Assembly: GCF_016641735.1 (NCBI RefSeq)
Contig: NZ_JAEDAO010000001.1
Coordinates: forward strand, 372,001-436,000
Source: Ramlibacter algicola
Lineage (GTDB): Bacteria; Pseudomonadota; Gammaproteobacteria; Burkholderiales; Burkholderiaceae_C
Direction of reading: 5' to 3'
Length of the DNA stretch: 64,000 bases
A model generated the notes under the pieces. That model was not told the DNA's origin. It ran no database searches and saw only the letters and a list, made by a program, of their open reading frames with translations. This document shows, piece after piece, positions 1 to 64,000 of the stretch. The position numbers were made by a program, and so were the translations under genes. Position 1 is the first letter of the stretch; each line of letters starts with the position of its first letter.

Positions 1-483
1 CATCACGGACAGCCGTCCGTAGTCGGATGTCGCCGGTTCCGCCACCATGCGGTCGATCACTTCCTTCTGCAGCATGAAGTGCTGGTCGCGCACCGCGTCC
101 ACCTGGCCGAGCAGGTGGAACAGGATCGGCGTCGAGATGTTGTAGGGCAGGTTGCCCACCACCCGCAGCGGCTGGCCGGCGGCCTGCGCCAGCGCGCGGA
201 AGTCCACCTGCAGCACGTCGGCCTCGACCACCTGCAATTGCGGGTGCGCGCGCAACCGCGCGGCGAGGTCGCGATCGAGTTCGATCACCGCCAGGCGCCC
301 AAGGCGCTCCACCAACGGCTGCGTCAGCGCCGCGAGGCCTGGCCCGATCTCGACCATCGCGTCGCCGGGTCGGGGCGCGATCGCGCGCACGATGCCGTCG
401 ATGACGGCCGGGTCGGTCAGGAAGTGCTGGCCGAAGCGCTTGCGCGGCACGTGCGCGCCGGAGTTGCGGGGCCGCTGCGGCAT
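1..483 (-). CDS. rsmA: 16S rRNA (adenine1518-N6/adenine1519-N6)-dimethyltransferase RsmA (KsgA), 3' part outside the window
   Basis: Dimethylates two adjacent adenines in the 3'-terminal hairpin of 16S rRNA during small-subunit maturation, using SAM. The first 161 residues are present. They show the N-terminal KRFGQHFL block (about 15-22), the SAM-binding EIGPG motif (45-49) and the catalytic NLPY motif (111-114) typical of N6-adenine methyltransferases. The frame is open to the window edge, so the C-terminal helical domain is simply cut off, not lost. The ATG at 483 is preferred because KRFGQHFL follows at the expected distance. It is last in the lptD-surA-rsmA run, 34 bp after surA; pdxA, sometimes found here, is absent from that gap. 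Confidence 0.95.
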
Positions 484-517
484 GGGTCGTGGCGGGCGCC
501 GCGGCGCCCGCGGGTGG

Positions 518-1873
518 TCAGGTCGGGGGATCGCGGAATTCGACGTACGCCTTGCCGCGCGTTTCCTGCGCCCAGTGGGCGTACGCCTCGTCCAGCTTCT
601 TCTCGCGAACGATGTTGCGGATCAGCTCGCGTTGCTCGCGTTCGGTCAGCTTGGTCTGGCGACGTTCCATGACCTGGATCAGGTGCACGCCGAAGCGCGA
701 CACGACAGGCGCCGACACTTCGCCCGGGGACAGGCCGTTCATCACGTCCTCGAACTCGGGCACGAAGTCACCGGGGTTGACCCAGCCCAGGTCGCCGCCG
801 CGCGACGCGCTCGCGTCCTGCGAGAACTCGCGCGCCAACGCCGCGAAGTCGGCGCTGCCGCCGGCGATCCGGCGCTTGTAGTCTGCGAGCCGCTCGCGCG
901 CCTGCGCCTCGGTCAGCTGCGGCCCGGTGCGCAGCAGGATGTGGCGCGGGTGCGTCTGCGTCACCATCAGGCTCGGCAGCCCGGCCTGCCGCCGTTCCAG
1001 CACCTTCAGCACGTGAAAGCCGGCGCCCGACTGCACGACCGGGGCGACGGCCCCAGGCTGCAGCGTGCGCACCGCGTCGACGAAGAGCGACGGGTAGCGG
1101 TCCGACGGCCGCAGCCCCATCTGGCCGCCGCTCTGCGCGGCGCCGGGCGCCTGCGAGAACTGCTTGGCCAGGCCGGTGAAGTCCTCGCCCTGGCGGGCGC
1201 GCTGTGCGATGCCTTCGGCCCGCGACTGCAGTTCGCGCACCTGCTGCTCGGAGGCGTTCTCCGGCACGACGACCAGGATGTGGCCGAGGTTCAGCTCCAG
1301 GTTCGACGGATCGTTCGCGGCGCCCTGCTGCTCGCGGATGTACTGGTCGATGTCGGCCTCGCTGACGCGCACCTTGGCCTCGACCTCGCGGCCGCGCAGG
1401 CGCTGCAGCGTCAGCTGGCTGCGCAGGTCCTCGCGGAACGACGCGGGGGACGTGCCTTCCTGCTGCATCTGCCGCCGCAGCTGCGCCACGTTCATGTCGT
1501 ACTGGCGAGCGAAGTTCTGCTCGGCCTGGTCGACCTGCGCGTCGTCGATGCGGATGCCGGTCTCGGCCGCCAGCTGCAGCTGGGCCTTCTCGCTGATCAG
1601 GCGTTCCAGCACGACCCGCGCGAGCTCCGCGCGTGGCGGCATGGCCGCGCCCTGCTGCGCGAGTTGCTGCTCGAAGCGCAGCAGGCGCGTGCGCACCTCG
1701 CTGTTGGTGATCGGCTCGGCGTTGACGACAGCGACGATGTAGTCAGCCGCCCGCGGGCCGGTGTCGGCGCGGGACGGGGCCAGCTGCGGGCTGGGTCGCA
1801 GCTGCGCGGCCACCGGCAGCGCAAGGACGGCCGTCGCGCAGGCGAGCACGAGGGCGGGGACACGTTGGATCAT
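518..1873 (-). CDS. surA: Periplasmic chaperone and peptidyl-prolyl isomerase SurA
   Basis: Periplasmic chaperone that escorts unfolded outer-membrane proteins, LptD included, to the BAM complex. The 451-residue protein has a cleavable Sec signal (hydrophobic core about 8-22, likely cut in VAAQ). An N-terminal chaperone domain (about 42-180) starts with the family-typical [10 protein letters not shown]. Two parvulin domains follow (about 196-296 and 306-407), each opening with an HIL motif and closing with a GFHVL or GVHLI strand, and then a C-terminal helix. Length and architecture match SurA, including both PPIase domains. It starts 13 bp after lptD on the same strand, the conserved arrangement for co-expression of an outer-membrane assembly client and its chaperone. 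Confidence 0.96.
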
Positions 1874-1886
1874 CGGGTCGCGGTCT

Positions 1887-4256
1887 CTAGTCGTAGTTGC
1901 TGAACCTGCTGGGCGCCGGGAGGCCGGGATCGCGCAGGAGCTCGTAGCGGGGGATATTCTGGCGCAGCGGCTGCACCACGCTGGAGCCGAGGCGGCTGAA
2001 GCCCACGAATTCCACCTGGAACATGATGCGGGTGGTGCCGGTGGCCAGTCCGCTCTGCAGCCGCTCGAGGACCACGCGGCCGATCCAGCAGCAGGCGTCG
2101 TACTCGATGCCGACCATGGCGTCGACCAGCTTGCGGTCCTTCAGGTCGAAGTTCAGCCGGCCGACGCTGTACCAGCGGTTGGGCCCCTGGCCGCGGCCGG
2201 ACCCGAGGTCCTGCCCGCGATCGCCCCACAGGTCGTTGATCGGCCACTGCCAGCCGACGTCGATCTGCTCGCTCAGCCCGCGTTGCAGGCGGTACGCGGC
2301 GCTGATCACGCGGTAGGGCGTCGGGTTGTAGCGGCCACCGATGGTCGAGCGCTCCGACCGCCCCGTCTTCGGGTTGTATTGGACGGTGGTGTCCAGCGCC
2401 CATTGCGGCGTCCAGTTCAACGTGGCGCCGAACAGCAGGTCGGACAGCCGCTCGCTGATCGGCGCCTGGCCGGGCAGCGTCACGCGCTGGTCCTTGAACC
2501 GCAGGCGCTGCGCGACGCCGAAGCGCGCCGCCTCGGCCCCGGTGTCGGGGTCGATCAGGCGGCTGGTGGCGCCCAGCGTGAGCAGGTTGTTGTCGGAGAT
2601 CCGGTCGTTGCCGCCGAACTGGTTCTCGAGGAACACGGTGGCGAAGTTGAAGTCATTGAAGCCCGAGTCGTAATTGGGCAGCAGCGACTGGTCGCGAAAC
2701 GGCGTGTAGACGTAGAAGGCGCGCGGCTCCAGGGTCTGCGTGAAGCTGCGGCCGAAGTAGCTCGCGGGCCGCTCGAACACCAGGCCGCTGTCGACGCTGA
2801 AGATCGGCAGCGTGCGCGCCGCGGCTTCGGTCCCGTTGGCCAGCGGCGCGTCGAAGCTGTAGCGCGTCGAATGCAATTGCACCCGCGGCGTGACGAACCA
2901 GCCGGGCGCCTGCCAGGGCCGCTCGATCGAGCCGAGCACGTACGAGCGCTGCGCATTGGGCTGCAGCGTGAGCCGGCGATCGGCATGGAAGCGCGTGGTG
3001 TCGCCTTCGACGAAACCCACCAGGCCCAGCGGCAGGTCGCTGCGGGTGTAGCGGGCGTTCAGCTGCGGCAGGCGGTCGTACGGCGGCCTGATCGGGGCGA
3101 GCGGGTCCTGCAACGTCTGCCACTTCAGCGTGCGCAGGGACGTGGCGACTTCCCCGCCGGGGCTGGTCCACGAGAGCTGGCCGTCGTTGGCGAGCAGCCG
3201 CTGCGTCAGCGAGCCGGTGCCGCGGCTGAAATCGCGCCAGTAGTTGTCGTCGCTGACGCGGTTCAGGTCGAGCGCCATCCCGACGGGCGAGGGCAGGCCC
3301 AGCCCCAGCGTGCCGGAGTGCTGCCAGGAGTAGCCCCACCGGTTGTCCTGCCGCAGCCGGTCGTCCGGCATGAAATCGGCACGCAGCTGCCCGCGGTAGC
3401 TGGGTTCCAGGTACCGGAATTCGCCCGCGACGTCGATGCCGCGCTTGGTCATCAGCGTCGGGTACAGCGTGAGGTCGCGGTTCGGCGCGATGTTCCAGTA
3501 GTACGGCTGGCGGTAGTCGAAGCCGTTGACGCTGTCCAGGCTGATGGTCGGCGGCAGGAAGCCGCTCTTGCGCTTGTCGCTGAGCGGGAAGCTCAGTTGC
3601 GGCACCGGTAGCACCGGCACGCCGAAGAAGGTGAGCAGCGCGCCATTGGCGACGCCCACGTCCTCTTCCTGGTCGATGCGGATGCCGTTGGCACGCAGCA
3701 CCCAGTCGGGCGCCCAGCCCGGATAGTCGGCGCGCTGGCAGGTCGTGTAGCTGACGTCGCGGATGATGGCCCGCTTGTCGTCGATGAAGTCCACGCGCGA
3801 CGCGTTGCCGTAGGCGTTGTTCTTCAGGAACCGGTAGCTCGGCTGGCTGAAGAAGCCTTCGAACGAGTCGATCTTCAGCTCCAGCAGCGGGCCTTCGTAG
3901 ACGTTGCCGGCGCGGTTGATGCGCACGTTGCCGCGCGCCTTGGCCAGGTCGTCCGGCTGGTAGTACTCCATCCGGTCCGCGCGGATGACGGTGTCGGCGC
4001 GCCGCAGTTCCGCATGGCCTTCGATCGTCGTGTCGAGGTTGGTGCGGCCCGAGATGCGGTCGCCGTAGACGAAGGTGGGCAGCTCCTTGCGGACCACGGA
4101 CGGGATGTCCTCACGCAACAGCGGGCTGGTGCGCAGGCCGATTGGCGCGCTGGCGGCGGCCGGCGCGGCGGCATTCACCTGCGCCGCCGATGGCGCGGCC
4201 TGCAGCGCGGCGATGGCCGCCAGCGCCAAGGGAGTCAACTCGAAGCGTCTGCGCAA
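1887..4256 (-). CDS. lptD: LPS-assembly protein LptD
   Basis: Outer-membrane beta-barrel that with LptE inserts lipopolysaccharide into the outer leaflet. The 789 residues comprise a signal peptide (about 1-25), a periplasmic OstA/LptA-like jellyroll (about 60-170) and a large C-terminal barrel rich in aromatic/Gly strands. Cysteines are visible at 173 and as a CC pair at 722-723. These match three of the four cysteines of the E. coli protein; the N-terminal one near residue 31 is missing, so the disulfide scheme must be simpler. The assigned start is a TTG, chosen because it gives an Arg-rich n-region before the hydrophobic core; it is not certain. First gene of lptD-surA-rsmA, divergent from the amgK-like gene. 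Confidence 0.95.
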   Translation of the reverse strand: MRRRFELTPLALAAIAALQAAPSAAQVNAAAPAAASAPIGLRTSPLLREDIPSVVRKELPTFVYGDRISGRTNLDTTIEGHAELRRADTVIRADRMEYYQPDDLAKARGNVRINRAGNVYEGPLLELKIDSFEGFFSQPSYRFLKNNAYGNASRVDFIDDKRAIIRDVSYTTCQRADYPGWAPDWVLRANGIRIDQEEDVGVANGALLTFFGVPVLPVPQLSFPLSDKRKSGFLPPTISLDSVNGFDYRQPYYWNIAPNRDLTLYPTLMTKRGIDVAGEFRYLEPSYRGQLRADFMPDDRLRQDNRWGYSWQHSGTLGLGLPSPVGMALDLNRVSDDNYWRDFSRGTGSLTQRLLANDGQLSWTSPGGEVATSLRTLKWQTLQDPLAPIRPPYDRLPQLNARYTRSDLPLGLVGFVEGDTTRFHADRRLTLQPNAQRSYVLGSIERPWQAPGWFVTPRVQLHSTRYSFDAPLANGTEAAARTLPIFSVDSGLVFERPASYFGRSFTQTLEPRAFYVYTPFRDQSLLPNYDSGFNDFNFATVFLENQFGGNDRISDNNLLTLGATSRLIDPDTGAEAARFGVAQRLRFKDQRVTLPGQAPISERLSDLLFGATLNWTPQWALDTTVQYNPKTGRSERSTIGGRYNPTPYRVISAAYRLQRGLSEQIDVGWQWPINDLWGDRGQDLGSGRGQGPNRWYSVGRLNFDLKDRKLVDAMVGIEYDACCWIGRVVLERLQSGLATGTTRIMFQVEFVGFSRLGSSVVQPLRQNIPRYELLRDPGLPAPSRFSNYD

Positions 4257-4326
4257 GATCCGGTGGGTTCAGGCTCGATGGGTCGGGTCCTTGGCATCGA
4301 CCCGAGGTCGGCCGCAGGCGCGTTTG

Positions 4327-4341
4327 TAGAATCGATTATCC
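4327..4341 (+). promoter_or_regulatory. Probable -10 element of the amgK-like gene (leaderless-type start)
   Basis: TAGAAT at 4327-4332 resembles a sigma-70 -10 box and lies only 9 bp before the ATG at 4342, with no Shine-Dalgarno between. If used, transcription would begin at or within a few bases of the start codon. No convincing -35 was found at 16-18 bp. Confidence 0.35.
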
Positions 4342-5439
4342 ATGAGCGACTCTGCGTTTTCCCCGGCGCCTGCCGCCGGCGACCGGCCCGTCGTGGCCTG
4401 GTCCGATCCCGAGCGCGAGCGCGCCTTCCACCGTTGGCTGCACGACGTGGCCGGCCCGCACGGCCTCGATCCCGCCACCGTCCGGCCCGCCTCGGCCGAC
4501 GCCAGCTTCCGCCGCTACCTGCGTGTCGACGGCGCGCAGGGCAGCCGCATCGTGATGGACGCGCCGCCCGACAAGGAGGACTGCCGTCCCTTCGTCCAGG
4601 TCGCCGCCTTGATGCGCGACGCCGGCCTGCACGTGCCGCGCGTGCTCGCCTGGGATGAGCCGCAGGGCTTCATGCTGCTGGACGACCTCGGGCGGCAGAC
4701 CATGATCGAGGTGGTCGACGCCGAGCGGCCGCACGCCAACCAGGCGCTGTACATGCGTGCGGTGGACGCCCTCGTGGCGTGGCAATTCGCCTCCAGGCCG
4801 GGGGTGCTGCCGCCCTACGACGAGGCCTTGCTGCGGCGCGAACTGGCTCTGTTTCCCGACTGGTACCTTGCGCGCCACCGCGGCGTTGCGGTCGAAGGCA
4901 AGCTGCGCGAGACGCTCGAGCAGCAGTTCGGCCTGATCGTGGCGCGCAACCTGGCGTCGCCGGCGGTGTACGTGCACCGCGACTTCATGCCGCGCAACCT
5001 GATGCTGCCGCTGGACGCCGGCGAGCAGCGCCTGGGCGTGCTCGATTTCCAGGACGCGGTGCACGGCCCGATCACGTACGACATCGCCAGCCTGATGCGC
5101 GACGCGTTCCTCAGCTGGGACGAGGAGTTCGTCCTCGACATCACCGTGCGCTACTGGGAGAAGGCCAGCAAGGCCGGGCTGCCGGTCGACCCGGACTTCG
5201 GCGAGTTCTACCGCGGCGTCGAGTGGATGGGCCTGCAGCGCCATTTGAAGGTCGCCGGCATCTTCGCGCGATTGACGCTGCGCGACGGCAAGCCCAAGTA
5301 CCTCGCCGACGCGCCGCGCTTCATCGCCTACATCCGCGCCACCGCGGGCCGCTACCGCGAGCTCGGGCCGCTGCTGCAGCTGGTCGACCAGGTCGAAGGC
5401 ACCGAGCTGGTCAGCGCCTTCACCATCGGCCGCGGCTGA
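4342..5439 (+). CDS. amgK: Aminoglycoside phosphotransferase-fold sugar kinase, AmgK type
   Basis: Best read as an N-acetylmuramate/N-acetylglucosamine anomeric kinase of cell-wall recycling, or a close relative. The 365-residue protein has the APH/choline-kinase fold. The catalytic HRDFMPRNL loop (212-220, Asp214 and Asn219) and the metal-binding LDFQDA (234-239) are present, as is an N-terminal SADASFRRYLR block typical of AmgK. In Pseudomonas and many Burkholderiales amgK sits divergently beside lptD, as here. The usual partner murU (nucleotidyltransferase) should follow, but rsmE is found 4 bp downstream instead, so the substrate assignment rests on family and lptD linkage. The start has no Shine-Dalgarno and may be leaderless. 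Confidence 0.75.
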   Translation: MSDSAFSPAPAAGDRPVVAWSDPERERAFHRWLHDVAGPHGLDPATVRPASADASFRRYLRVDGAQGSRIVMDAPPDKEDCRPFVQVAALMRDAGLHVPRVLAWDEPQGFMLLDDLGRQTMIEVVDAERPHANQALYMRAVDALVAWQFASRPGVLPPYDEALLRRELALFPDWYLARHRGVAVEGKLRETLEQQFGLIVARNLASPAVYVHRDFMPRNLMLPLDAGEQRLGVLDFQDAVHGPITYDIASLMRDAFLSWDEEFVLDITVRYWEKASKAGLPVDPDFGEFYRGVEWMGLQRHLKVAGIFARLTLRDGKPKYLADAPRFIAYIRATAGRYRELGPLLQLVDQVEGTELVSAFTIGRG

Positions 5440-5443
5440 CCGC

Positions 5444-6166
5444 ATGCCGGCCCGCCTGCATTGCCCGGGGCCGCTGCGCGAGGGGCAGGTGCTGGCGCTG
5501 CCGACGGGACCGGCGCGCCACGTGCAGGTGCTGCGGCTGCAGCCGGGCGACGAAGTCACGCTGTTCGACGGCAACGGGGGCGAGTGGTCCGCGCACGTCG
5601 TGAAGATGGGCCGGTCGGACGTCGACGTGCGCGTGCAAGCGCATGAACCGGTCGAGCGCGAGCCCGCGCGTGCCGTCCACCTGGCTCTCGGCATTCCCGC
5701 GAACGACCGCATGGACTGGCTGGTCGAGAAGGCCGCCGAACTGGGCGTGGCGAGCATCCAGCCGCTCGTGACCGAGCGGGCGGTCGTGCGGCTGGCGGCC
5801 GATCGCGCCGCGCGGCGCCGCGAGCATTGGCAGGGCGTCGCGATCGCCGCCTGCGAGCAATGCGGTGGCAACCGCGTGCCAGTCGTGCATGCGCCCGTGG
5901 CGCTCACCCAGTGGCAGCCGCCGACGGACGTCGTGCGCCTGGTGCTTTCGCTCGCCCGCGAGGGCGTGCCACTGCTGCAGGCAGCCACGGGAGATGCCCC
6001 GGTGCTGCTGCTGTCCGGCGCCGAGGGCGGCTTGACGGCGCAGGAAGAAGCGGCCGCGCGGCAAGCGGGCTTCGCCCCGGTGACGCTCGGCCCGCGCGTG
6101 CTGCGCGCCGAAACCGCACCGCTGGCCGCGCTCGCGGCCCTGACGCTGGCCGGGGCGGCGCGATGA
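5444..6166 (+). CDS. rsmE: 16S rRNA (uracil1498-N3)-methyltransferase RsmE
   Basis: Methylates N3 of U1498 in 16S rRNA; member of the SPOUT superfamily with a C-terminal trefoil knot. The 240 residues include an N-terminal PUA-like domain (about 1-75; HVLRL and DGNGGEW elements). The SPOUT domain follows, with the ALGIPANDRMDWLVEKAAELGV block (about 81-102) and a GAEGGLT loop (192-198) followed by LGPRVLRAETA (215-225), which forms the SAM knot. The Pro of the usual GPEGG is Ala here. It starts 4 bp after the kinase gene and its stop overlaps the MFS start as ATGA, so the three are probably one transcript. Confidence 0.93.
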   Translation: MPARLHCPGPLREGQVLALPTGPARHVQVLRLQPGDEVTLFDGNGGEWSAHVVKMGRSDVDVRVQAHEPVEREPARAVHLALGIPANDRMDWLVEKAAELGVASIQPLVTERAVVRLAADRAARRREHWQGVAIAACEQCGGNRVPVVHAPVALTQWQPPTDVVRLVLSLAREGVPLLQAATGDAPVLLLSGAEGGLTAQEEAAARQAGFAPVTLGPRVLRAETAPLAALAALTLAGAAR

Positions 6167-7332
6167 ACCGGCAGCTCGTCCTGCTTGCCGTGTGCCAGGG
6201 CCTGTTCCTCACCAACAACGTCACCTTCATCGCCATCAACGGCCTGGTCGGCCTCGCGCTGGCGCCGTCCGGCTGGATGGCGACCTTGCCGGTGATGGGC
6301 TATGTCGTCGGCGGCGCCCTGTCGACGACCATCGTCGCGCGTACGCAGCGCCGCTGGGGCCGCCAGCTCTCGTTCCAGGCCGGATTGCTCGTCGCCCTGC
6401 TGGCAGCGCTGCTGTGCGCGTACGCGGCGGTGACCCGCAACTTCTGGCTGCTGTGCGCGGCCACCGTCCTGGCCGGCTACTACAGCGCGAACGCCGCGCT
6501 GTACCGCTTCGCGGCGGCGGAACTCGCGCCGGCCGCGGCGCGCGAGAAGGCCGTGTCCCTCGTGATGGCCGGTGGCCTGATCGGCGCCGTCGCCGGGCCG
6601 AACCTCGCGGCCCGCACGCGCGACCTGCTGCCCACGCCGTTCGCCGCCGCCTACCTGGCGCTCGCCGGCGTTGCGGCCCTCGCGATGCTGCTGATGGCCG
6701 TCGTGCGGTTCCCGCCGCCACCCGCCCGCACCAGCGGCGGCGAAGGCCGGCCGCTCGCCGAGATCATGCGGCAGCCCGTCTTCATCGTCGCGGCCGCTTC
6801 CGGCGCGCTCAGCTACGGGGTGATGAACCTGCTGATGGCCGCGACGCCGATCGCAATGCAGCAGTGCGGCCTGCCGTTCGGCGACGCCGCCGTCGTCCTC
6901 CAATGGCACGTGGTGGGCATGTTCGCGCCCGGTTTCTTCACCGGCCACCTGATCAAGCGCTGGGGCGCGCTGCCAATCATGGCGGCGGGCATCGTCCTGA
7001 CGCTGGCATGCATCGCCATCGCGCTGTCCGGCGTCGAGTTGCACCAGTTCGTGGCCGCCTTGCTGCTGCTGGGGGTCGGCTGGAACTTCCTGTTCACCGG
7101 CAGCACGACCCTGTCGCTCGCCACCTACCGGCCCGAGGAGCGCGACAAGGCGCAGGGCGCGCTCAACTTTCTCGTGATGGCGACGCTGGCGGTCACCTCG
7201 CTGGCCAGCGGCGTGCTGGTGACGACGCAGGGCTGGACCTTGCTGAACTGGGGCTCCCTGCTGCCGGTGACGCTGGTCACCCTCGCGCTGCTGTGGCTGG
7301 CGCGCCGGCCCCCGGTCGCCGCCGCGGCCTAG
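6163..7332 (+). CDS. Major facilitator superfamily transporter
   Basis: Inner-membrane secondary transporter of 389 residues with about 12 hydrophobic segments in two halves. The loop after the sixth segment is short and polar (RTSGGEGRP). No substrate can be assigned; the sequence resembles uncharacterised MFS permeases of Comamonadaceae. The ATG at 6163 overlaps the rsmE stop (ATGA), implying translational coupling. Its 3' end overlaps by four bases the end of the convergent alpha/beta hydrolase gene, so no terminator separates them. Confidence 0.85.
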   Translation: MNRQLVLLAVCQGLFLTNNVTFIAINGLVGLALAPSGWMATLPVMGYVVGGALSTTIVARTQRRWGRQLSFQAGLLVALLAALLCAYAAVTRNFWLLCAATVLAGYYSANAALYRFAAAELAPAAAREKAVSLVMAGGLIGAVAGPNLAARTRDLLPTPFAAAYLALAGVAALAMLLMAVVRFPPPPARTSGGEGRPLAEIMRQPVFIVAAASGALSYGVMNLLMAATPIAMQQCGLPFGDAAVVLQWHVVGMFAPGFFTGHLIKRWGALPIMAAGIVLTLACIAIALSGVELHQFVAALLLLGVGWNFLFTGSTTLSLATYRPEERDKAQGALNFLVMATLAVTSLASGVLVTTQGWTLLNWGSLLPVTLVTLALLWLARRPPVAAAA

Positions 7333-8174
7333 AAGCGCGCGTCGAGCCAGTTGCGCAGCGCGTCGAACACCGGCTGCGCATCCAGCTCGTTGAAGATCTC
7401 GTGGTACAGCGGCTCGAAGCAGCGCGCGCTGACCACGCCGGGCGGCGCCAACTCCGCGAACCGCCGGCTGCCAGCGGGATCCACCAGCTGGTCCTGCCCG
7501 GCGTACAGCAGCAAGGTAGGCACGCGCCACCTCGGCGCCTGCTCGACGACACTCGATCCCTCGCCGGTGAGGAACGCGGCGAGCCGGGCGCTGATGCGAT
7601 CGTGCACGCGTGGATCGTCGCGGTAGGCCTGCACGACGGCCGGGTCGTGCGAAAGGTACTGCGTGTCGAGGCCGTTGCCCACGCGCAGGTTGGGCAACAC
7701 GCGCGGCAGCGTGCGCAGCAACAGCTTCTGCACGCCCTGCACCCGCGTGCCGAGCGCAGGCGAGGACAGCACCAGGCCATCGAGCTGGCCCGGGTTGTCC
7801 AGCGCGAACAGCGCCGCCACCAGCCCGCCCATGCTGTGCCCCAGCACGATGATGGGAACGCCCGGCTGCCGCTGGCGCGCGTTGGCCACCAGGTCGGCCA
7901 GGTCGTCGACCAGCCGCGTGCGCGTCGTGAGTCCGCCGCGCGGTCCGCCGGACTCGCCGTGGCCGTACTGGTCGTAGCCGCGCACGGCATAGCCCCATGC
8001 ATTGAGCCGCTCGGCCACCTGGTCGTAGCGGCCGGCGTGCTCCCCCAGGCCATGCACCAGCAGGACAAGCCCGCGCGGCTGCGTGCGGTCGGGCAACGGC
8101 CAGTCCTGGACGGCGAGGTTCTCGCCGTCACTGGCGGTGTAGGTGGACAGGGTCGACGCGGACGCCTCGTGCAT
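7329..8174 (-). CDS. Alpha/beta hydrolase, monoacylglycerol-lipase-like (Hydrolase_4)
   Basis: Predicted soluble serine ester hydrolase of 281 residues. It shows the oxyanion-hole HGLGEHAGRY, the nucleophile elbow GHSMGG, the acid in AGQDQLVDP and the catalytic His in YHEIFNE. This is the canonical order of the monoglyceride-lipase/lysophospholipase group (PldB-like). No signal peptide is visible. The ATG at 8174 gives the usual N-terminus; a longer open frame upstream is a shadow of the peptidase gene. It is 62 bp downstream of the M20 peptidase on the same strand. The physiological substrate is unknown. Confidence 0.88.
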   Translation of the reverse strand: MHEASASTLSTYTASDGENLAVQDWPLPDRTQPRGLVLLVHGLGEHAGRYDQVAERLNAWGYAVRGYDQYGHGESGGPRGGLTTRTRLVDDLADLVANARQRQPGVPIIVLGHSMGGLVAALFALDNPGQLDGLVLSSPALGTRVQGVQKLLLRTLPRVLPNLRVGNGLDTQYLSHDPAVVQAYRDDPRVHDRISARLAAFLTGEGSSVVEQAPRWRVPTLLLYAGQDQLVDPAGSRRFAELAPPGVVSARCFEPLYHEIFNELDAQPVFDALRNWLDARF

Positions 8175-8236
8175 GGCACCGGCATCTTCGCGAATCGCGC
8201 CGCGGCGCGATTCGTCCGGAGGTCGGAGGTGCGCGG

Positions 8237-9709
8237 TCAGGGCATGCGCGCCATGACTTCGGCGACGGCTGCGGTCAGGCGCTTGGCGTAGGGCACGTGC
8301 AGGAACTCGTTCGGCCCGTGCGCGTTGCTGCGCGGCCCCAGCACGCCGCAGACCATCATCTGCGAGGTCGGGAAGCCCCGGCTGAGCATGTTCATCAGCG
8401 GGATCGTGCCGCCCTGGCCGATGTAGCCGCAGGGCGCGCCGAAGTGCGCCATCGACGCGGCGTTGAGCGCTTGCTCGAACCAAGGCGCAGTGCTTGGAGC
8501 GTTCCAACCGGTGGCCGAATGGTCGCCTTCGAACGTCACCACGGCCTGGTAGGGCGCGTTGTCCTCGAGCAGCGCCTTCAGCTGCTGCACGGCCTGCGCC
8601 GCGTCGACCAGCGGCGGCAGGCGCAGCGACAGCTTGAACGCCGTGTACGGGCGCAGCACGTTGCCTGCATCCTGCAGCGCCGGGAAGCCTTCGGCGCCCG
8701 TCACGGACAGCGTCGGCGTCCAGGTGCGGTTCAGCAGCGCCTGCACCGGGTCGGTGGTGGTGGGCAGCGCGGTCTGCACCGAGCCGCCGCAGTCGGCATG
8801 CGCCCACGGGAAGCGTTTGTAGACCTCGTCGCCGAGGATGGCGGCCGTGGCCTTGGCTTGCTCGAGGCGGTCCTTCGGCACTTCGCAATGGAAGCTGGCG
8901 GGCAGCAGCCGCCCGTTGGCGCTGTCCTCCAGGCGATCGAGCACCTGCCGCATGATGCGGAAGCTCGAGGGCACCAGGCCCGACGCGTCGCCCGAGTGCA
9001 CGCCTTCCGTGAGGATCTGCACCTTCAGCACGCCCGACGCCATGCCGCGCAGCGACGTCGTCAGCCACAGCTGGTCGTAGTTGCCGGCGCCCGAATCCAG
9101 GCAGATCACCAGGCCGACGTCGCCCAGTCGCGGGCGCAGCGCGTCGACGTAGGGCAGCAGGTCGTACGAGCCGGATTCCTCGCAGGTTTCGATCAGGCCC
9201 ACGATGCGCGGGTGCGGCACCTTCTGCGCCTTGAGCGCCTGCACGGCGGCGATGCTGGCGTAGACCGCGTAGCCGTCGTCGGCCGCGCCACGGCCATACA
9301 GCTTGCCGTCCTCGTACTTGGGCGTCCACGGGCCGAGGTCGTTGCGCCAGCCGCTGAACTCGGGCTGTTTGTCCAGGTGGCCGTACATCAGCACGGTCTG
9401 CTTCGCGTCGGGCTTGGTCGCCGCCACCTCGAAGAACAGCACCGGCGTGCGGCCCTCGAGCCGGACGACCTCGAGCTTCAGGCCTTCGACCTTCTGCGCC
9501 TCGACCCACCCGGCCGCGTTGCGCAGCACGGTGTCGATGTGGCCGTGCCGGGCCCAGTCCTTGTCGAAGCCGGGCGACTTGGCGGGGATGGCGACGTAGT
9601 CGGTGAGCTGGCGCAGGATGTCGCCGTCCCACTGGGTGCTGACGTGCGAGAGCGCCTGCGCGGCGTCGAGCACGGAAGCGGGCAGTTCACGGTGCAGGGG
9701 AGCGTTCAT
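8237..9709 (-). CDS. M20/M28-type zinc metallopeptidase (carnosinase/CNDP-like dipeptidase)
   Basis: Predicted cytosolic dinuclear zinc exopeptidase of 490 residues. Metal and catalytic residues are visible in order: GHLDKQP (His111, Asp113), GRGAADD (Asp144), ETCEES (Glu177 catalytic, Glu178 metal), CLDSG (Asp205) and a C-terminal GQGGTIP segment. The inserted lid/dimerisation domain lies between about 215 and 390 and includes EGVHSGD. Length and the LDKQPE pattern fit the CNDP-like branch of M20 better than ArgE or DapE. Substrate not assigned. No signal sequence. Confidence 0.9.
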   Translation of the reverse strand: MNAPLHRELPASVLDAAQALSHVSTQWDGDILRQLTDYVAIPAKSPGFDKDWARHGHIDTVLRNAAGWVEAQKVEGLKLEVVRLEGRTPVLFFEVAATKPDAKQTVLMYGHLDKQPEFSGWRNDLGPWTPKYEDGKLYGRGAADDGYAVYASIAAVQALKAQKVPHPRIVGLIETCEESGSYDLLPYVDALRPRLGDVGLVICLDSGAGNYDQLWLTTSLRGMASGVLKVQILTEGVHSGDASGLVPSSFRIMRQVLDRLEDSANGRLLPASFHCEVPKDRLEQAKATAAILGDEVYKRFPWAHADCGGSVQTALPTTTDPVQALLNRTWTPTLSVTGAEGFPALQDAGNVLRPYTAFKLSLRLPPLVDAAQAVQQLKALLEDNAPYQAVVTFEGDHSATGWNAPSTAPWFEQALNAASMAHFGAPCGYIGQGGTIPLMNMLSRGFPTSQMMVCGVLGPRSNAHGPNEFLHVPYAKRLTAAVAEVMARMP

Positions 9710-9777
9710 GGGTCGGATGCGGTGCGGGAAGTCCGCTACTCTACGCCCCCGCCGAGGCCGGCCCAGGGAGCATGGAC

Positions 9778-10545
9778 ATGAGCACAGCAGCAGGATCGAT
9801 CCGCGTCGGCGTCGGTGGCTGGACCTTCGAGCCGTGGCGCCAGACCTTCTACCCGCAGGGCCTGTCGCACAGCCGCGAGCTGCACCACATGAGCCGGCAG
9901 GTGACGGCGGTGGAAGTCAACGGCACCTTCTACAGCACCTTCGGCCCCTCGACCTTTGCGAAGTGGCGCGACGAAACGCCCGACGGCTTCCGGTTTGCGC
10001 TGAAGGCGCACCGCTCCACCACCAACCGCCGCGAACTCGGCACGGCCGGCGAGGCGATCGAGCGCTTCCTCGGCTCCGGCGTCGTCGAACTGCGCGACAA
10101 GCTCGGCCCGATCCTGTGGCAGTTCATGCCGACCAAGAAGTTCGACGCCATCGACTTCGAGGCGTTCGTGCGGCTGCTGCCGCGCGAACTCGAAGGCCGG
10201 CCGCTGCAGCATGTGCTGGACCTGCGCCATCCGACGTTCGAGGTGCCCGAGGCGCTCGCCATCACGCGCCGGCACGGCTGCGTGGTCGTGCACACCGACT
10301 CGCCCAAGTACCCGAACATCGTGGACGAGCAGGGGCCGTTCGCCTACCTGCGCCTGATGCGCAGCGAGCCCGAGCGTGCGACCGGCTACCCGCCCGAAGC
10401 GCTCGATGACTGGGCGACCGGCGCACGCGCGTGGACCGCGCGCGGCCGCGACGCCTGGGTGTTTTTCATCAACGGGGCGAAGGAACGCGCGCCGGGCGCC
10501 GCGGTCGAATTCCTGCGGCGGTGCGCACTGGCTCGGCAGGAGTAG
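9778..10545 (+). CDS. DUF72 domain-containing protein (YecE-like TIM barrel)
   Basis: Member of the DUF72 family, a TIM-barrel-like fold of unknown biochemical role. Typical landmarks are VGVGGWTFEPWR at the N-terminus, VEVNGTFY, FRFALKAHR, GPILWQF, LDLRHPTFE and a VVHTDSP strand. Two start codons are possible. AGGGAG at 9765-9770 lies seven bases before the ATG at 9778, whereas the ATG at 9772 would abut it, so 9778 is chosen. Monocistronic and divergent from the M20 peptidase gene. Confidence 0.88.
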   Translation: MSTAAGSIRVGVGGWTFEPWRQTFYPQGLSHSRELHHMSRQVTAVEVNGTFYSTFGPSTFAKWRDETPDGFRFALKAHRSTTNRRELGTAGEAIERFLGSGVVELRDKLGPILWQFMPTKKFDAIDFEAFVRLLPRELEGRPLQHVLDLRHPTFEVPEALAITRRHGCVVVHTDSPKYPNIVDEQGPFAYLRLMRSEPERATGYPPEALDDWATGARAWTARGRDAWVFFINGAKERAPGAAVEFLRRCALARQE

Positions 10546-10646
10546 GAGCCGGATGACAGCGTGTTCCGCCGCCAGCGGGCAAGCCCGGCGTTGGGTCCGG
10601 GGCCCAATGTCGGCAGTCACAAAGAACACGCTTCGGGAGTCCTGCG

Positions 10647-10841
10647 ATGAGCCTTTCCTTCGACACGGTGCCGGCCGATCGTGGCCGGATCGACATGAGC
10701 AATCCGCGCGAGGTCAGCTGGTGGACCAAACGGTTCGCCTGCAACGAGACCCAACTGCGGGACGCCGTGGAGCAGGTGGGGCCCAACGCCGCGCAGGTCG
10801 AGCAGCTGCTCGACGGCCAGGAGTACATCCTCACCGTGTGA
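10647..10841 (+). CDS. DUF3606 domain-containing small protein
   Basis: A 64-residue acidic/amphipathic protein of the DUF3606 family. It has the pattern RIDMSNPREVSWWTKRF...TQLRDAVEQVG followed by a short helix, and is about the family's usual size. Function unknown; such proteins are common in Burkholderiales and often occur in several copies. A good Shine-Dalgarno (GGGAG about 8 bp upstream) supports the start. Its last 11 bases overlap the end of the convergent IMPACT-family gene. Confidence 0.85.
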   Translation: MSLSFDTVPADRGRIDMSNPREVSWWTKRFACNETQLRDAVEQVGPNAAQVEQLLDGQEYILTV

Positions 10842-11430
10842 CGCCGGGCGCGGGCCAGCGCACGCGCCCTTGGCCGCCGGCGTCCAGGTGCGTTCGCAAC
10901 GCAGCCATGGCCGAAGCCGGCCCGGCCAGGTGCAGGTGCGCTTGCGTGCCGCCGTGGTCGGCGTCCAGCAGCGTGACGCCATGCGTCTTCACCAGCCGGC
11001 GCGCCCACGGCTCGAGTGCGAGCGGCAGTTCGCACGTCGCCTGCACGGCGACTTCCAACTCGACTTTCTCCGCGCCCAGCAGCGCCTGCGCGACCGCATC
11101 CGTGTAAGCGCGCACCAGCCCGCCCGCTCCGAGCTTCACGCCGCCGAAGTAGCGCACGACCGTCGCCAGCACGCCGTCGAGCTGCTGGCGGCGCAGCACC
11201 TCCAGCATGGGGCGCCCGGCCGTGCCGCCCGGCTCGCCGTCGTCGTTGGCCGCGGACTGGCCGCCGGCCATCAACGCCCAGCACACGTGCGCGGCACCGG
11301 AATGCAGAGCCCGCAACTCTTCGACGCGCACCAACGCCCCCGGCCGGCCCGCAATGGGCTCGACGCAGCCGAGGAAGCGGCTTTTGCGGATCGTGAGGTC
11401 GCTGTGGACGGCCGTGCGCAGCGTCAGCAT
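10831..11430 (-). CDS. IMPACT/YigZ family protein
   Basis: Predicted 199-residue member of the YigZ/IMPACT family. An N-terminal UPF0029 domain carries the conserved KSRFLGCVEPI start, the SAAHVCWAL strand, the DDGEPGGTAGRPM signature and the VVRYFGGVKLGAGGLVRAY signature. A DUF1949-type C-terminal domain follows. The biochemical role is unsettled; relatives associate with ribosomes. The ATG at 11430 is chosen because it begins the conserved domain; the frame stays open upstream only as a shadow of the isomerase gene. It starts 8 bp after that gene and is probably co-transcribed. Confidence 0.87.
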   Translation of the reverse strand: MLTLRTAVHSDLTIRKSRFLGCVEPIAGRPGALVRVEELRALHSGAAHVCWALMAGGQSAANDDGEPGGTAGRPMLEVLRRQQLDGVLATVVRYFGGVKLGAGGLVRAYTDAVAQALLGAEKVELEVAVQATCELPLALEPWARRLVKTHGVTLLDADHGGTQAHLHLAGPASAMAALRTHLDAGGQGRVRWPAPGVTR

Positions 11431-11438
11431 GCGCGCGC

Positions 11439-12260
11439 TCAGCGCGAGCGCTCGCGCCAGCGGCGCAGCCAGCCCAGGCCTTCGCTGGTGCCGCCAGGCG
11501 TGGCGCCACGCGCGGGGCGGTATTCGCATCCGACCCAACCGTCCCAGCCCACCTGCGCCGACAGCTCGTCGATGACCTCGAAGAGATAGTCGTAGTTCAT
11601 CTCGCCGACGTCGGGCTCGTGCCGCTGCGGCACGCCGGCGATCTGGAAGTGGCCGACGCGTCCCGTGGGCAGGTACTGGCGGATCTTCATCGCCACGTCG
11701 CCTTCGACGATCTGGCAGTGGTACAGGTCCATCTGCACCTGCACGTTGGCCGCGCCGATCTCTGCCACCAGCGCGTGTGCGTCGTCCTGGCGGTTGAGGA
11801 AAAAGCCGGGGATGTCGCGCAGGTTGATCGGTTCGATCAGCAGCTTGACGCCACTGCGCTGCGCCTCCGCAGCGGCCCAGCGCAGGTTCGCGACGTAGGT
11901 GGGGCGCAGCTGGTCACGCGACGCGCCGGCGGGCACCAGGCCGGCCATCATGTGGATGCGCGTGCAGCCCAGAGCGTCGGCATAGCGCAGCGCCTCCACG
12001 ACGCCGGCGCGGAACTCCTGTTCGCGGCCGGGCAGGCACGTGAGGCCGCGTTCGCCCTGCTCCCATCGGCCGGGCGGGCCGTTGAAGAGGACCTGCTGCA
12101 GCCCGTTGGCGCGCAGCCTCGCCGCCAGCTCGGCCGCGGGGTGCTCGTACGGGAACAGGTATTCCACGGCGTCGAAGCCGTCGGCCGCGGCCGCCTCGAA
12201 CCGCTCGAGGAACGGGCGCTCCGGGTAGAGCATCGACAGGTTGGCGGCGAAGCGCGGCAT
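11439..12260 (-). CDS. otnI: 2-oxo-tetronate isomerase OtnI / hydroxypyruvate isomerase-like
   Basis: TIM-barrel sugar isomerase of the Hyi/OtnI family, 273 residues. Putative metal ligands are visible in [22 protein letters not shown] and VGCEYRP. Family members isomerise hydroxypyruvate and tartronate semialdehyde, or 2-oxo-tetronates. The gene lies 4 bp downstream of a DenD-like D-erythronate dehydrogenase, which favours the 2-oxo-tetronate role because DenD makes 2-oxo-erythronate. The OtnK kinase and OtnC aldolase of that pathway are not in the window. The symbol is therefore an inference from the pairing, with hyi as the alternative. Confidence 0.78.
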
Positions 12261-12264
12261 GGCG

Positions 12265-13275
12265 TCAGCGCACGGGCAGCTTGATGGCTTGCGGGTTCTC
12301 GCGCACGTACTCGCGGATCACCTCGTCGAAGCTCTCGTTGGCGTGCAGGCCCAGCGCGTTGGCGCGCGCGGACTTCACGTGCCCGGGCCAGGTGCTCACC
12401 AGCTTCATGATGTCGGGATCGACCTGCCAGTCGAGCAGGCCGGTGGCCTCGGGGCCGGCGACGCGCTCCAGTGCCTGCGCCATCTCGCGCACGGTGCAGC
12501 GCAGCGCCGGCAGGTTCAGGCCCGTGAGCGGGCCCCACTCGGCATCGGTGGCTTCGGCGCAGCGGATCAGCGACGCGATCGTGCGCGACGGCGACAGGAT
12601 CGGGTGTTCGGTCTCCGGCGGCACGGGCACTTGCGCGCGCACGCCGGCGAGCGGCTCGCGGATCATTCCCGAGAAGAAGCTGGAGGCGGCGCCATTCGGC
12701 CGCCCGGGCCGCACGCTGACCGTCATCAGCCGCACGGTGCGCGCGCGGATGAACCCCTTGCGCCCGTAGTCGGCCATCATGGCTTCGCCGATCGCCTTCT
12801 GCGAGCCGTAGCTCGATTGCGGCGTCGGCAGCGTGTCGTCCTCGATCGGGTCGGGCATCGCGAAGCCGGGGCGCTTGCCGAACACGGCGACGGAACTGGA
12901 GAACACGACGGTCGGCTTGGTGCCGAGCGCGCGGCAGGCCTCCAGCAGCGCGTGCGTGGCCGCGAAGTTGCTGCGCATGCCCAGGTCGAAGTCGGCTTCG
13001 CACTCACCACTGACGGCGGCGGCCAGGTGGAACACGACCGTCGTGCCCGCCGCCGGCACCTGCCTGCTCGCCAGCAGGTCGTTCAAGTCGCCGACGACCG
13101 CGGTGACACGCGGGTCGTTCTTCAGGTCATCGGGCGGCGCCACGCGATCCGTGAGCGTGAGCTTTTCGATGCGCTGGGCCGGGGCGCCGGCCACAGCCAG
13201 CGAGCCTTGTTGCAGGAGGGCGCGGGCGAGCCGCGCGCCCAGGAAGCCGCCGCCGCCGGTGATCAGGATGTTCAT
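12265..13275 (-). CDS. denD: D-erythronate dehydrogenase DenD-like (extended SDR)
   Basis: NAD(P)-dependent extended short-chain dehydrogenase of 336 residues. The Rossmann motif GGGGFLG is at about 7-13, DL in VVGDLNDL comes next, then SSSVAVFG, and the catalytic YGSQK (Tyr-x3-Lys). It resembles DenD, which oxidises D-erythronate to 2-oxo-D-erythronate; the similar nucleoside-diphosphate-sugar epimerase fold is the fallback annotation. Immediate linkage to an OtnI-like isomerase supports a tetronate-catabolism role. ATG start with the Rossmann strand MNILITGGG directly at the N-terminus. Confidence 0.8.
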
Positions 13276-13290
13276 GCGGGCAGCATAGCG

Positions 13291-14631
13291 TCAGCCCAGC
13301 CCGGCGGCCCGTAGCAGCAACCCTGCCACCGCGCAGCCTGCGATCACCGGGATGACGCCGACCTTGAAGCGCAGCAAGGCGACCGACGCCGCGGCGACGA
13401 TCAGCAGCGCGGGCACGTCGACCGGCCCGCCGGCGACCGGCTGCGCGACGTGCGCCAGGAAGAACAGCGCCAGCGTGGCGATCACGCCGACCACCGCCGC
13501 GGTGACACCCGTCAGCGGCGCCGTGAATCGCAACTGGCCATGCGTCGATTCCACCAGCGGGCCGCCGGCCAGGATCAAGACGAACGAGGGCAGGAAGGTG
13601 AACCAGGTCACCACGCAGGCCGCCAGGGCCCCGCCGGCGAAGAGCTGCGACGGGCCGAGCACCTCGCGCGTCCAGCCACCCATGAAGCCAACGAAGGCCA
13701 CCACCATGATGAGTGGCCCTGGCGTCGTCTCCCCCAAGGCGAGGCCATCCATCATCTGGGCGCCGGTGAGCCAGTGGAAGTTCTCCACCGCGCCTTGGTA
13801 CACGTACGGCAGCACCGCATACGCGCCGCCGAACCCGAGCAGCGCGGCCTTGGTGAAGAACCAGCCCATCTGCGCGAGCGTGCCGTCGCGGCCGTGCAGC
13901 GCCACCAGCGCGGCCATCGGCGCGATCCACAGCGCGGCGCCTGCCCCCGCCACGGCCGCAAGGCGCGAACGGCTGAACAAAGCGTGTCCAGGCGTCGGCG
14001 TGTCGTCGTCGATCACCGCCGGCGGATGCGGCGCCGAGGTGGCTGCGTGGGCGCCCGCGCCACCGAACTGGCCGGGCACCAGACGGCCGCCGAGCGCACC
14101 GACGCCGGCAGCGGCAAGGATCACCAGCGGAAACGGCACGCCGAGCCAGGCGATGGCGACGAACGCGAACAACGCGATCGCCCACAGCCACGGCACGCGG
14201 CGCGGGTCCTTCAGCGTGCGCCCGCCAATGCGCCACAAGGCCTGCAGGACGATCGCCGCGACGGCGGGCTTGATGCCGTAGAAGATCGCCGCGATCCAGG
14301 GCACTTGGCCATGCGCGGCGTAGACCCAGCTGAGCGCGATCAACAGCACGACCGACGGCAGCACGAACAGCGCGCCCGCGACGATGCCGCCCCACGTGCG
14401 GTGCAGCAGCCAGCCGATGTAGGTGGCCAGTTGCTGCGCCTCCGGACCGGGCAGCACCATGCAGTAGTTCAGCGCATGCAGGAAGCGCGATTCCGAGATC
14501 CAGCGCTTCTGCTCGACGAGCTCGCGATGCATGATCGCGATCTGCCCCGCGGGGCCGCCGAAGCTGATGCAGCCCAGGCGCAGCCAGAACCGCAGCGCCT
14601 CGCCGAAGGGGACGGGCGCCGGTCGCTCCAT
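13291..14631 (-). CDS. chrA: Chromate transporter ChrA (long-chain, two-domain CHR family)
   Basis: Inner-membrane CHR-superfamily protein of 446 residues built from two homologous halves. The first half opens FWLRLGCISFGGPAGQIA with ELVEQKRWI and the PGPEAQQLATYIG motif. The second half has FTKAALLGFGGAYAVLP and TPGPLIMVVAFVG. About ten hydrophobic segments are visible. Long-chain ChrA proteins export chromate by proton antiport; some relatives have other roles, and no chrB regulator is adjacent. The ATG overlaps the metW stop by one base (TGATG), so it is probably translated from the metX-metW transcript. Confidence 0.9.
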   Translation of the reverse strand: MERPAPVPFGEALRFWLRLGCISFGGPAGQIAIMHRELVEQKRWISESRFLHALNYCMVLPGPEAQQLATYIGWLLHRTWGGIVAGALFVLPSVVLLIALSWVYAAHGQVPWIAAIFYGIKPAVAAIVLQALWRIGGRTLKDPRRVPWLWAIALFAFVAIAWLGVPFPLVILAAAGVGALGGRLVPGQFGGAGAHAATSAPHPPAVIDDDTPTPGHALFSRSRLAAVAGAGAALWIAPMAALVALHGRDGTLAQMGWFFTKAALLGFGGAYAVLPYVYQGAVENFHWLTGAQMMDGLALGETTPGPLIMVVAFVGFMGGWTREVLGPSQLFAGGALAACVVTWFTFLPSFVLILAGGPLVESTHGQLRFTAPLTGVTAAVVGVIATLALFFLAHVAQPVAGGPVDVPALLIVAAASVALLRFKVGVIPVIAGCAVAGLLLRAAGLG

Positions 14632-15215
14632 CAGCCGCGCTCGAACTTGAAGACGGCCGTGCCGGCGCGCAGGTTCGGCAGCACCCGCACTTCCTCGCCT
14701 TCCTGCAGGCCGAAGGCATCGAGGATCGCCAGCCGGTTGCGCGTGGCCAGCACCTCGAAGTCCTTGAACGTGCCGACGCGGATGTTCGGCGTGTCGTACC
14801 ACTGGTAGGGCAGCCGCTTGGTCACCGGCATGCGCCCGCGCAGGATCGCCAGCCGGTTCGGCCAATGCGCGAAGTTGGGGAAGGCGACGATGCCCATCTT
14901 GCCCACGCGCGCCGTCTCGCGCAGCATGGTTTCGGCATTGCGCAGGTTCTGCAGCGTGTCGATCTGCAGCACGACGTCGAAGCTGCCGTTGGTGAACATC
15001 GACAGCCCCTCGTCCAGGTTCAGCTGGAGCACGTCGACGCCGCGCCTGGCGCACGCGAGCAGGTTGGCGTCGTCGATCTCGACGCCGTAGCCGGTGCAGC
15101 CGCGCTCGCGCCGAAGCAGGTCCATCAGGGCGCCGTCGCCGCAGCCGAGGTCGAGCACGCGCGAGCCCTCGGGCACGAGCCGCGCGATGGAGTCCATGGT
15201 GGCGCGATCGCTCAC
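14631..15215 (-). CDS. metW: Methionine biosynthesis protein MetW
   Basis: Class I SAM-methyltransferase-fold protein of 194 residues that occurs with MetX in proteobacteria and is needed for methionine synthesis from homoserine; its exact reaction is unclear. Landmarks are the SAM motif VLDLGCGDGALMDLL (about 20-34), the acidic strand YGVEID, and a family-typical C-terminal half with NFAHWPNRL and YQWYDTPNIR. The GTG at 15215 is chosen because GGAGG lies at optimal distance (15224-15228). It is 58 bp downstream of metX in the same direction. Confidence 0.93.
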   Translation of the reverse strand: MSDRATMDSIARLVPEGSRVLDLGCGDGALMDLLRRERGCTGYGVEIDDANLLACARRGVDVLQLNLDEGLSMFTNGSFDVVLQIDTLQNLRNAETMLRETARVGKMGIVAFPNFAHWPNRLAILRGRMPVTKRLPYQWYDTPNIRVGTFKDFEVLATRNRLAILDAFGLQEGEEVRVLPNLRAGTAVFKFERG

Positions 15216-15273
15216 AGGAATACCTCCGCCCTGCGGGCTGCGGTGAAATGAGCCTTCGGAGCGGCCGTGCGGC

Positions 15274-16410
15274 TCATGCGGCGGCTCCCAGCTCGCCGGC
15301 AATGCGGGCGAACCACGCGCGCACCAGCGAGAGGTAGCGCGCGTCGTCGAGCAGGAACGCGTCGTGGCCGTGCGGCGCATCGATCTCCGCGTAGGTGACG
15401 GCGCGCTGGTTGTCCAGCAGCGCCTTGACGATCTCGCGGCTGCGCTTGGGCGAGAAGCGCCAGTCGGTGGTGAAGCTCACGAGCAGGAAGCGCGCGGTCG
15501 CCGCCGCCAGCGCCTTGGACAGGTTGCCCCCGAACGCCCGCGCCGGGTCGAAGTAGTCGAGGGCGCGCGTGATCAGCAGGTAGGTGTTGGCGTCGAAGTA
15601 CTCGCTGAACTTGTCGCCCTGGTAGCGCAGGTAGCTCTCGATCTGGAACTCGATGTCCTGGGTCGTGTAGCGGATGTCCAGGCCTTCCCGCAGCTGCCTT
15701 CCGAACTTCTCGTTCATGACGTCGTCGGACAGGTAAGTGATGTGGCCGACCATGCGCGCGATGCGCAGCCCGCGCTTGGGCACGACGCCGTGCTGGTAGA
15801 AGTGGCCGCCGTGGAAGTCGGGGTCGGTGACGATCGCGCGCCGCGCGACCTCGTTGAAGGCGATGTTCTCGGCCGTGAGGTTCGGCGCGCTGGCGATCAC
15901 GGCGGCGTGCCGCACGCGCTGCGGATGGCGCAGCGTCCACGACAGGGCCTGCATGCCGCCGAGGCTGCCGCCCATCACGGCGGCGAGCTGGTGGATGCCC
16001 AGCGCATCGAGCAGCCGCGCCTGCGCATCGACCCAGTCCTCGACCGTGACCACCGGGAAATCGGCGCCGTACACCTTGCCGGTGTCCGGGTTCACGTGCA
16101 TCGGCCCGGTGGAACCGAAGCACGAGCCCAGGTTGTTGACGCCGATGACGAAGAAGCGATCGGTGTCCACGGGCTTGCCGGGGCCGATCATCGTGTCCCA
16201 CCAGCCTTCCGAGCCGGGCTGGCCGGCGTAGGCGCCGGCGACGTGGTGCGACGCGTTGAGCGCGTGGCAGATCAGCACCGCGTTCGAGCGGTCGGCGTTG
16301 AGCGTGCCGTAGGTCTCGTAGGCGAGGTCGTAGTCGCGCACCGACGCGCCGCTCTGCAGCGGCAGCGGCGTGTCGAAATGCATGGCCTTCGGTTCGGCGA
16401 TCAGCGTCAT
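15274..16410 (-). CDS. metX: Homoserine O-acyltransferase MetX
   Basis: Activates homoserine by O-acylation, the first committed step of methionine synthesis. Alpha/beta-hydrolase fold, 378 residues. LNASHHVAG (51-59) forms part of the oxyanion region, the nucleophile Ser149 is in GGSLGG, and the catalytic His is in DAPHGHDAF near the C-terminus. Whether acetyl- or succinyl-CoA is used cannot be read safely here; betaproteobacterial MetX enzymes paired with MetW are often succinyltransferases. The ATG has no Shine-Dalgarno and lies directly behind an intrinsic terminator that follows a SAM-II riboswitch, so expression is expected to fall when SAM is plentiful. Confidence 0.93.
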
Positions 16411-16452
16411 GGCAAAAGAAAGACCCGGCGTCGCTAAACACGAGGCCGGGTC
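16411..16452 (-). terminator. Intrinsic terminator between the SAM-II riboswitch and metX
   Basis: On the minus strand an 8-bp stem GACCCGGC/GCCGGGTC (16445-16452 with 16422-16429) is followed by TTTCTTTTG. It ends at the metX start codon and directly follows the riboswitch, so it is the likely expression platform. Confidence 0.7.
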
Positions 16453-16460
16453 ATCGGGGC

Positions 16461-16516
16461 TTCGTCTTTAGCTGCATTTGGTAGAGCGCCCGCAAGCGGA
16501 AGCAAATCGGCGCTGT
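16461..16516 (-). ncRNA. SAM-II riboswitch (metA motif) controlling metX
   Basis: On the minus strand the leader reads GCGCC-GATTTG, then GCTTGCGGGCGC, then CTACCAAATGCAGCTAAAGA. This matches the compact SAM-II H-type pseudoknot. P1 is GCGCC with GGGCGC, the pseudoknot pairs GATTTG with CAAAT, and the conserved AGCTAAA tail is present. SAM-II aptamers are known upstream of met genes in alpha- and betaproteobacteria. A TATACT -10-like box at 16522-16527 would start transcription right at the aptamer. The downstream terminator and metX ATG complete the regulatory unit. Confidence 0.85.
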
Positions 16517-16527
16517 GGGGCAGTATA

Positions 16528-17094
16528 TCAACCGGCCCCGAGCAGGGCCGCGACGCCGAGCACCACGAAGATGCCCGCGGACACCAGGTGCACGAGGCGG
16601 ATCGGCACCCTGCGCACCAGCCGGTCGCCGAACCAGACCACCGGCGCGTTGGCCAGCATCATCCCGAGCGTCGTGCCCGCGACCACGGCAACCCACGCGT
16701 CGAAGCGCGCCGCGAGCATCACGGTGGCGACCTGGGTCTTGTCGCCCATCTCGGCCAGGAAAAAGGCGACGACGGTGGTCGCGAACACGCCCAGGTGCGT
16801 GGCGCTCGACGGCGCGTCGTCCTCGTCCAGCTTGTCGGGCACCAGCATCCAGGCCGCCATGACCAGGAACGAGCCGCCGAGGATCCACCGCATGACGCCG
16901 GGGCCGACGTATGCCGTGATCCAGGCGCCCAGCGCACCGGCCAGCGCGTGGTTGGCCAGCGTGGCCACGAGGATGCCCAGGACGATGGGCCAGGGACGGC
17001 GGAATTTCGCGGCGAGCAGCAGCGACAGCAACTGCGTCTTGTCGCCCATCTCGGCGAGCGCGACGAGGCCGGTGGAAACGAAAAAGGCTTGCAT
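16528..17094 (-). CDS. TMEM165/GDT1 family (UPF0016) cation exporter, probably manganese
   Basis: Inner-membrane protein of 188 residues made of two homologous three-helix halves. Each contains the family signature EMGDKT (15-20 and 115-120) that forms the cation site. Bacterial members export Mn2+ (MntX/Mnx); the yybP-ykoY manganese riboswitch just upstream supports this substrate. The ATG at 17094 follows GGAGAT at good spacing. The open frame further upstream is an artefact running through the riboswitch. The gene ends inside the promoter region of metX. Confidence 0.9.
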   Translation of the reverse strand: MQAFFVSTGLVALAEMGDKTQLLSLLLAAKFRRPWPIVLGILVATLANHALAGALGAWITAYVGPGVMRWILGGSFLVMAAWMLVPDKLDEDDAPSSATHLGVFATTVVAFFLAEMGDKTQVATVMLAARFDAWVAVVAGTTLGMMLANAPVVWFGDRLVRRVPIRLVHLVSAGIFVVLGVAALLGAG

Positions 17095-17103
17095 GGGATC
17101 TCC

Positions 17104-17167
17104 GGCCGGGCGTGGACGCACCAATGACTGCGCGGCCGCCCGGCCAGGAACACGGGGCTGCGCAGTC
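17104..17167 (-). promoter_or_regulatory. Alternative hairpins between the Mn riboswitch and the exporter start
   Basis: Two stems share sequence on the minus strand. Stem A pairs GACTGCGC (17160-17167) with GCGCAGTC (17126-17133). Stem B pairs GGCCGGGCG (17137-17145) with CGCCCGGCC (17104-17112), directly abutting the GGAG Shine-Dalgarno. The 5' arm of A overlaps the 3' end of the aptamer's P1. This looks like a ligand-dependent translational switch. Confidence 0.5.
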
Positions 17168-17265
17168 AAAGGTCTCGCCAAACCGGAGTCGCGGGCGCCA
17201 TGGACGCGAGGTCCAAGTCTGTTGACGCCAGCCCCTGGGATGCAGGGAGGCTACTCCCCAATGAC
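17164..17265 (-). ncRNA. yybP-ykoY manganese riboswitch
   Basis: The minus-strand leader contains the conserved yybP-ykoY elements in order: GGGGAGTAGC near the 5' end, GGCGTCAACA in the middle, and GGTTTGGCGAGACCTTTGAC at the 3' end closing P1 with GTCA. This class senses Mn2+ and activates manganese-efflux genes, matching the TMEM165-type gene downstream. A TAGAAT box at 17273-17278 (minus strand) is a plausible -10 element. Confidence 0.85.
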
Positions 17266-17304
17266 AGCGCGCATTCTAACCCGCGCACGACCTTCGCACT
17301 GTTG

Positions 17305-17320
17305 TGGCGCGGTTATTGCT
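17305..17320 (+). promoter_or_regulatory. Sigma-54-type -24/-12 promoter of the ammonium transporter gene
   Basis: TGGCGC (17305-17310), five bases, then TTGCT (17316-17320) matches the -24/-12 consensus TGGCAC-N5-TTGCW with one change. It lies about 74 bp before the amt ATG. Nitrogen control through NtrC and sigma-54 is usual for amtB genes. No clear NtrC site was identified in the 40 bp upstream. Confidence 0.6.
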
Positions 17321-17393
17321 TGGCTTCGGTGCGTGGCGGCCGAAGTTGGCGCGCTGCGCACCAAAACATCGCAGTCGATCCAATGAGGGTTCC

Positions 17394-18596
17394 ATGGAAG
17401 CACTGAAACAGGGAGCGGATGCTTTGTTCATCCTGCTTGGCGGCATCATGGTGCTGGCGATGCACGCCGGCTTCGCGTTCCTCGAGCTGGGGACGGTGCG
17501 CAAGAAGAACCAGGTCAACGCGCTGGTCAAGATCCTGGCGGATTTCGCGGTGTCCACCGTCGCCTACTTCGCGGTCGGCTACGGCGTGGCGTACGGCACC
17601 AGCTTCTTCGTCGGCGCCGAGCAACTGGCGGCGAAGAACGGCTACGAGCTGGTGAAGTTCTTCTTTCTGCTCACGTTCGCGGCGGCCATCCCGGCCATCA
17701 TCTCCGGCGGCATCGCCGAGCGCGCCCGCTTCGGCCCGCAGCTGGCGGCCACCGCGGTGCTCGTCGGCATCGTCTATCCGCTGTTCGAAGGCGTGGCCTG
17801 GAACCATGCGTTCGGCGTGCAGGACTGGATCAAGGCGGCGACCGGCGAGGAGTTCCACGACTTCGCCGGCTCCATCGTCGTGCATGCGGTGGGCGGCTGG
17901 CTGGCATTGCCGGCCGTGCTGCTGCTGGGCGCGCGCAGCAACCGCTACCGCAAGGACGGTGCCGTGTCCGCGCATCCGCCGTCCAACATCCCCTTCCTGG
18001 CACTTGGCGCGTGGATCCTCACGGTGGGCTGGTTCGGCTTCAACGTGATGAGCGCGCAGACCCTCGACAAGATCTCGGGCCTGGTCGCGGTCAACTCGCT
18101 GATGGCGATGGTGGGCGGCACGCTGGCGGCGCTGGCCTTCGGCCGCAACGACCCGGGCTTCGTCCACAACGGGCCGCTCGCCGGGCTGGTGGCGGTCTGC
18201 GCCGGCTCCGACCTCATGCATCCGGTCGGCGCGCTGGCGGTTGGCGCCGTGGCCGGCGCGGTGTTCGTCGCCATGTTCACGATCGCGCAGAACCGCTGGA
18301 AGATCGACGACGTGCTGGGCGTGTGGCCGCTGCACGGCCTGTGCGGGCTCTGGGGCGGCCTGGCCGCCGGCATCTTCGGCAGCAAGGCGCTCGGCGGCCT
18401 CGGCGGCGTGAGCTTCGGCGCGCAGGCACTCGGCTCGCTGCTGGGCGTGGCATGGGCGCTCGTGGGCGGCTTCATCGTCTACGGCACGATCAAGGCGATC
18501 AGCGGCCTGCGCCTGTCGCAGGAAGAGGAGCACGAAGGCGCGGACCTCGCGATCCACCGCATCGGCTCGACCCCCGAGCGCGAAGTGACCTGGTGA
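17394..18596 (+). CDS. amtB: Ammonium transporter (Amt/AmtB family)
   Basis: Inner-membrane ammonium channel of 400 residues with about 11 membrane spans. Family features are FAFLELGTVRKKNQVNALVK near the N-terminus, the first pore His in SIVVHAVGGW and the second in WPLHGLCGLWGG. The ATG at 17394 follows GAGGG with good spacing. No glnK/glnB precedes it, unlike the common glnK-amtB pair. A sigma-54-type promoter upstream suggests nitrogen-limitation control. It is divergent from the Mn2+-exporter leader. No cleavable signal peptide is obvious. Confidence 0.92.
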   Translation: MEALKQGADALFILLGGIMVLAMHAGFAFLELGTVRKKNQVNALVKILADFAVSTVAYFAVGYGVAYGTSFFVGAEQLAAKNGYELVKFFFLLTFAAAIPAIISGGIAERARFGPQLAATAVLVGIVYPLFEGVAWNHAFGVQDWIKAATGEEFHDFAGSIVVHAVGGWLALPAVLLLGARSNRYRKDGAVSAHPPSNIPFLALGAWILTVGWFGFNVMSAQTLDKISGLVAVNSLMAMVGGTLAALAFGRNDPGFVHNGPLAGLVAVCAGSDLMHPVGALAVGAVAGAVFVAMFTIAQNRWKIDDVLGVWPLHGLCGLWGGLAAGIFGSKALGGLGGVSFGAQALGSLLGVAWALVGGFIVYGTIKAISGLRLSQEEEHEGADLAIHRIGSTPEREVTW

Positions 18597-18657
18597 GCGC
18601 GGGCTTGCGCTCCGGTTGAGTCCGATACGATGCGGCGCAGGTCCAGGCCGCCGGTCC

Positions 18658-19218
18658 ATGTCGTTCGAAACCGAAGTCGCGCAGCACCGCAGCTCCCTGC
18701 TGCGGTACGCCAGGCTGCAGCTGCGCAACGACGCCTGGGCCGAGGACTGCGTGTCCGAGACGCTGCTGGCGGCGCTCTCCAAGCCGCAGGCCTTCGGCCA
18801 GCGTTCGCAGCTGAAGACCTGGCTGGTCGGCATCCTCAAGCACAAGATCATCGACACGCTGCGCGCCCGCCAGCGCGAGGTGGCGCTCCCGGAGAGCGAC
18901 GCCGACGGCAGCGAGGAGCTCGACGCCCTGATGTTCCAGGCCGACGGCCACTACGCCACGCCGCCCGCCGACTGGGGCGACCCCGAGCAGGCGCTCGGCT
19001 CGCGGCAGTTTTTCGAGGTGCTGGAAGCCTGCACCGAGAAGCTGCCGCCGGCGATGGCGCGGGTGTTCCTGATGCGCGAGTGGCTGGAGATGGACAGCGA
19101 GGACATCTGTAAGGAGCTGGCGCTCACCCCGACCAACCTGTACGTCCAACTGCACCGGGCCCGCCTGCGCCTGCGCGAGTGCCTTGAGCTCAACTGGTTC
19201 GCCGGATCGCCACGATGA
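18658..19218 (+). CDS. Sigma-70 family RNA polymerase sigma factor (ECF-like)
   Basis: 186-residue two-domain sigma factor. Region 2 (about 8-70) contains LLRYARLQLRNDAWAEDCVSET and the DNA-binding TWLVGILKHKIIDTLR. Region 4 (about 118-175) contains LPPAMARVFLMREWLEMDSEDICKEL and the helix-turn-helix TPTNLYVQLHRARLRLREC. It resembles ECF sigmas paired with small zinc-finger anti-sigmas, and such a gene overlaps its stop by ATGA. The ATG at 18658 starts directly before region 2; the Shine-Dalgarno is weak. Target regulon unknown. Confidence 0.9.
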   Translation: MSFETEVAQHRSSLLRYARLQLRNDAWAEDCVSETLLAALSKPQAFGQRSQLKTWLVGILKHKIIDTLRARQREVALPESDADGSEELDALMFQADGHYATPPADWGDPEQALGSRQFFEVLEACTEKLPPAMARVFLMREWLEMDSEDICKELALTPTNLYVQLHRARLRLRECLELNWFAGSPR

Positions 19219-19424
19219 TTCCCCTGCGCCGCACGTGCAAGGAAGCCGCCGCCCTGCTGGTGGCGAGGGAAGACCGCGAGCTGGCGCTCGCCGACCGGGT
19301 GGCGTTGCGCCTGCACCTCGCCGTGTGCGAGGCGTGCCCGCGCTTCGGGCGGCAACTGGACCTCATGCGGCGCGCCTTCGGCCGCTGGCGCCACCAGGCG
19401 GGCGAGCAGGACCCCGGCCCATGA
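19215..19424 (+). CDS. Zinc-finger (zf-HC2) anti-sigma factor, short
   Basis: 69 residues beginning in the sigma gene's stop (ATGA), hence translationally coupled. It carries a zf-HC2-like pattern: CKEAAALLVAREDREL then LHLAVCEACPRF (His-x3-Cys-x2-Cys). It has no membrane segment, so it would be a soluble anti-sigma that binds the adjacent sigma factor and could respond to redox or zinc. Assignment rests on the motif and the sigma linkage. Confidence 0.8.
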   Translation: MIPLRRTCKEAAALLVAREDRELALADRVALRLHLAVCEACPRFGRQLDLMRRAFGRWRHQAGEQDPGP

Positions 19425-19596
19425 CCCTACGGCCCAGCTTCGGGTCTTCGACAGCCCCCGGAGGGGCCACGTGTGGGGAGCATCCCCTTGCGTGCGCGTG
19501 GGATATCTGCTCCATAATGGCCTCGCGCGGCTCGCAAGGGTCCGTGCGGTGCGGTGAACAAGTCACCTTCGCTTCGCTTCTCTGACAGGCGTTTCC

Positions 19597-19640
19597 GGGA
19601 CTCCATCGCTTTTTGGTTCTATGTTTTCTTGAGGAGTCCC
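19597..19640 (+). promoter_or_regulatory. Hairpin enclosing the Shine-Dalgarno of the RRM gene (thermosensor-like)
   Basis: GGGACTCC (19597-19604) is perfectly complementary to GGAGTCCC (19633-19640). The 3' arm contains the ribosome-binding GAGGAG (19631-19636) of the gene starting at 19645. The loop is U-rich. An 8-bp stem closing over the ribosome site of a cold-shock-type RNA-binding protein suggests temperature- or protein-dependent translation. Confidence 0.55.
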
Positions 19641-19644
19641 AGTC

Positions 19645-20208
19645 ATGGGCAACAAACTGTACGTGGGGAACCTGCCCTACAGCGTGCGTGACAGCGATCT
19701 GGAGCAGGCGTTCGGCCAATTCGGCGCCGTCACCAGCGCCAAGGTCATGATGGAACGCGACACCGGCCGCTCCAAGGGCTTCGGCTTCGTGGAGATGGGC
19801 AGCGATGCCGAGGCGCAAGCCGCCATCCAGGGCATGAACGGCCAGCCGCTCGGCGGCCGCAGCGTCGTCGTCAACGAAGCGCGTCCGATGGAGCAGCGTC
19901 CGCGCGGCTTCGGCGGCGGTGGTGGTGGTGGCGGCTACGGCGGCGGTGGCGGCGGCGGCGGCTACGGTGGTGGCGGCGGTGGCCGCGGCGGCTACGGCGG
20001 CGGCGGTGGCGACCGTGGTGGTTACGGCGGTGGCGGCGGCGGCGATCGCGGCGGCTACGGTGGCGGCGGCGGCGGTGACCGCGGCGGCTACGGTGGCCGT
20101 AGCGCCGGCGGCGGCAGCGACGGTGGCTTCCGCAGCCCGTACGGCTCCGGCCCCCGTGGTGGCAACCGCGGCGGCAGCGGCGGTGGCGGTGGCGGCGGCA
20201 GCTACTGA
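19645..20208 (+). CDS. Glycine-rich RNA-binding protein with one RRM (cold-inducible Rbp type)
   Basis: 187 residues. The N-terminal RNA recognition motif (about 3-80) has RNP2 LYVGNLPY and RNP1 KGFGFVEM. The C-terminal half (about 90-187) is a low-complexity Gly/Tyr/Arg tail of GGYGGGGG-RG units. Such proteins in cyanobacteria and proteobacteria bind RNA and are often cold-induced, probably acting as RNA chaperones. The start is fixed by GAGGAG eight bases upstream, itself enclosed in a hairpin. A strong terminator follows. RGG-type tails of this kind can drive phase separation, but that is speculation here. Confidence 0.92.
   Translation: MGNKLYVGNLPYSVRDSDLEQAFGQFGAVTSAKVMMERDTGRSKGFGFVEMGSDAEAQAAIQGMNGQPLGGRSVVVNEARPMEQRPRGFGGGGGGGGYGGGGGGGGYGGGGGGRGGYGGGGGDRGGYGGGGGGDRGGYGGGGGGDRGGYGGRSAGGGSDGGFRSPYGSGPRGGNRGGSGGGGGGGSY
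19905..20190 (+). repeat. Tandem Gly-rich coding repeat
   Basis: Imperfect GGY-rich DNA repeats (GGCGGCTACGGTGG-like units) encode the disordered tail of the RRM protein. The unit number is likely variable between strains. Confidence 0.8.
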
Positions 20209-20246
20209 TCGAGCCTGAGTTTCCGGTGGCGTGAAAGCGCCGCCAG

Positions 20247-20286
20247 CGATGCCCGCCAGGGTCACCTGGCGGGCATCGTCGTTTCT
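20247..20286 (+). terminator. Intrinsic terminator after the RRM gene
   Basis: A perfect 14-bp stem CGATGCCCGCCAGG / CCTGGCGGGCATCG (20247-20260 and 20265-20278) with a GTCA loop is followed by TCGTTTCT. It lies between convergent genes and may slow transcription from both sides, but the T-run favours the plus strand. Confidence 0.75.
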
Positions 20287-20293
20287 GGCGCCC

Positions 20294-21076
20294 TCAGGAC
20301 GAAGCGGCCTGCCGGTGCTTGCGCGGGCGCCCGGCCAGCACGCGGTCGAACAGCGCGTTCGGCAGCAGGCGCAGCAGCTTGGCGACGACGCCCATCTGCC
20401 ACGGGATCACGCGGTAGCTGCGGCCCGCCTCGATGGTGCGGAACGCGCGGTCGGCGAAGGCTTCGGCCGACATCAGGAACGGCATCGAATAGCGGTTCTC
20501 GCGCGTGAGCGGCGTGTCGACGTACCCCGGGCAGATCGTCACGACGCGCACGCCGCTGCTCCGCAGTTCGCCGCGCAGGCTCTCGCAGTAGCTGATGACG
20601 GCGGCCTTGCTCGAGCAATAGCCGCCGTGTCCGGGCAGCCCGCGAATGCCCGCGACGCTGCCGATGCCCACCAGCCGGCCCGAGCCACGCGCGGTCATCG
20701 GGCCCAGGAAGGGATGGAACGTCGCGGCCAGGCCGATGTTGTTGGTGGCGTAGATGCGCGCCAGCACGTCAAGGTCGTCGCGGATCGCCGTGTCGACGCC
20801 GATGCTGATGCCGGCGTTGGCGATCACGACGTCGGGCACGCCTTGCGTCTCGACGCAGCGCCGGCCCGCCGCCACGATGCTGTCGGTGACGGCCACGTCC
20901 GCTTCGTAGACCGCGTAGCGGTCCGCCGCGATGCCCTGCCGCTGCGCCCAGGCCTGGATCTCGCCCGTGCGGCGCGCCGCCAGCGCCAGCGACCAGCCGG
21001 CCTGGTGGAAGCGCCAAGCCAAGGCCTGCCCGATGCCGCTGGAGGCGCCGGTGATGAAGACGAGCTTGCGGTCCAT
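20294..21076 (-). CDS. Short-chain dehydrogenase/reductase
   Basis: Classical SDR of 260 residues. The TGASSGIG cofactor motif is at about 9-16, NAG in VIANAGIS comes next, and then the catalytic Ser in GIGSVAG and YCSSK (Tyr-x3-Lys). A cationic C-terminal tail follows (RPRKHRQAASS). Substrate unknown. It is the last gene of the kdsD-kdsC-lptC run, 17 bp after lptC, in the position where lptA and lptB often lie in other proteobacteria. The ATG at 21076 immediately precedes the Rossmann strand. Confidence 0.9.
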   Translation of the reverse strand: MDRKLVFITGASSGIGQALAWRFHQAGWSLALAARRTGEIQAWAQRQGIAADRYAVYEADVAVTDSIVAAGRRCVETQGVPDVVIANAGISIGVDTAIRDDLDVLARIYATNNIGLAATFHPFLGPMTARGSGRLVGIGSVAGIRGLPGHGGYCSSKAAVISYCESLRGELRSSGVRVVTICPGYVDTPLTRENRYSMPFLMSAEAFADRAFRTIEAGRSYRVIPWQMGVVAKLLRLLPNALFDRVLAGRPRKHRQAASS

Positions 21077-21093
21077 GCGGGCCTCCCGCCCGG

Positions 21094-21729
21094 TCAGGGC
21101 TTGGCGCGATCGGGGACCAGCCTGCCGCGCACGCGGCCACCCAGCTGCATCACCCGGTCCAGGTTGTCGTAGTCCATCTGGTCCGCGGTGAAGACGTCGT
21201 TGCCGCGGATCAGCGTCACCGGCTTGTGCGACTTCACGCGCTCGGTGTTCATGTAGGCGTGCAGGAACTCGCCGCGGAATTCCATGCGCGGGATCGTCGT
21301 GCCCGGCACGGGCTCGCGCACCACCACTGCATTGCCCATCAGCTGCACCTCGGACGCATCCGCGTTGCTCAGGCCCCGGTTGGCGGTGGCCACCGTCACG
21401 GCGCCGCGCTCGTCGTACGAGCGAATGCGCGGCTGGTCGATCTCCATCGTGTCGGTGTCCGGGTAGTGGCGCGCCTCGGTCCCGTACACCTCGGTCTTGA
21501 GGCGCCCGTTGACGTCGAACGTGCGCACCTGGAAGCCGCGCATGAAGTAGTCCGGATCGTGCGTGACGGGACGCTGCGTGTCGCTGCCGCCCAGGAAGGT
21601 GGGCGTGTTGCGTGCCAGCCAATAGGTGCCCAGTGCCAGCAGGCCCATGAGGATCACCGGCAGGTAGATCGCCAGCCGGTCCCAGGTCGTGCGCGTCCAG
21701 CGCCACGCGCGCGACGCCGCCGCGGTCAC
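21094..21729 (-). CDS. lptC: LPS export protein LptC
   Basis: Bitopic inner-membrane component of the Lpt bridge that passes LPS from LptBFG to LptA. The 211 residues comprise a short cytoplasmic n-region, one transmembrane helix (about 19-38, LAIYLPVILMGLLALGTYW) and a periplasmic beta-jellyroll (DYFMRGFQVRTFDVNGRLKTEV ... ADQMDYDNLDRVMQLGGRVRG). Its ATG overlaps the kdsC stop by four bases. lptA and lptB are not adjacent in this window. Confidence 0.93.
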   Translation of the reverse strand: MTAAASRAWRWTRTTWDRLAIYLPVILMGLLALGTYWLARNTPTFLGGSDTQRPVTHDPDYFMRGFQVRTFDVNGRLKTEVYGTEARHYPDTDTMEIDQPRIRSYDERGAVTVATANRGLSNADASEVQLMGNAVVVREPVPGTTIPRMEFRGEFLHAYMNTERVKSHKPVTLIRGNDVFTADQMDYDNLDRVMQLGGRVRGRLVPDRAKP

Positions 21730-22271
21730 CCGTGCGACTCCAGCAGCTCGGCGTAGCGGCCGCTGGCCACCAGCAGCAAGTCGCAGAACTCGCGCGCCGC
21801 GCCTTCGCCGCCGCGCAAGGTGGTGACGTACTGGGCGATGGCCTTCACTTCCGCGTGCGCATTGGCCGGCGCGGCGCTGAACGCGCAGCGGCGCAGCACC
21901 GGCAGGTCCGGCCAGTCGTCGCCGATGGCGGCGGCCCGCGACCAGTCCAGCCCCAGCTCGGACAGCGTGCGCTGCGCCGCCGGCGCCTTGTCCTCGGTGC
22001 CGTAGTGCACGTGCGTGATGCCCAGCGCGCCCAGGCGCGCGCGCAGCGGTTCCGAGTCGCGCCCGGTGATCACGGCCGGCGTGATCCCGGCGCGCTGCAG
22101 CAGCTTGAGCCCCAGGCCGTCGAGGATGTGGAAGCGCTTGAGCGACTCGCCCTGCGCGGACATGTACAGGCCGCCGTCGGTCAGCACGCCGTCGACGTCG
22201 AAGAACGCGACGCGCACGCCTTGGGCGGCGAGCAGCAGCTCGGGCGGGAAGGACAGGGCGGGTTGCACCAC
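21726..22271 (-). CDS. kdsC: 3-deoxy-D-manno-octulosonate 8-phosphate phosphatase KdsC
   Basis: HAD phosphatase (C0 type, no cap) that releases Kdo from Kdo-8-phosphate. The 181 residues carry motif I FFDVDGVLTDG (nucleophile and acid Asp), motif II in AVITGRDSEP, the Lys in TEDKAPA and motif III AIGDDWPDLPVL. Length matches the family. It sits 4 bp after kdsD and overlaps lptC, giving the classical Kdo/LPS export gene order. Confidence 0.95.
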   Translation of the reverse strand: MVQPALSFPPELLLAAQGVRVAFFDVDGVLTDGGLYMSAQGESLKRFHILDGLGLKLLQRAGITPAVITGRDSEPLRARLGALGITHVHYGTEDKAPAAQRTLSELGLDWSRAAAIGDDWPDLPVLRRCAFSAAPANAHAEVKAIAQYVTTLRGGEGAAREFCDLLLVASGRYAELLESHG

Positions 22272-22275
22272 GGGC

Positions 22276-23253
22276 TCAGATCACCTTGGCGCGCATCAGG
22301 TCGTTGCTGTTGATCGCCCCGCACAGGCGACCCTCGGCGTCGACCACCAGCAGCCGCGTGATGCCGCGCTGGTCCATCAGCTCGGCGGCCTCGACGGCCA
22401 GCACGTCGTCGCGGATGGTGAGCGGATTGGCGTGCATCACCTCGCCGGCGCTCAGGCTGCGCAGGTCCGCGCCGCGCTCGATCAGCCGGCGCAGGTCGCC
22501 ATCGGTGAAGATGCCCTTCAGCCGGTCGCCGCCATCGACGACCGCGGCGGCGCCGAACCCGGTGCGGCTCATCTCGCGCATCAGGTCCATGAAAGGGGTG
22601 GTGGTCGTCACGCGCGGCACCAGCTCGCCGGTGCGCATCACGTCCGACAGGTGCGTGAGCAGCTTGCGCCCGAGCGAGCCGCCCGGGTGCGAGCGCGCGA
22701 AGTCCTCGCTGCGGAAGCCCCGCGCATCGAGCAGGGCGACGGCCAGCGCGTCGCCCAGCGCCAGTTGCGCGGTGGTGCTCGCCGTCGGCGCCAGGTTCAG
22801 CGGGCAGGCTTCCTTGTCCACGCCGCTGTCGAGAACGATGTCGGCGTGGCGGCCCAGGGTGGACTGCGGGTTGCCGGTCATGGCGATCAGCGGCGCGCCC
22901 AGGCGCTTGATCACCGGCAGCAGCGAGGTGACCTCGTCGACCTCGCCGCTGTTGGAGATGGCCAGCACTAGGTCGACCGGCTTGATCATCCCGAGGTCGC
23001 CGTGGCTGGCCTCGGCCGGGTGCACGAACATCGCCGGCGTGCCGGTGGACGCCAGCGTGGCCGCCGTCTTGCGGGCGATGTGGCCGCTCTTGCCGATGCC
23101 CATCACGACCACGCGGCCGCGCACCGCCAGGATGGTGTCGACCGCGCGGGCGAACGCCGGGCCGATGCGCTTTTTCAGCCCCAGCACCGCGGCGGCCTCG
23201 ATGTCGATGGTCTCCTGCGCGAGGCGCAGGGCCTGGTCGGGGTCGAAGGGCAT
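22276..23253 (-). CDS. kdsD: D-arabinose 5-phosphate isomerase KdsD (KpsF/GutQ family)
   Basis: Interconverts ribulose-5-phosphate and arabinose-5-phosphate, the Kdo precursor. The 325 residues have a SIS domain (about 35-180) with GIGKSGHIARK, HPAEASHGDLGM and AISNSGEVDE, then DFARSHPGGSLGR. Two CBS domains follow (about 205-325; TDGDLRR and INSNDLMRAKVI). First gene of kdsD-kdsC-lptC-SDR. On its strand TAAAAT sits 7-8 bases upstream of the ATG with no Shine-Dalgarno, suggesting a leaderless message. Confidence 0.94.
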   Translation of the reverse strand: MPFDPDQALRLAQETIDIEAAAVLGLKKRIGPAFARAVDTILAVRGRVVVMGIGKSGHIARKTAATLASTGTPAMFVHPAEASHGDLGMIKPVDLVLAISNSGEVDEVTSLLPVIKRLGAPLIAMTGNPQSTLGRHADIVLDSGVDKEACPLNLAPTASTTAQLALGDALAVALLDARGFRSEDFARSHPGGSLGRKLLTHLSDVMRTGELVPRVTTTTPFMDLMREMSRTGFGAAAVVDGGDRLKGIFTDGDLRRLIERGADLRSLSAGEVMHANPLTIRDDVLAVEAAELMDQRGITRLLVVDAEGRLCGAINSNDLMRAKVI

Positions 23254-23286
23254 GGAGGGGATTTTAGGTGCCGTTAGCATCGGCCC
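23254..23286. promoter_or_regulatory. Compact divergent promoter between kdsD and the KefC-type gene
   Basis: Only 33 bp separate the two divergent ATGs. On the minus strand TAAAAT is a -10-like box for kdsD. On the plus strand TAGCAT (23275-23280) lies six bases before the antiporter ATG. Neither gene has a Shine-Dalgarno, so both could be leaderless. Confidence 0.35.
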
Positions 23287-25272
23287 ATGGGCTCGCTCGA
23301 TCTCACGCTGGTGTATCTCCTTGCTGCAGTGATCGGCGTGGTCGTTTTCCGCTCCCTCAAGCTGCCCCCGATGCTGGGCTACCTGACGGTGGGCGTGCTG
23401 ATCGGGCCGAATGCGCTCGCGCTGGCCGAGGACGCCGCGGCGGCACGCTACGTCGGCGAGTTCGGCGTCGTGTTCCTGATGTTCGTCATCGGGCTGGAAT
23501 TCAACCTGTCCAAGCTGCGCGCGATGCGCGCGCACGTGTTCGGCCTCGGGCTGGCGCAGGTGGTGCTGACCATCGCGATCGGCACGGTGGGCAGCCTGGC
23601 CTTGAGCGCCCTGCTGCCGCGGACCTGGCACATGTCATGGCAGACCGCGCTGGCGCTGTCGGGGGCGCTGGCCATGAGCAGCACGGCGATCGTGGTCAAG
23701 ATGGCCGCCGACCGGATGGAGCTGGAGTCCGAGCACGGCAAGCGCGTGCTGGGCGTGCTGCTGTTCCAGGACTTGGCCGTGGTGCCGCTGCTGGTGCTGA
23801 TCCCGGCCCTGGGCAGCAAGCCCGAGGTGATGTTCGAGGCACTCGGCTACGCCACGCTGAAGGCGGCGGTGCTGATCACCATCCTGCTGGTGGGCGGTCA
23901 TGGCGTCATGCGGTGGTGGCTCACGATCGTGGCTCGCCGCAAGAGCGAGGAACTGTTCATCCTCAACCTGCTGCTCATCACGCTGGGCCTTGCCTGGCTC
24001 ACGGAGCATGCGGGGCTGTCGCTGGCGCTGGGCGCGTTCATCGCCGGCATGCTGATCTCGGAGACCGAATACAAGCACCAGGTGGAGACCGACATCCGGC
24101 CGTTCCACGACGTGCTGCTGGGCCTGTTCTTCATCAGCATCGGGATGATGCTGGACTGGCGCGCGGTCGCCGACCGCTGGGGCCTGGTGCTGGTGATGCT
24201 GGTGGTGCCGGTGGTGTTCAAGCTGGTGCTGGTCGCGCTGCTGGCCTGGCGCCTCGGCGGCACGCACGGCGTGGCGCTGCGCACGGGCCTGTACCTGGCG
24301 CAGGCCGGCGAGTTCGGCTTCGTGCTCCTGTCGCTGGCGCAGCAGAGCCAGCTGGTGCCGCCGTCGCTGCTCAACCCCATCCTCGCCAGCATGGTGCTGT
24401 CGATGCTGGCGACGCCCTTCATCATCATGTACTCCAACCGGATCGTGATGAAGCTGGTCGCCAACGAGTGGCTGCTGCAGTCGCTGCAGATGACGACCAT
24501 CGCGCGCAAGTCGATCAACGCCAACCGGCACGTGATCATCTGCGGCTACGGGCGCTGCGGCCAGAACATGGCGCGCGTGCTGGAGCGCGAGAACATTCCC
24601 TACATCGCCCTCGACCTCGATCCGGACCGGGTGCGCCAGGCGGCCGCCGCGGGCGACTCGGTCGTGTTCGGCGACGCCGCGCGGCTGCAGGCGCTGATGG
24701 CGGCCGGCCTGGCGCGGGCCAGCGCTGTCGTGATCACGTACCTGGACGTGCCCGGCGCGCTGAAGGTGCTGGCCAACACGCGCGCGCATGCGCCGCAGGT
24801 GCCGGTGATCGTGCGCACGCAGGACGACTTCGACCTCGAGCGCCTGCAGGAAGCCGGCGCCACCGAGGTCGTGCCCGAAGCGCTGGAGGGTTCGCTGATG
24901 CTGGCCAGCCACGCACTGGCGCTGGTGGGCGTGCCGATGCGGCGCGTGATCCGGCTGGTGCAGGACCAGCGCGACGCCCGCTACAACCTGCTGCGCGGCT
25001 ACTTCCATGGCGCCGACGACGAGGGCCGCGACGAGCGCCACGCCGAGCGGCTGTCGACGCTGACGCTGCCGGGCGACGCGCGCGCCGTCGGCGGCACGCT
25101 TGGGCAGTGCGGGCTGCCGGGGCTCGACGTGCGGGTGGTGAGCTTGCGGCGGCCGGACGGCAAGCCGGCCGCGCCGCAGGACGACACGCAGCTGCAGGAT
25201 GGCGACACGCTGGTGCTCTCGGGCCGGCCCGAGGCGCTGGCGCTGGCCGAGCAGCGGCTGCTCGCTGGTTAG
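23287..25272 (+). CDS. CPA2 family K+/H+ antiporter (KefB/KefC/YbaL type)
   Basis: 661-residue inner-membrane protein. The N-terminal CPA2 antiporter domain (about 1-390, 12-13 hydrophobic segments) contains LPPMLGYLTVGVLIGPNAL and the SLALGAFIAGMLISETEYKHQ segment. An RCK-N/TrkA-N Rossmann domain (about 415-535) has HVIICGYGRCGQNMAR and ALDLDPDRV. A RCK-C domain (about 575-655) follows. Such proteins expel K+ under electrophilic or osmotic stress and are gated by nucleotide or glutathione adducts. No KefF/KefG subunit is adjacent. The last four bases overlap the convergent hypothetical gene. Confidence 0.9.
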   Translation: MGSLDLTLVYLLAAVIGVVVFRSLKLPPMLGYLTVGVLIGPNALALAEDAAAARYVGEFGVVFLMFVIGLEFNLSKLRAMRAHVFGLGLAQVVLTIAIGTVGSLALSALLPRTWHMSWQTALALSGALAMSSTAIVVKMAADRMELESEHGKRVLGVLLFQDLAVVPLLVLIPALGSKPEVMFEALGYATLKAAVLITILLVGGHGVMRWWLTIVARRKSEELFILNLLLITLGLAWLTEHAGLSLALGAFIAGMLISETEYKHQVETDIRPFHDVLLGLFFISIGMMLDWRAVADRWGLVLVMLVVPVVFKLVLVALLAWRLGGTHGVALRTGLYLAQAGEFGFVLLSLAQQSQLVPPSLLNPILASMVLSMLATPFIIMYSNRIVMKLVANEWLLQSLQMTTIARKSINANRHVIICGYGRCGQNMARVLERENIPYIALDLDPDRVRQAAAAGDSVVFGDAARLQALMAAGLARASAVVITYLDVPGALKVLANTRAHAPQVPVIVRTQDDFDLERLQEAGATEVVPEALEGSLMLASHALALVGVPMRRVIRLVQDQRDARYNLLRGYFHGADDEGRDERHAERLSTLTLPGDARAVGGTLGQCGLPGLDVRVVSLRRPDGKPAAPQDDTQLQDGDTLVLSGRPEALALAEQRLLAG

Positions 25273-25928
25273 TTCAGCTCGCCGTACTGCGTGCTGCTGA
25301 GCGAACGCGGGCGCGTCGGCTCGTCGTGCATCTCGGTGTTCTCGAAGCCGGTGAGCAGCGTGTAGCTCTGCTCCGCGGCCGGGCGGTGCATGCCCTTGGT
25401 GAGCGCGTTGCGGAACGCCGCAAGCTCCTGCTGGTTGATCGGCTCGAACGGTTCGTCGGCGCGGGCGGGTGCAGGGCTGGCGGGCGCCACCTTGGCGGTG
25501 ACCGGCGCCACGCGCTCCTGCAGCACCGGCGGTTGCGCCACCGGGTGCTGGCGCCAGTAGACCGCCTGCACCAGGATCTCGTGGCGCGCCCTGGCCGCCT
25601 GGCCGATCAGCGCCTCGATCTCCTGCAGGCGATGGACCGGCTCCTCCTTCGCGGCAGCGAGGTCGACCATCACCAGGAACTGCCGCCCCCAACCGTCGAG
25701 CGACAGCACCTTGAACCTGTAGGTCGACGACAGCACGCCGGCGCGCGTCATGCATTCGCGCACCACCGTGTAGAGCAGCTCACGCCGCGCCATGCGCTCG
25801 CCGCGGCGCGCGCTGACTGGCGCCGCATCGCTGCGCGACGAAGGCGCATCGGCGCGCGAGTGGCCCGAGCTCGGCTCGGTCGCTTCGGTCGGCGACTTCC
25901 CGCCCGAGAACCAGTTCAACAACGACAT
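25269..25928 (-). CDS. Conserved hypothetical protein (219 aa, Comamonadaceae type)
   Basis: I do not recognise a named family. The N-terminus (about 1-45) is Ser/Arg-rich and probably disordered after a hydrophobic-aromatic MSLLNWFSGGK start. The middle (about 46-130) looks folded (RRELLYTVVRECMTRAGVLSSTYRFKVLSLD then GRQFLVMVDLA). The remainder is Pro/Ala-rich and ends in a conserved-looking FRNALTKGMHR ... YTLLTGFENTEMHDE block. No membrane segment or signal peptide. Codon use resembles its neighbours, so I treat it as a real gene. Function unknown. Confidence 0.75.
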   Translation of the reverse strand: MSLLNWFSGGKSPTEATEPSSGHSRADAPSSRSDAAPVSARRGERMARRELLYTVVRECMTRAGVLSSTYRFKVLSLDGWGRQFLVMVDLAAAKEEPVHRLQEIEALIGQAARARHEILVQAVYWRQHPVAQPPVLQERVAPVTAKVAPASPAPARADEPFEPINQQELAAFRNALTKGMHRPAAEQSYTLLTGFENTEMHDEPTRPRSLSSTQYGELN

Positions 25929-26087
25929 AGGTGCTTCGTCCCTGCATTCGCCCCGCGCACGGCCGAGGCACGAAGCCAGTCTACGCGCGGGATTTCGCGG
26001 GGGTTCGTGCGCGGCGCGCCGCGCATCCGGCGCGGTGTGCCGCCCGTCCGCCGGCTCTTGCGCGCAGAAATACTTCGCGACGCAGCG

Positions 26088-27464
26088 CTACTTGCCGATA
26101 CAGAAGCTCGAGAAGATGACACCGAGCAGGTCATCCGCATCGAACGCGCCGGTGATCTCGTTCAGCGCGTTCTGCGCGAGGCGCAACTCTTCGGCCAACA
26201 GGTCGAGCGCGAGAGAACCTTCGTGCAGGTGCGCGACCGCTTCCATCAGGTGGCCGTCGACGCGGCGCAGCGCCTGCAGGTGGCGTTCACGCGCGATGTA
26301 GACGCCCTCAGGCGCAGCCTGCCAGCCCGCGAGCTCGAGCAGGCGCGCGCGCAGCGCCTGCAAGCCGTCGCCGGTCTTCGCGGACAGGCGCACCTCGCCG
26401 TCTTGCACCGATGCAGTCGCGGCATCGGCCTTGTTCCACACCGACAGCACCGGCACCGCTTCGGGCACGTGGTCGGCAAGTTGCTGCAGCAACTGGCGAT
26501 CGCCGTCCTCGTACGCGGCATCGCCGGCACGCGTCAGGTCATGCAGGAACAGCACGGCATCCGCCCCCGCGATCTGTGCCCAGGCACGCTCGATGCCGAT
26601 CTTCTCGACCGGGTCGTCGCTCTCGCGCAGCCCCGCGGTGTCGACGACGTGCAGCGGCACGCCTTCGATCTGGATCGTCTGGCTCACCACGTCGCGCGTG
26701 GTGCCCGGGATCGGCGTGACGATCGCCAGCTCGGCGCCGGCCAGCGCGTTGAGCAGCGAGCTCTTGCCTGCGTTCGGCTGCCCGGCGATCACCACCTTGA
26801 TGCCTTCGCGCAGCAGCGCGCCTTGTCGCGCTCGGCGCAGCACCGCCGCCAACATCTCCTGCAGCCTGTCCAGCTGGCCTTGCGCGTCGGCCTTGCGCAG
26901 GAAGTCGATCTCTTCCTCCGGAAAGTCGAGCGTGGCTTCGACCAGCATGCGCAGGTGGATCAGCGCGTCGCGCAGCTGGCCGATCTCGCGCGAGAACTCA
27001 CCGGCGAGCGACCGGCTCGCGCTGCGCGCCGCCGCTTCGGTGCTGGCGTCGATCAGGTCCGCGACCGCTTCGGCTTGCGCCAGGTCGAGCTTGTCGTTGA
27101 GGAACGCACGCTGCGTGAACTCGCCCGGCTCGGCGACGCGCAGCTGCATGGCGCGTCCCGCTTCCAGGCACCGCGCCAGCAGCAGTTGCAGCACCACCGG
27201 GCCACCGTGTGCCTGCAGCTCCAGCACGTCCTCCCCGGTGTACGAGTGCGGCGCCGGGAAGTGGATCGCGAGACCGTGGTCGATCGGCGCGCCGTCGGCG
27301 GCGCGGAAAGGCAGGTAGGTCGCTTCACGCGGCCGCAGCGCCTTGCCGCAGACCGCGTCGATCACCGCCTGCACGCTGCGGCCCGACACGCGCACGATGC
27401 CGACCGCCCCGCGCCCGGGCGCGGTGGCGATGGCGGCGATCGGGTCGGAGGCACGCGGCAGCAT
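26088..27464 (-). CDS. mnmE: tRNA modification GTPase MnmE (TrmE)
   Basis: With MnmG, forms cmnm5U34 on tRNA wobble uridines. The 458 residues have an N-terminal tetrahydrofolate-binding domain ([22 protein letters not shown]), a helical domain and an inserted G domain (about 218-380). The G domain has [14 protein letters not shown] (G1), PGTTRD (G2), DTAGLRE (G3) and NKAD (G4). The family-defining C-terminal FCIGK is intact. It usually sits beside yidC near dnaA. Here about 2.9 kb with two extra genes lies between mnmE and yidC. Confidence 0.96.
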
Positions 27465-27490
27465 GCCCCGATGCTAGCGGGCCGCGCCCG

Positions 27491-28561
27491 TCAGGCGGCT
27501 TCGAGCTCTTCCTGCGGCTGGCCGGCGCGATTGCGCGCCAGCCGCGCATCGACCAGGCGCACGGTCTGGTCGATGGCGGCGTGGCGCAACCCGAACTGCT
27601 GCGCCAGGCGCTGCACCAGGCTGTCGACGCGTTCGATGTGCTCGGCGCCGCCGAACAGCGCACGCGCGGCCGACGACGGCTTCTTCAGCGACGCCGCGGC
27701 GTTGGCGTACTTCTCGAAGGGCACCAGGTCCTCGGGCTGCGCGCCCAGACGCATGCACAGGTTGCCGACCCACTGGTAGATCTCGCGCGAGCGCTCCAGG
27801 TCGCCGTGCACCGCCTGCTGGATCGGCACCATGCCGTCGTCTTCGATGCAGCGGTAGTTGCCCGTCATCAGCATCGGCCACTTCGCCAGCGGCACGAACA
27901 CCGAGTCGTGCACCTTCAGCTTGACGGGGATCTCCTCGCCTTCGAAGCGTGCCTGCTCGATGTCACGTTCCAGGCGGCGCAGCAGTTGCGTCGCCGCCTC
28001 GGTGCCGAAGCGCGCGGCCTTGAAGTTGGTCGGCAGGCCGACCTGCAGCACGTTCTTGGGTTCGTCGGCCGGACGGAAGGCCTGCGGGTCGGGCGAGGCC
28101 AGCGACACCAGCTTGGGATCGAAGCCGGACCAGACGGCCGGCTCGGTGAAGCACGCCTGCAGCGATTCGACGTTCACGCCCGGCAGGCGGAACAGGTAGG
28201 GCAGCGGCGGCATGTTCATGATCGCCAGCGCCGGCACGCGCGCCTTGGCGATGCGCGCCATCAGCTGGCGCACGCCGTCCTGGCCGTACTGGCTCTCCTG
28301 CATGCCCAGCACGACGAGGTCGTAGCGGGCCGGGTCGGCCTGGTCCGGGGTGCAGGCGTCCAGCGAGCCGGGCAGGGACCGCGAAGCGATCGAGACCGCC
28401 GGCTTGTCCTTGCGCGGGAACCGCACGACGGTGCCCTCGCCGTTGATCAGGTCCGCGGTCGAGCGGGTGCAGACCAGCGTGACGCGGTGGCCGGCCATCA
28501 ACAGCTTGGTGGCCAGCAGGGAGCCGTAGGAGGCGCCCAGGATGAGGATGCGCGTTGCCAT
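27491..28561 (-). CDS. Ketopantoate reductase-like (ApbA/PanE N-terminal domain) protein
   Basis: 356 residues. An N-terminal Rossmann segment (ILILGASYGSLLATKLLMAGHRVTLV, about 5-30) fits the ApbA/PanE N-terminal domain, including the dinucleotide fingerprint with Ser in place of the last Gly. The DLVVLGMQES strand follows. The C-terminal half lacks an obvious canonical PanE catalytic Lys motif, so a reaction cannot be assigned; D-opine or 2-oxoacid reduction is possible. It is divergent from an ScfR-type regulator and shares its repeat-containing intergenic region, so that regulator probably controls it. Confidence 0.75.
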   Translation of the reverse strand: MATRILILGASYGSLLATKLLMAGHRVTLVCTRSTADLINGEGTVVRFPRKDKPAVSIASRSLPGSLDACTPDQADPARYDLVVLGMQESQYGQDGVRQLMARIAKARVPALAIMNMPPLPYLFRLPGVNVESLQACFTEPAVWSGFDPKLVSLASPDPQAFRPADEPKNVLQVGLPTNFKAARFGTEAATQLLRRLERDIEQARFEGEEIPVKLKVHDSVFVPLAKWPMLMTGNYRCIEDDGMVPIQQAVHGDLERSREIYQWVGNLCMRLGAQPEDLVPFEKYANAAASLKKPSSAARALFGGAEHIERVDSLVQRLAQQFGLRHAAIDQTVRLVDARLARNRAGQPQEELEAA

Positions 28562-28625
28562 TTCTTCAAGACTCCTGCCCCGGACAACGGAGCGACTGGA
28601 TTCATTATGTGAAGCCGCAGCTCAT

Positions 28626-28662
28626 AAATTTCACAGCGGAAATTTCACTGAGTGAATTTCAC
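28626..28662. promoter_or_regulatory. Operator-like array of three direct repeats
   Basis: AAATTTCAC occurs at 28626-28634 and 28640-28648, and GAATTTCAC at 28654-28662, with an exact 14-bp period. TTCACT/AGTGAA also forms a small palindrome inside. It lies 22 bp before the regulator gene and about 65 bp before the divergent reductase-like gene, in an unusually AT-rich patch. Confidence 0.6.
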
Positions 28663-28683
28663 AAAGGCCGCTAGGATCGGGTG

Positions 28684-30234
28684 ATGGCCACCCACCTGCG
28701 CAACAGCCACCTGCTGGGCAGCAAGCTGCGAAGCCTGCGCAAGACGCATGGGCTGACGCTGGAAGAGCTGTCGGCGCGCTGCATCCAGATCGATGCGGCA
28801 CGGGCCCCGTCCGTGTCGTACCTGAGCATGATCGAAAGCGGCAAGCGTGTGCCGTCGGGTGACCTGGTCGGGCTACTGGCGAGCGTCTTCCAGCGCGACC
28901 CGCACTGGTTCCTGGACGCCAGCGAGCCCCCGCCGGCGCCGCCGTCGCAGGAACGCCCCACGGCGACCGCGACCGTGCCGTTCGAGCCGGCTTTCCTGTT
29001 TTCCAAGGAGCTGCTGCAGGCCGCGATCCCCGAACTGCTGGCCCAGACCGGCACCACCGGCCGGCAGTTCGCGCACCTCTTGATCCGCTCGCACCAGGAG
29101 ATGTCGCGCAACGACTTCCCCGACCTGGAGCGTGCGGCCGAGCAGGTGGGTGAACGCCGGTTCCCGCTCGGCGTGGACGACCTGCAGAAGCTGTGCAAGC
29201 ACCACGGCCTGCAGCTCAAGTGGTACGACCAGCCACCGATCCTCGCCATGGACGGCGAGCATGAGTTGCGCAGCGTGCTGCGCTCGTTCTACGACTCACC
29301 GTCGACGGTCTACGTCAACCGCGAGCTGCAGAAGCATCCGGCGCGGTTGAAGTTCGACCTCGCCTCACACCTCGCGCACAAGGTGCTGCACGGCGGCGAC
29401 GGCCTGAAGTCAGCGCACGCCACGGGCGGCCAACTCGGCGACAGCCCCAAGGGTCCGGCCGGCCTGAGCCCGCAGGACGTTCTGCATGCGTGGCGCGACT
29501 TCGAATGCAGCTTCTTCGCCGGCGCGCTCCTGGCGCCGAAGGTGCCGTTCCGGCGCTTCCTCACGCGGGAGTCGCATCGCGTGGAAGCGGGCGAGAAGAT
29601 CGAGCTGGCGCCGGCGATGATGATGCGGCGCATGACGAAGGTGTCGCCGTACCCGCACTGGCACTTCTTCGACGCCTACCCTCCCGGCTTCCTGCGCGCG
29701 GTCTACCGAGGCAACGGCATCCCGCTGCCCTGGGGCAACATGGCCCAGGTCTCCGATCCGTGCCCGCACTGGGCGGTGTTCCGCATGCTGCATCGCACGC
29801 GCGGCAATGACCGCGGCTCGCAGATTTCGGTGCTGCGCGAAGGCGACCGCTTTCTCCTGTACTGCTGCCATTCGCGGCGCACCGAGGACATGGCGGGCAA
29901 TCCGCACGTGCTGTCGGTCGGCGTCGACCTCGCGCCGGCGCTGCAGTCGCACACCGGCGACGCGCAGGCGATCGTCGATTCGATCGCCTATGCGTGCCTC
30001 ACGCACGGCGGCGAAGCGCGCATCCCGGAAGACGCGGCCGCCGCGATCCGGGGCGCGGCGGGCGTGCTGAACATCGCGTGGATCCCCGACGCGCTCGAGC
30101 GGCCGGCGCGCATCATCTGCCCGCGCAGCAGCCACTGCCCGCGGCAGGAGCCGTGCGACGGGCGCATGTCCGGCGCGCGCGAGATCACCGACCTGCGGCA
30201 GGAGATCATCCGGAAGGTGAAGAAGGCGAAGTGA
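28684..30234 (+). CDS. XRE-family transcriptional regulator, ScfR/RamB type (DUF2083)
   Basis: 516-residue regulator. The N-terminal XRE helix-turn-helix (about 10-72) includes KLRSLRKTHGLTLEELSARC and SYLSMIESGKRVPSGDLVGLLA. A central ImmA/IrrE-like region follows, in which the usual HExxH is replaced by HLAHK, then a DUF2083 domain (about 280-480). The Cys-rich tail CPRSSHCPRQEPC could bind a metal. Related regulators (RamB, PrpR/ScfR) sense acyl-CoA and control short-chain fatty-acid or glyoxylate metabolism. The ATG at 28684 follows AGGA; the GTG three bases earlier is an alternative. Probable autoregulation through the three-repeat operator. Confidence 0.85.
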   Translation: MATHLRNSHLLGSKLRSLRKTHGLTLEELSARCIQIDAARAPSVSYLSMIESGKRVPSGDLVGLLASVFQRDPHWFLDASEPPPAPPSQERPTATATVPFEPAFLFSKELLQAAIPELLAQTGTTGRQFAHLLIRSHQEMSRNDFPDLERAAEQVGERRFPLGVDDLQKLCKHHGLQLKWYDQPPILAMDGEHELRSVLRSFYDSPSTVYVNRELQKHPARLKFDLASHLAHKVLHGGDGLKSAHATGGQLGDSPKGPAGLSPQDVLHAWRDFECSFFAGALLAPKVPFRRFLTRESHRVEAGEKIELAPAMMMRRMTKVSPYPHWHFFDAYPPGFLRAVYRGNGIPLPWGNMAQVSDPCPHWAVFRMLHRTRGNDRGSQISVLREGDRFLLYCCHSRRTEDMAGNPHVLSVGVDLAPALQSHTGDAQAIVDSIAYACLTHGGEARIPEDAAAAIRGAAGVLNIAWIPDALERPARIICPRSSHCPRQEPCDGRMSGAREITDLRQEIIRKVKKAK

Positions 30235-30239
30235 ATCCG

Positions 30240-30323
30240 TCGTCCCCGCGGCGGCGGGGACCCATCGCTTCCATGGCGATGCAGAAGGCGGAAGCGGTGG
30301 ATTCCCGCCTTCGCGGGAGTGAC
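30240..30323. repeat. Dispersed palindromic repeat, copy 1 (two hairpins)
   Basis: Contains CCCCGCGGCGGCGGGGAC and ATTCCCGCCTTCGCGGGAGT palindromes with the linker ATCGCTTCC. Same family as the copies at 34585, 51074, 53020 and 58269. Confidence 0.75.
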
Positions 30324-30324
30324 G

Positions 30325-30354
30325 AGACAAGGGCCGCATTCGCGGCCCTTGTCT
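30325..30354. terminator. Bidirectional terminator between the ScfR-type gene and yidC
   Basis: A 13-bp perfect stem AGACAAGGGCCGC / GCGGCCCTTGTCT with an ATTC loop overlaps the yidC stop codon. It serves two convergent genes. Confidence 0.7.
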
Positions 30355-32096
30355 TACTTCGATTCAGCCTTGCCGAACTTCGGCAAGTTGAACTGCGGTG
30401 GCACGCCCATGCGGTAGTTGATCAGCCACTGCTGCGCGATCGACAGCACGTTGTTCGTGATCCAGTACAGCACCAGGCCGGCCGGGAAGAAGAAGAACAT
30501 GACCGAGAACGCCAGCGGCATGATCCACATCATCTTGGCCTGCATCGGGTCCGGCGGCGCGGGGTTCAGCGCGGTCTGCAGCAGCGTCGTGAGCGTCATC
30601 ACGAACGGCAGGATGAAGTAGGGGTCCGGCGCGGCCAGGTCGCGGATCCAGCCGATCCACGGCGCGTTGCGCATCTCCACGGTGGACAGCAGCACCCAGT
30701 ACAGCGCGATGAACACCGGGATCTGCACCACGATCGGCAGGCAGCCGCCCAGCGGGTTGACCTTCTCCTCCTTGTAGATGCGCATCATCTCCTGCTGCAT
30801 CTGCTGGGGGTTGTCCTTGTAGCGCTCGCGCAGCTGCATCACGCGCGGGTTGATGGCCTTCATCCTGGCCATCGACTCGTAGCCCTTGGCCTGCAGCCAG
30901 TAGAAGGCGATCTTGATGATCAGCACCAGCACCATGATCGACCAGCCCCAGTTGCCGATCACGCCGTGGATCTTGTCCAGCAGCCAGTAGAGCGGCTTGG
31001 CGATGATGTAGAAGTGGCCGTAGTCCTTGACGCGGTCCAGCTCGGGGCCGACCGCGGCGAGCGTCTTTTCTTCCTGCGGGCCGGAGAACAGCGTCGCGTC
31101 CACCGCCTTGCTGGCGCCGGGCGCCACGCCGTCCAGCGGGGCGATCATGCCCACCGCGTACAGGTGCGGCGACAGCGCGGGCTGCTGCACGTTGGGCACG
31201 GTGGTGACGAACAGGTCGCGCTGGACACCCTGCGGCAGGATCCACGCGGTGGTGAAGTAGTGCTGCACCATCGCCACCCAGCCGAGCGACGACGTCTTCT
31301 GGATCTCGGCCTTGTTCTTCTCGATGTCCTCGAACTTCACCGTGTGGTACTTGCCCTCTTCGGTGTAGACCGCCGGGCCGGTGAAGGTGGAATAGAAGCT
31401 CGAGCCGCTGGACGCGTCCTTGGCGTCGCGCAGGATCTGGAAGTACACGCGCGGCGACACCGGCGCCCCGCTGGTGTTGACCACCTCGTGCTTGACGCCC
31501 ACGTCGTAGTGGCCGCGCTTGAGCGTGTAGGTCTTGACCAGCTTGACGCCGTTTTTCTCCGGCGATTCGAAGCGCACGTTCAGCTCGTTGGCGCCGTCCT
31601 TCAGCTGGCGGTCGCCACTGGGGGTCATCACCGTCGTGTGGTTCGGGAAGTCGCCGCCGGTCAGGCCCGACTGCACGATGTACACGCGCTCGGGCGAGTC
31701 CTGCAGCAGCACGAAGGTGCTGGTGACCTTGTCCGACGACGAATCGGCGGCGATCTTGAGCAGTTCGTTGCGCACCAGCGTGCCGCCTTCGGTGCTGAAG
31801 GTCAGGCGCATCAGGTCGGTGTCGACGGTGAAGCGCTCGGCGGGCTTGCTGACGGGCGTGGCCGTGGCCGGACCACCGGGCACGGCGGCTGCAGTCGACG
31901 TCGCGGTGCCGGTCGAAGACGCCGGCGCCTGCGAGCCACTGGCGGCGCCTTGCGGGCCGCTGGCCGCGGTGACCGCCGGCTTGGTGCCCAGGCCGAACAT
32001 CGGCGGGCGACCGTTGTGGATCTGCCATTGGTCCCACAGCAGGACCATCGAGAAGCCGAAGATCACCCAGAGGATGGAGCGGCGGATGTCGTTCAT
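30354..32096 (-). CDS. yidC: Membrane protein insertase YidC
   Basis: Inserts and folds inner-membrane proteins with or without SecYEG. The 580 residues comprise an N-terminal anchor (about 6-22, SILWVIFGFSMVLLWD), a low-complexity Ala/Ser/Thr linker (about 36-90) and a large periplasmic beta-supersandwich. Five C-terminal membrane helices (about 360-560) include GWSIMVLVLIIKIAFYWLQ with the conserved hydrophilic-groove Arg region, NPLGGCLPIVVQIPVFIALYW, and a terminal NNVLSIAQQWLIN helix. It overlaps yidD by ATGA, the classical rpmH-rnpA-yidD-yidC order. Confidence 0.96.
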   Translation of the reverse strand: MNDIRRSILWVIFGFSMVLLWDQWQIHNGRPPMFGLGTKPAVTAASGPQGAASGSQAPASSTGTATSTAAAVPGGPATATPVSKPAERFTVDTDLMRLTFSTEGGTLVRNELLKIAADSSSDKVTSTFVLLQDSPERVYIVQSGLTGGDFPNHTTVMTPSGDRQLKDGANELNVRFESPEKNGVKLVKTYTLKRGHYDVGVKHEVVNTSGAPVSPRVYFQILRDAKDASSGSSFYSTFTGPAVYTEEGKYHTVKFEDIEKNKAEIQKTSSLGWVAMVQHYFTTAWILPQGVQRDLFVTTVPNVQQPALSPHLYAVGMIAPLDGVAPGASKAVDATLFSGPQEEKTLAAVGPELDRVKDYGHFYIIAKPLYWLLDKIHGVIGNWGWSIMVLVLIIKIAFYWLQAKGYESMARMKAINPRVMQLRERYKDNPQQMQQEMMRIYKEEKVNPLGGCLPIVVQIPVFIALYWVLLSTVEMRNAPWIGWIRDLAAPDPYFILPFVMTLTTLLQTALNPAPPDPMQAKMMWIMPLAFSVMFFFFPAGLVLYWITNNVLSIAQQWLINYRMGVPPQFNLPKFGKAESK

Positions 32097-32365
32097 GAAG
32101 GTTCTTTGGTCGAGGCGCGGGCCTCGAAGCGGGTGAACAGGGCGGGCTTGGCGTGCGGCACGGGGTCGTGCCCGCCTGCGCACCAGGGATGGCAGCGCGC
32201 GATGCGCGCCAGCGTGAGGTAGCTGCCCCAGCCCGCGCCGTGGCGCTCGAGGGCTTCGAGCGAGTACGCGGAACAGGTGGGCGTGAAGCGGCATGCCGAC
32301 CCCAGCCACGGGGACAGCACCAGGCGATAGCCCTTGACCAGGCCGATGAGCGCCGCGCGGATCAC
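32093..32365 (-). CDS. yidD: Membrane protein insertion efficiency factor YidD
   Basis: 90-residue peripheral inner-membrane protein of the YidD (DUF37) family. It has GLVKGYRLVLSPWLGSACRF, the signature CRFTPTCSAYSLEALERHG, and CHPWCAGGHDPVP. The start is GTG at 32365, which overlaps the rnpA stop (GTGA); the end overlaps the yidC ATG. It assists membrane-protein insertion near YidC. The N-terminal amphipathic helix is intact. Confidence 0.93.
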   Translation of the reverse strand: MIRAALIGLVKGYRLVLSPWLGSACRFTPTCSAYSLEALERHGAGWGSYLTLARIARCHPWCAGGHDPVPHAKPALFTRFEARASTKEPS

Positions 32366-32778
32366 GCCTTGGCCCCTTCGAACAGCTGCTGCAGTTCGGC
32401 GCGCACGGCGCGCTTGAGCGGCACCGACGTGGCGCTCGGGAACAGGGCCTTGTCGAAGCCGGCACGCAGCCGCACCACGTGCACGGCGGCGGGCAGGCGG
32501 GCTTCGAAATCCAGGCTCACGGCGTCGATCTGGCGTTTGATGGCGTTGCGGGTGACGGCCCGCCGGGCCCAGCGCTTGGGGACGATGGTGCCCATCCAAG
32601 CTTCCGAACGGACAGCAAACAGGGCCTGGGATCGCTTGGATCCAGGCCCTGTCTCGGCGGCGGGTTCCGGCGTCGGGGGAAACGGCAGCCGGTGCAGCGC
32701 GAAGTGCGCGGTGCGGCTGACGGTGCGCCCATTGGCTAGGACGGCCTCGAACTGCGCCCGGGTCTTCAGCCGCTGCAA
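32362..32778 (-). CDS. rnpA: Ribonuclease P protein component RnpA
   Basis: Basic protein subunit of RNase P, which matures tRNA 5' ends. It shows the conserved LQRLKTRAQFEAVL start, the ARTAHFALH-like strand (SRTAHFALHRL), a GTIVPKRWARRAVTRNAIKRQ block corresponding to the RNR motif, and an LRAGFDKALFP segment. A TTG at 32778 in front of QRLKTRAQ is chosen by family alignment, giving 138 residues. An in-frame ATG at 32883 would add 35 residues and overlap rpmH, which is unlikely. A Pro-rich insertion (LPFPPTPEPAAETGPGSK) is longer than in many homologs. Confidence 0.88.
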   Translation of the reverse strand: MQRLKTRAQFEAVLANGRTVSRTAHFALHRLPFPPTPEPAAETGPGSKRSQALFAVRSEAWMGTIVPKRWARRAVTRNAIKRQIDAVSLDFEARLPAAVHVVRLRAGFDKALFPSATSVPLKRAVRAELQQLFEGAKA

Positions 32779-32821
32779 CGACGGCCCCAGGGCAAGCTCA
32801 GGGCGATCGGGACGCGCGGCC

Positions 32822-32956
32822 TCAGACGGCCAGGCGCTTGCGGCCCTTGGCGCGGCGGGCGTTGATGACGGCGCGGCCGCCACGGGTCTTCATGCGGACC
32901 AGGAAGCCGTGGGTGCGGGCGCGGCGCACTTTGGAGGGTTGGTAGGTGCGTTTCAT
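32822..32956 (-). CDS. rpmH: 50S ribosomal protein L34 (bL34)
   Basis: 44-residue ribosomal protein: begins [18 protein letters not shown], has [19 protein letters not shown] and ends KRLAV. Length and sequence match bL34 fully. It heads the rpmH-rnpA-yidD-yidC operon, divergent from dnaA. Too short to be found by a length-filtered ORF scan, but unmistakable. Confidence 0.97.
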
Positions 32957-33139
32957 GTTCTGTGCTTTCCGGTGAACCCGCGATTATCCCCGATTCCGCA
33001 AACCCCAGCAAGAAAGCACCCCCGCGTCAAGCCAAGGAAGCATGGCCCGGCCATGCGGAAAACCCGGTGTGGATAAGGCCTTGAGAACCTACAATGGGAG
33101 GCTTCCGCAAACGACAACTATCCACAAGGCGGCCACTAG
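32957..33139. promoter_or_regulatory. rpmH-dnaA intergenic region: dnaA promoter with DnaA boxes, candidate oriC part
   Basis: A perfect DnaA box (TGTGGATAA, complement of TTATCCACA) is at 33068-33076, a one-mismatch box (CTATCCACA) at 33118-33126 and a weaker TTATCCCCG at 32984-32992. TACAAT at 33090-33095 is a likely -10 of dnaA. The perfect box would then overlap the -35 position, consistent with DnaA autorepression. Three boxes in 183 bp are too few to call a complete oriC with confidence. Confidence 0.6.
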
Positions 33140-34561
<1,422 letters not shown>

Positions 34562-34584
34562 GGGTGGATCGCCGCACCCGAAGG

Positions 34585-34617
34585 GAAGCGGTGGGTCCCC
34601 GCCTCCGCGGGGACGAC
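34585..34617. repeat. Dispersed palindromic repeat, copy 2
   Basis: GTCCCCGCCTCCGCGGGGAC hairpin preceded by GAAGCGGTGG, in the dnaA-dnaN gap. It may act as a terminator-like structure after dnaA. The rest of the 191-bp gap shows no gene. Confidence 0.7.
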
Positions 34618-34752
34618 GGACTGGATCTGCGCGGCGGCAAGTGCCTGATGAAAAAGGGGAAAATGGCGTTTGTCCCCCCCAGGACGCCAGCCCTTGTCTA
34701 GCGACTACGACCTTTAATCAAAGACAAATACCAAGAGGAAAGAGGGAACAGC

Positions 34753-38611
<3,859 letters not shown>

Positions 38612-38633
38612 AGTTGCAGCTGCCAGTTACAGA

Positions 38634-40628
38634 GTGGCACGCTCGCGCGCTTATTACAGCAGTGACCTCGCGACATTCCTCGATGAGGAGAACACGCGGA
38701 TTCTGGGCACGTTGTCACGCGCCGCGAGCGATGACGGTCCAATAGAGCCCGCCCAACTGCTCTCTTGGGAACAGCAGATTCGCTGTCTCACGTCCGCGCT
38801 CAGGTCTCACCCTGCCTCAACTGGCGGGGTTTTTTTTGAGTACGCGGTTCCGAGGCTTGGAAGGCGTATTGATGTCGTGTTGGTTCTTGGCGGAGTTGTC
38901 TTCGTCATCGAATTCAAGGTGGGCGCGAAGCAATACACTGCCGCCGCACTGGATCAGGTTTGGGACTACGCGCTTGACCTGAAGAACTTCCATGAGACAT
39001 CGCACGACAAGGTGCTATGCCCGGTGCTTGTTGCGACAGACGCTCCTGCACGGCCTATCAGGACTGCAACAAGCGTCAGAGACGATGGCGTCCTCGTTCC
39101 GATCTGCTGTAACTCTGCCCAGTTGGATGCTGTCCTGGATCATGTTCTCCAATCCAGACCGCAATCGCTCGTCGTGGCGCGAGACTGGGATGCTGGTCGC
39201 TATGCCCCAACGCCAAGCATCATTGAAGCGGCATTAGCGCTTTACTCTGGCCATGGCGTCGCGGAGATCTCGCGGTTCGGCGCCGAGGAGAGAAACCTAC
39301 GAGAGACTTCTAGCGCCGTTGATGCCTTGATCGAACAATGCCGCGAATCGCGACAGAAGGCGATTTGCTTTGTCACGGGCGTGCCCGGTGCGGGGAAAAC
39401 ACTGGTTGGTTTGAACGTCGCGGCCACGCACGCGCAGCAAGGCGACACTCATTCTGTTTTCCTGTCTGGCAACGGGCCCCTTGTTGCTGTTCTGCGAGAG
39501 GCGCTCACGAGAGATCAGGTCCGTCGCACGCGCGCGCGCGGAGAGAAGTTGACTAAGTCTGCTGCGCTGACAACCGTCAAGTCCTTCATCCAGAACGTCC
39601 ACCACTTCCGCGACGAATACTTGCGCGACCAGCGACCGCCCGTTGACCACGTAGCTGTGTTCGATGAGGCTCAACGCGCATGGAATTTGACGCAAACTGC
39701 AGCCTTCATGCAGAGGAAGCGCGGCCAGGCCGGGTTCGATATGTCCGAGCCGGAGTACCTAATTTCGTGCATGGACCGGCACCCTGATTGGGCAGTGATC
39801 GTCTGTCTGGTTGGAGGCGGGCAGGAGATCAATACGGGTGAGGCGGGCATTCGCGGCTGGCTCGAGGCGCTTTCACGCCGGTTCCCCCACTGGAAGGTGC
39901 ACTTGCCTGCCGAACTGCGGGATAGCGAATACCAGGTTGCGGATTTCTTGCGGCAGGCGCCCCCGACCTTTTCTGTTGTCAATGACGAGCGCCTGCACCT
40001 CGCAGTGTCCATGCGCTCATTCCGGGCGCAACACGTCTCGACGCTCGTGAAGCAAGTGCTTGATCTCGAGCGACAAGAGGCGGTGAGGACTCTCGTTAGA
40101 GTGCTTCCGAGCTATCCCATCGTTCTGACCCGCGACGTCAATCTCGGCAAGGAGTGGGTTCGCTCCCAAGCTCGAGGGAACGAACGCTACGGTCTCATGG
40201 TCTCGTCCCAGGCGGAGCGACTAAGGCCGCATGCGATTCACGTGCGCGCACCGATGGATCCGGTCCACTGGTTTTTGGACGGGAAGGAGGACGTGCGGTC
40301 GTCCTACTACCTCGAAGACGTGGCAACAGAGTTTCACGTCCAAGGCTTGGAGTTGGACTGGGGCTGTGTTGTTTGGGACGGCGACTTCAGGTTTGCAGGG
40401 TCAGCCTGGACGCACCACGCCTTCGTGGGAAGCAAGTGGCAGAACATCAACAGCCCTGAACGGCGAACGTTTCAGAAGAACGCCTATCGAGTCCTTCTGA
40501 CCCGAGCGCGGCAGGGGGTGGCCATTGTTGTTCCAACTGGCACCGCCAGCGATGCAACGCGAGACCCGAAGTTCTACGACTCCACCTTCGAATACCTTAG
40601 GCAGATCGGTATACCTGTCCTTCGGTAA
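38634..40628 (+). CDS. Predicted PD-(D/E)XK nuclease fused to DUF2075/Schlafen group-3-like helicase
   Basis: 664 residues if read from GTG 38634 (RAYYSSDLATFL is the conserved start; an in-frame ATG at 38580 inside gyrB is the alternative). The N-terminal domain contains RRIDVV (Asp80) and VIEFKVG (Glu93, Lys95), spaced as in PD-(D/E)XK nucleases. The DUF2075 helicase core follows, with Walker A GVPGAGKT (249-256), VFDEAQRAW (DEAQ box, 342-350), GGGQEINTGEAGI and a C-terminal NAYRVLLTRARQGVAIVVP resembling SF1 motif VI. Base composition is clearly less GC-rich than gyrB, suggesting transfer. Family members often occur in variable loci; a nucleic-acid-degrading or defence role is inferred, not shown. 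Confidence 0.8.
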   Translation: MARSRAYYSSDLATFLDEENTRILGTLSRAASDDGPIEPAQLLSWEQQIRCLTSALRSHPASTGGVFFEYAVPRLGRRIDVVLVLGGVVFVIEFKVGAKQYTAAALDQVWDYALDLKNFHETSHDKVLCPVLVATDAPARPIRTATSVRDDGVLVPICCNSAQLDAVLDHVLQSRPQSLVVARDWDAGRYAPTPSIIEAALALYSGHGVAEISRFGAEERNLRETSSAVDALIEQCRESRQKAICFVTGVPGAGKTLVGLNVAATHAQQGDTHSVFLSGNGPLVAVLREALTRDQVRRTRARGEKLTKSAALTTVKSFIQNVHHFRDEYLRDQRPPVDHVAVFDEAQRAWNLTQTAAFMQRKRGQAGFDMSEPEYLISCMDRHPDWAVIVCLVGGGQEINTGEAGIRGWLEALSRRFPHWKVHLPAELRDSEYQVADFLRQAPPTFSVVNDERLHLAVSMRSFRAQHVSTLVKQVLDLERQEAVRTLVRVLPSYPIVLTRDVNLGKEWVRSQARGNERYGLMVSSQAERLRPHAIHVRAPMDPVHWFLDGKEDVRSSYYLEDVATEFHVQGLELDWGCVVWDGDFRFAGSAWTHHAFVGSKWQNINSPERRTFQKNAYRVLLTRARQGVAIVVPTGTASDATRDPKFYDSTFEYLRQIGIPVLR

Positions 40629-41261
40629 TCAGCAGCGCAACGCGAATTGACGATCTCGGTGCTTCTTGCGTTCGGAAGCAAGCCAGTCCTGCATGGCCGC
40701 CGATTGAGGCTGACGGGCTTGAGCATCGATACTGAGTACAGCCTGTTCCAGCGCAGCACACTCCGCGCGGCGATCAATGCTCGCATCTCGATGATCGGAA
40801 ACATTCGCTGCGGCCGCGGCGCCGCTGTGAGCCTGCGGTGGAGGCTGGGTTTGCGTCAACGTGCTCTGAACTTGACGAACCGGGTCTGCGACGTTGGGCT
40901 CTTGCAGGGTGACCACGCTGGTTTGCGCGCCGGGTTCGCAAGGACCATCAGAGAACGTCACCCGACCACCAAGGATGCACTTCACCACTTCTCTGCGCGT
41001 TGCGCGCGGCGGGGTTCTCACACTTTGAGAGTGGACCGACGGCGTAGGCAGCGGAGTTGGAGTGGACGCAGGCGGGGCGGGGGCTTGGTGCGAGCGACCG
41101 ACAACAGGATATCGATCGAAGGCGAGCCACACGAGGGCAAGAACCGCCAGGGTGATGAGGACTACGCCCCACCCGGAATTTTCGGGTGGAGTGAAGACAG
41201 ATCGCAAATCTGCATTTCGATCGAACTTTTCCGCTTTGCGCAGTGCCACCGCGTTGATCAC
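40629..41261 (-). CDS. Hypothetical membrane-anchored protein with DUF4124-like motif
   Basis: 210 residues from a GTG at 41261 (start uncertain; a second GTG lies 12 bases downstream and the frame is open upstream). A cytoplasmic N-terminus of about 35 residues precedes one membrane segment (WGVVLITLAVLALVWLAF). A Pro/Thr-rich linker follows, then VKCILGGRVTFSDGPCEPGAQTSVV, which resembles the core of DUF4124-type proteins, where two cysteines flank a short beta unit. The C-terminal part is charged (ECAALEQAVLSIDAQARQ ... RKKHRDRQF). Its stop abuts the helicase stop on the opposite strand with no gap. Function unknown. Confidence 0.65.
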   Translation of the reverse strand: MINAVALRKAEKFDRNADLRSVFTPPENSGWGVVLITLAVLALVWLAFDRYPVVGRSHQAPAPPASTPTPLPTPSVHSQSVRTPPRATRREVVKCILGGRVTFSDGPCEPGAQTSVVTLQEPNVADPVRQVQSTLTQTQPPPQAHSGAAAAANVSDHRDASIDRRAECAALEQAVLSIDAQARQPQSAAMQDWLASERKKHRDRQFALRC

Positions 41262-41294
41262 ATGAAACGAGCCAATGCACAGTGTAGTCAGCAC

Positions 41295-41406
41295 GCGTAC
41301 ACTGCCCTCTCGACCTCCGCCGCCCTCCTTCGTGCCCTGGGCAGCGCTTCGCAGCCTGAAGCGGGTCACTCCGAAGCCATCGCACTTTCCCATCCCAGGA
41401 GTGCGC
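41295..41406 (+). repeat. Duplicated leader, copy A
   Basis: Begins GCGTACACTG and contains the block TCGACCTCCGCCGCCCTCCTTCGTGCCCTGGG, ending in a CCAGGAGTG ribosome-binding segment. The same leader occurs at 50116-50231 in front of a paralogous small gene. Confidence 0.8.
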
Positions 41407-41666
41407 ATGCAGACCCCAACGGCGACTTCGCCGATTCCCTCGACACCCACGGGCACCAGGCGTTCCACGCCTGGGACCTGAGCCACTGCGACGTGCGCGA
41501 CCTGCGGCCGTCGTACGAGCTCGCGCGGTACCACCATGAGCAGGAAGGCGGGCCGGAGCCGGTGGACCTGCGCACGCGGATCCGGGCAACGCAGGTGGAG
41601 TGCGACCGGCCGTTCTTCCGCTTCCTGCGCGCCGCCGAAGACCGCACGCGCATCCGCTTCATCTAG
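41407..41666 (+). pseudogene. Small conserved hypothetical gene, copy A, with start codon out of frame
   Basis: The conserved frame reads NGDFADSLDTHGHQAFHAWDLSHC...RDLRPSYE...HHEQEGGPEP.DLRTRIRATQ.EC...FFRFLRAAEDR to a TAG at 41664. It is closely similar to the 86-residue protein at 50232-50492. In that copy the ATG is followed by 12 bases before the common GGCGAC; here 11 bases follow the only ATG (41407). The ATG therefore opens a different, 24-codon frame, and no ATG, GTG or TTG lies in frame nearby upstream. Either the start was lost by a one-base deletion, or initiation is unusual. The body of the frame is intact. Confidence 0.65.
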
Positions 41667-41723
41667 GCGGCGCCTCTCTCAGGGCGTCCGTGGGTGGGGC
41701 GCGGCGCCGCAGACAATACGTGC

Positions 41724-42497
41724 GTGTCCCCGCTGTCCGCCGCTCGCCCGCGCTTCTGGCTTTTCGCCTTCGGCCCGCTCTTCCTCGCGTACCACCTGCC
41801 TGAAGTCGCCGCGCGTCTCGGCGTGGCAGCGGGGGTGGCCTCGGCGGCGCTGCTGCTGTTCTTTCCCCTCGCGTTCTGGCTCGGGCGCCGCAGCGGCCCG
41901 GGGCCGTTGTCGGCCTATGGCCTGGCTCCTCGCAACGAGTGGTGGGCCTGGCTGGCGGCGCTCTTCCTGCTGGCGGTCGTCGCGAAGATTGCAGCCATCG
42001 CAATCGGCGTGCACTGGGGCCTGTACCTGTCGGGCGGCCCGGCCGGTCGCGCGATCGATGCGGGGACGTGGTTCTCCTTGCTGCTGGTCACCTTCGTGCC
42101 CTCGCTCGCCGAGGACATCCTCACGCGGGGCGTGTTCGCACAGTCGCCGCTCGCGCGCAGCGGCCTGGTGTTCGTGGTCGCGACGGCGGCCGTGTACGTC
42201 CTCAACCACGTGTGGCGCCTCGGTGCGGGCTGGCGCGAGTGGTTCATGCTGCTTTGCTTCGGCATCGCCTACGGGCTGGCGTTCTGGCGGACGGGGACGT
42301 TATGGGCCGCGTTAGGGTTGCACTGGGGATGGAATTTCGCGGGACAGGCGATCGACGCCGCATGGCAGGTGGATGTGCACGCGCAGGGCGGGGTCAAGGT
42401 GCTCTCGGCGGCGGTGCATCTGGGGATGGCGCTTGTCGTCGTGGCGGTGACGAAGCGGGGCGGTGGCAGGGATGGATTCCGGCTTCCGCCGGAATGA
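41724..42497 (+). CDS. CPBP family intramembrane metalloprotease (CAAX protease-like)
   Basis: 257 residues from GTG 41724 (a GTG at 41694 is also possible) with about seven hydrophobic segments. The Abi/CPBP motifs appear as LAEDILTRGVF (usual EExxxR, here ED), VYVLNHVWRL (aromatic-x3-His) and LGLHWGWNFAGQ (His-x3-Asn). Bacterial members act in bacteriocin self-immunity or protein processing; the substrate is not predictable. The last residues, GRDGFRLPPE and the stop, are encoded by a dispersed palindromic repeat, so the gene's original end has been replaced. It lies between the duplicated small gene and the cyanophycin locus. Confidence 0.78.
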   Translation: MSPLSAARPRFWLFAFGPLFLAYHLPEVAARLGVAAGVASAALLLFFPLAFWLGRRSGPGPLSAYGLAPRNEWWAWLAALFLLAVVAKIAAIAIGVHWGLYLSGGPAGRAIDAGTWFSLLLVTFVPSLAEDILTRGVFAQSPLARSGLVFVVATAAVYVLNHVWRLGAGWREWFMLLCFGIAYGLAFWRTGTLWAALGLHWGWNFAGQAIDAAWQVDVHAQGGVKVLSAAVHLGMALVVVAVTKRGGGRDGFRLPPE

Positions 42498-42498
42498 C
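42472..42498. repeat. Dispersed palindromic repeat, copy 4, inside the end of the CPBP gene
   Basis: GGATTCCGGCTTCCGCCGGAATGAC hairpin overlapping the last codons and the stop of the preceding gene. Confidence 0.75.
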
Positions 42499-42527
42499 AG
42501 GGCGGGGGACGGAGCGGAGAGGGAGTT

Positions 42528-42992
42528 CTACAGGAAGCGCTCCAACAACTTCCGCGAATGTCGGTCCAGTCCAGATCGGTTCGCGATCCGAAAGTTGATC
42601 CCTTCCCCACTCGCAATCAACAGCGCCCCGTCCCCAAGCCGCCGAATATCTTCTTCCCCTTTCAGCACGAACTGCGTCGCCCCGCGATCGGTCACCACGC
42701 TCCACGTGCTGGGCGTCGAGAAGCTGGACACCGCCTCGATGCGCTGCACCGTCGGCACGAATTCGCGCCCGGCCAGCTCCTCTTCGATCAAGGCGCGGAC
42801 CTCACCAGCAAGTGACCCGAGGTGCTCCACCCAAGCCACCTCCCGCCCCTCGCCACTCACCAGCGACACGCCTTCCTCTGGCGCAGCCAGCGGAAACGCC
42901 CGCACCGGCACCACGCCCTCGTGCACCGCGCCGTCCGCCAGCGTCAGCACCAGCCGGCCGAATGAACTCCGTTCAAGCTTGAACATCGTCAT
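42528..42992 (-). CDS. Cyanophycin metabolism-associated DUF1854 family protein
   Basis: 154-residue soluble protein of DUF1854, a family that in Betaproteobacteria accompanies cyanophycin synthetases and the ABC transporter next door. Visible landmarks are RSSFGRLVLTLADG, VPVRAFPLAAPEEGVSLVSGEG and a C-terminal TDRGATQFVLKGEEDIRRL ... LIASGEGINFRI. Biochemical role unknown. Its ATG overlaps the stop of the ABC transporter gene (ATGA), so the two are coupled. Confidence 0.85.
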   Translation of the reverse strand: MTMFKLERSSFGRLVLTLADGAVHEGVVPVRAFPLAAPEEGVSLVSGEGREVAWVEHLGSLAGEVRALIEEELAGREFVPTVQRIEAVSSFSTPSTWSVVTDRGATQFVLKGEEDIRRLGDGALLIASGEGINFRIANRSGLDRHSRKLLERFL

Positions 42993-45211
42993 TCCCCCGC
43001 CGGATGCGCTGCATGCACCGGCGCCGGAAGTTGCAGCTGGTCTTCCTCATCGACCTGACGTGCCTGCGCTTCATACAGCCGCCAATACGCGCTTTGCTTG
43101 GCGATCAACTCGTCGTGCGGCCCCACCTCCACCACCCGCCCCCGATCCATCACCACCAACCGATCCGCCTTGCGCAGCGTGGACAGGCGGTGTGCGATGG
43201 CAATGGTGGTGCGGCCCTGCACCAGGTTGTCCAGCGCCTTCTGGATCTCCTTCTCCGTTTCCGTGTCGACGCTGGAGGTGGCTTCGTCCAGGATCAGGAT
43301 GCGCGGGTCGATCAGCAGCGCGCGGGCGATCGAGATGCGCTGGCGCTCGCCGCCCGACAGGCCCTGGCCGCGTTCGCCGACCATGGAGTCGTAGCCCAGG
43401 GGCAGGCGCAGGATGAACTCGTGCGCGTGCGCGGCGCGCGCGGCGGCGACGATCTCGGCGCGGGTGGCGTCAGGGCGGCCGTAGGCGATGTTCTCGGCGA
43501 TGGTGCCGAAGAACAGGAAGGGCTCCTGAAGCACCAGGCCGATGTGGCGCCGGTAGTCGGCCACGCCGAAGCGCCGGATGTCGGTGCCGTCGACCTTGAT
43601 GGCGCCGTCGGTCACGTCGTAGAAGCGGCAGATCAGGTTGACCAGCGTGCTCTTGCCCGATCCGCTGTGGCCCACCAGGCCGATCATTTCGCCGGGGCGG
43701 ATCGACAGGTCCAGGCCGCGGATCACGCTGCGGTTGCCGTAGCGGAAGCCCAGGCCCTGCATGTCGATCGCGCCTCGTAGCGATTCGATCTTCACTGGCT
43801 GCGCCGGCTCGGGCACGTTGGACACGTGGTCCAGGATGTCGAAGATGCGCTTGGCGCCGGCGGCTGCCTTCTGCGTGACCGAGACGATGCGGCTCATCGA
43901 GTCCAGCCGCGTGTAGAAGCGTCCGATGTACGCGATGAAGGCCGTGAGCACGCCCACCGTGATCTCGCTCTTGCTCACCAGCCAGATGCCGAAGGCCCAG
44001 ACCACCAGCAGGCCGACGTCGGTCAGCAGCGACACGGTCGGCGAGAACAGGCTCCAGGTCTTATTGAGCTTGTCGTTGACGACCAGGTTGGCCTGGTTGG
44101 CCTCGCGGAAGCGCTGCGCCTCGCGCCGCTCCTGCGCGAAGGCCTTGACCACGCGGATGCCCGGGATGGTGTCGGCCAGCACGCTGGTCACGTCGCTCCA
44201 GACTCGGTCGATCTTCTCGAAGCCGGTGCGCAGGCGGTCGCGCACGGCGTGGATCATCCAGGCGATGAAGGGCAGCGGCAGCAGCGTCGCCAGCGCCAGC
44301 CAGGGGTTGATCGAGAACAGGATGGCCGCCGTCATGGCGAACATCAGGACGTCGGTGGCGAAGTCCAGCGCGTGTAGCGACAGGAAGACCGAGATGCGGT
44401 CGGTCTCGGAGCCGATGCGCGCCACCAGGTCGCCGGTGCGCTTGCCGCCGAAGTAGTCCAGCGACAGCTGCAGCAGGTGCTCGAAGGCCGTGGTGCGCAG
44501 GTCGGCCGCGATGCGCTCGGACACCAGGGCCAGCAGCCAGGTGCGCGCCCAGCCCAGGCTCCACGCCAGCAGCGCCGAGCCGAGCAGTCCGGCCAGCAGC
44601 AGCAGCACGTAGCCGGCGTCGATGCGCTGGCCGTTCTGGAACGGGATCAGCACCTTGTCCATCAGCGGGATGGTCAGGTAGGGCGGCACCAGCGTCGCGG
44701 CGGTGGACGCGAGCGTCAGCCCGAAGCCGATGGCCAGCTGCTTGCGGTACGGGCGGGCGAAGCGGGCCAGGCGCAGCAGGACCCAGGTCGAGGGCGGGCG
44801 GGTGTCCTCGTCGGCCTCGTCCTCGCTGGCGGCCTCCTCCGGCGCGGGCTCGCCCGATTGCAGGCGCTCGAAACGGGCGACGAAGGCCAGCACCGCGCGC
44901 TGCTGCGCCAGCGTGAAGCGCCACAAAGCCACGCGCCGCGTGCGATCCAGCAACTCCAGCGTGCCAATTCCCGCATGGTCGCCGTGGCGCAGCACCATGC
45001 CGTCAGCCAGTTGCCAGTCAGCCCACTGGCCGTCCACGCAAGCTAGCAGCCGCTTCTCGGTCAGGACCAACGCTCCGGTGTTGAAGTGCATCGCCGCGTC
45101 GATGTCAACCTCCAGGGTGGCCAAGACGTTCTCGTTGCTGTCGAGTTCCGTGTCGAGCGCCTTGCGCCAGTCCGGGCCCGGCACTGCGACGGCCGGAGAA
45201 GTAGATTGCAT
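42989..45211 (-). CDS. ABC transporter, fused permease/ATPase, cyanophycin-locus type
   Basis: 740-residue half-transporter. An N-terminal extra domain (about 1-130), with LTEKRLLACVDGQWADWQL, looks like a PH-type beta domain. An exporter-type six-helix membrane domain (about 150-440) and a nucleotide-binding domain follow: Walker A GHSGSGKST, Q-loop VLQEPFLF, signature LSGGERQR, Walker B ILILDEAT and the H-loop IAHRLST. It resembles lipid or drug exporters (MsbA-like) but belongs to the group adjoining cphA genes. It is divergent from cphA' with about 75 bp between starts. Substrate unknown; a link to cyanophycin or its dipeptides is inferred from location only. Confidence 0.88.
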   Translation of the reverse strand: MQSTSPAVAVPGPDWRKALDTELDSNENVLATLEVDIDAAMHFNTGALVLTEKRLLACVDGQWADWQLADGMVLRHGDHAGIGTLELLDRTRRVALWRFTLAQQRAVLAFVARFERLQSGEPAPEEAASEDEADEDTRPPSTWVLLRLARFARPYRKQLAIGFGLTLASTAATLVPPYLTIPLMDKVLIPFQNGQRIDAGYVLLLLAGLLGSALLAWSLGWARTWLLALVSERIAADLRTTAFEHLLQLSLDYFGGKRTGDLVARIGSETDRISVFLSLHALDFATDVLMFAMTAAILFSINPWLALATLLPLPFIAWMIHAVRDRLRTGFEKIDRVWSDVTSVLADTIPGIRVVKAFAQERREAQRFREANQANLVVNDKLNKTWSLFSPTVSLLTDVGLLVVWAFGIWLVSKSEITVGVLTAFIAYIGRFYTRLDSMSRIVSVTQKAAAGAKRIFDILDHVSNVPEPAQPVKIESLRGAIDMQGLGFRYGNRSVIRGLDLSIRPGEMIGLVGHSGSGKSTLVNLICRFYDVTDGAIKVDGTDIRRFGVADYRRHIGLVLQEPFLFFGTIAENIAYGRPDATRAEIVAAARAAHAHEFILRLPLGYDSMVGERGQGLSGGERQRISIARALLIDPRILILDEATSSVDTETEKEIQKALDNLVQGRTTIAIAHRLSTLRKADRLVVMDRGRVVEVGPHDELIAKQSAYWRLYEAQARQVDEEDQLQLPAPVHAAHPAGE

Positions 45212-45285
45212 GCGGCGGTGGTGAGGAAACACTGGGCCCGTGCCCTGGTTGGGACGCGGATTTTCGCCCAAGCCGGCAACTGCCC

Positions 45286-47468
45286 ATGAGCAAGCACAAC
45301 AACATCCGACTGCTGCGCGTCAACTACCTGCGCGGCCCCAACCTCTGGACCTACCGGCCGGTGCTCGAAGCCTGGCTGGACCTCGGCGAGCTGGAAGACT
45401 GGCCGTCGAACAAGCTCCCCGGGTTCAACGATCGGCTCACCGCGCTGCTGCCCGCGCTCATCGAACACCATTGCGGCGTCGGCGAGCGCGGCGGCTTCCT
45501 GCAGCGGCTGCAGGAAGGCACCTGGGCCGGCCATGTGCTGGAACACGTGGTCATCGAGCTGCTGAACCTGGCCGGCATGCCTACCGGCTTCGGCCAGACG
45601 CGCAGCACCTCGCAGCGCGGCGTCTACCGCATGGTGTTCCGCGCCCGTGACGAGCAGGTCGCGCGCAGTGCGCTGGCGCAGGGCCACCGCCTGCTCATGG
45701 CGGCCATCAACGGCGAATCCTTCGATGTGGCCCAGGCTGTCGGCAAGATCCGCGAGCAGGTCGACGACTCGTACCTCGGCCCAGCACCGCCGCCATCGTG
45801 GCCGCGGCGACCGACCGGCGCATCCCGCACATCCGCCTGAACGACGGCAACCTGGTGCAGCTGGGGCACGGCGCCCGCCAGCGCCGCATCTGGACCGCCG
45901 AGACCGACCGCACCAGCGCCATCGCCCAGGGCATCGCCGGCGACAAGGACCTGACCAAGCGCCTGATCGCCGGCTGCGGCGTCCCGGTGCCGGAGGGCCG
46001 CGCCGTTGCCTCACCGGCCGAGGCCTGGGAGGCGGCGCAGGACATCGGGCTGCCCGTCGTCGTCAAGCCCAGCGACGGCAACCACGGCCGCGGCGTGATG
46101 CTGGACCTGCGCACCCAGGCGGATGTCGAAGCCGCCTTCGCGATCGCCGAGCCCCATGGCAGCGAAGTCCTGGTCGAACGCTCCATCCCGGGTGACGAGC
46201 ACCGGCTGCTGGTGGTCGCCGGCAAGGTGGTGGCGGCGGCGCGTGGCGAGACCGCCTGGGTCACCGCCGACGGCCGCTCGACCGTGCGCCAGCTGGTCGA
46301 CGCGCAGATCAACAGCGACCCGCGCCGCGGCACCACCGAAGACTACCCGCTGAACCGGCTGGTGCTCGAAGAAGACGAGGCCATCCTGGGGGACCTGACG
46401 CGGCAAGGCCTCACGCCCGATGCGGTGCCCGAGGCGGGCCGCAAGGTGCTGATCCAGCGCAATGGCAACGTCGCGATCGACTGCACCGACCAGGTCCACC
46501 CCGAAGTCGAACACGTGGTCGCCCTGGCCGCGCGCATCGTCGGGCTGGACATTGCCGGCATCGACCTCGTGGCGCAGGACATCTCGCGACCGCTGCACGA
46601 GCAGGGCGGTGCGATCGTCGAAGTCAACGCCGGCCCCGGCCTGCTGGCGCACCTGAAGCCCGCGGTGGGCCAGCCGCGCCCGGTGGGCCGCGCCATCGTC
46701 GACGCGCTGTTCCCCATGGCCGACGAACGCGCACACGCCGGCCGCATCCCCATCGTCGGCGTCGCCGGCACGCGCGGCACCACCCGCATCGCGCAGCTGG
46801 TCGCCTGGCTCGCGCAGTTGCGCGGCCTGCGCGTGGGCCTGGCCTGTGCCGACGGTCTCTTCCTCGATCGCCGCTGCCTGGCACCTGGCGACGCGCGCCG
46901 CTTCGACGTGGCGCACCGCCTGCTGGTCAACCGCAACGTGAAGGCCGCCGTGTTCGAGAACGATGCCCGCTGCATCCTGCGCGACGGCCTGGCCTACGAC
47001 CGCTGCACGGTCGGCGTGGTCACCGATTTCGATGGTTCCGAGGCGCTGGCCGACTTCGACGTGCAATCGCCGGAGCAGATGGCCAAGGTGCTGCGAACGC
47101 AGGTCGACGTGGTGCTGGACGACGGCGTCGCCGTGCTGAACGCGGCGGACGAGCGCGTCGCGGCGCTGGGCGAGTTCTGCGACGGCGAGGTCATTCTCTA
47201 CGCGGCCGATGCGCGCACGCCTGCACTGCTGGCGCATCGCGACAAGGGCGCGCGCGGCGGCCGTGTCGTGTTCCTGCAGGACGGCCGGCCGGTGCTGGCC
47301 ACCGGCAGCGCCGAGGCGCGACTGGCCGTGCTGTCGCCCGCCGCACGGGGCGACATGGACGACGACACCTTGCTTGCCGTCGTCGCCACCGCCTGGGCGC
47401 TGGACATCCCGCGCGACCTCATCACCGCCGGCCTCGAGACTTTCGACGCCCACAACGCCGCAGCCTGA
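45286..47468 (+). pseudogene. cphA': Cyanophycin synthetase-like CphA', interrupted by an apparent one-base frameshift
   Basis: The reading frame from ATG 45286 encodes the CphA N-terminal domain and then shifts near 45781. The ATP-grasp part (DRRIPHIRLNDG, VVVKPSDGNHGRGV) continues in another frame to a TGA at 47466. The break is in GGCCC-AGCACC, where the paralogous cphA has GGCCCGAGCACG, so one base appears missing. Restoring it gives one protein of about 727 residues. The C-terminal Mur-ligase-like domain lacks a true P-loop: GTRGTT replaces GTNGKT. Betaproteobacteria commonly carry such a shorter cphA' beside cphA. True mutation or base-calling error cannot be decided here. Confidence 0.8.
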
Positions 47469-47475
47469 GCCCGCC

Positions 47476-50052
47476 ATGGACATCTCCCGCATCCGCGCGC
47501 TGCGCGGCCCCAACCTGTGGAGCCGCCACACCTCCATCGAGGCCGTCGTGGCGTGCGCCGAAGACGAAGTCTCGGTCGCCGAGCGCCCCGGCTTCGAGGC
47601 CCGCCTGCGCACCCTGTTCCCGGGAATCGGCGACTTGCCCACCAGCGGCCCGGTGTCGCTGGCCCATGTGCTCGAGGCCGCGGCATTGGCCCTGCAGGAA
47701 GAAGCCGGCTGCCCGGTGAGCTTCAGCCGCACCCAGGCCACGGTGGAACCGCGCGTCTACCAGGTGGTCGTCGAATACAGCGAGGAGGCGGTCGGCCGCC
47801 TCGCCTTCGACCTCGCGCAGCAGCTGGTCACGGCCGCGTTGGACCCACAGGCCGCCTTCGACATCGACGCCGCGCTCGCCCGCCTGCGCGAGACCGACGA
47901 GGACGTTCGCCTCGGCCCGAGCACGGGCTCCATCGTGCAGGCCGCGGCAGCGCGCGGCATCCCGTGGCGGCGCCTGACCGACGGCAGCCTGGTGCAGTTC
48001 GGCTGGGGCAAGCACCAGCGGCGCATCTGGGCCGCCGAGGTCGACCAGACCAGCGCGGTGTCGGAATCGATCGCGCAGGACAAGGACCTGACCAAGCAAC
48101 TGCTGCGCGCCGTCGGTGTGCCGGTGCCCATCGGCCGCCCGGTCGTCGACGAGGCCGATGCCTGGGCCGCCGCGCTGGAGGTGGGCCTGCCCGTGGTGGT
48201 GAAGCCCCGCGACGGCAACCAGGGCAAGGGCATCACCGTCAACCTCACCACGCGCGACGCCATGGCGCTGGCCTACAAGGCCGCGGCGGAGATCGGCGAA
48301 GTGATGGTCGAGAAGTATCTGGCCGGCAACGACCACCGGCTGCTCGTGGTCGGTGACCGGCTGGTCGCCGCCGCGCGCCGCGAGCCGCCGCTGGTGGTGG
48401 GCGACGGCGAGCACACGATCGCGGAGCTGGTCGCCAGGGTCAATGCCGACCCGCGGCGTGGCGATGGCCACGCCACGTCGCTCACGAAGATCCGCATCGA
48501 CGACATCGCGATCGCGCTGCTCGCCGAGCAGGGCTTCACCACGGACAGCGTGCCGGCGCGGGGCCAGCGCGTGCGGATGCGCCACAACGCGAACCTGTCG
48601 ACGGGCGGCACCGCGACCGACGTCACCGACGACGTGCACCCCGAGGTGGCCGAGCGCGCGATCGCCGCGGCGCAGATGGTGGGGCTGCACGTGTGCGGCG
48701 TGGACATGGTGTGCGAGAACGTGCTCCAGCCGCTGGAGGAGCAGGGCGGCGGCATCGTGGAGGTCAACGCCGCGCCCGGCCTGCGCATGCACCTGTCGCC
48801 GTCGTACGGCAAGGCGCGCAACGTCGGCGAGGCGATCGTCCACCACCTGTTCGAACCCGGGCACGACGGCCGCATCCCCACCGTCGCGGTCACCGGCACC
48901 AACGGCAAGACGACCACCGCGCGGCTGGTCGCGCACCTGTTCGCCAGCAGCGGCCTGACGGTCGGCATGACCAACACCGACGGCGTCTACGTCGATGGCC
49001 GGCAGATCGACTCGGGCGACTGCAGCGGCCCGAAGAGCGCGCGCAGCGTGCTGATGCACCCCGACGTCGAGGCGGCGGTGTTCGAGACCGCGCGCGGCGG
49101 CATCCTGCGCGAAGGCCTGGGCTTCGACCATTGCCAGGTCGCGGTGGTCACCAACGTGGGCGCCGGCGACCACCTGGGGCTCAACTACATCACGACGGTG
49201 GAGGATCTCGCCGTCCTCAAGCGCGTGATCGTGCAGAACGTGACGCCGAAGGACGGGTATGCGGTGCTGAACGCCGCCGACCCCATCGTCGCCGCGATGG
49301 CGCAGACCTGCCCCGGCAAGGTGATCTACTTCGCGGCCGACCGCCACCACGCCGTCATGGCCGCGCACCGCGCGCAGGGTGGGCGCGTGGTCTACGTCGA
49401 TCCCGCGCTGGACGGCGGCTCGGTGGTCGCGGCCGAGGGCACCTGGCGCCGCCACGTGCGGCTGGCCGACATCCCGATCACCCGCAACGGCACCATCGGC
49501 TTCCAGGTGGAGAACGTGATGGCCGCGGTCGGCGCGGCGTGGGGCGCGGGCCTGGCGTGGGACGCCATCCGCAGCGGGATGGCGACCTTCGTCAATGACT
49601 CGCACACCGTGCCCGGCCGCTTCAACGTGATGGACTACCGGGGCGCGACCGTGATCGCCGACTACGGCCACAACCCGGACGCGATGCGCGCGCTCGTGGC
49701 GGCGGTGGATGCGATGCCGGCCAAGCGCCGCTCGGTGGTGATCAGCGGCGCCGGCGACCGGCGCGACCAGGACATCCGCGACCAGACCGCCATCCTGGGC
49801 GCTGCCTTCGACGACGTGCTGCTGTACCAGGACGCGGCCCAGCGCGGGCGCGCCGACGGCGAGGTGATGGCGCTGCTGCGCCAGGGGCTCGACGGCGCGA
49901 GCCGCACCACGCACGTGGAGGAGATCCGCGGCGAATTCGCCGCCATCGACGCCGCGCTGGCCCGGCTGCAGCCCGGCGACTTGTGCCTGGTGCTCGTGGA
50001 CCAGGTGCAAGAGGCGCTGGCCCACCTGGCGCGGCGGGTGGCGGACCACTGA
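47476..50052 (+). CDS. cphA: Cyanophycin synthetase CphA
   Basis: Makes the storage polymer cyanophycin by alternately adding Asp and Arg to the growing chain at ATP cost. The 858 residues have an N-terminal CphA domain (about 1-160), an ATP-grasp domain (about 200-470; VVVKPRDGNQGKGI and VEVNAAPGLRMH) and a Mur-ligase-like domain (about 480-858). The Mur domain has an intact P-loop GTNGKTTT (474-481), FETARGGILREG and VIADYGHNPDAM. Starts 8 bp after cphA'. No cyanophycinase (cphB) or isoaspartyl dipeptidase (iadA) is seen in the window. Cytosolic enzyme. Confidence 0.94.
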   Translation: MDISRIRALRGPNLWSRHTSIEAVVACAEDEVSVAERPGFEARLRTLFPGIGDLPTSGPVSLAHVLEAAALALQEEAGCPVSFSRTQATVEPRVYQVVVEYSEEAVGRLAFDLAQQLVTAALDPQAAFDIDAALARLRETDEDVRLGPSTGSIVQAAAARGIPWRRLTDGSLVQFGWGKHQRRIWAAEVDQTSAVSESIAQDKDLTKQLLRAVGVPVPIGRPVVDEADAWAAALEVGLPVVVKPRDGNQGKGITVNLTTRDAMALAYKAAAEIGEVMVEKYLAGNDHRLLVVGDRLVAAARREPPLVVGDGEHTIAELVARVNADPRRGDGHATSLTKIRIDDIAIALLAEQGFTTDSVPARGQRVRMRHNANLSTGGTATDVTDDVHPEVAERAIAAAQMVGLHVCGVDMVCENVLQPLEEQGGGIVEVNAAPGLRMHLSPSYGKARNVGEAIVHHLFEPGHDGRIPTVAVTGTNGKTTTARLVAHLFASSGLTVGMTNTDGVYVDGRQIDSGDCSGPKSARSVLMHPDVEAAVFETARGGILREGLGFDHCQVAVVTNVGAGDHLGLNYITTVEDLAVLKRVIVQNVTPKDGYAVLNAADPIVAAMAQTCPGKVIYFAADRHHAVMAAHRAQGGRVVYVDPALDGGSVVAAEGTWRRHVRLADIPITRNGTIGFQVENVMAAVGAAWGAGLAWDAIRSGMATFVNDSHTVPGRFNVMDYRGATVIADYGHNPDAMRALVAAVDAMPAKRRSVVISGAGDRRDQDIRDQTAILGAAFDDVLLYQDAAQRGRADGEVMALLRQGLDGASRTTHVEEIRGEFAAIDAALARLQPGDLCLVLVDQVQEALAHLARRVADH

Positions 50053-50115
50053 AGCGCAGCTGCTGGTTCGCCGCATTCCCCGCTCGTCGCGCTCGCCCCG
50101 CAGATGCGAGGTCAG

Positions 50116-50231
50116 GCGTACACTGTCCCGTCTCGACCTCCGCCGCCCTCCTTCGTGCCCTGGGCCGGCGCTTCCGCGATTCGAAGCGGGTCGCTTTCTT
50201 GCCGATGCACTTCGTTTCCAGGAGTGCCCCC
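50116..50231 (+). repeat. Duplicated leader, copy B
   Basis: Near-identical in its first third to 41295-41406 (GCGTACACTG, then the Pro-codon-like CTCCGCCGCCCTCCTTCGTGCCCTGGG block) and ending with TTTCCAGGAGTG as ribosome-binding segment. The middle is more diverged. Confidence 0.8.
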
Positions 50232-50492
50232 ATGCGACCCACCGACGGCGACCACGCCGATTCCATCGACATCCGTGTCCACAGCGCCTTCAACACGTGG
50301 GACCTTTGCCACTGCGCGGTCAGGGACCTGCGGCCGGGGTACGACCGGGCGCTGCGTCACCATGAGCAGGAGGGCGGACCCGAGCCCATCGAGCTGCGCA
50401 CGAGGTTGCGTGCGACGCAGGACGAGTGCGATGGGCTGTTCTTCCGCTTCCTGAAGGTGGCCGAGGAACGGTCGCGGGCGAGGTACATCTAG
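50232..50492 (+). CDS. Small conserved hypothetical protein, copy B
   Basis: 86 residues, no signal or membrane segment, rich in charged residues. Core: HSAFNTWDLCHCAVRDLRPGYD, then HHEQEGGPEPIELRTRLRATQDEC and LFFRFLKVAEERSRARYI. I do not recognise a named family; three His and three Cys (HC..., EC) could bind metal but this is not demonstrated. ATG 50232 follows AGGAG at good spacing. A paralog with a displaced start lies at 41407-41666, and both have the same leader. Selection on both protein and leader is suggested by their conservation. Confidence 0.72.
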   Translation: MRPTDGDHADSIDIRVHSAFNTWDLCHCAVRDLRPGYDRALRHHEQEGGPEPIELRTRLRATQDECDGLFFRFLKVAEERSRARYI

Positions 50493-50557
50493 GCGTCGTT
50501 CCGGGGACGCCACTCACCCTACCCCCTCGACGACGAGGGAGGGGGTAAAACCCTTCC

Positions 50558-51073
50558 ATGGACATCTCTCGCCGTCGCTGGCTCGCGGCTGCTGCTGGTG
50601 CGCCCTGGGCGTTGCCGGCGTTCGCTGAACAAGGAAGCCAGCACCGCGCCTGGCCGCGCCAGCGCGCGACGCCTTCACTTCAGCTGCCGGCGCTCGATGG
50701 CACGACGTGGTCACTCGCCGCTGCGCGCGGCAAGCCGGTCTTGCTGAACTGGTGGGCCAGCTGGTGCGAGCCGTGCCGGGCCGAGATGCCGTCGTTGCAG
50801 CAACTGGCGGCGCAGCACCAGGGGCAGGGGCTGCAGGTGATGGCGGTGAACTTCAAGGAAGGCGAACACGCCGTGCGGAAATTCCTCGGCGCGACCGGGC
50901 TGTCACTGCCCGTGCTCTACGACCGCGATGGCGCCGCTGCCAAGTCGTTCGGTGTGCGCATCTTCCCGAGCACGGTGGGCATCGACCGGCAGGGGCGGGC
51001 CCGGTTCGTTGTCACCGGGGAAGTCGACTGGGCTGGTGCCGATGCGCGCCGCTGGGTCGCGGCGCTGCTTTAG
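50558..51073 (+). CDS. TlpA/ResA-like periplasmic thiol-disulfide oxidoreductase
   Basis: 171 residues. The N-terminus MDISRRRWLAAAAGAPWALPAFA has a twin-Arg followed by a hydrophobic core, so a Tat-type signal is likely. The thioredoxin-fold domain (about 38-171) has the redox motif WCEPC (Cys70, Cys73), MAVNFKEGE and the cis-Pro segment FPSTVGID. Predicted to reduce or shuttle disulfides in the periplasm; partners unknown. The Shine-Dalgarno is a strong GGAGGGGG run within a possible hairpin (ACCCCCTC/GAGGGAGGGGGT). Confidence 0.9.
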   Translation: MDISRRRWLAAAAGAPWALPAFAEQGSQHRAWPRQRATPSLQLPALDGTTWSLAAARGKPVLLNWWASWCEPCRAEMPSLQQLAAQHQGQGLQVMAVNFKEGEHAVRKFLGATGLSLPVLYDRDGAAAKSFGVRIFPSTVGIDRQGRARFVVTGEVDWAGADARRWVAALL

Positions 51074-51107
51074 GAAGCGGTGGATCCCCGCCTTCGCGGG
51101 GACGACG
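51074..51107. repeat. Dispersed palindromic repeat, copy 5
   Basis: GAAGCGGTGGATCCCCGCCTTCGCGGGGAC hairpin immediately after the TlpA-like gene and before the convergent merP; may serve as terminator. Confidence 0.75.
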
Positions 51108-51117
51108 GCAAGCGCGC

Positions 51118-51399
51118 TTACTCGGCGAACGACGGGTAGCCGGCCGCTTCGGTGGCCTTGGTCAGGGCGGCGACGTCGGTCTTTGCGTCGTCGTACGTGA
51201 CCTTGGCGTTCCGGCGCTGGTAGCTCACCACCGCCTTGCTCACGCCCGGTACCTTCATCAGCGCCACGCGGATCGTGACCGGGCACGTCTCGCAGTCCAT
51301 CGTGGGGACGGACAGGGTCACTTGCTTCTGGGCGGCAAAGGCCGGCGCGGCGGTGACGAGCAACGCAGTGGCGGCAAGAGCGAGCAGCTTGTTGTTCAT
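51118..51399 (-). CDS. merP: MerP-like periplasmic mercury-binding protein (HMA domain)
   Basis: 93 residues: Sec signal peptide (about 1-22, NNKLLALAATALLVTAAPAFA) and one heavy-metal-associated domain with TMDCETCPVTI (Cys-x2-Cys, in place of the common GMTCxxC). It would capture Hg2+ or another soft metal in the periplasm and pass it to MerT. It starts 14 bp after the merT stop. No merR or merA is found nearby, so detoxification cannot be completed by this locus alone. Confidence 0.88.
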   Translation of the reverse strand: MNNKLLALAATALLVTAAPAFAAQKQVTLSVPTMDCETCPVTIRVALMKVPGVSKAVVSYQRRNAKVTYDDAKTDVAALTKATEAAGYPSFAE

Positions 51400-51413
51400 G
51401 CGAGGCCTCGGGA

Positions 51414-51806
51414 TCATTCGTAGAACAGCGGCGCCACCAGCGGCACCAGCAAGGGAATCAAGGTGAGCACAGCCACCAGCCAGAACCAGCGGCGGGCGAT
51501 GCCGACGGCAGGCGAGCACGTGCCGTCGCGGCAGACGGCCTCTTCACCACGCGCCGGCCGGTACAGGCGCCAGGCGGCAAACGCGAGCGCCGCGAAAGCG
51601 ACGACCAGCAGCACCGGCGTGTACGCCTCGAGCACGCGCATGTGCACGATCCACGCGCCTGAGATGCCGACCAGCGCGAATGCCAGCGGCAGCACGCAGC
51701 AGCTGGACGCCAGCAGCGCGGCCAAGCCGGCGAGCGTCAGTGCCGAAGCGCTGCTGCGCGTGCCTTCCGGCGGCGGCGTGACGGGGTTGCTGGTGGTCGA
51801 CGGCAT
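51414..51806 (-). CDS. merT: MerT-like mercuric ion transport protein
   Basis: 130-residue inner-membrane protein with three hydrophobic segments. The first carries the vicinal pair SSCCVLPLA that accepts metal from MerP; a second Cys pair CRDGTCSP lies in the loop after segment two, as in MerT. The N-terminus (about 1-20) is polar and slightly longer than classical MerT. ATG 51806 lies 11 bp after the transglutaminase stop, so the three genes may be co-transcribed. Confidence 0.87.
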   Translation of the reverse strand: MPSTTSNPVTPPPEGTRSSASALTLAGLAALLASSCCVLPLAFALVGISGAWIVHMRVLEAYTPVLLVVAFAALAFAAWRLYRPARGEEAVCRDGTCSPAVGIARRWFWLVAVLTLIPLLVPLVAPLFYE

Positions 51807-51817
51807 GCGGGCGAAGC

Positions 51818-52933
51818 TCAGGCCTTGATCTCGCGCGCCGTGATCTGGTACGCGAAGCTGTCGGGGTCGTACGGGTCGCGTGCGGCGCCGCCGCTCTCGG
51901 CCTGCGGGTACATGAAGAAGCCGAGCTTGCCGCGCTTCGCGCCAGGCAAGGCGATGTCGCTGGCGGTGTTGTAGCCCATCCAGTTGCCTTCCCAGCTGCC
52001 GAACAGCGCCTTGCGCACCGGCGTCACCACCGGGTGGCCGGCGTCCTTGATCCACTCGGCCGTTTCCTGGCGCATCACCTTGGTGACGTCGGCCGGGTCC
52101 ATGGCCACCCAGCCATGCGCCTGCAGGTACACCTCGGCGCGGCAGTGCTGCGCGCCCTTCAGGCTGGCCGGGTTGGCGCCCAGTTCGCGGTAGCCGAATT
52201 GGCTGGGCACCAGGCGCACGCCGTAGATGTCGCGGGCCGGCACGCCGGCCGCGCGGCACAGGCCGACGAACAACGCGTTGATGTCGGCGCACTTGCCGCT
52301 CAGGTTGCCGGTCTCCAGCATGGCCTTGATGTCGCCTTCGCCGCAGCCCTTCACCTTGGGTTCGCGGTAGGTGCTGACGATCACCCAGTCGTAGATGCGC
52401 TGCACCTTCTCGCGGTCGTTGCGCGAGCCCAGCACGATCTGCTTCGCGATCTTGCGCACGATGCCGTCGGTGGTGATCAGCTCGCTCGGCTCCAGCCAGC
52501 GGCGCAGGTCCGCGGGATCCGCCGCCGGGCCGGCATCGCGCGACTGCCAGTCGACGGCGCGGTCCTGCGTCTCGACGCGGCTGGTCAGCACGACGCTGGG
52601 CTCGGGTGTGGTCTTGTCGAAGCGCGCGACCAGCACCTTGGCGCCGGTCTGGCCGTCGGCGCCCAGCTTCACGTCGCCGCCGTTGGACGTCCAGCTGACG
52701 TCGCGCGTGCGTTGCCACGGCGTGTCCAGCGACGGCACCGGCACCCAGACCAGCGACTCGCCCTTGGGCTGGCGCAGGGTCACGGTGGTCACGACGTCGA
52801 AGGTGCGCCAGCCGCTGGGCTGCGGCGCAAAGCGGCGTGCGGCTTCCTGGGCATGCAGCGAAGGCAGCGCGCCGGCGACGAGGGAGGCGGACGCGGCCTG
52901 GACGAGGGCGCGGCGGGAGAGGGTGGGACGCAT
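51818..52933 (-). CDS. Tat-exported transglutaminase-like protein
   Basis: 371 residues. The N-terminus MRPTLSRRALVQAASASLVAGALPSLHA carries a twin-Arg and hydrophobic core ending in a likely AxA-type site. The folded part contains a transglutaminase-like cysteine protease domain (about 185-275): catalytic Cys in SGKCADINALFVGLCRAAGVPAR, His in AQHCRAEVYL and Asp in GWVAMDPADV. Bacterial members are typically peptidases or amide-acting enzymes of unknown substrate. Located upstream of merT-merP on the same strand. Confidence 0.88.
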   Translation of the reverse strand: MRPTLSRRALVQAASASLVAGALPSLHAQEAARRFAPQPSGWRTFDVVTTVTLRQPKGESLVWVPVPSLDTPWQRTRDVSWTSNGGDVKLGADGQTGAKVLVARFDKTTPEPSVVLTSRVETQDRAVDWQSRDAGPAADPADLRRWLEPSELITTDGIVRKIAKQIVLGSRNDREKVQRIYDWVIVSTYREPKVKGCGEGDIKAMLETGNLSGKCADINALFVGLCRAAGVPARDIYGVRLVPSQFGYRELGANPASLKGAQHCRAEVYLQAHGWVAMDPADVTKVMRQETAEWIKDAGHPVVTPVRKALFGSWEGNWMGYNTASDIALPGAKRGKLGFFMYPQAESGGAARDPYDPDSFAYQITAREIKA

Positions 52934-53019
52934 GGGCAGGGTTCCGGAGAGAGGCGCCGGCCTGGTGGCCTGGGCAAGGGGCGATTGTAGGAAAGCGGGG
53001 GCATCCGCGCTGCCACCCC

Positions 53020-53108
53020 GTCATTCCCGCGGAGGCGGGAATCCATCGCTTCCGTCTCCTTCGAGCTGCGCGCTGAAAGCGATGGGTCCCCGCCTCCGCG
53101 GGAACGAC
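53020..53108. repeat. Dispersed palindromic repeat, copy 6 (two hairpins)
   Basis: GTCATTCCCGCGGAGGCGGGAATCC and, after about 40 bp, GTCCCCGCCTCCGCGGGAAC, the two parts pointing at each other through ATCGCTTCC/GAAAGCGAT. Confidence 0.75.
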
Positions 53109-53117
53109 GAAGAGGGG

Positions 53118-55445
<2,328 letters not shown>

Positions 55446-55590
55446 CGCTGGGCAATCTACGCAGCCGTCGGCTTGGCGGGCGTGGCAGTGCGGTAACTTT
55501 GCCCGCCAGCTATTTCCCATCCGCCTGCCGGCGCAGTCGCACGCCGCTGGCGCGGCAATAATCCGCACGACACAACCGTTGGAGGTGGCC

Positions 55591-56172
55591 ATGGCGATGC
55601 TGGTACTGGGATTGGTGCTCTTCCTGGGCGTGCACTCGACGCGCATCGTCGCCGACGGCTGGCGCACGCGCACGATCGCACGGATGGGCCCTGGCGCCTG
55701 GAAGGGCCTGTACACCTTGGCGTCGCTGGTCGGCTTCGCGCTGATCGTGTGGGGCTACGGGCTGGCTCGGCAGCAGCCGGTCGCGCTGTGGTACCCGCCG
55801 CGCGGCATGAACCACGCGGCCGCACTGCTGATGGTCATCTCGTTCGTGTTCCTGGTCGCTGCCTACGTGCCCGGCAACGCGTTCAAGGCCAGGCTGCACC
55901 ACCCGATGGTGATCGGCGTGAAGGTGTGGGCCTTCGCGCACCTGCTGGCCAACGGCAACGTCGCCGACGTGGTGCTGTTCGGCAGCTTCCTGGTGTGGGC
56001 GATCGTGGACTTCGCGTCCGCGCGCCGGCGCGATCGCGCGGCCGGTGTCACGTATCCGCCCGGCCGCACGCAACCGACGGTGATCGCGGCGCTGGTGGGC
56101 CTGGTGGCCTGGGCCGTGTTTGCGTTCTGGGGCCATACGTTCCTGATCGGGGTCAGCCCGCTGGGGGTTTGA
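55591..56172 (+). CDS. NnrU family membrane protein
   Basis: 193 residues with about six hydrophobic segments. NnrU/MAPEG-like landmarks are LGLVLFLGVHSTRIV at the N-terminus, WKGLYTLASLVGFALIVWGYG, NAFKARLHHPMVIGVKVWAFAHLLANG, DVVLFGSFLVWAIVDF and a final WGHTFLIGVSP. NnrU was first linked to nitric-oxide respiration, but many organisms have it without nir/nor genes, and none are seen here. GGAGG at 55581 supports the ATG at 55591; an in-frame TTG at 55579 is the alternative. Confidence 0.9.
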   Translation: MAMLVLGLVLFLGVHSTRIVADGWRTRTIARMGPGAWKGLYTLASLVGFALIVWGYGLARQQPVALWYPPRGMNHAAALLMVISFVFLVAAYVPGNAFKARLHHPMVIGVKVWAFAHLLANGNVADVVLFGSFLVWAIVDFASARRRDRAAGVTYPPGRTQPTVIAALVGLVAWAVFAFWGHTFLIGVSPLGV

Positions 56173-56198
56173 GGAGGCGGCGCGGCGCGCGCCCCGAC

Positions 56199-56317
56199 CT
56201 TTGTCATTGCGGCCTCATGACGGCCACGCGTGACCGGGACTTTGTCATGGCGGGCTCGACCCGCAATCCACACGAAGCCACGCTAGCGGCGCACCAGCAT
56301 GGACGCCGGAATGACAA
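56199..56317. repeat. Dispersed palindromic repeat, copy 7 (degenerate)
   Basis: Scrambled pieces of the family: TTTGTCATTGCGG, TTTGTCATGGCGGGCTCGACCCGCAATCCACACGAAGCC and GGACGCCGGAATGACAA. The rest of the 282-bp gap after NnrU shows no gene. Confidence 0.6.
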
Positions 56318-56454
56318 CTGCGGCGCCTCTTCGCCTGTTGCGCCTGCTTGCGCTGCGACACAAGGGCACACGCGCGCCCGCCGTCGTCCGACACCAAGGA
56401 CGAGCACGCGCTTCGCAGAATGCATCGCAACCAGGCAAGACAGGGAGAACCTCC

Positions 56455-57324
56455 ATGGAAGAAGCGAAGCGCGCACGGCCGCTTGCGGTCGTGACCGGCG
56501 CGTCGTCCGGCATCGGCTACCACCTCGCGGTGCTGGCCGCGCGGCACGGGTACGACCTCGTGCTCGCGGCCGACACGCCACTGCAGCAGGCGGTGCTCGA
56601 TTGCCAGGCGGAAGGCGCGGTGCGCGTCGACGCGTGCGAAGTCGAGCTGGCGAGCAAGCAGGGTGTCGATGAACTGCTGTCGAAGTTGCAAGGCCGCGAG
56701 ATCGATGCGCTGCTGGCCAATGCGGGCCACGGACTGGCCGGTGCGTTCCTCGACCAGGCGTTCGACGAAGTGCAGCACGTGATCGACACCAACGTCACCG
56801 GCACGATCTACCTGATCCAGCAGGTGGCGCGCGGCATGGTGGCCCGCAAGCAGGGGCGCATCCTCGTCACCGGATCGATCGCGGGCTTCCAGCCGGGGTC
56901 GTTCCACGCGGTCTACAACGGCAGCAAGGCGTTCGTCGACTCGTTCGCGCACGCGCTGCGCAACGAGCTGAAGGGCACCGGCGTCACGGTGAGCCTGCTG
57001 ATGCCGGGACCGACCGACACCGAGTTCTTCGAGCGCTCCGGGCTGACCGCCGCGGAGACCAAGGTCGGTGTCGACATGAAGAAGGACGACCCGGCGATGG
57101 TCGCGCGCGTCGGCTTCGACGCGATGCTCAAGGGCGAAGCCGACGTCGTCGCCGGCTGGAAGAGCAAGATGCAGGTGATCGCGTCGAAGGTCCTGCCCGC
57201 GCAGGCCGTCGCCGAGACGCACCGCAAGCTCGCGCAGCCCGGCAGCGCGAAGCACAACCACCCCGAGCACGAGGAAGTGCACCCGATCGGGCCCCATGGC
57301 CAGCATGACGAAGGAGACAAGTGA
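56455..57324 (+). CDS. Short-chain dehydrogenase/reductase with His-rich tail
   Basis: 289 residues. Rossmann motif TGASSGIGYH (about 15-24), NAGHG, the catalytic Ser in TGSIAG and YNGSK (Tyr-x3-Lys). The C-terminus is unusual: after the SDR fold come AKHNHPEHEEVHPIGPHGQHDEGDK, seven His within about 24 residues, which could bind metal ions. The start ATG 56455 follows GGGAGAA. The stop overlaps the next ATG (TGATG), so the small disordered protein downstream is co-translated. Confidence 0.88.
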   Translation: MEEAKRARPLAVVTGASSGIGYHLAVLAARHGYDLVLAADTPLQQAVLDCQAEGAVRVDACEVELASKQGVDELLSKLQGREIDALLANAGHGLAGAFLDQAFDEVQHVIDTNVTGTIYLIQQVARGMVARKQGRILVTGSIAGFQPGSFHAVYNGSKAFVDSFAHALRNELKGTGVTVSLLMPGPTDTEFFERSGLTAAETKVGVDMKKDDPAMVARVGFDAMLKGEADVVAGWKSKMQVIASKVLPAQAVAETHRKLAQPGSAKHNHPEHEEVHPIGPHGQHDEGDK

Positions 57325-57641
57325 TGACCAAGAAGCAGGATCACATCCGGTCCGAGCAGAGCCGCGACAAGCATCCCGAGCGGATCCAGAAGGGCACCGG
57401 CGCGGACAAGACGGTGCGCAGCCAGGCCAAGGGCAACACGGCCGACCACCAGCAGCCCGGCTCGCCCAAGGTCCAGAACGACCGCAACAAGATGGGCAAC
57501 AAGGAAGCGACGCAGACCAACCAGGGCCAGCGCTCGCCGCAGGCGCGGCATGACCGGCAGAACCAGGCCGGCTCGAGCAACCAAGTGGAGATGCGCACCG
57601 GCGGCAAGGGCGGCGGGCGTTCGCCGCGCGGGGCGGGCTGA
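57324..57641 (+). CDS. Small highly hydrophilic, probably disordered protein
   Basis: 105 residues with almost no hydrophobic positions: Lys/Arg/Gln/Asn/Gly/Ser-rich throughout (KKQDHIRSEQSRDKHPERIQKG, then Q/N-rich, ending GGKGGGRSPRGAG). No signal or membrane segment. Composition resembles stress-related hydrophilins, but I recognise no named family. Its start overlaps the SDR stop (TGATG). High third-position GC and the coupled start argue for a real gene. Confidence 0.65.
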   Translation: MTKKQDHIRSEQSRDKHPERIQKGTGADKTVRSQAKGNTADHQQPGSPKVQNDRNKMGNKEATQTNQGQRSPQARHDRQNQAGSSNQVEMRTGGKGGGRSPRGAG

Positions 57642-57647
57642 CGGCTC

Positions 57648-57726
57648 TTTGTCATTCCGGCGCAAGCCGGAATCCATGCGGGCGTTCGCCCCTTCGTGTG
57701 GATTGCGGGTCAAGCCCGCAATGACA
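57648..57726. repeat. Dispersed palindromic repeat, copy 8 (double hairpin)
   Basis: TTTGTCATTCCGGCGCAAGCCGGAATCC and GGATTGCGGGTCAAGCCCGCAATGAC, the same two-part organisation as 35866-35934. Confidence 0.75.
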
Positions 57727-57750
57727 ATCCCGGGCGGGGCATGACGAAGG

Positions 57751-58215
57751 TCACGCCTTCGCCAGCGCCGCCTCCAGGTTCGCCAGCATCTTCGACCACC
57801 CGTCCTCGGTGCGCTGGCGCACCTCGGGGTCCTTGAACCACGGCCCGAGGTCGTGGCGCAGCGTGAGCTCACAGCCATCGCCTTGCGGCTCGATGTCGAG
57901 GATCACCGTGGTCTCGTGGCCGCCGAACTGCGGCAGCCAGAATGTGAACGCGATGCGCCGCGGCCGGTCCAGCTGCAGGTAGCGGCCTTCGTGCCGCATG
58001 TCCATCGCGCTGTCGCCATCCACCGGCCGGTGGTCGACGACGACGAAGTGGCCGTTGACGCCCGGATCGATCTCGCACGTCGTCACTTCACCCGTCGGCG
58101 GGGTGGCGAACAGGAAGTGGCGCGCGACGTCCGGGTCGAGCCACGCGTCGTAGATCGTCTCGGCGGTGCACGCGTACGCGCGCTGCACGCGCAGGATGGT
58201 GGAAATCGAGCTCAT
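57751..58215 (-). CDS. SRPBCC/AHSA1 domain protein
   Basis: 154-residue START-like fold protein of the AHSA1 (activator of Hsp90 ATPase homolog 1-like) group. It has RAYACTAETIYDAWLDPDVARHFLF at the N-terminus, GHFVVVDHRPVDG, RIAFTFWLPQF, and the C-terminal helix TEDGWSKMLANLEAAL. Such small proteins often bind hydrophobic ligands; the ligand is unknown here. The ATG at 58215 is chosen because the conserved fold begins right after; 12 extra upstream codons are not conserved-looking. Confidence 0.87.
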   Translation of the reverse strand: MSSISTILRVQRAYACTAETIYDAWLDPDVARHFLFATPPTGEVTTCEIDPGVNGHFVVVDHRPVDGDSAMDMRHEGRYLQLDRPRRIAFTFWLPQFGGHETTVILDIEPQGDGCELTLRHDLGPWFKDPEVRQRTEDGWSKMLANLEAALAKA

Positions 58216-58268
58216 GGCCCGGTTATCGCCGCGGGGCCAGCGTGGCGTCAAGCTGAGCCAACGGCTCC

Positions 58269-58300
58269 GTCATTCCCGCGGAGGCGGGAATCCACCGCTC
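58269..58300. repeat. Dispersed palindromic repeat, copy 9
   Basis: GTCATTCCCGCGGAGGCGGGAATCCACCGCT hairpin, just after the minE stop. Confidence 0.75.
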
Positions 58301-58316
58301 CGGCCTTCCTGACGAA

Positions 58317-58583
58317 TCAGAACCGCGACTCGGGCAGCTCGATCTTCACTTCGAGCACTTCCAGATTGTCGTGCCGATCCAGCTGCACCTTGATGTCGCG
58401 CTGGTCGATCTTGATGTACTTGCTGATCACCGCGACCAGGTCGCGTTGCAGCGCGGGCAGGTAGTCGGGCTCGGCGGCATTGCGACCCGAGCGCTCGTGC
58501 GCCAGGATGATCTGCAGCCGCTCCTTGGCGACGCTGGCCGTCTTCTTCTTTTCCCCGAGCAGGAACGAGAGCAGCGAGGCCAT
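58317..58583 (-). CDS. minE: Cell division topological specificity factor MinE
   Basis: 88 residues: membrane-targeting N-terminal helix ([32 protein letters not shown]), then the MinD-interacting and topological-specificity beta-domain ([18 protein letters not shown]-like [19 protein letters not shown]). Stimulates MinD ATPase to create pole-to-pole oscillation. Two bp after minD in the minCDE operon. Confidence 0.96.
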
Positions 58584-58585
58584 GG

Positions 58586-59401
58586 TCAGCGCCCCCCGAA
58601 CAGCCGCTTGAGGAAGCCCTGCTTCTGCGCGTCGACGAAGCGCAGCGGCTTGTCGGCGCCCAGGAAGCGATCCACCACGTCCTTGTACGCCTCGGACACG
58701 TCGGTGCCCTTCAGGTGCACGGCCGGCGTGCCCTGGTTGCTGGCCTGCAGCACGTTTTCGCTCTCGGGGATCACGCCGATCAGCGGGATGCGAAGGATGT
58801 CCTCGATGTCCTGCAGCGAAAGCATCTGGCCCTGGTCGACGCGGTTCGGGTTGTAGCGGGTGACCAGCAGGTGTTCCTTGACCGGGTCCTTGCCTTCGAT
58901 CGCGCGCTTGGTCTTGGACGACAGCATGCCCAGGATGCGGTCGGAGTCACGCACCGACGACACCTCCGGGTTGGTCACCAGCAGCGCCTCGTCGGCGAAG
59001 TGCATCGCCATCAGCGCACCGGTCTCGATGCCCGCGGGCGAGTCGCACACGATGTACTCGAAGCCCATCGTCGCCAGGTCGTTCAGGACTTTCTCGACGC
59101 CTTCCTTCGTCAGCGCTTCCTTGTCGCGTGTCTGCGAGGCCGCCAGCACGAACAGGTTGTCGCACTGCTTGTCCTTGATCAGCGCCTGGTTCAGCGTCGC
59201 CTCGCCGTGGATCACGTTGACGAAGTCGTACACGACGCGTCGCTCGCAACCCATGATCAGGTCCAGGTTGCGCAGGCCGACGTCGAAGTCGATGACGGCG
59301 GTCTTGTGGCCGGCCAGCGCCAGCCCCGACGCGAAGCTCGCGCTGGTGGTCGTCTTGCCGACGCCGCCCTTGCCGGACGTGACGACGATGATCTTTGCCA
59401 T
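58586..59401 (-). CDS. minD: Septum site-determining ATPase MinD
   Basis: 271-residue ParA/MinD ATPase. Deviant Walker [11 protein letters not shown] (about 8-17), switch [19 protein letters not shown], the Walker B region in [11 protein letters not shown], and a C-terminal membrane-targeting amphipathic helix ([10 protein letters not shown]). ATP-bound MinD recruits MinC to the membrane; MinE releases it. The centre of minC-minD-minE. Confidence 0.97.
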
Positions 59402-59422
59402 GAGTGCGGGTTCCTTTTCGGT

Positions 59423-60196
59423 CTAGCGCCCTCGCCCCAAAGGGGAGGGAGTGAATCCAGCCAGTGCTTCCATCACCAGCGTGCCTTCGGTGCCGCCGAC
59501 CAGCCGCACCTGCGTCGGCTTGCCGAGCACTTCGGCGGGCAGCGGGACGTCACTGGTGCGGTACACGCCGGCGATCGAGAGAAGTTCGGGTTGCAGCGAC
59601 AGCGTGACGATGCGCGCTTCGGCATCCCCGCGCGCGCCGGCGATCGCCTTGCCGCGCAGCGGGGCGTAGACGTGGATGCTGCCGTCGGCGATGACTTCGG
59701 CGCCCGGGTTGACCATCGCCATCACGACCAGGTCGCGGCCGCGCGCATAGACCTGCTGGCCCGAGCGCAGCGGCTTGTCGATGAGAAGGGCGCCCAGCGG
59801 TGGCTGCGCGGCCGCTGCGGGTGCGGCCTCGCGCGGCGCGGCAGCGGGGCGCTGCAGGGTGCTCACCGCGTCACTGGCGACGACCAGCCCGGCGCGCACG
59901 GCAGCGGCAATCTGCTTGGGGTTGCCGTTGCGCACGGCGATCGGCGCGACGCGCCACTTGCGCAGCATCGCCAGCAGCCGGGCGAAGTCGGGCACGTCCT
60001 CGCCGCCGCGCAGGGGGCCGAGGTCGATGACGAGCGCGTCGCCGTCGAAGAAATCGGGGATGTCGCCGAAGCGCTCCTTGAACTCGTCGGCCAGCGCGTC
60101 CAGGTCGGCGGACTTGAGCAGCAGCGACACCAACGGGAGGGTCGCGCTCTTGATCTCGAACGTGGCGGGCGAGCGGCCGGTGACGGCGACAGGCAT
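59423..60196 (-). CDS. minC: Septum formation inhibitor MinC
   Basis: 257 residues. The N-terminal FtsZ-inhibiting domain (about 10-110; EIKSATLPLVSLLL, FGDIPDFFDGDALVIDLG) is followed by an Ala/Pro-rich linker. The C-terminal right-handed beta-helix (about 140-235) has LRSGQQVYARGRDLVVMAMVNPGAEVIADGSIHVYAPLRGKAIAG and the A-R-I-V-T strand. The end, TPSPLGRGR, derives from a CCCTCGCCCCAAAGGGGAGGG element also common between genes in this group, so the native terminus may be altered. First gene of the min operon. Confidence 0.94.
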   Translation of the reverse strand: MPVAVTGRSPATFEIKSATLPLVSLLLKSADLDALADEFKERFGDIPDFFDGDALVIDLGPLRGGEDVPDFARLLAMLRKWRVAPIAVRNGNPKQIAAAVRAGLVVASDAVSTLQRPAAAPREAAPAAAAQPPLGALLIDKPLRSGQQVYARGRDLVVMAMVNPGAEVIADGSIHVYAPLRGKAIAGARGDAEARIVTLSLQPELLSIAGVYRTSDVPLPAEVLGKPTQVRLVGGTEGTLVMEALAGFTPSPLGRGR

Positions 60197-60347
60197 GGGG
60201 TACTGCTACTTCTACTGCGACTGCTGTGCCTCGGCGAGGCCGGCGCATCTTAGCTTGGCTCGGCGGTGCCGTCCTACACATTGTGTTGCCGTCCGCTTCA
60301 GACATTCTTCACGTGGCGGCGGGACACTGGGTGCAAGGAGCAGTGCC

Positions 60348-60863
60348 ATGCAGTCCCAACGTACGCTCTCGCAATGGATCGCCATCGCCGCCGTCGTGCC
60401 AGTGGTGGTGTTCACCTTCGGCCACGTGCACGGCCAGGCGCAGAACCAGGGCAGCACCGGTGCGCAGGCGACGTTCCAGGGCCGCCCGGCGATGGCTGGC
60501 GCACAAGCCGGCACCGGCGCGATGGCCGGGCCGCCGCAAGGCGGTGTCGCGCCGCAGTCGACGGACCAGCCCGGCGGCGGATTGGTGCTGCGGGCGCCGG
60601 AGTCGATCCGCAATCGCGACGTCACGCCCAAACAGCCGGACCAGGACGTGCCCCGCCAGGGCGAGCAGGCGGTCCCGCGCGATCCCGGCGTCGACGTGCC
60701 CAAGGACGGCGAGCTGTCGCCGCGCCGTGACCGCGACGACGGCGAGGTGATCAAGCGCGACCGCGACTCCGCCGGCACCGACCAGAGCACGGGCAAGAAG
60801 GTGCGCAAGAGCGCGCGGCGCACGCTGGAGCATTCGCGGCGCGGCGTGCCGTCGGTGCAGTAG
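60348..60863 (+). CDS. Secreted hydrophilic hypothetical protein
   Basis: 171 residues. An N-terminal hydrophobic stretch (about 9-26, QWIAIAAVVPVVVFTFGHVHG) acts as a signal or anchor. The rest is low complexity: Gln/Gly/Ala-rich (about 30-85), then strongly charged with RDRDDGEVIKRDRD and KKVRKSARRTLEHSRRG. No known domain. Start supported by AAGGAG eight bases upstream. Divergent from minC. It could be a periplasmic disordered protein; no function is assigned. Confidence 0.7.
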   Translation: MQSQRTLSQWIAIAAVVPVVVFTFGHVHGQAQNQGSTGAQATFQGRPAMAGAQAGTGAMAGPPQGGVAPQSTDQPGGGLVLRAPESIRNRDVTPKQPDQDVPRQGEQAVPRDPGVDVPKDGELSPRRDRDDGEVIKRDRDSAGTDQSTGKKVRKSARRTLEHSRRGVPSVQ

Positions 60864-60884
60864 GCGCGCCTGGCGGCGCTGCGC

Positions 60885-60949
60885 GTGGATTGCGGGTCAG
60901 GCCCGCAATGACAAGTGTCTTTGTCATTCCGGCGAAAGCCGGAATCCAG
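60885..60949. repeat. Dispersed palindromic repeat, copy 10 (double hairpin)
   Basis: GGATTGCGGGTCAGGCCCGCAATGAC followed by TTTGTCATTCCGGCGAAAGCCGGAATCC, the same two hairpins as copies 3 and 8 in reversed order, between convergent genes. Confidence 0.75.
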
Positions 60950-60951
60950 AC

Positions 60952-62418
60952 TCAATGCTCGCCCTGGTCCAGAACCTTCCGCGCCTTCTTCAGATCCGCC
61001 ACGAAGGCCGCGAACGCTTCCTCGCGTTCGCTCGGGTCCATGCGCAGCAGCGCCGACGGGTGCAGCGTCACCAGCACCTTCAAGCCATCCGCCCGCTCGA
61101 GCCACTTGCCGCGCTCGGCGGTCACCGCCACCTGGTGCCCCATGAGCGATCGCGCCGCGGTCGCGCCCAGCGCCACCAGCGCGCGCGGCTTCACCAGCGC
61201 GATCTCGTCTTCCAGCCAGTGCAGGCACGCGGCGGCTTCGCGCTGCGTCGGGCTCTTGTGGATGCGGCGCTTGCCGCGCAGTTCGTACTTGAAGTGCTTC
61301 ACGGCATTCGACACGAACACCGCGTCGCGCGGCACGCCGACCGCTTCCAGCGCGCGATCGAGCAGCTTGCCGGCCGGGCCGACGAAGGGATGGCCCTGCA
61401 GGTCCTCCTGGTCGCCCGGCTGCTCGCCGACGAACATCAGCGGCGCGTGCAGCCGCCCTTCACCGATCACCGATTGCGTGGCGATCTCGCCGATCGGGCA
61501 TTCGCGGCAGCGCATCGTCGCGGCCTTGAGCTCGTCGAGCGAATGGATGCCGTCGCGGTGCAACGTGACCACGGGGTCGCTGGCGACGGGCCGCGGCACG
61601 CGTTTGCGCGACGCTTCGCCGGGCTGCTCGATCATGCTGCCGATCCTTTCCGGCGCCTGCGCCGACAACTCGCCGATCAGGCGTGACTCGGGCAGGTTGT
61701 CCCAGTACTTGCGCGGCATCTCCTTCTGCATCTGCTTCATCTTCAGCCGCGCGGGATTGAAGATGCTGCGGTAGTAGGTCAGCCAGAGCTCCTCGCCCGC
61801 ATCCGCAGGCGGCGCGTCGGCGCGGCTGGCCCCGGGCCCGAACAGCAGCTGCTCGCCGTCCCAGTGCACCGAGCGCCCGGGCGTGAGGATCGCCCAGCGC
61901 ATGTTGGCGAAGCGCCGCGCGAACCAGGGCGCGACCGCCTCGACGATGTGGTGCATGGGCTCGAACCAGGCCACGTGCAACTGCTCGCCGGGATGGTCCT
62001 CGTCGGGCACCTGGCGAAAGCGCACGAAGGCCTTCATCTTGTGCATGTCGCGCCGCACGGCCTGCGCCATCTGCTGCGCCAGCTGCATGTCGGCGTCCAG
62101 CGGGTCGTTGCGCAGCGACGGCTCGTAGACCAGGCGCCACAGCAGCCGGTACAGCAGGGCGAAGCGCTGCGGGTCGTGGTGCAGCACGACCACTTCACAC
62201 AGGCGCAGGAACGAGGCCGGCACGATGGCCGCGGCGGCGCGCGGCATGTTGGCGTCGACGCGCGAGGCGTCGCCACCGGGCTGCGCGAACAGGTCGGGGT
62301 TGTTCGCGCTATCCGTTTCCCACTCGACCTCGTCCGGCGGCACCTGGCGCGCCAACAGCTCGCGGGCTTCGTTGCGGAAGCCGGTCAGGTCGATTTCAGA
62401 GGACAGACGCGCGTGCAT
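60952..62418 (-). CDS. UdgX-family uracil-DNA glycosylase fused to a DUF4130 (TIGR03915-like) domain
   Basis: 488 residues in two parts. The N-terminal half (about 1-265) is of the DUF4130/TIGR03915 type that partners a radical-SAM protein (FLRLCEVVVLHHDPQRFALLYRLLWRL; GEELWLTYYRSIFNPARLKMKQMQKEMPRKYWDNLPE). The C-terminal half (about 290-488) is a family-4-like uracil-DNA glycosylase with the Fe-S Cys pair CRECPIG, FVGEQPGDQED, and the UdgX-specific KRRIHKSP loop whose His forms a covalent bond to the abasic sugar. HPSALLR closes the active site. The partner radical-SAM gene lies 15 bp upstream on the same strand. Confidence 0.92.
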   Translation of the reverse strand: MHARLSSEIDLTGFRNEARELLARQVPPDEVEWETDSANNPDLFAQPGGDASRVDANMPRAAAAIVPASFLRLCEVVVLHHDPQRFALLYRLLWRLVYEPSLRNDPLDADMQLAQQMAQAVRRDMHKMKAFVRFRQVPDEDHPGEQLHVAWFEPMHHIVEAVAPWFARRFANMRWAILTPGRSVHWDGEQLLFGPGASRADAPPADAGEELWLTYYRSIFNPARLKMKQMQKEMPRKYWDNLPESRLIGELSAQAPERIGSMIEQPGEASRKRVPRPVASDPVVTLHRDGIHSLDELKAATMRCRECPIGEIATQSVIGEGRLHAPLMFVGEQPGDQEDLQGHPFVGPAGKLLDRALEAVGVPRDAVFVSNAVKHFKYELRGKRRIHKSPTQREAAACLHWLEDEIALVKPRALVALGATAARSLMGHQVAVTAERGKWLERADGLKVLVTLHPSALLRMDPSEREEAFAAFVADLKKARKVLDQGEH

Positions 62419-62433
62419 GGCCGGCCTCGTGCA

Positions 62434-63690
62434 TCAGAACAGCACGCCTTGCTCGGCGCGCGCCGGCGGCTGCACCGCGCGCCGCGTGGCTTCGGCCCGC
62501 GGCCGGTGGTCCGCCAGTTCGACGAAGGGCAGCACCTTGCGCACGGGCACGTGCAGCCGCTTGAGATCGTCGGTGCGAAGACGGCGCACGCGCCGCGCCT
62601 GCAGCACGCGGTCGACGGCCTTCACGCCCAGGCCCGGCACGCGCAGCAACTGTTCCTTGGGCGCGCGATTCACGTCGACCGGGAAGCGCTCCGGATTCGC
62701 CAGCGCCCACGCCAGCTTGGGATCGACGTCGAGATCGAGCATGCCCTTCTGCGGCGTGATCTCGGCCGCTTCGAAGCCGTAGAACCGCATCAGCCAGTCG
62801 GCCTGGTACAGCCGGTGCTCGCGCACCAGCGGCGGCGCTTTCAGCGGCAGCGCCGGCGCCGCATGCGGAATAGGGCTGAACGCCGAGTAGTAGACGCGCT
62901 TCAAGTTGTACGAGCCGTACAGCTGCGCGCTGGTCGACAGGATGGTGGCGTCATCGGTGGCGTCGGCGCCGACGATCATCTGGGTGCTCTGGCCGGCGGC
63001 GGCGAAGTGCGGCGCGGGCGTGCGCTTCGTGGCGCCGGGCACGAAGGTCAACGGCTTGGCCTCGACCTCGCGCTTGGCCTCCTTCGCGTCGTCGATGTGC
63101 ACGCGCAGCCGCGCCATCGAGCGCTTGATCGCACCGACGTCCTTCTCGGGTGCCAGCGACTGCAGGCTCGCGATGGTGGGCAGCTCGATGTTGATCGACA
63201 GCCGGTCCGCGTACAGGCCGGCACGCGCGAGCAGTTCGGGCGCCGCTTCCGGAATCGTCTTGAGGTGGATGTAGCCTCGGAAGTCGTGCTCCTCCCTCAG
63301 CTTGCGCGCGACCTCGACGACCTGCTCCATCGTGTAGTCGGCGCTGCGGATGATGCCGCTGGACAGGAACAGCCCTTCGATGCAGTTGCGGCGGTAGAAG
63401 TCCAGCGTGAGGTGCACCACCTCATCGACCGTGAACCGCGCGCGCTGGACGTTGCTGCTGGCGCGGTTGACGCAGTACAGGCAGTCGTACTGGCACCAGT
63501 TGGTCAGCAGGATCTTCAGCAGCGAGATGCAACGGCCGTCCGGCGCATAGCTGTGGCAGATGCCGGTGCCGTCGTTCGAGCCCACGCCGCGGCCGTCGAG
63601 CGAGTCACGCGCGCGCCCGCCGCTGGACGCGCACGACGCGTCGTACTTGGCGGCGTCCGCGAGGATGGCGAGCTTGGCGTTGAGGTTCAC
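62434..63690 (-). CDS. Putative DNA modification/repair radical SAM protein (TIGR03916-like)
   Basis: 418 residues from GTG 63690, where NLNAKLAILADAAKYDASC begins the conserved region. The radical-SAM cluster is CQYDCLYC (Cys66, Cys70, Cys73), after NDGTGICHSYAPDGRC. The barrel continues with FLSSGIIRSADYTMEQ and GYIHLKTIPEA. The C-terminus carries helix-hairpin-helix-type segments (NRAPKEQLLRVPGLGVKAVDRVLQARR) that bind DNA. It almost always sits beside the DUF4130/UdgX gene, as here. Reaction unknown; a role in repair or modification of DNA bases is inferred. Confidence 0.9.
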   Translation of the reverse strand: MNLNAKLAILADAAKYDASCASSGGRARDSLDGRGVGSNDGTGICHSYAPDGRCISLLKILLTNWCQYDCLYCVNRASSNVQRARFTVDEVVHLTLDFYRRNCIEGLFLSSGIIRSADYTMEQVVEVARKLREEHDFRGYIHLKTIPEAAPELLARAGLYADRLSINIELPTIASLQSLAPEKDVGAIKRSMARLRVHIDDAKEAKREVEAKPLTFVPGATKRTPAPHFAAAGQSTQMIVGADATDDATILSTSAQLYGSYNLKRVYYSAFSPIPHAAPALPLKAPPLVREHRLYQADWLMRFYGFEAAEITPQKGMLDLDVDPKLAWALANPERFPVDVNRAPKEQLLRVPGLGVKAVDRVLQARRVRRLRTDDLKRLHVPVRKVLPFVELADHRPRAEATRRAVQPPARAEQGVLF

Positions 63691-63803
63691 TGGATGATCG
63701 TACAGTGCTCGGCAGCGGGCCGCCCTGCGCCTCGCTTCGGCGGGATGTCCCCATCGGGAATCCGTGAACGAAGTCGCAGGCGGCGGGGCCATCGTGGTGT
63801 CCC

Positions 63804-64000
63804 TCAGGCAGGGGCGATGTGCGCCCGTTTTCGCAGCCGGCGGGCCTTCAGCTCCATGCCCAGGTACATCAGGCCGGCGATCGCGAGCGGAAGGATGTAG
63901 TACAGGGCGCGGTAGCCGAGCAGCGCGGCGAGCAGCTCCTCTTCGGCGATGCGGTGGCTCAGGAGCGCGATGAACACCGCCTCGAACACGCCCAGGCCCG
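63804..64000 (-). CDS. Lysylphosphatidylglycerol synthase TM-region/UPF0104 protein, C-terminal end only
   Basis: The frame is open to the window edge and ends at 63804. The visible 65 residues (GLGVFEAVFIALLSHRI, LLAALLGYRALYYILPLAIAGLMYLGMEL, then a basic AKRRL-like tail ARRLRKRA) match the last two membrane segments of the LPG-synthase transmembrane (YbhN/UPF0104) family. Start and most of the protein lie outside. A lipid-flipping or sterol/hopanoid-related role is typical but cannot be assigned here. Confidence 0.75.
   Translation of the reverse strand, partial: GLGVFEAVFIALLSHRIAEEELLAALLGYRALYYILPLAIAGLMYLGMELKARRLRKRAHIAPA

Follow-up and report, generated by a model that had tools for sequence, protein, structure and literature searches.

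The gene directly downstream of gyrB in the window (the whole stretch of 64 kb analysed here) encodes a protein in which a predicted PD-(D/E)XK nuclease is joined to an SF1 helicase. Judging from context, this protein is probably a horizontally acquired anti-phage effector that attacks phage DNA and works in a manner similar to Nhi and Hna. We favour this reading because of the full-length match to the PDC-S41 family, the presence of both active sites, the sporadic but wide distribution of the gene and the restriction-rich neighbours of its relatives. A defence role had already been proposed in a first-pass annotation made from the letters alone, and the candidate model, the neighbours and the distribution support it. 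PDC-S41 is a compact one-gene nuclease-helicase spread over many phyla, and the analysis supplies residues to mutate as well as a candidate for an optional partner, an HNH protein.

Gene structure and predicted domains

The features of the region are listed in table 1.

Table 1. Features of the gyrB-downstream region (positions are those of the window).
Feature	Position	Strand	Remarks
gyrB	35990..38611	+	start approximate; upstream neighbour of the PDC-S41 gene, same strand
PDC-S41 nuclease-helicase gene	38634..40628	+	664 aa, GTG start; ORF, PADLOC PDLC05014, PF09848
Predicted PD-(D/E)XK nuclease domain, N-terminal, about residues 1-190	38634..39203	+	AlphaFold model, PD-(D/E)XK-type matches
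Predicted nuclease active site E69, D80, E93-x-K95, Q108-x3-Y112	38838..38969	+	alignment conservation
SF1 helicase, Schlafen group 3 type, residues 192-664	39207..40628	+	
Walker A, GVPGAGKT, residues 249-256	39378..39401	+	alignment of 96 sequences
Motif II, DEAQR, residues 344-348	39663..39677	+	alignment of 96 sequences
Motif VI, LLTRAR, residues 621-626	40494..40511	+	alignment of 96 sequences
Convergent frame, no family match	40629..41270	-	atypical GC3; GTG start possible at 41261

The reading frame of the nuclease-helicase is intact over 664 codons. Its longest version begins with an ATG at 38544, within gyrB; in most homologues the start codon, commonly ATG, lies within about three codons of the aligned position, and GTG 38634 is therefore the best choice of start. 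The lower GC noticed in the first-pass annotation is atypical: the gene has a GC content of 0.591 and a GC3 of 0.67, against 0.660 and 0.93 for gyrB. The GC3 is 0.95 for dnaA and dnaN, and 0.60 for the convergent frame. The gene is the sole match to PF09848 and to PDC-S41 in its own genome. It looks foreign in its surroundings.

Expression by read-through from gyrB appears plausible from the sequence, because only 22 nt separate the gyrB stop codon from the GTG, both genes lie on the same strand and no terminator-like site was found between them. The search for a promoter of its own found none where 0.5 would be expected, which is weak evidence in a high-GC genome. A terminator-like hairpin with a run of eight T lies at 38809-38838, within the nuclease-coding part; one such site, with 2.8 expected by chance, may itself be due to chance.

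The Pfam family PF09848 (Schlafen group 3 helicase) matches residues 242-634 with E 2.4e-76, and Walker A, a DExQ motif II and motif VI are present, which places the second half of the protein among SF1 helicases of the Schlafen group 3 type. Across the 96 aligned sequences, seven of the eight Walker A positions are invariant and A253 is kept in at least 90 per cent; DEAQR is invariant, as is TRAR in motif VI, with LL kept in at least 90 per cent. The best NCBIfam (E 0.048) and PHROGs (E 0.013) matches both fall at the P-loop. Among PDB sequences, a profile of the whole protein found 12 matches, none better than E 0.025; SLFN5 and SLFN11 are two of these, with E 1.1-1.6 across the Walker A stretch.

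Residues 1-190 are predicted with fair confidence to form a PD-(D/E)XK nuclease with a QxxxY motif. The AlphaFold model, which has a pLDDT of 92.6 for residues 1-200, shows the core fold of this superfamily, and the matches listed for it are of PD-(D/E)XK type and include many DNA enzymes (Hjc, EndoMS, McrBC, FokI); a nuclease profile searched against PDB sequences gave no matches up to E 10. The D, ExK and QxxxY residues of the QxxxY type are all present. E69, D80, E93, K95, Q108 and Y112 are each kept in 96 of 96 aligned homologues, and also in the ten rows of a second alignment, six of which are divergent and lie outside the 96 (L167, L170, L172, L201, L030_2 and L059_11).

The first-pass annotation had described a nuclease-helicase fusion of 664 residues, with D80 and E93-x-K95, Walker A, a DEAQ box, LLTRAR and a relationship to Schlafen group 3. 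All of this was recovered: both halves and both active sites are supported, the motifs lie where table 1 places them, the invariance of the nuclease residues goes beyond chance, and structure prediction did not return another fold for the N-terminal part.

Identity, distribution and relationship to known systems

The PADLOC model PDLC05014 (PDC-S41) matches the protein over its full length (residues 4-663 against model positions 2-653 of 657, 913 bits, E 2e-275; PADLOC's own cut-off is not displayed). PDC denotes a phage defence candidate (PMC11514479, excerpt). The term PDC-S41 had no match in a literature search, and DUF2075 retrieved no defence paper by title and never occurred together with 'defense'. 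The description of the protein as 'not a standard named system' thus needs amending, since it is already catalogued as PADLOC PDC-S41; it stands in so far as this candidate family is apparently uncharacterised. The copy in the window matches the family in full, and nothing distinctive was found in it except its place behind gyrB.

Nhi and Hna are likewise described as single proteins with nuclease and helicase domains and occur in a defence context. The PADLOC model of Nhi (PDLC02372) covers only residues 240-279, the Walker A stretch, with E 0.0029, rather than most of the length, and the four PADLOC matches of the protein include no model named after Hna. GajB of Gabija also has an SF1 UvrD-type motor. 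The match to GajB models is confined to residues 603-638 (17 bits, E 0.00047), and in place of an adjacent GajA there are gyrB upstream and, on the other side, a frame without a PADLOC match; the window protein also differs from Gabija in having its nuclease fused within the helicase chain.

A match was found in 8 of 60 genomes of the genus, 21 of 299 of the family and 23 of 399 of the order; the genus is Ramlibacter in the wide sense, and places in the genomes G753, G752 and G742 correspond to the loci L002 (Ramlibacter), L003 (Comamonadaceae bacterium) and L004 (Caenimonas). In the phylum, the PADLOC model matches 21 of 398 genomes, 12 at more than 350 bits and nine at about 70 bits or fewer. 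It matches one of 14 control genomes, and the broader PF09848 matches 11 of them, above cut-off in six. Such sporadic occurrence does not fit a helicase with housekeeping duties only.

Scanning genome contigs with a pattern yielded 548 relatives. The locus set consists of the 80 best of these (55-67% identity), which come from Bacteroidota, Chloroflexota, Planctomycetota, Omnitrophota, candidate phyla and others. Relatives are present in four of 72,556 plasmid records and one of 50,697 phage records, and 11 were found on contigs labelled viral. On a quick LG+G4 tree with 97 rows, 17 groups require 24 changes where 16 would be the minimum; Bacteroidota alone needs eight (at least five of them forced by starred branches) and Pseudomonadota two. 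Phyla are nevertheless clustered far beyond shuffled labels. The extra changes in the tree point to transfer of PDC-S41 genes between phyla, and the clustering to a partly vertical background.

The site downstream of gyrB

In the genus, seven of the eight evaluated positives lie within 10 kb downstream of gyrB, with gaps of 26, 64, 66, 1040, 1075, 2638 and 3279 nt; the eighth, a 35% relative, lies 15.7 kb away, and all eight are on the gyrB strand. Elsewhere in the family, 16 of the 19 positives could be evaluated (two have no gyrB match at the threshold and a 71-aa fragment was omitted). Six of them are within 10 kb downstream of gyrB, all on the same strand, with gaps of 22, 54, 225, 380, 1424 and 7616; another lies at 25 kb, four are far away and five are on another contig. 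Elsewhere in the order (18 of 21 evaluated, one without a gyrB match and two fragments omitted), two copies are within 10 kb of gyrB, both on the opposite strand, four are far and 12 are on another contig. In a fragmented genome, 'another contig' may conceal linkage to gyrB. Random placement would give linkage in about 0.2 per cent of genomes, and binomial values calculated from this overstate the case because the genomes are related.

The gyrB-linked copies in the tree include the starred clade of the window. They also include L116, which sits inside a starred clade whose other members (Rhodoferax and relatives) have no gyrB in the flanks covered. Other linked lineages stand at unresolved forks: L138, L123, L122 with L120, and L045 with L062. 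On the strength of these lineages and the two opposite-strand cases, the tree suggests at least three separate placements at gyrB, perhaps more than six, vertical persistence accounting for the rest. The PDC-S41 family thus seems to have settled repeatedly behind gyrB. The position behind gyrB given in the first-pass annotation agrees with this comparison, in which the gene is not universal at that place.

The post-gyrB site in the genus is variable and rich in defence genes, but it is not reserved for them. Gene content differs between most of the 32 post-gyrB loci compared (30 from the genus and two others), and no clean empty site could therefore be made out. The first 4.3 kb of the 30 loci from the genus (L133-L162) contain the starts of 97 ORFs of at least 150 aa, PDC-S41 excluded. 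They include five C5-methyltransferases, four DUF2357, four PDDEXK_7, three HNH_2, three Fic, two Mrr and two HipA proteins, and also six HATPase proteins, five response regulators, four NnrU and three dehydrogenases. These 97 ORFs match 144 PADLOC families, compared with 31 for 88 ORFs beyond 9.5 kb (88 of 90 ORFs of at least 130 aa; the two left out are from L152, one of them PDC-S41-like). The site just after gyrB is thus a place to seek more defence genes of this bacterial family; the literature search gave no relevant title on a gyrB hotspot.

No tRNA was found in the 64-kb window, and the search for mobile-element borders around the island returned only short two-copy repeats. Beyond the island, the window carries at 42528-47468 what we take to be an ABC-transporter-like gene and cyanophycin-synthetase-like frames. 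Because the genes of this segment have only weak ABC matches among the 32 post-gyrB loci of relatives, the region to the right of gyrB appears to be rearranged in the window.

Neighbouring genes and proposed function

The most frequent neighbour families are present in no more than 10 of the 80 loci, and one of the two largest consists of generic ABC ATPases. There is no constant partner among these loci, and the effector probably needs no fixed one. A tblastn census of 146 loci, covering 1.5 kb on either side (duplicates were removed by hand and some, such as the similar L063 and L176, may remain), counted HNH proteins in 15, NUDIX in five, NERD in four, Fic in three and MazG in two. The 149 nearest ORFs of 79 loci (L031, a copy of L030, was left out) have Pfam matches to HNH_2 (eight), NERD (four), NUDIX, Fic and Peptidase_S24 (three each), HipA, C5-methylase and Vsr (two each), and also LysR (two). 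NERD-UvrD genes are among the neighbours. The nearest ORFs match 236 PADLOC families, and 101 ORFs at a distance of over 6.5 kb match 86; these are not counts of proteins, because the models overlap.

Two divergent relatives lie within longer operon contexts. On a contig labelled viral (L167, 333-9959), the Mza-like genes MzaC, MzaD and MzaE and a C5-methyltransferase gene stand immediately before a 39% relative. On another such contig (L170, 740-13810), a 32% relative is part of a type I R-M operon, ahead of HsdM, HsdM and HsdR; it is preceded by two unmatched frames and, before these, a frame of which part is type I specificity-like, and an HsdM downstream has an N-terminal ADP_ribosyl_GH match.

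In the window, the convergent frame was considered as a partner; we lean towards regarding it as a passenger. Pfam offers nothing better than E 0.21 for this frame, and NCBIfam and PADLOC nothing up to E 1; its PHROGs match, phrog_7936 (unknown function, E 0.035), is below cut-off. Similar frames lie beyond the PDC-S41 gene in L138 (31% over 189), L003 (33% over 137) and L002 (61% over 44), and no match at E 1e-4 was found in 29 post-gyrB loci without this gene. The first-pass annotation had allowed for a single-gene or a two-gene module; the two-gene version finds no support in a frame without a family above cut-off. A DUF4124-like identity, considered for the same frame, is likewise unsupported by any family match.

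As an anti-phage effector, the protein would load its helicase motor on phage DNA, at exposed single strands, at ends or at intermediates of replication and recombination. SF1 motors require a single strand or an end for loading. ATP-driven movement would then carry the nuclease to phage DNA, leading to cutting or degradation, and in the window the gene may be transcribed by read-through from gyrB. A similar mode of action has been proposed for nuclease-helicase systems, Nhi and Hna among them. Because phage SSB is reported to trigger a response from Nhi, Hna, Hachiman and AbpAB, SSB would by analogy be the first candidate trigger; AbpAB is described as also responding to inhibited replication and to the loss of RecB or RecC.

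The linked HNH_2 genes suggest another arrangement, in which the nuclease-helicase would be half of an optional two-part restriction-like system and copies without HNH would be orphans or have other partners. All 15 HNH neighbours in the census are on the same strand, most of them within 150 nt, and in L002, L004 and L148 the HNH gene stands between gyrB and the PDC-S41 gene. We consider this arrangement rather unlikely: about nine in ten census loci have no HNH neighbour (a second or distant HNH family would escape tblastn), the HNH gene may be upstream or downstream, and the window gene is flanked by gyrB and a frame without a family match.

It is improbable that the protein is an accessory enzyme of DNA repair or recombination, a mobile counterpart of RecB or Dna2, rather than a defence protein. 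The helicase matches do include UvrD, RecD2 and Pif1, as well as RecD and Dna2, and the NUDIX and MazG-like neighbours could suggest nucleotide hygiene, but the gene is absent from 52 of 60 genus genomes, and its neighbours and operon contexts are rich in restriction genes.

Schlafen-like action on RNA, halting translation in infected cells, is highly improbable. In its favour, the helicase half belongs to Schlafen group 3, and Foldseek ranks human SLFN11 and SLFN14 first for the whole model. Against it, the Schlafen core RNase domain, N-terminal in the Schlafen family proper, is absent from the 15 Pfam matches up to E 1, and the N-terminus is modelled as a PD-(D/E)XK fold with many DNA enzymes among its listed matches. 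Some PD-(D/E)XK relatives, for example Card1, also cut RNA. Group III Schlafens (SLFN11, SLFN14 and SLFN5) have a linker where the window protein has its conserved PD-(D/E)XK residues. This linker is described, and not termed nuclease-like, in excerpts of PMC8789055, PMC9482658, PMC12499436 and PMC11615386; bacterial Schlafens are the subject of a preprint cited in PMC12839542 (excerpt). If the Schlafen link holds, it would account for the domain that is least understood in a family of human antiviral proteins.

The plasmid NZ_CP101463.1 (L201, 1-13758) carries a 26.5% relative, annotated 'DNA/RNA helicase domain-containing protein', that adjoins McrC and AAA ATPase genes; genes for HNH proteins and methyltransferases lie close by. 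A small protein with a YLYRDAGNYK-like start adjoins the PDC-S41 gene in seven of the 146 census loci (L005, L009, L013, L036, L040, L079 and L219) and is about 85-117 aa long in six of them; the one copy scanned, that of L009, has no Pfam match. Another small protein adjoins in three loci. Two Omnitrophota loci of the census have, 33 nt upstream of the PDC-S41 gene, a paralogue of about 800 aa (817-3228 in L030 and 7566-9965 in L059), with a MazG-like gene farther upstream. This paralogue has the PD-(D/E)XK residues and a PF09848 helicase, to which L030 adds a C-terminal Peptidase_S24 (LexA-like) domain, and its composition hints at a DNA-damage sensor.
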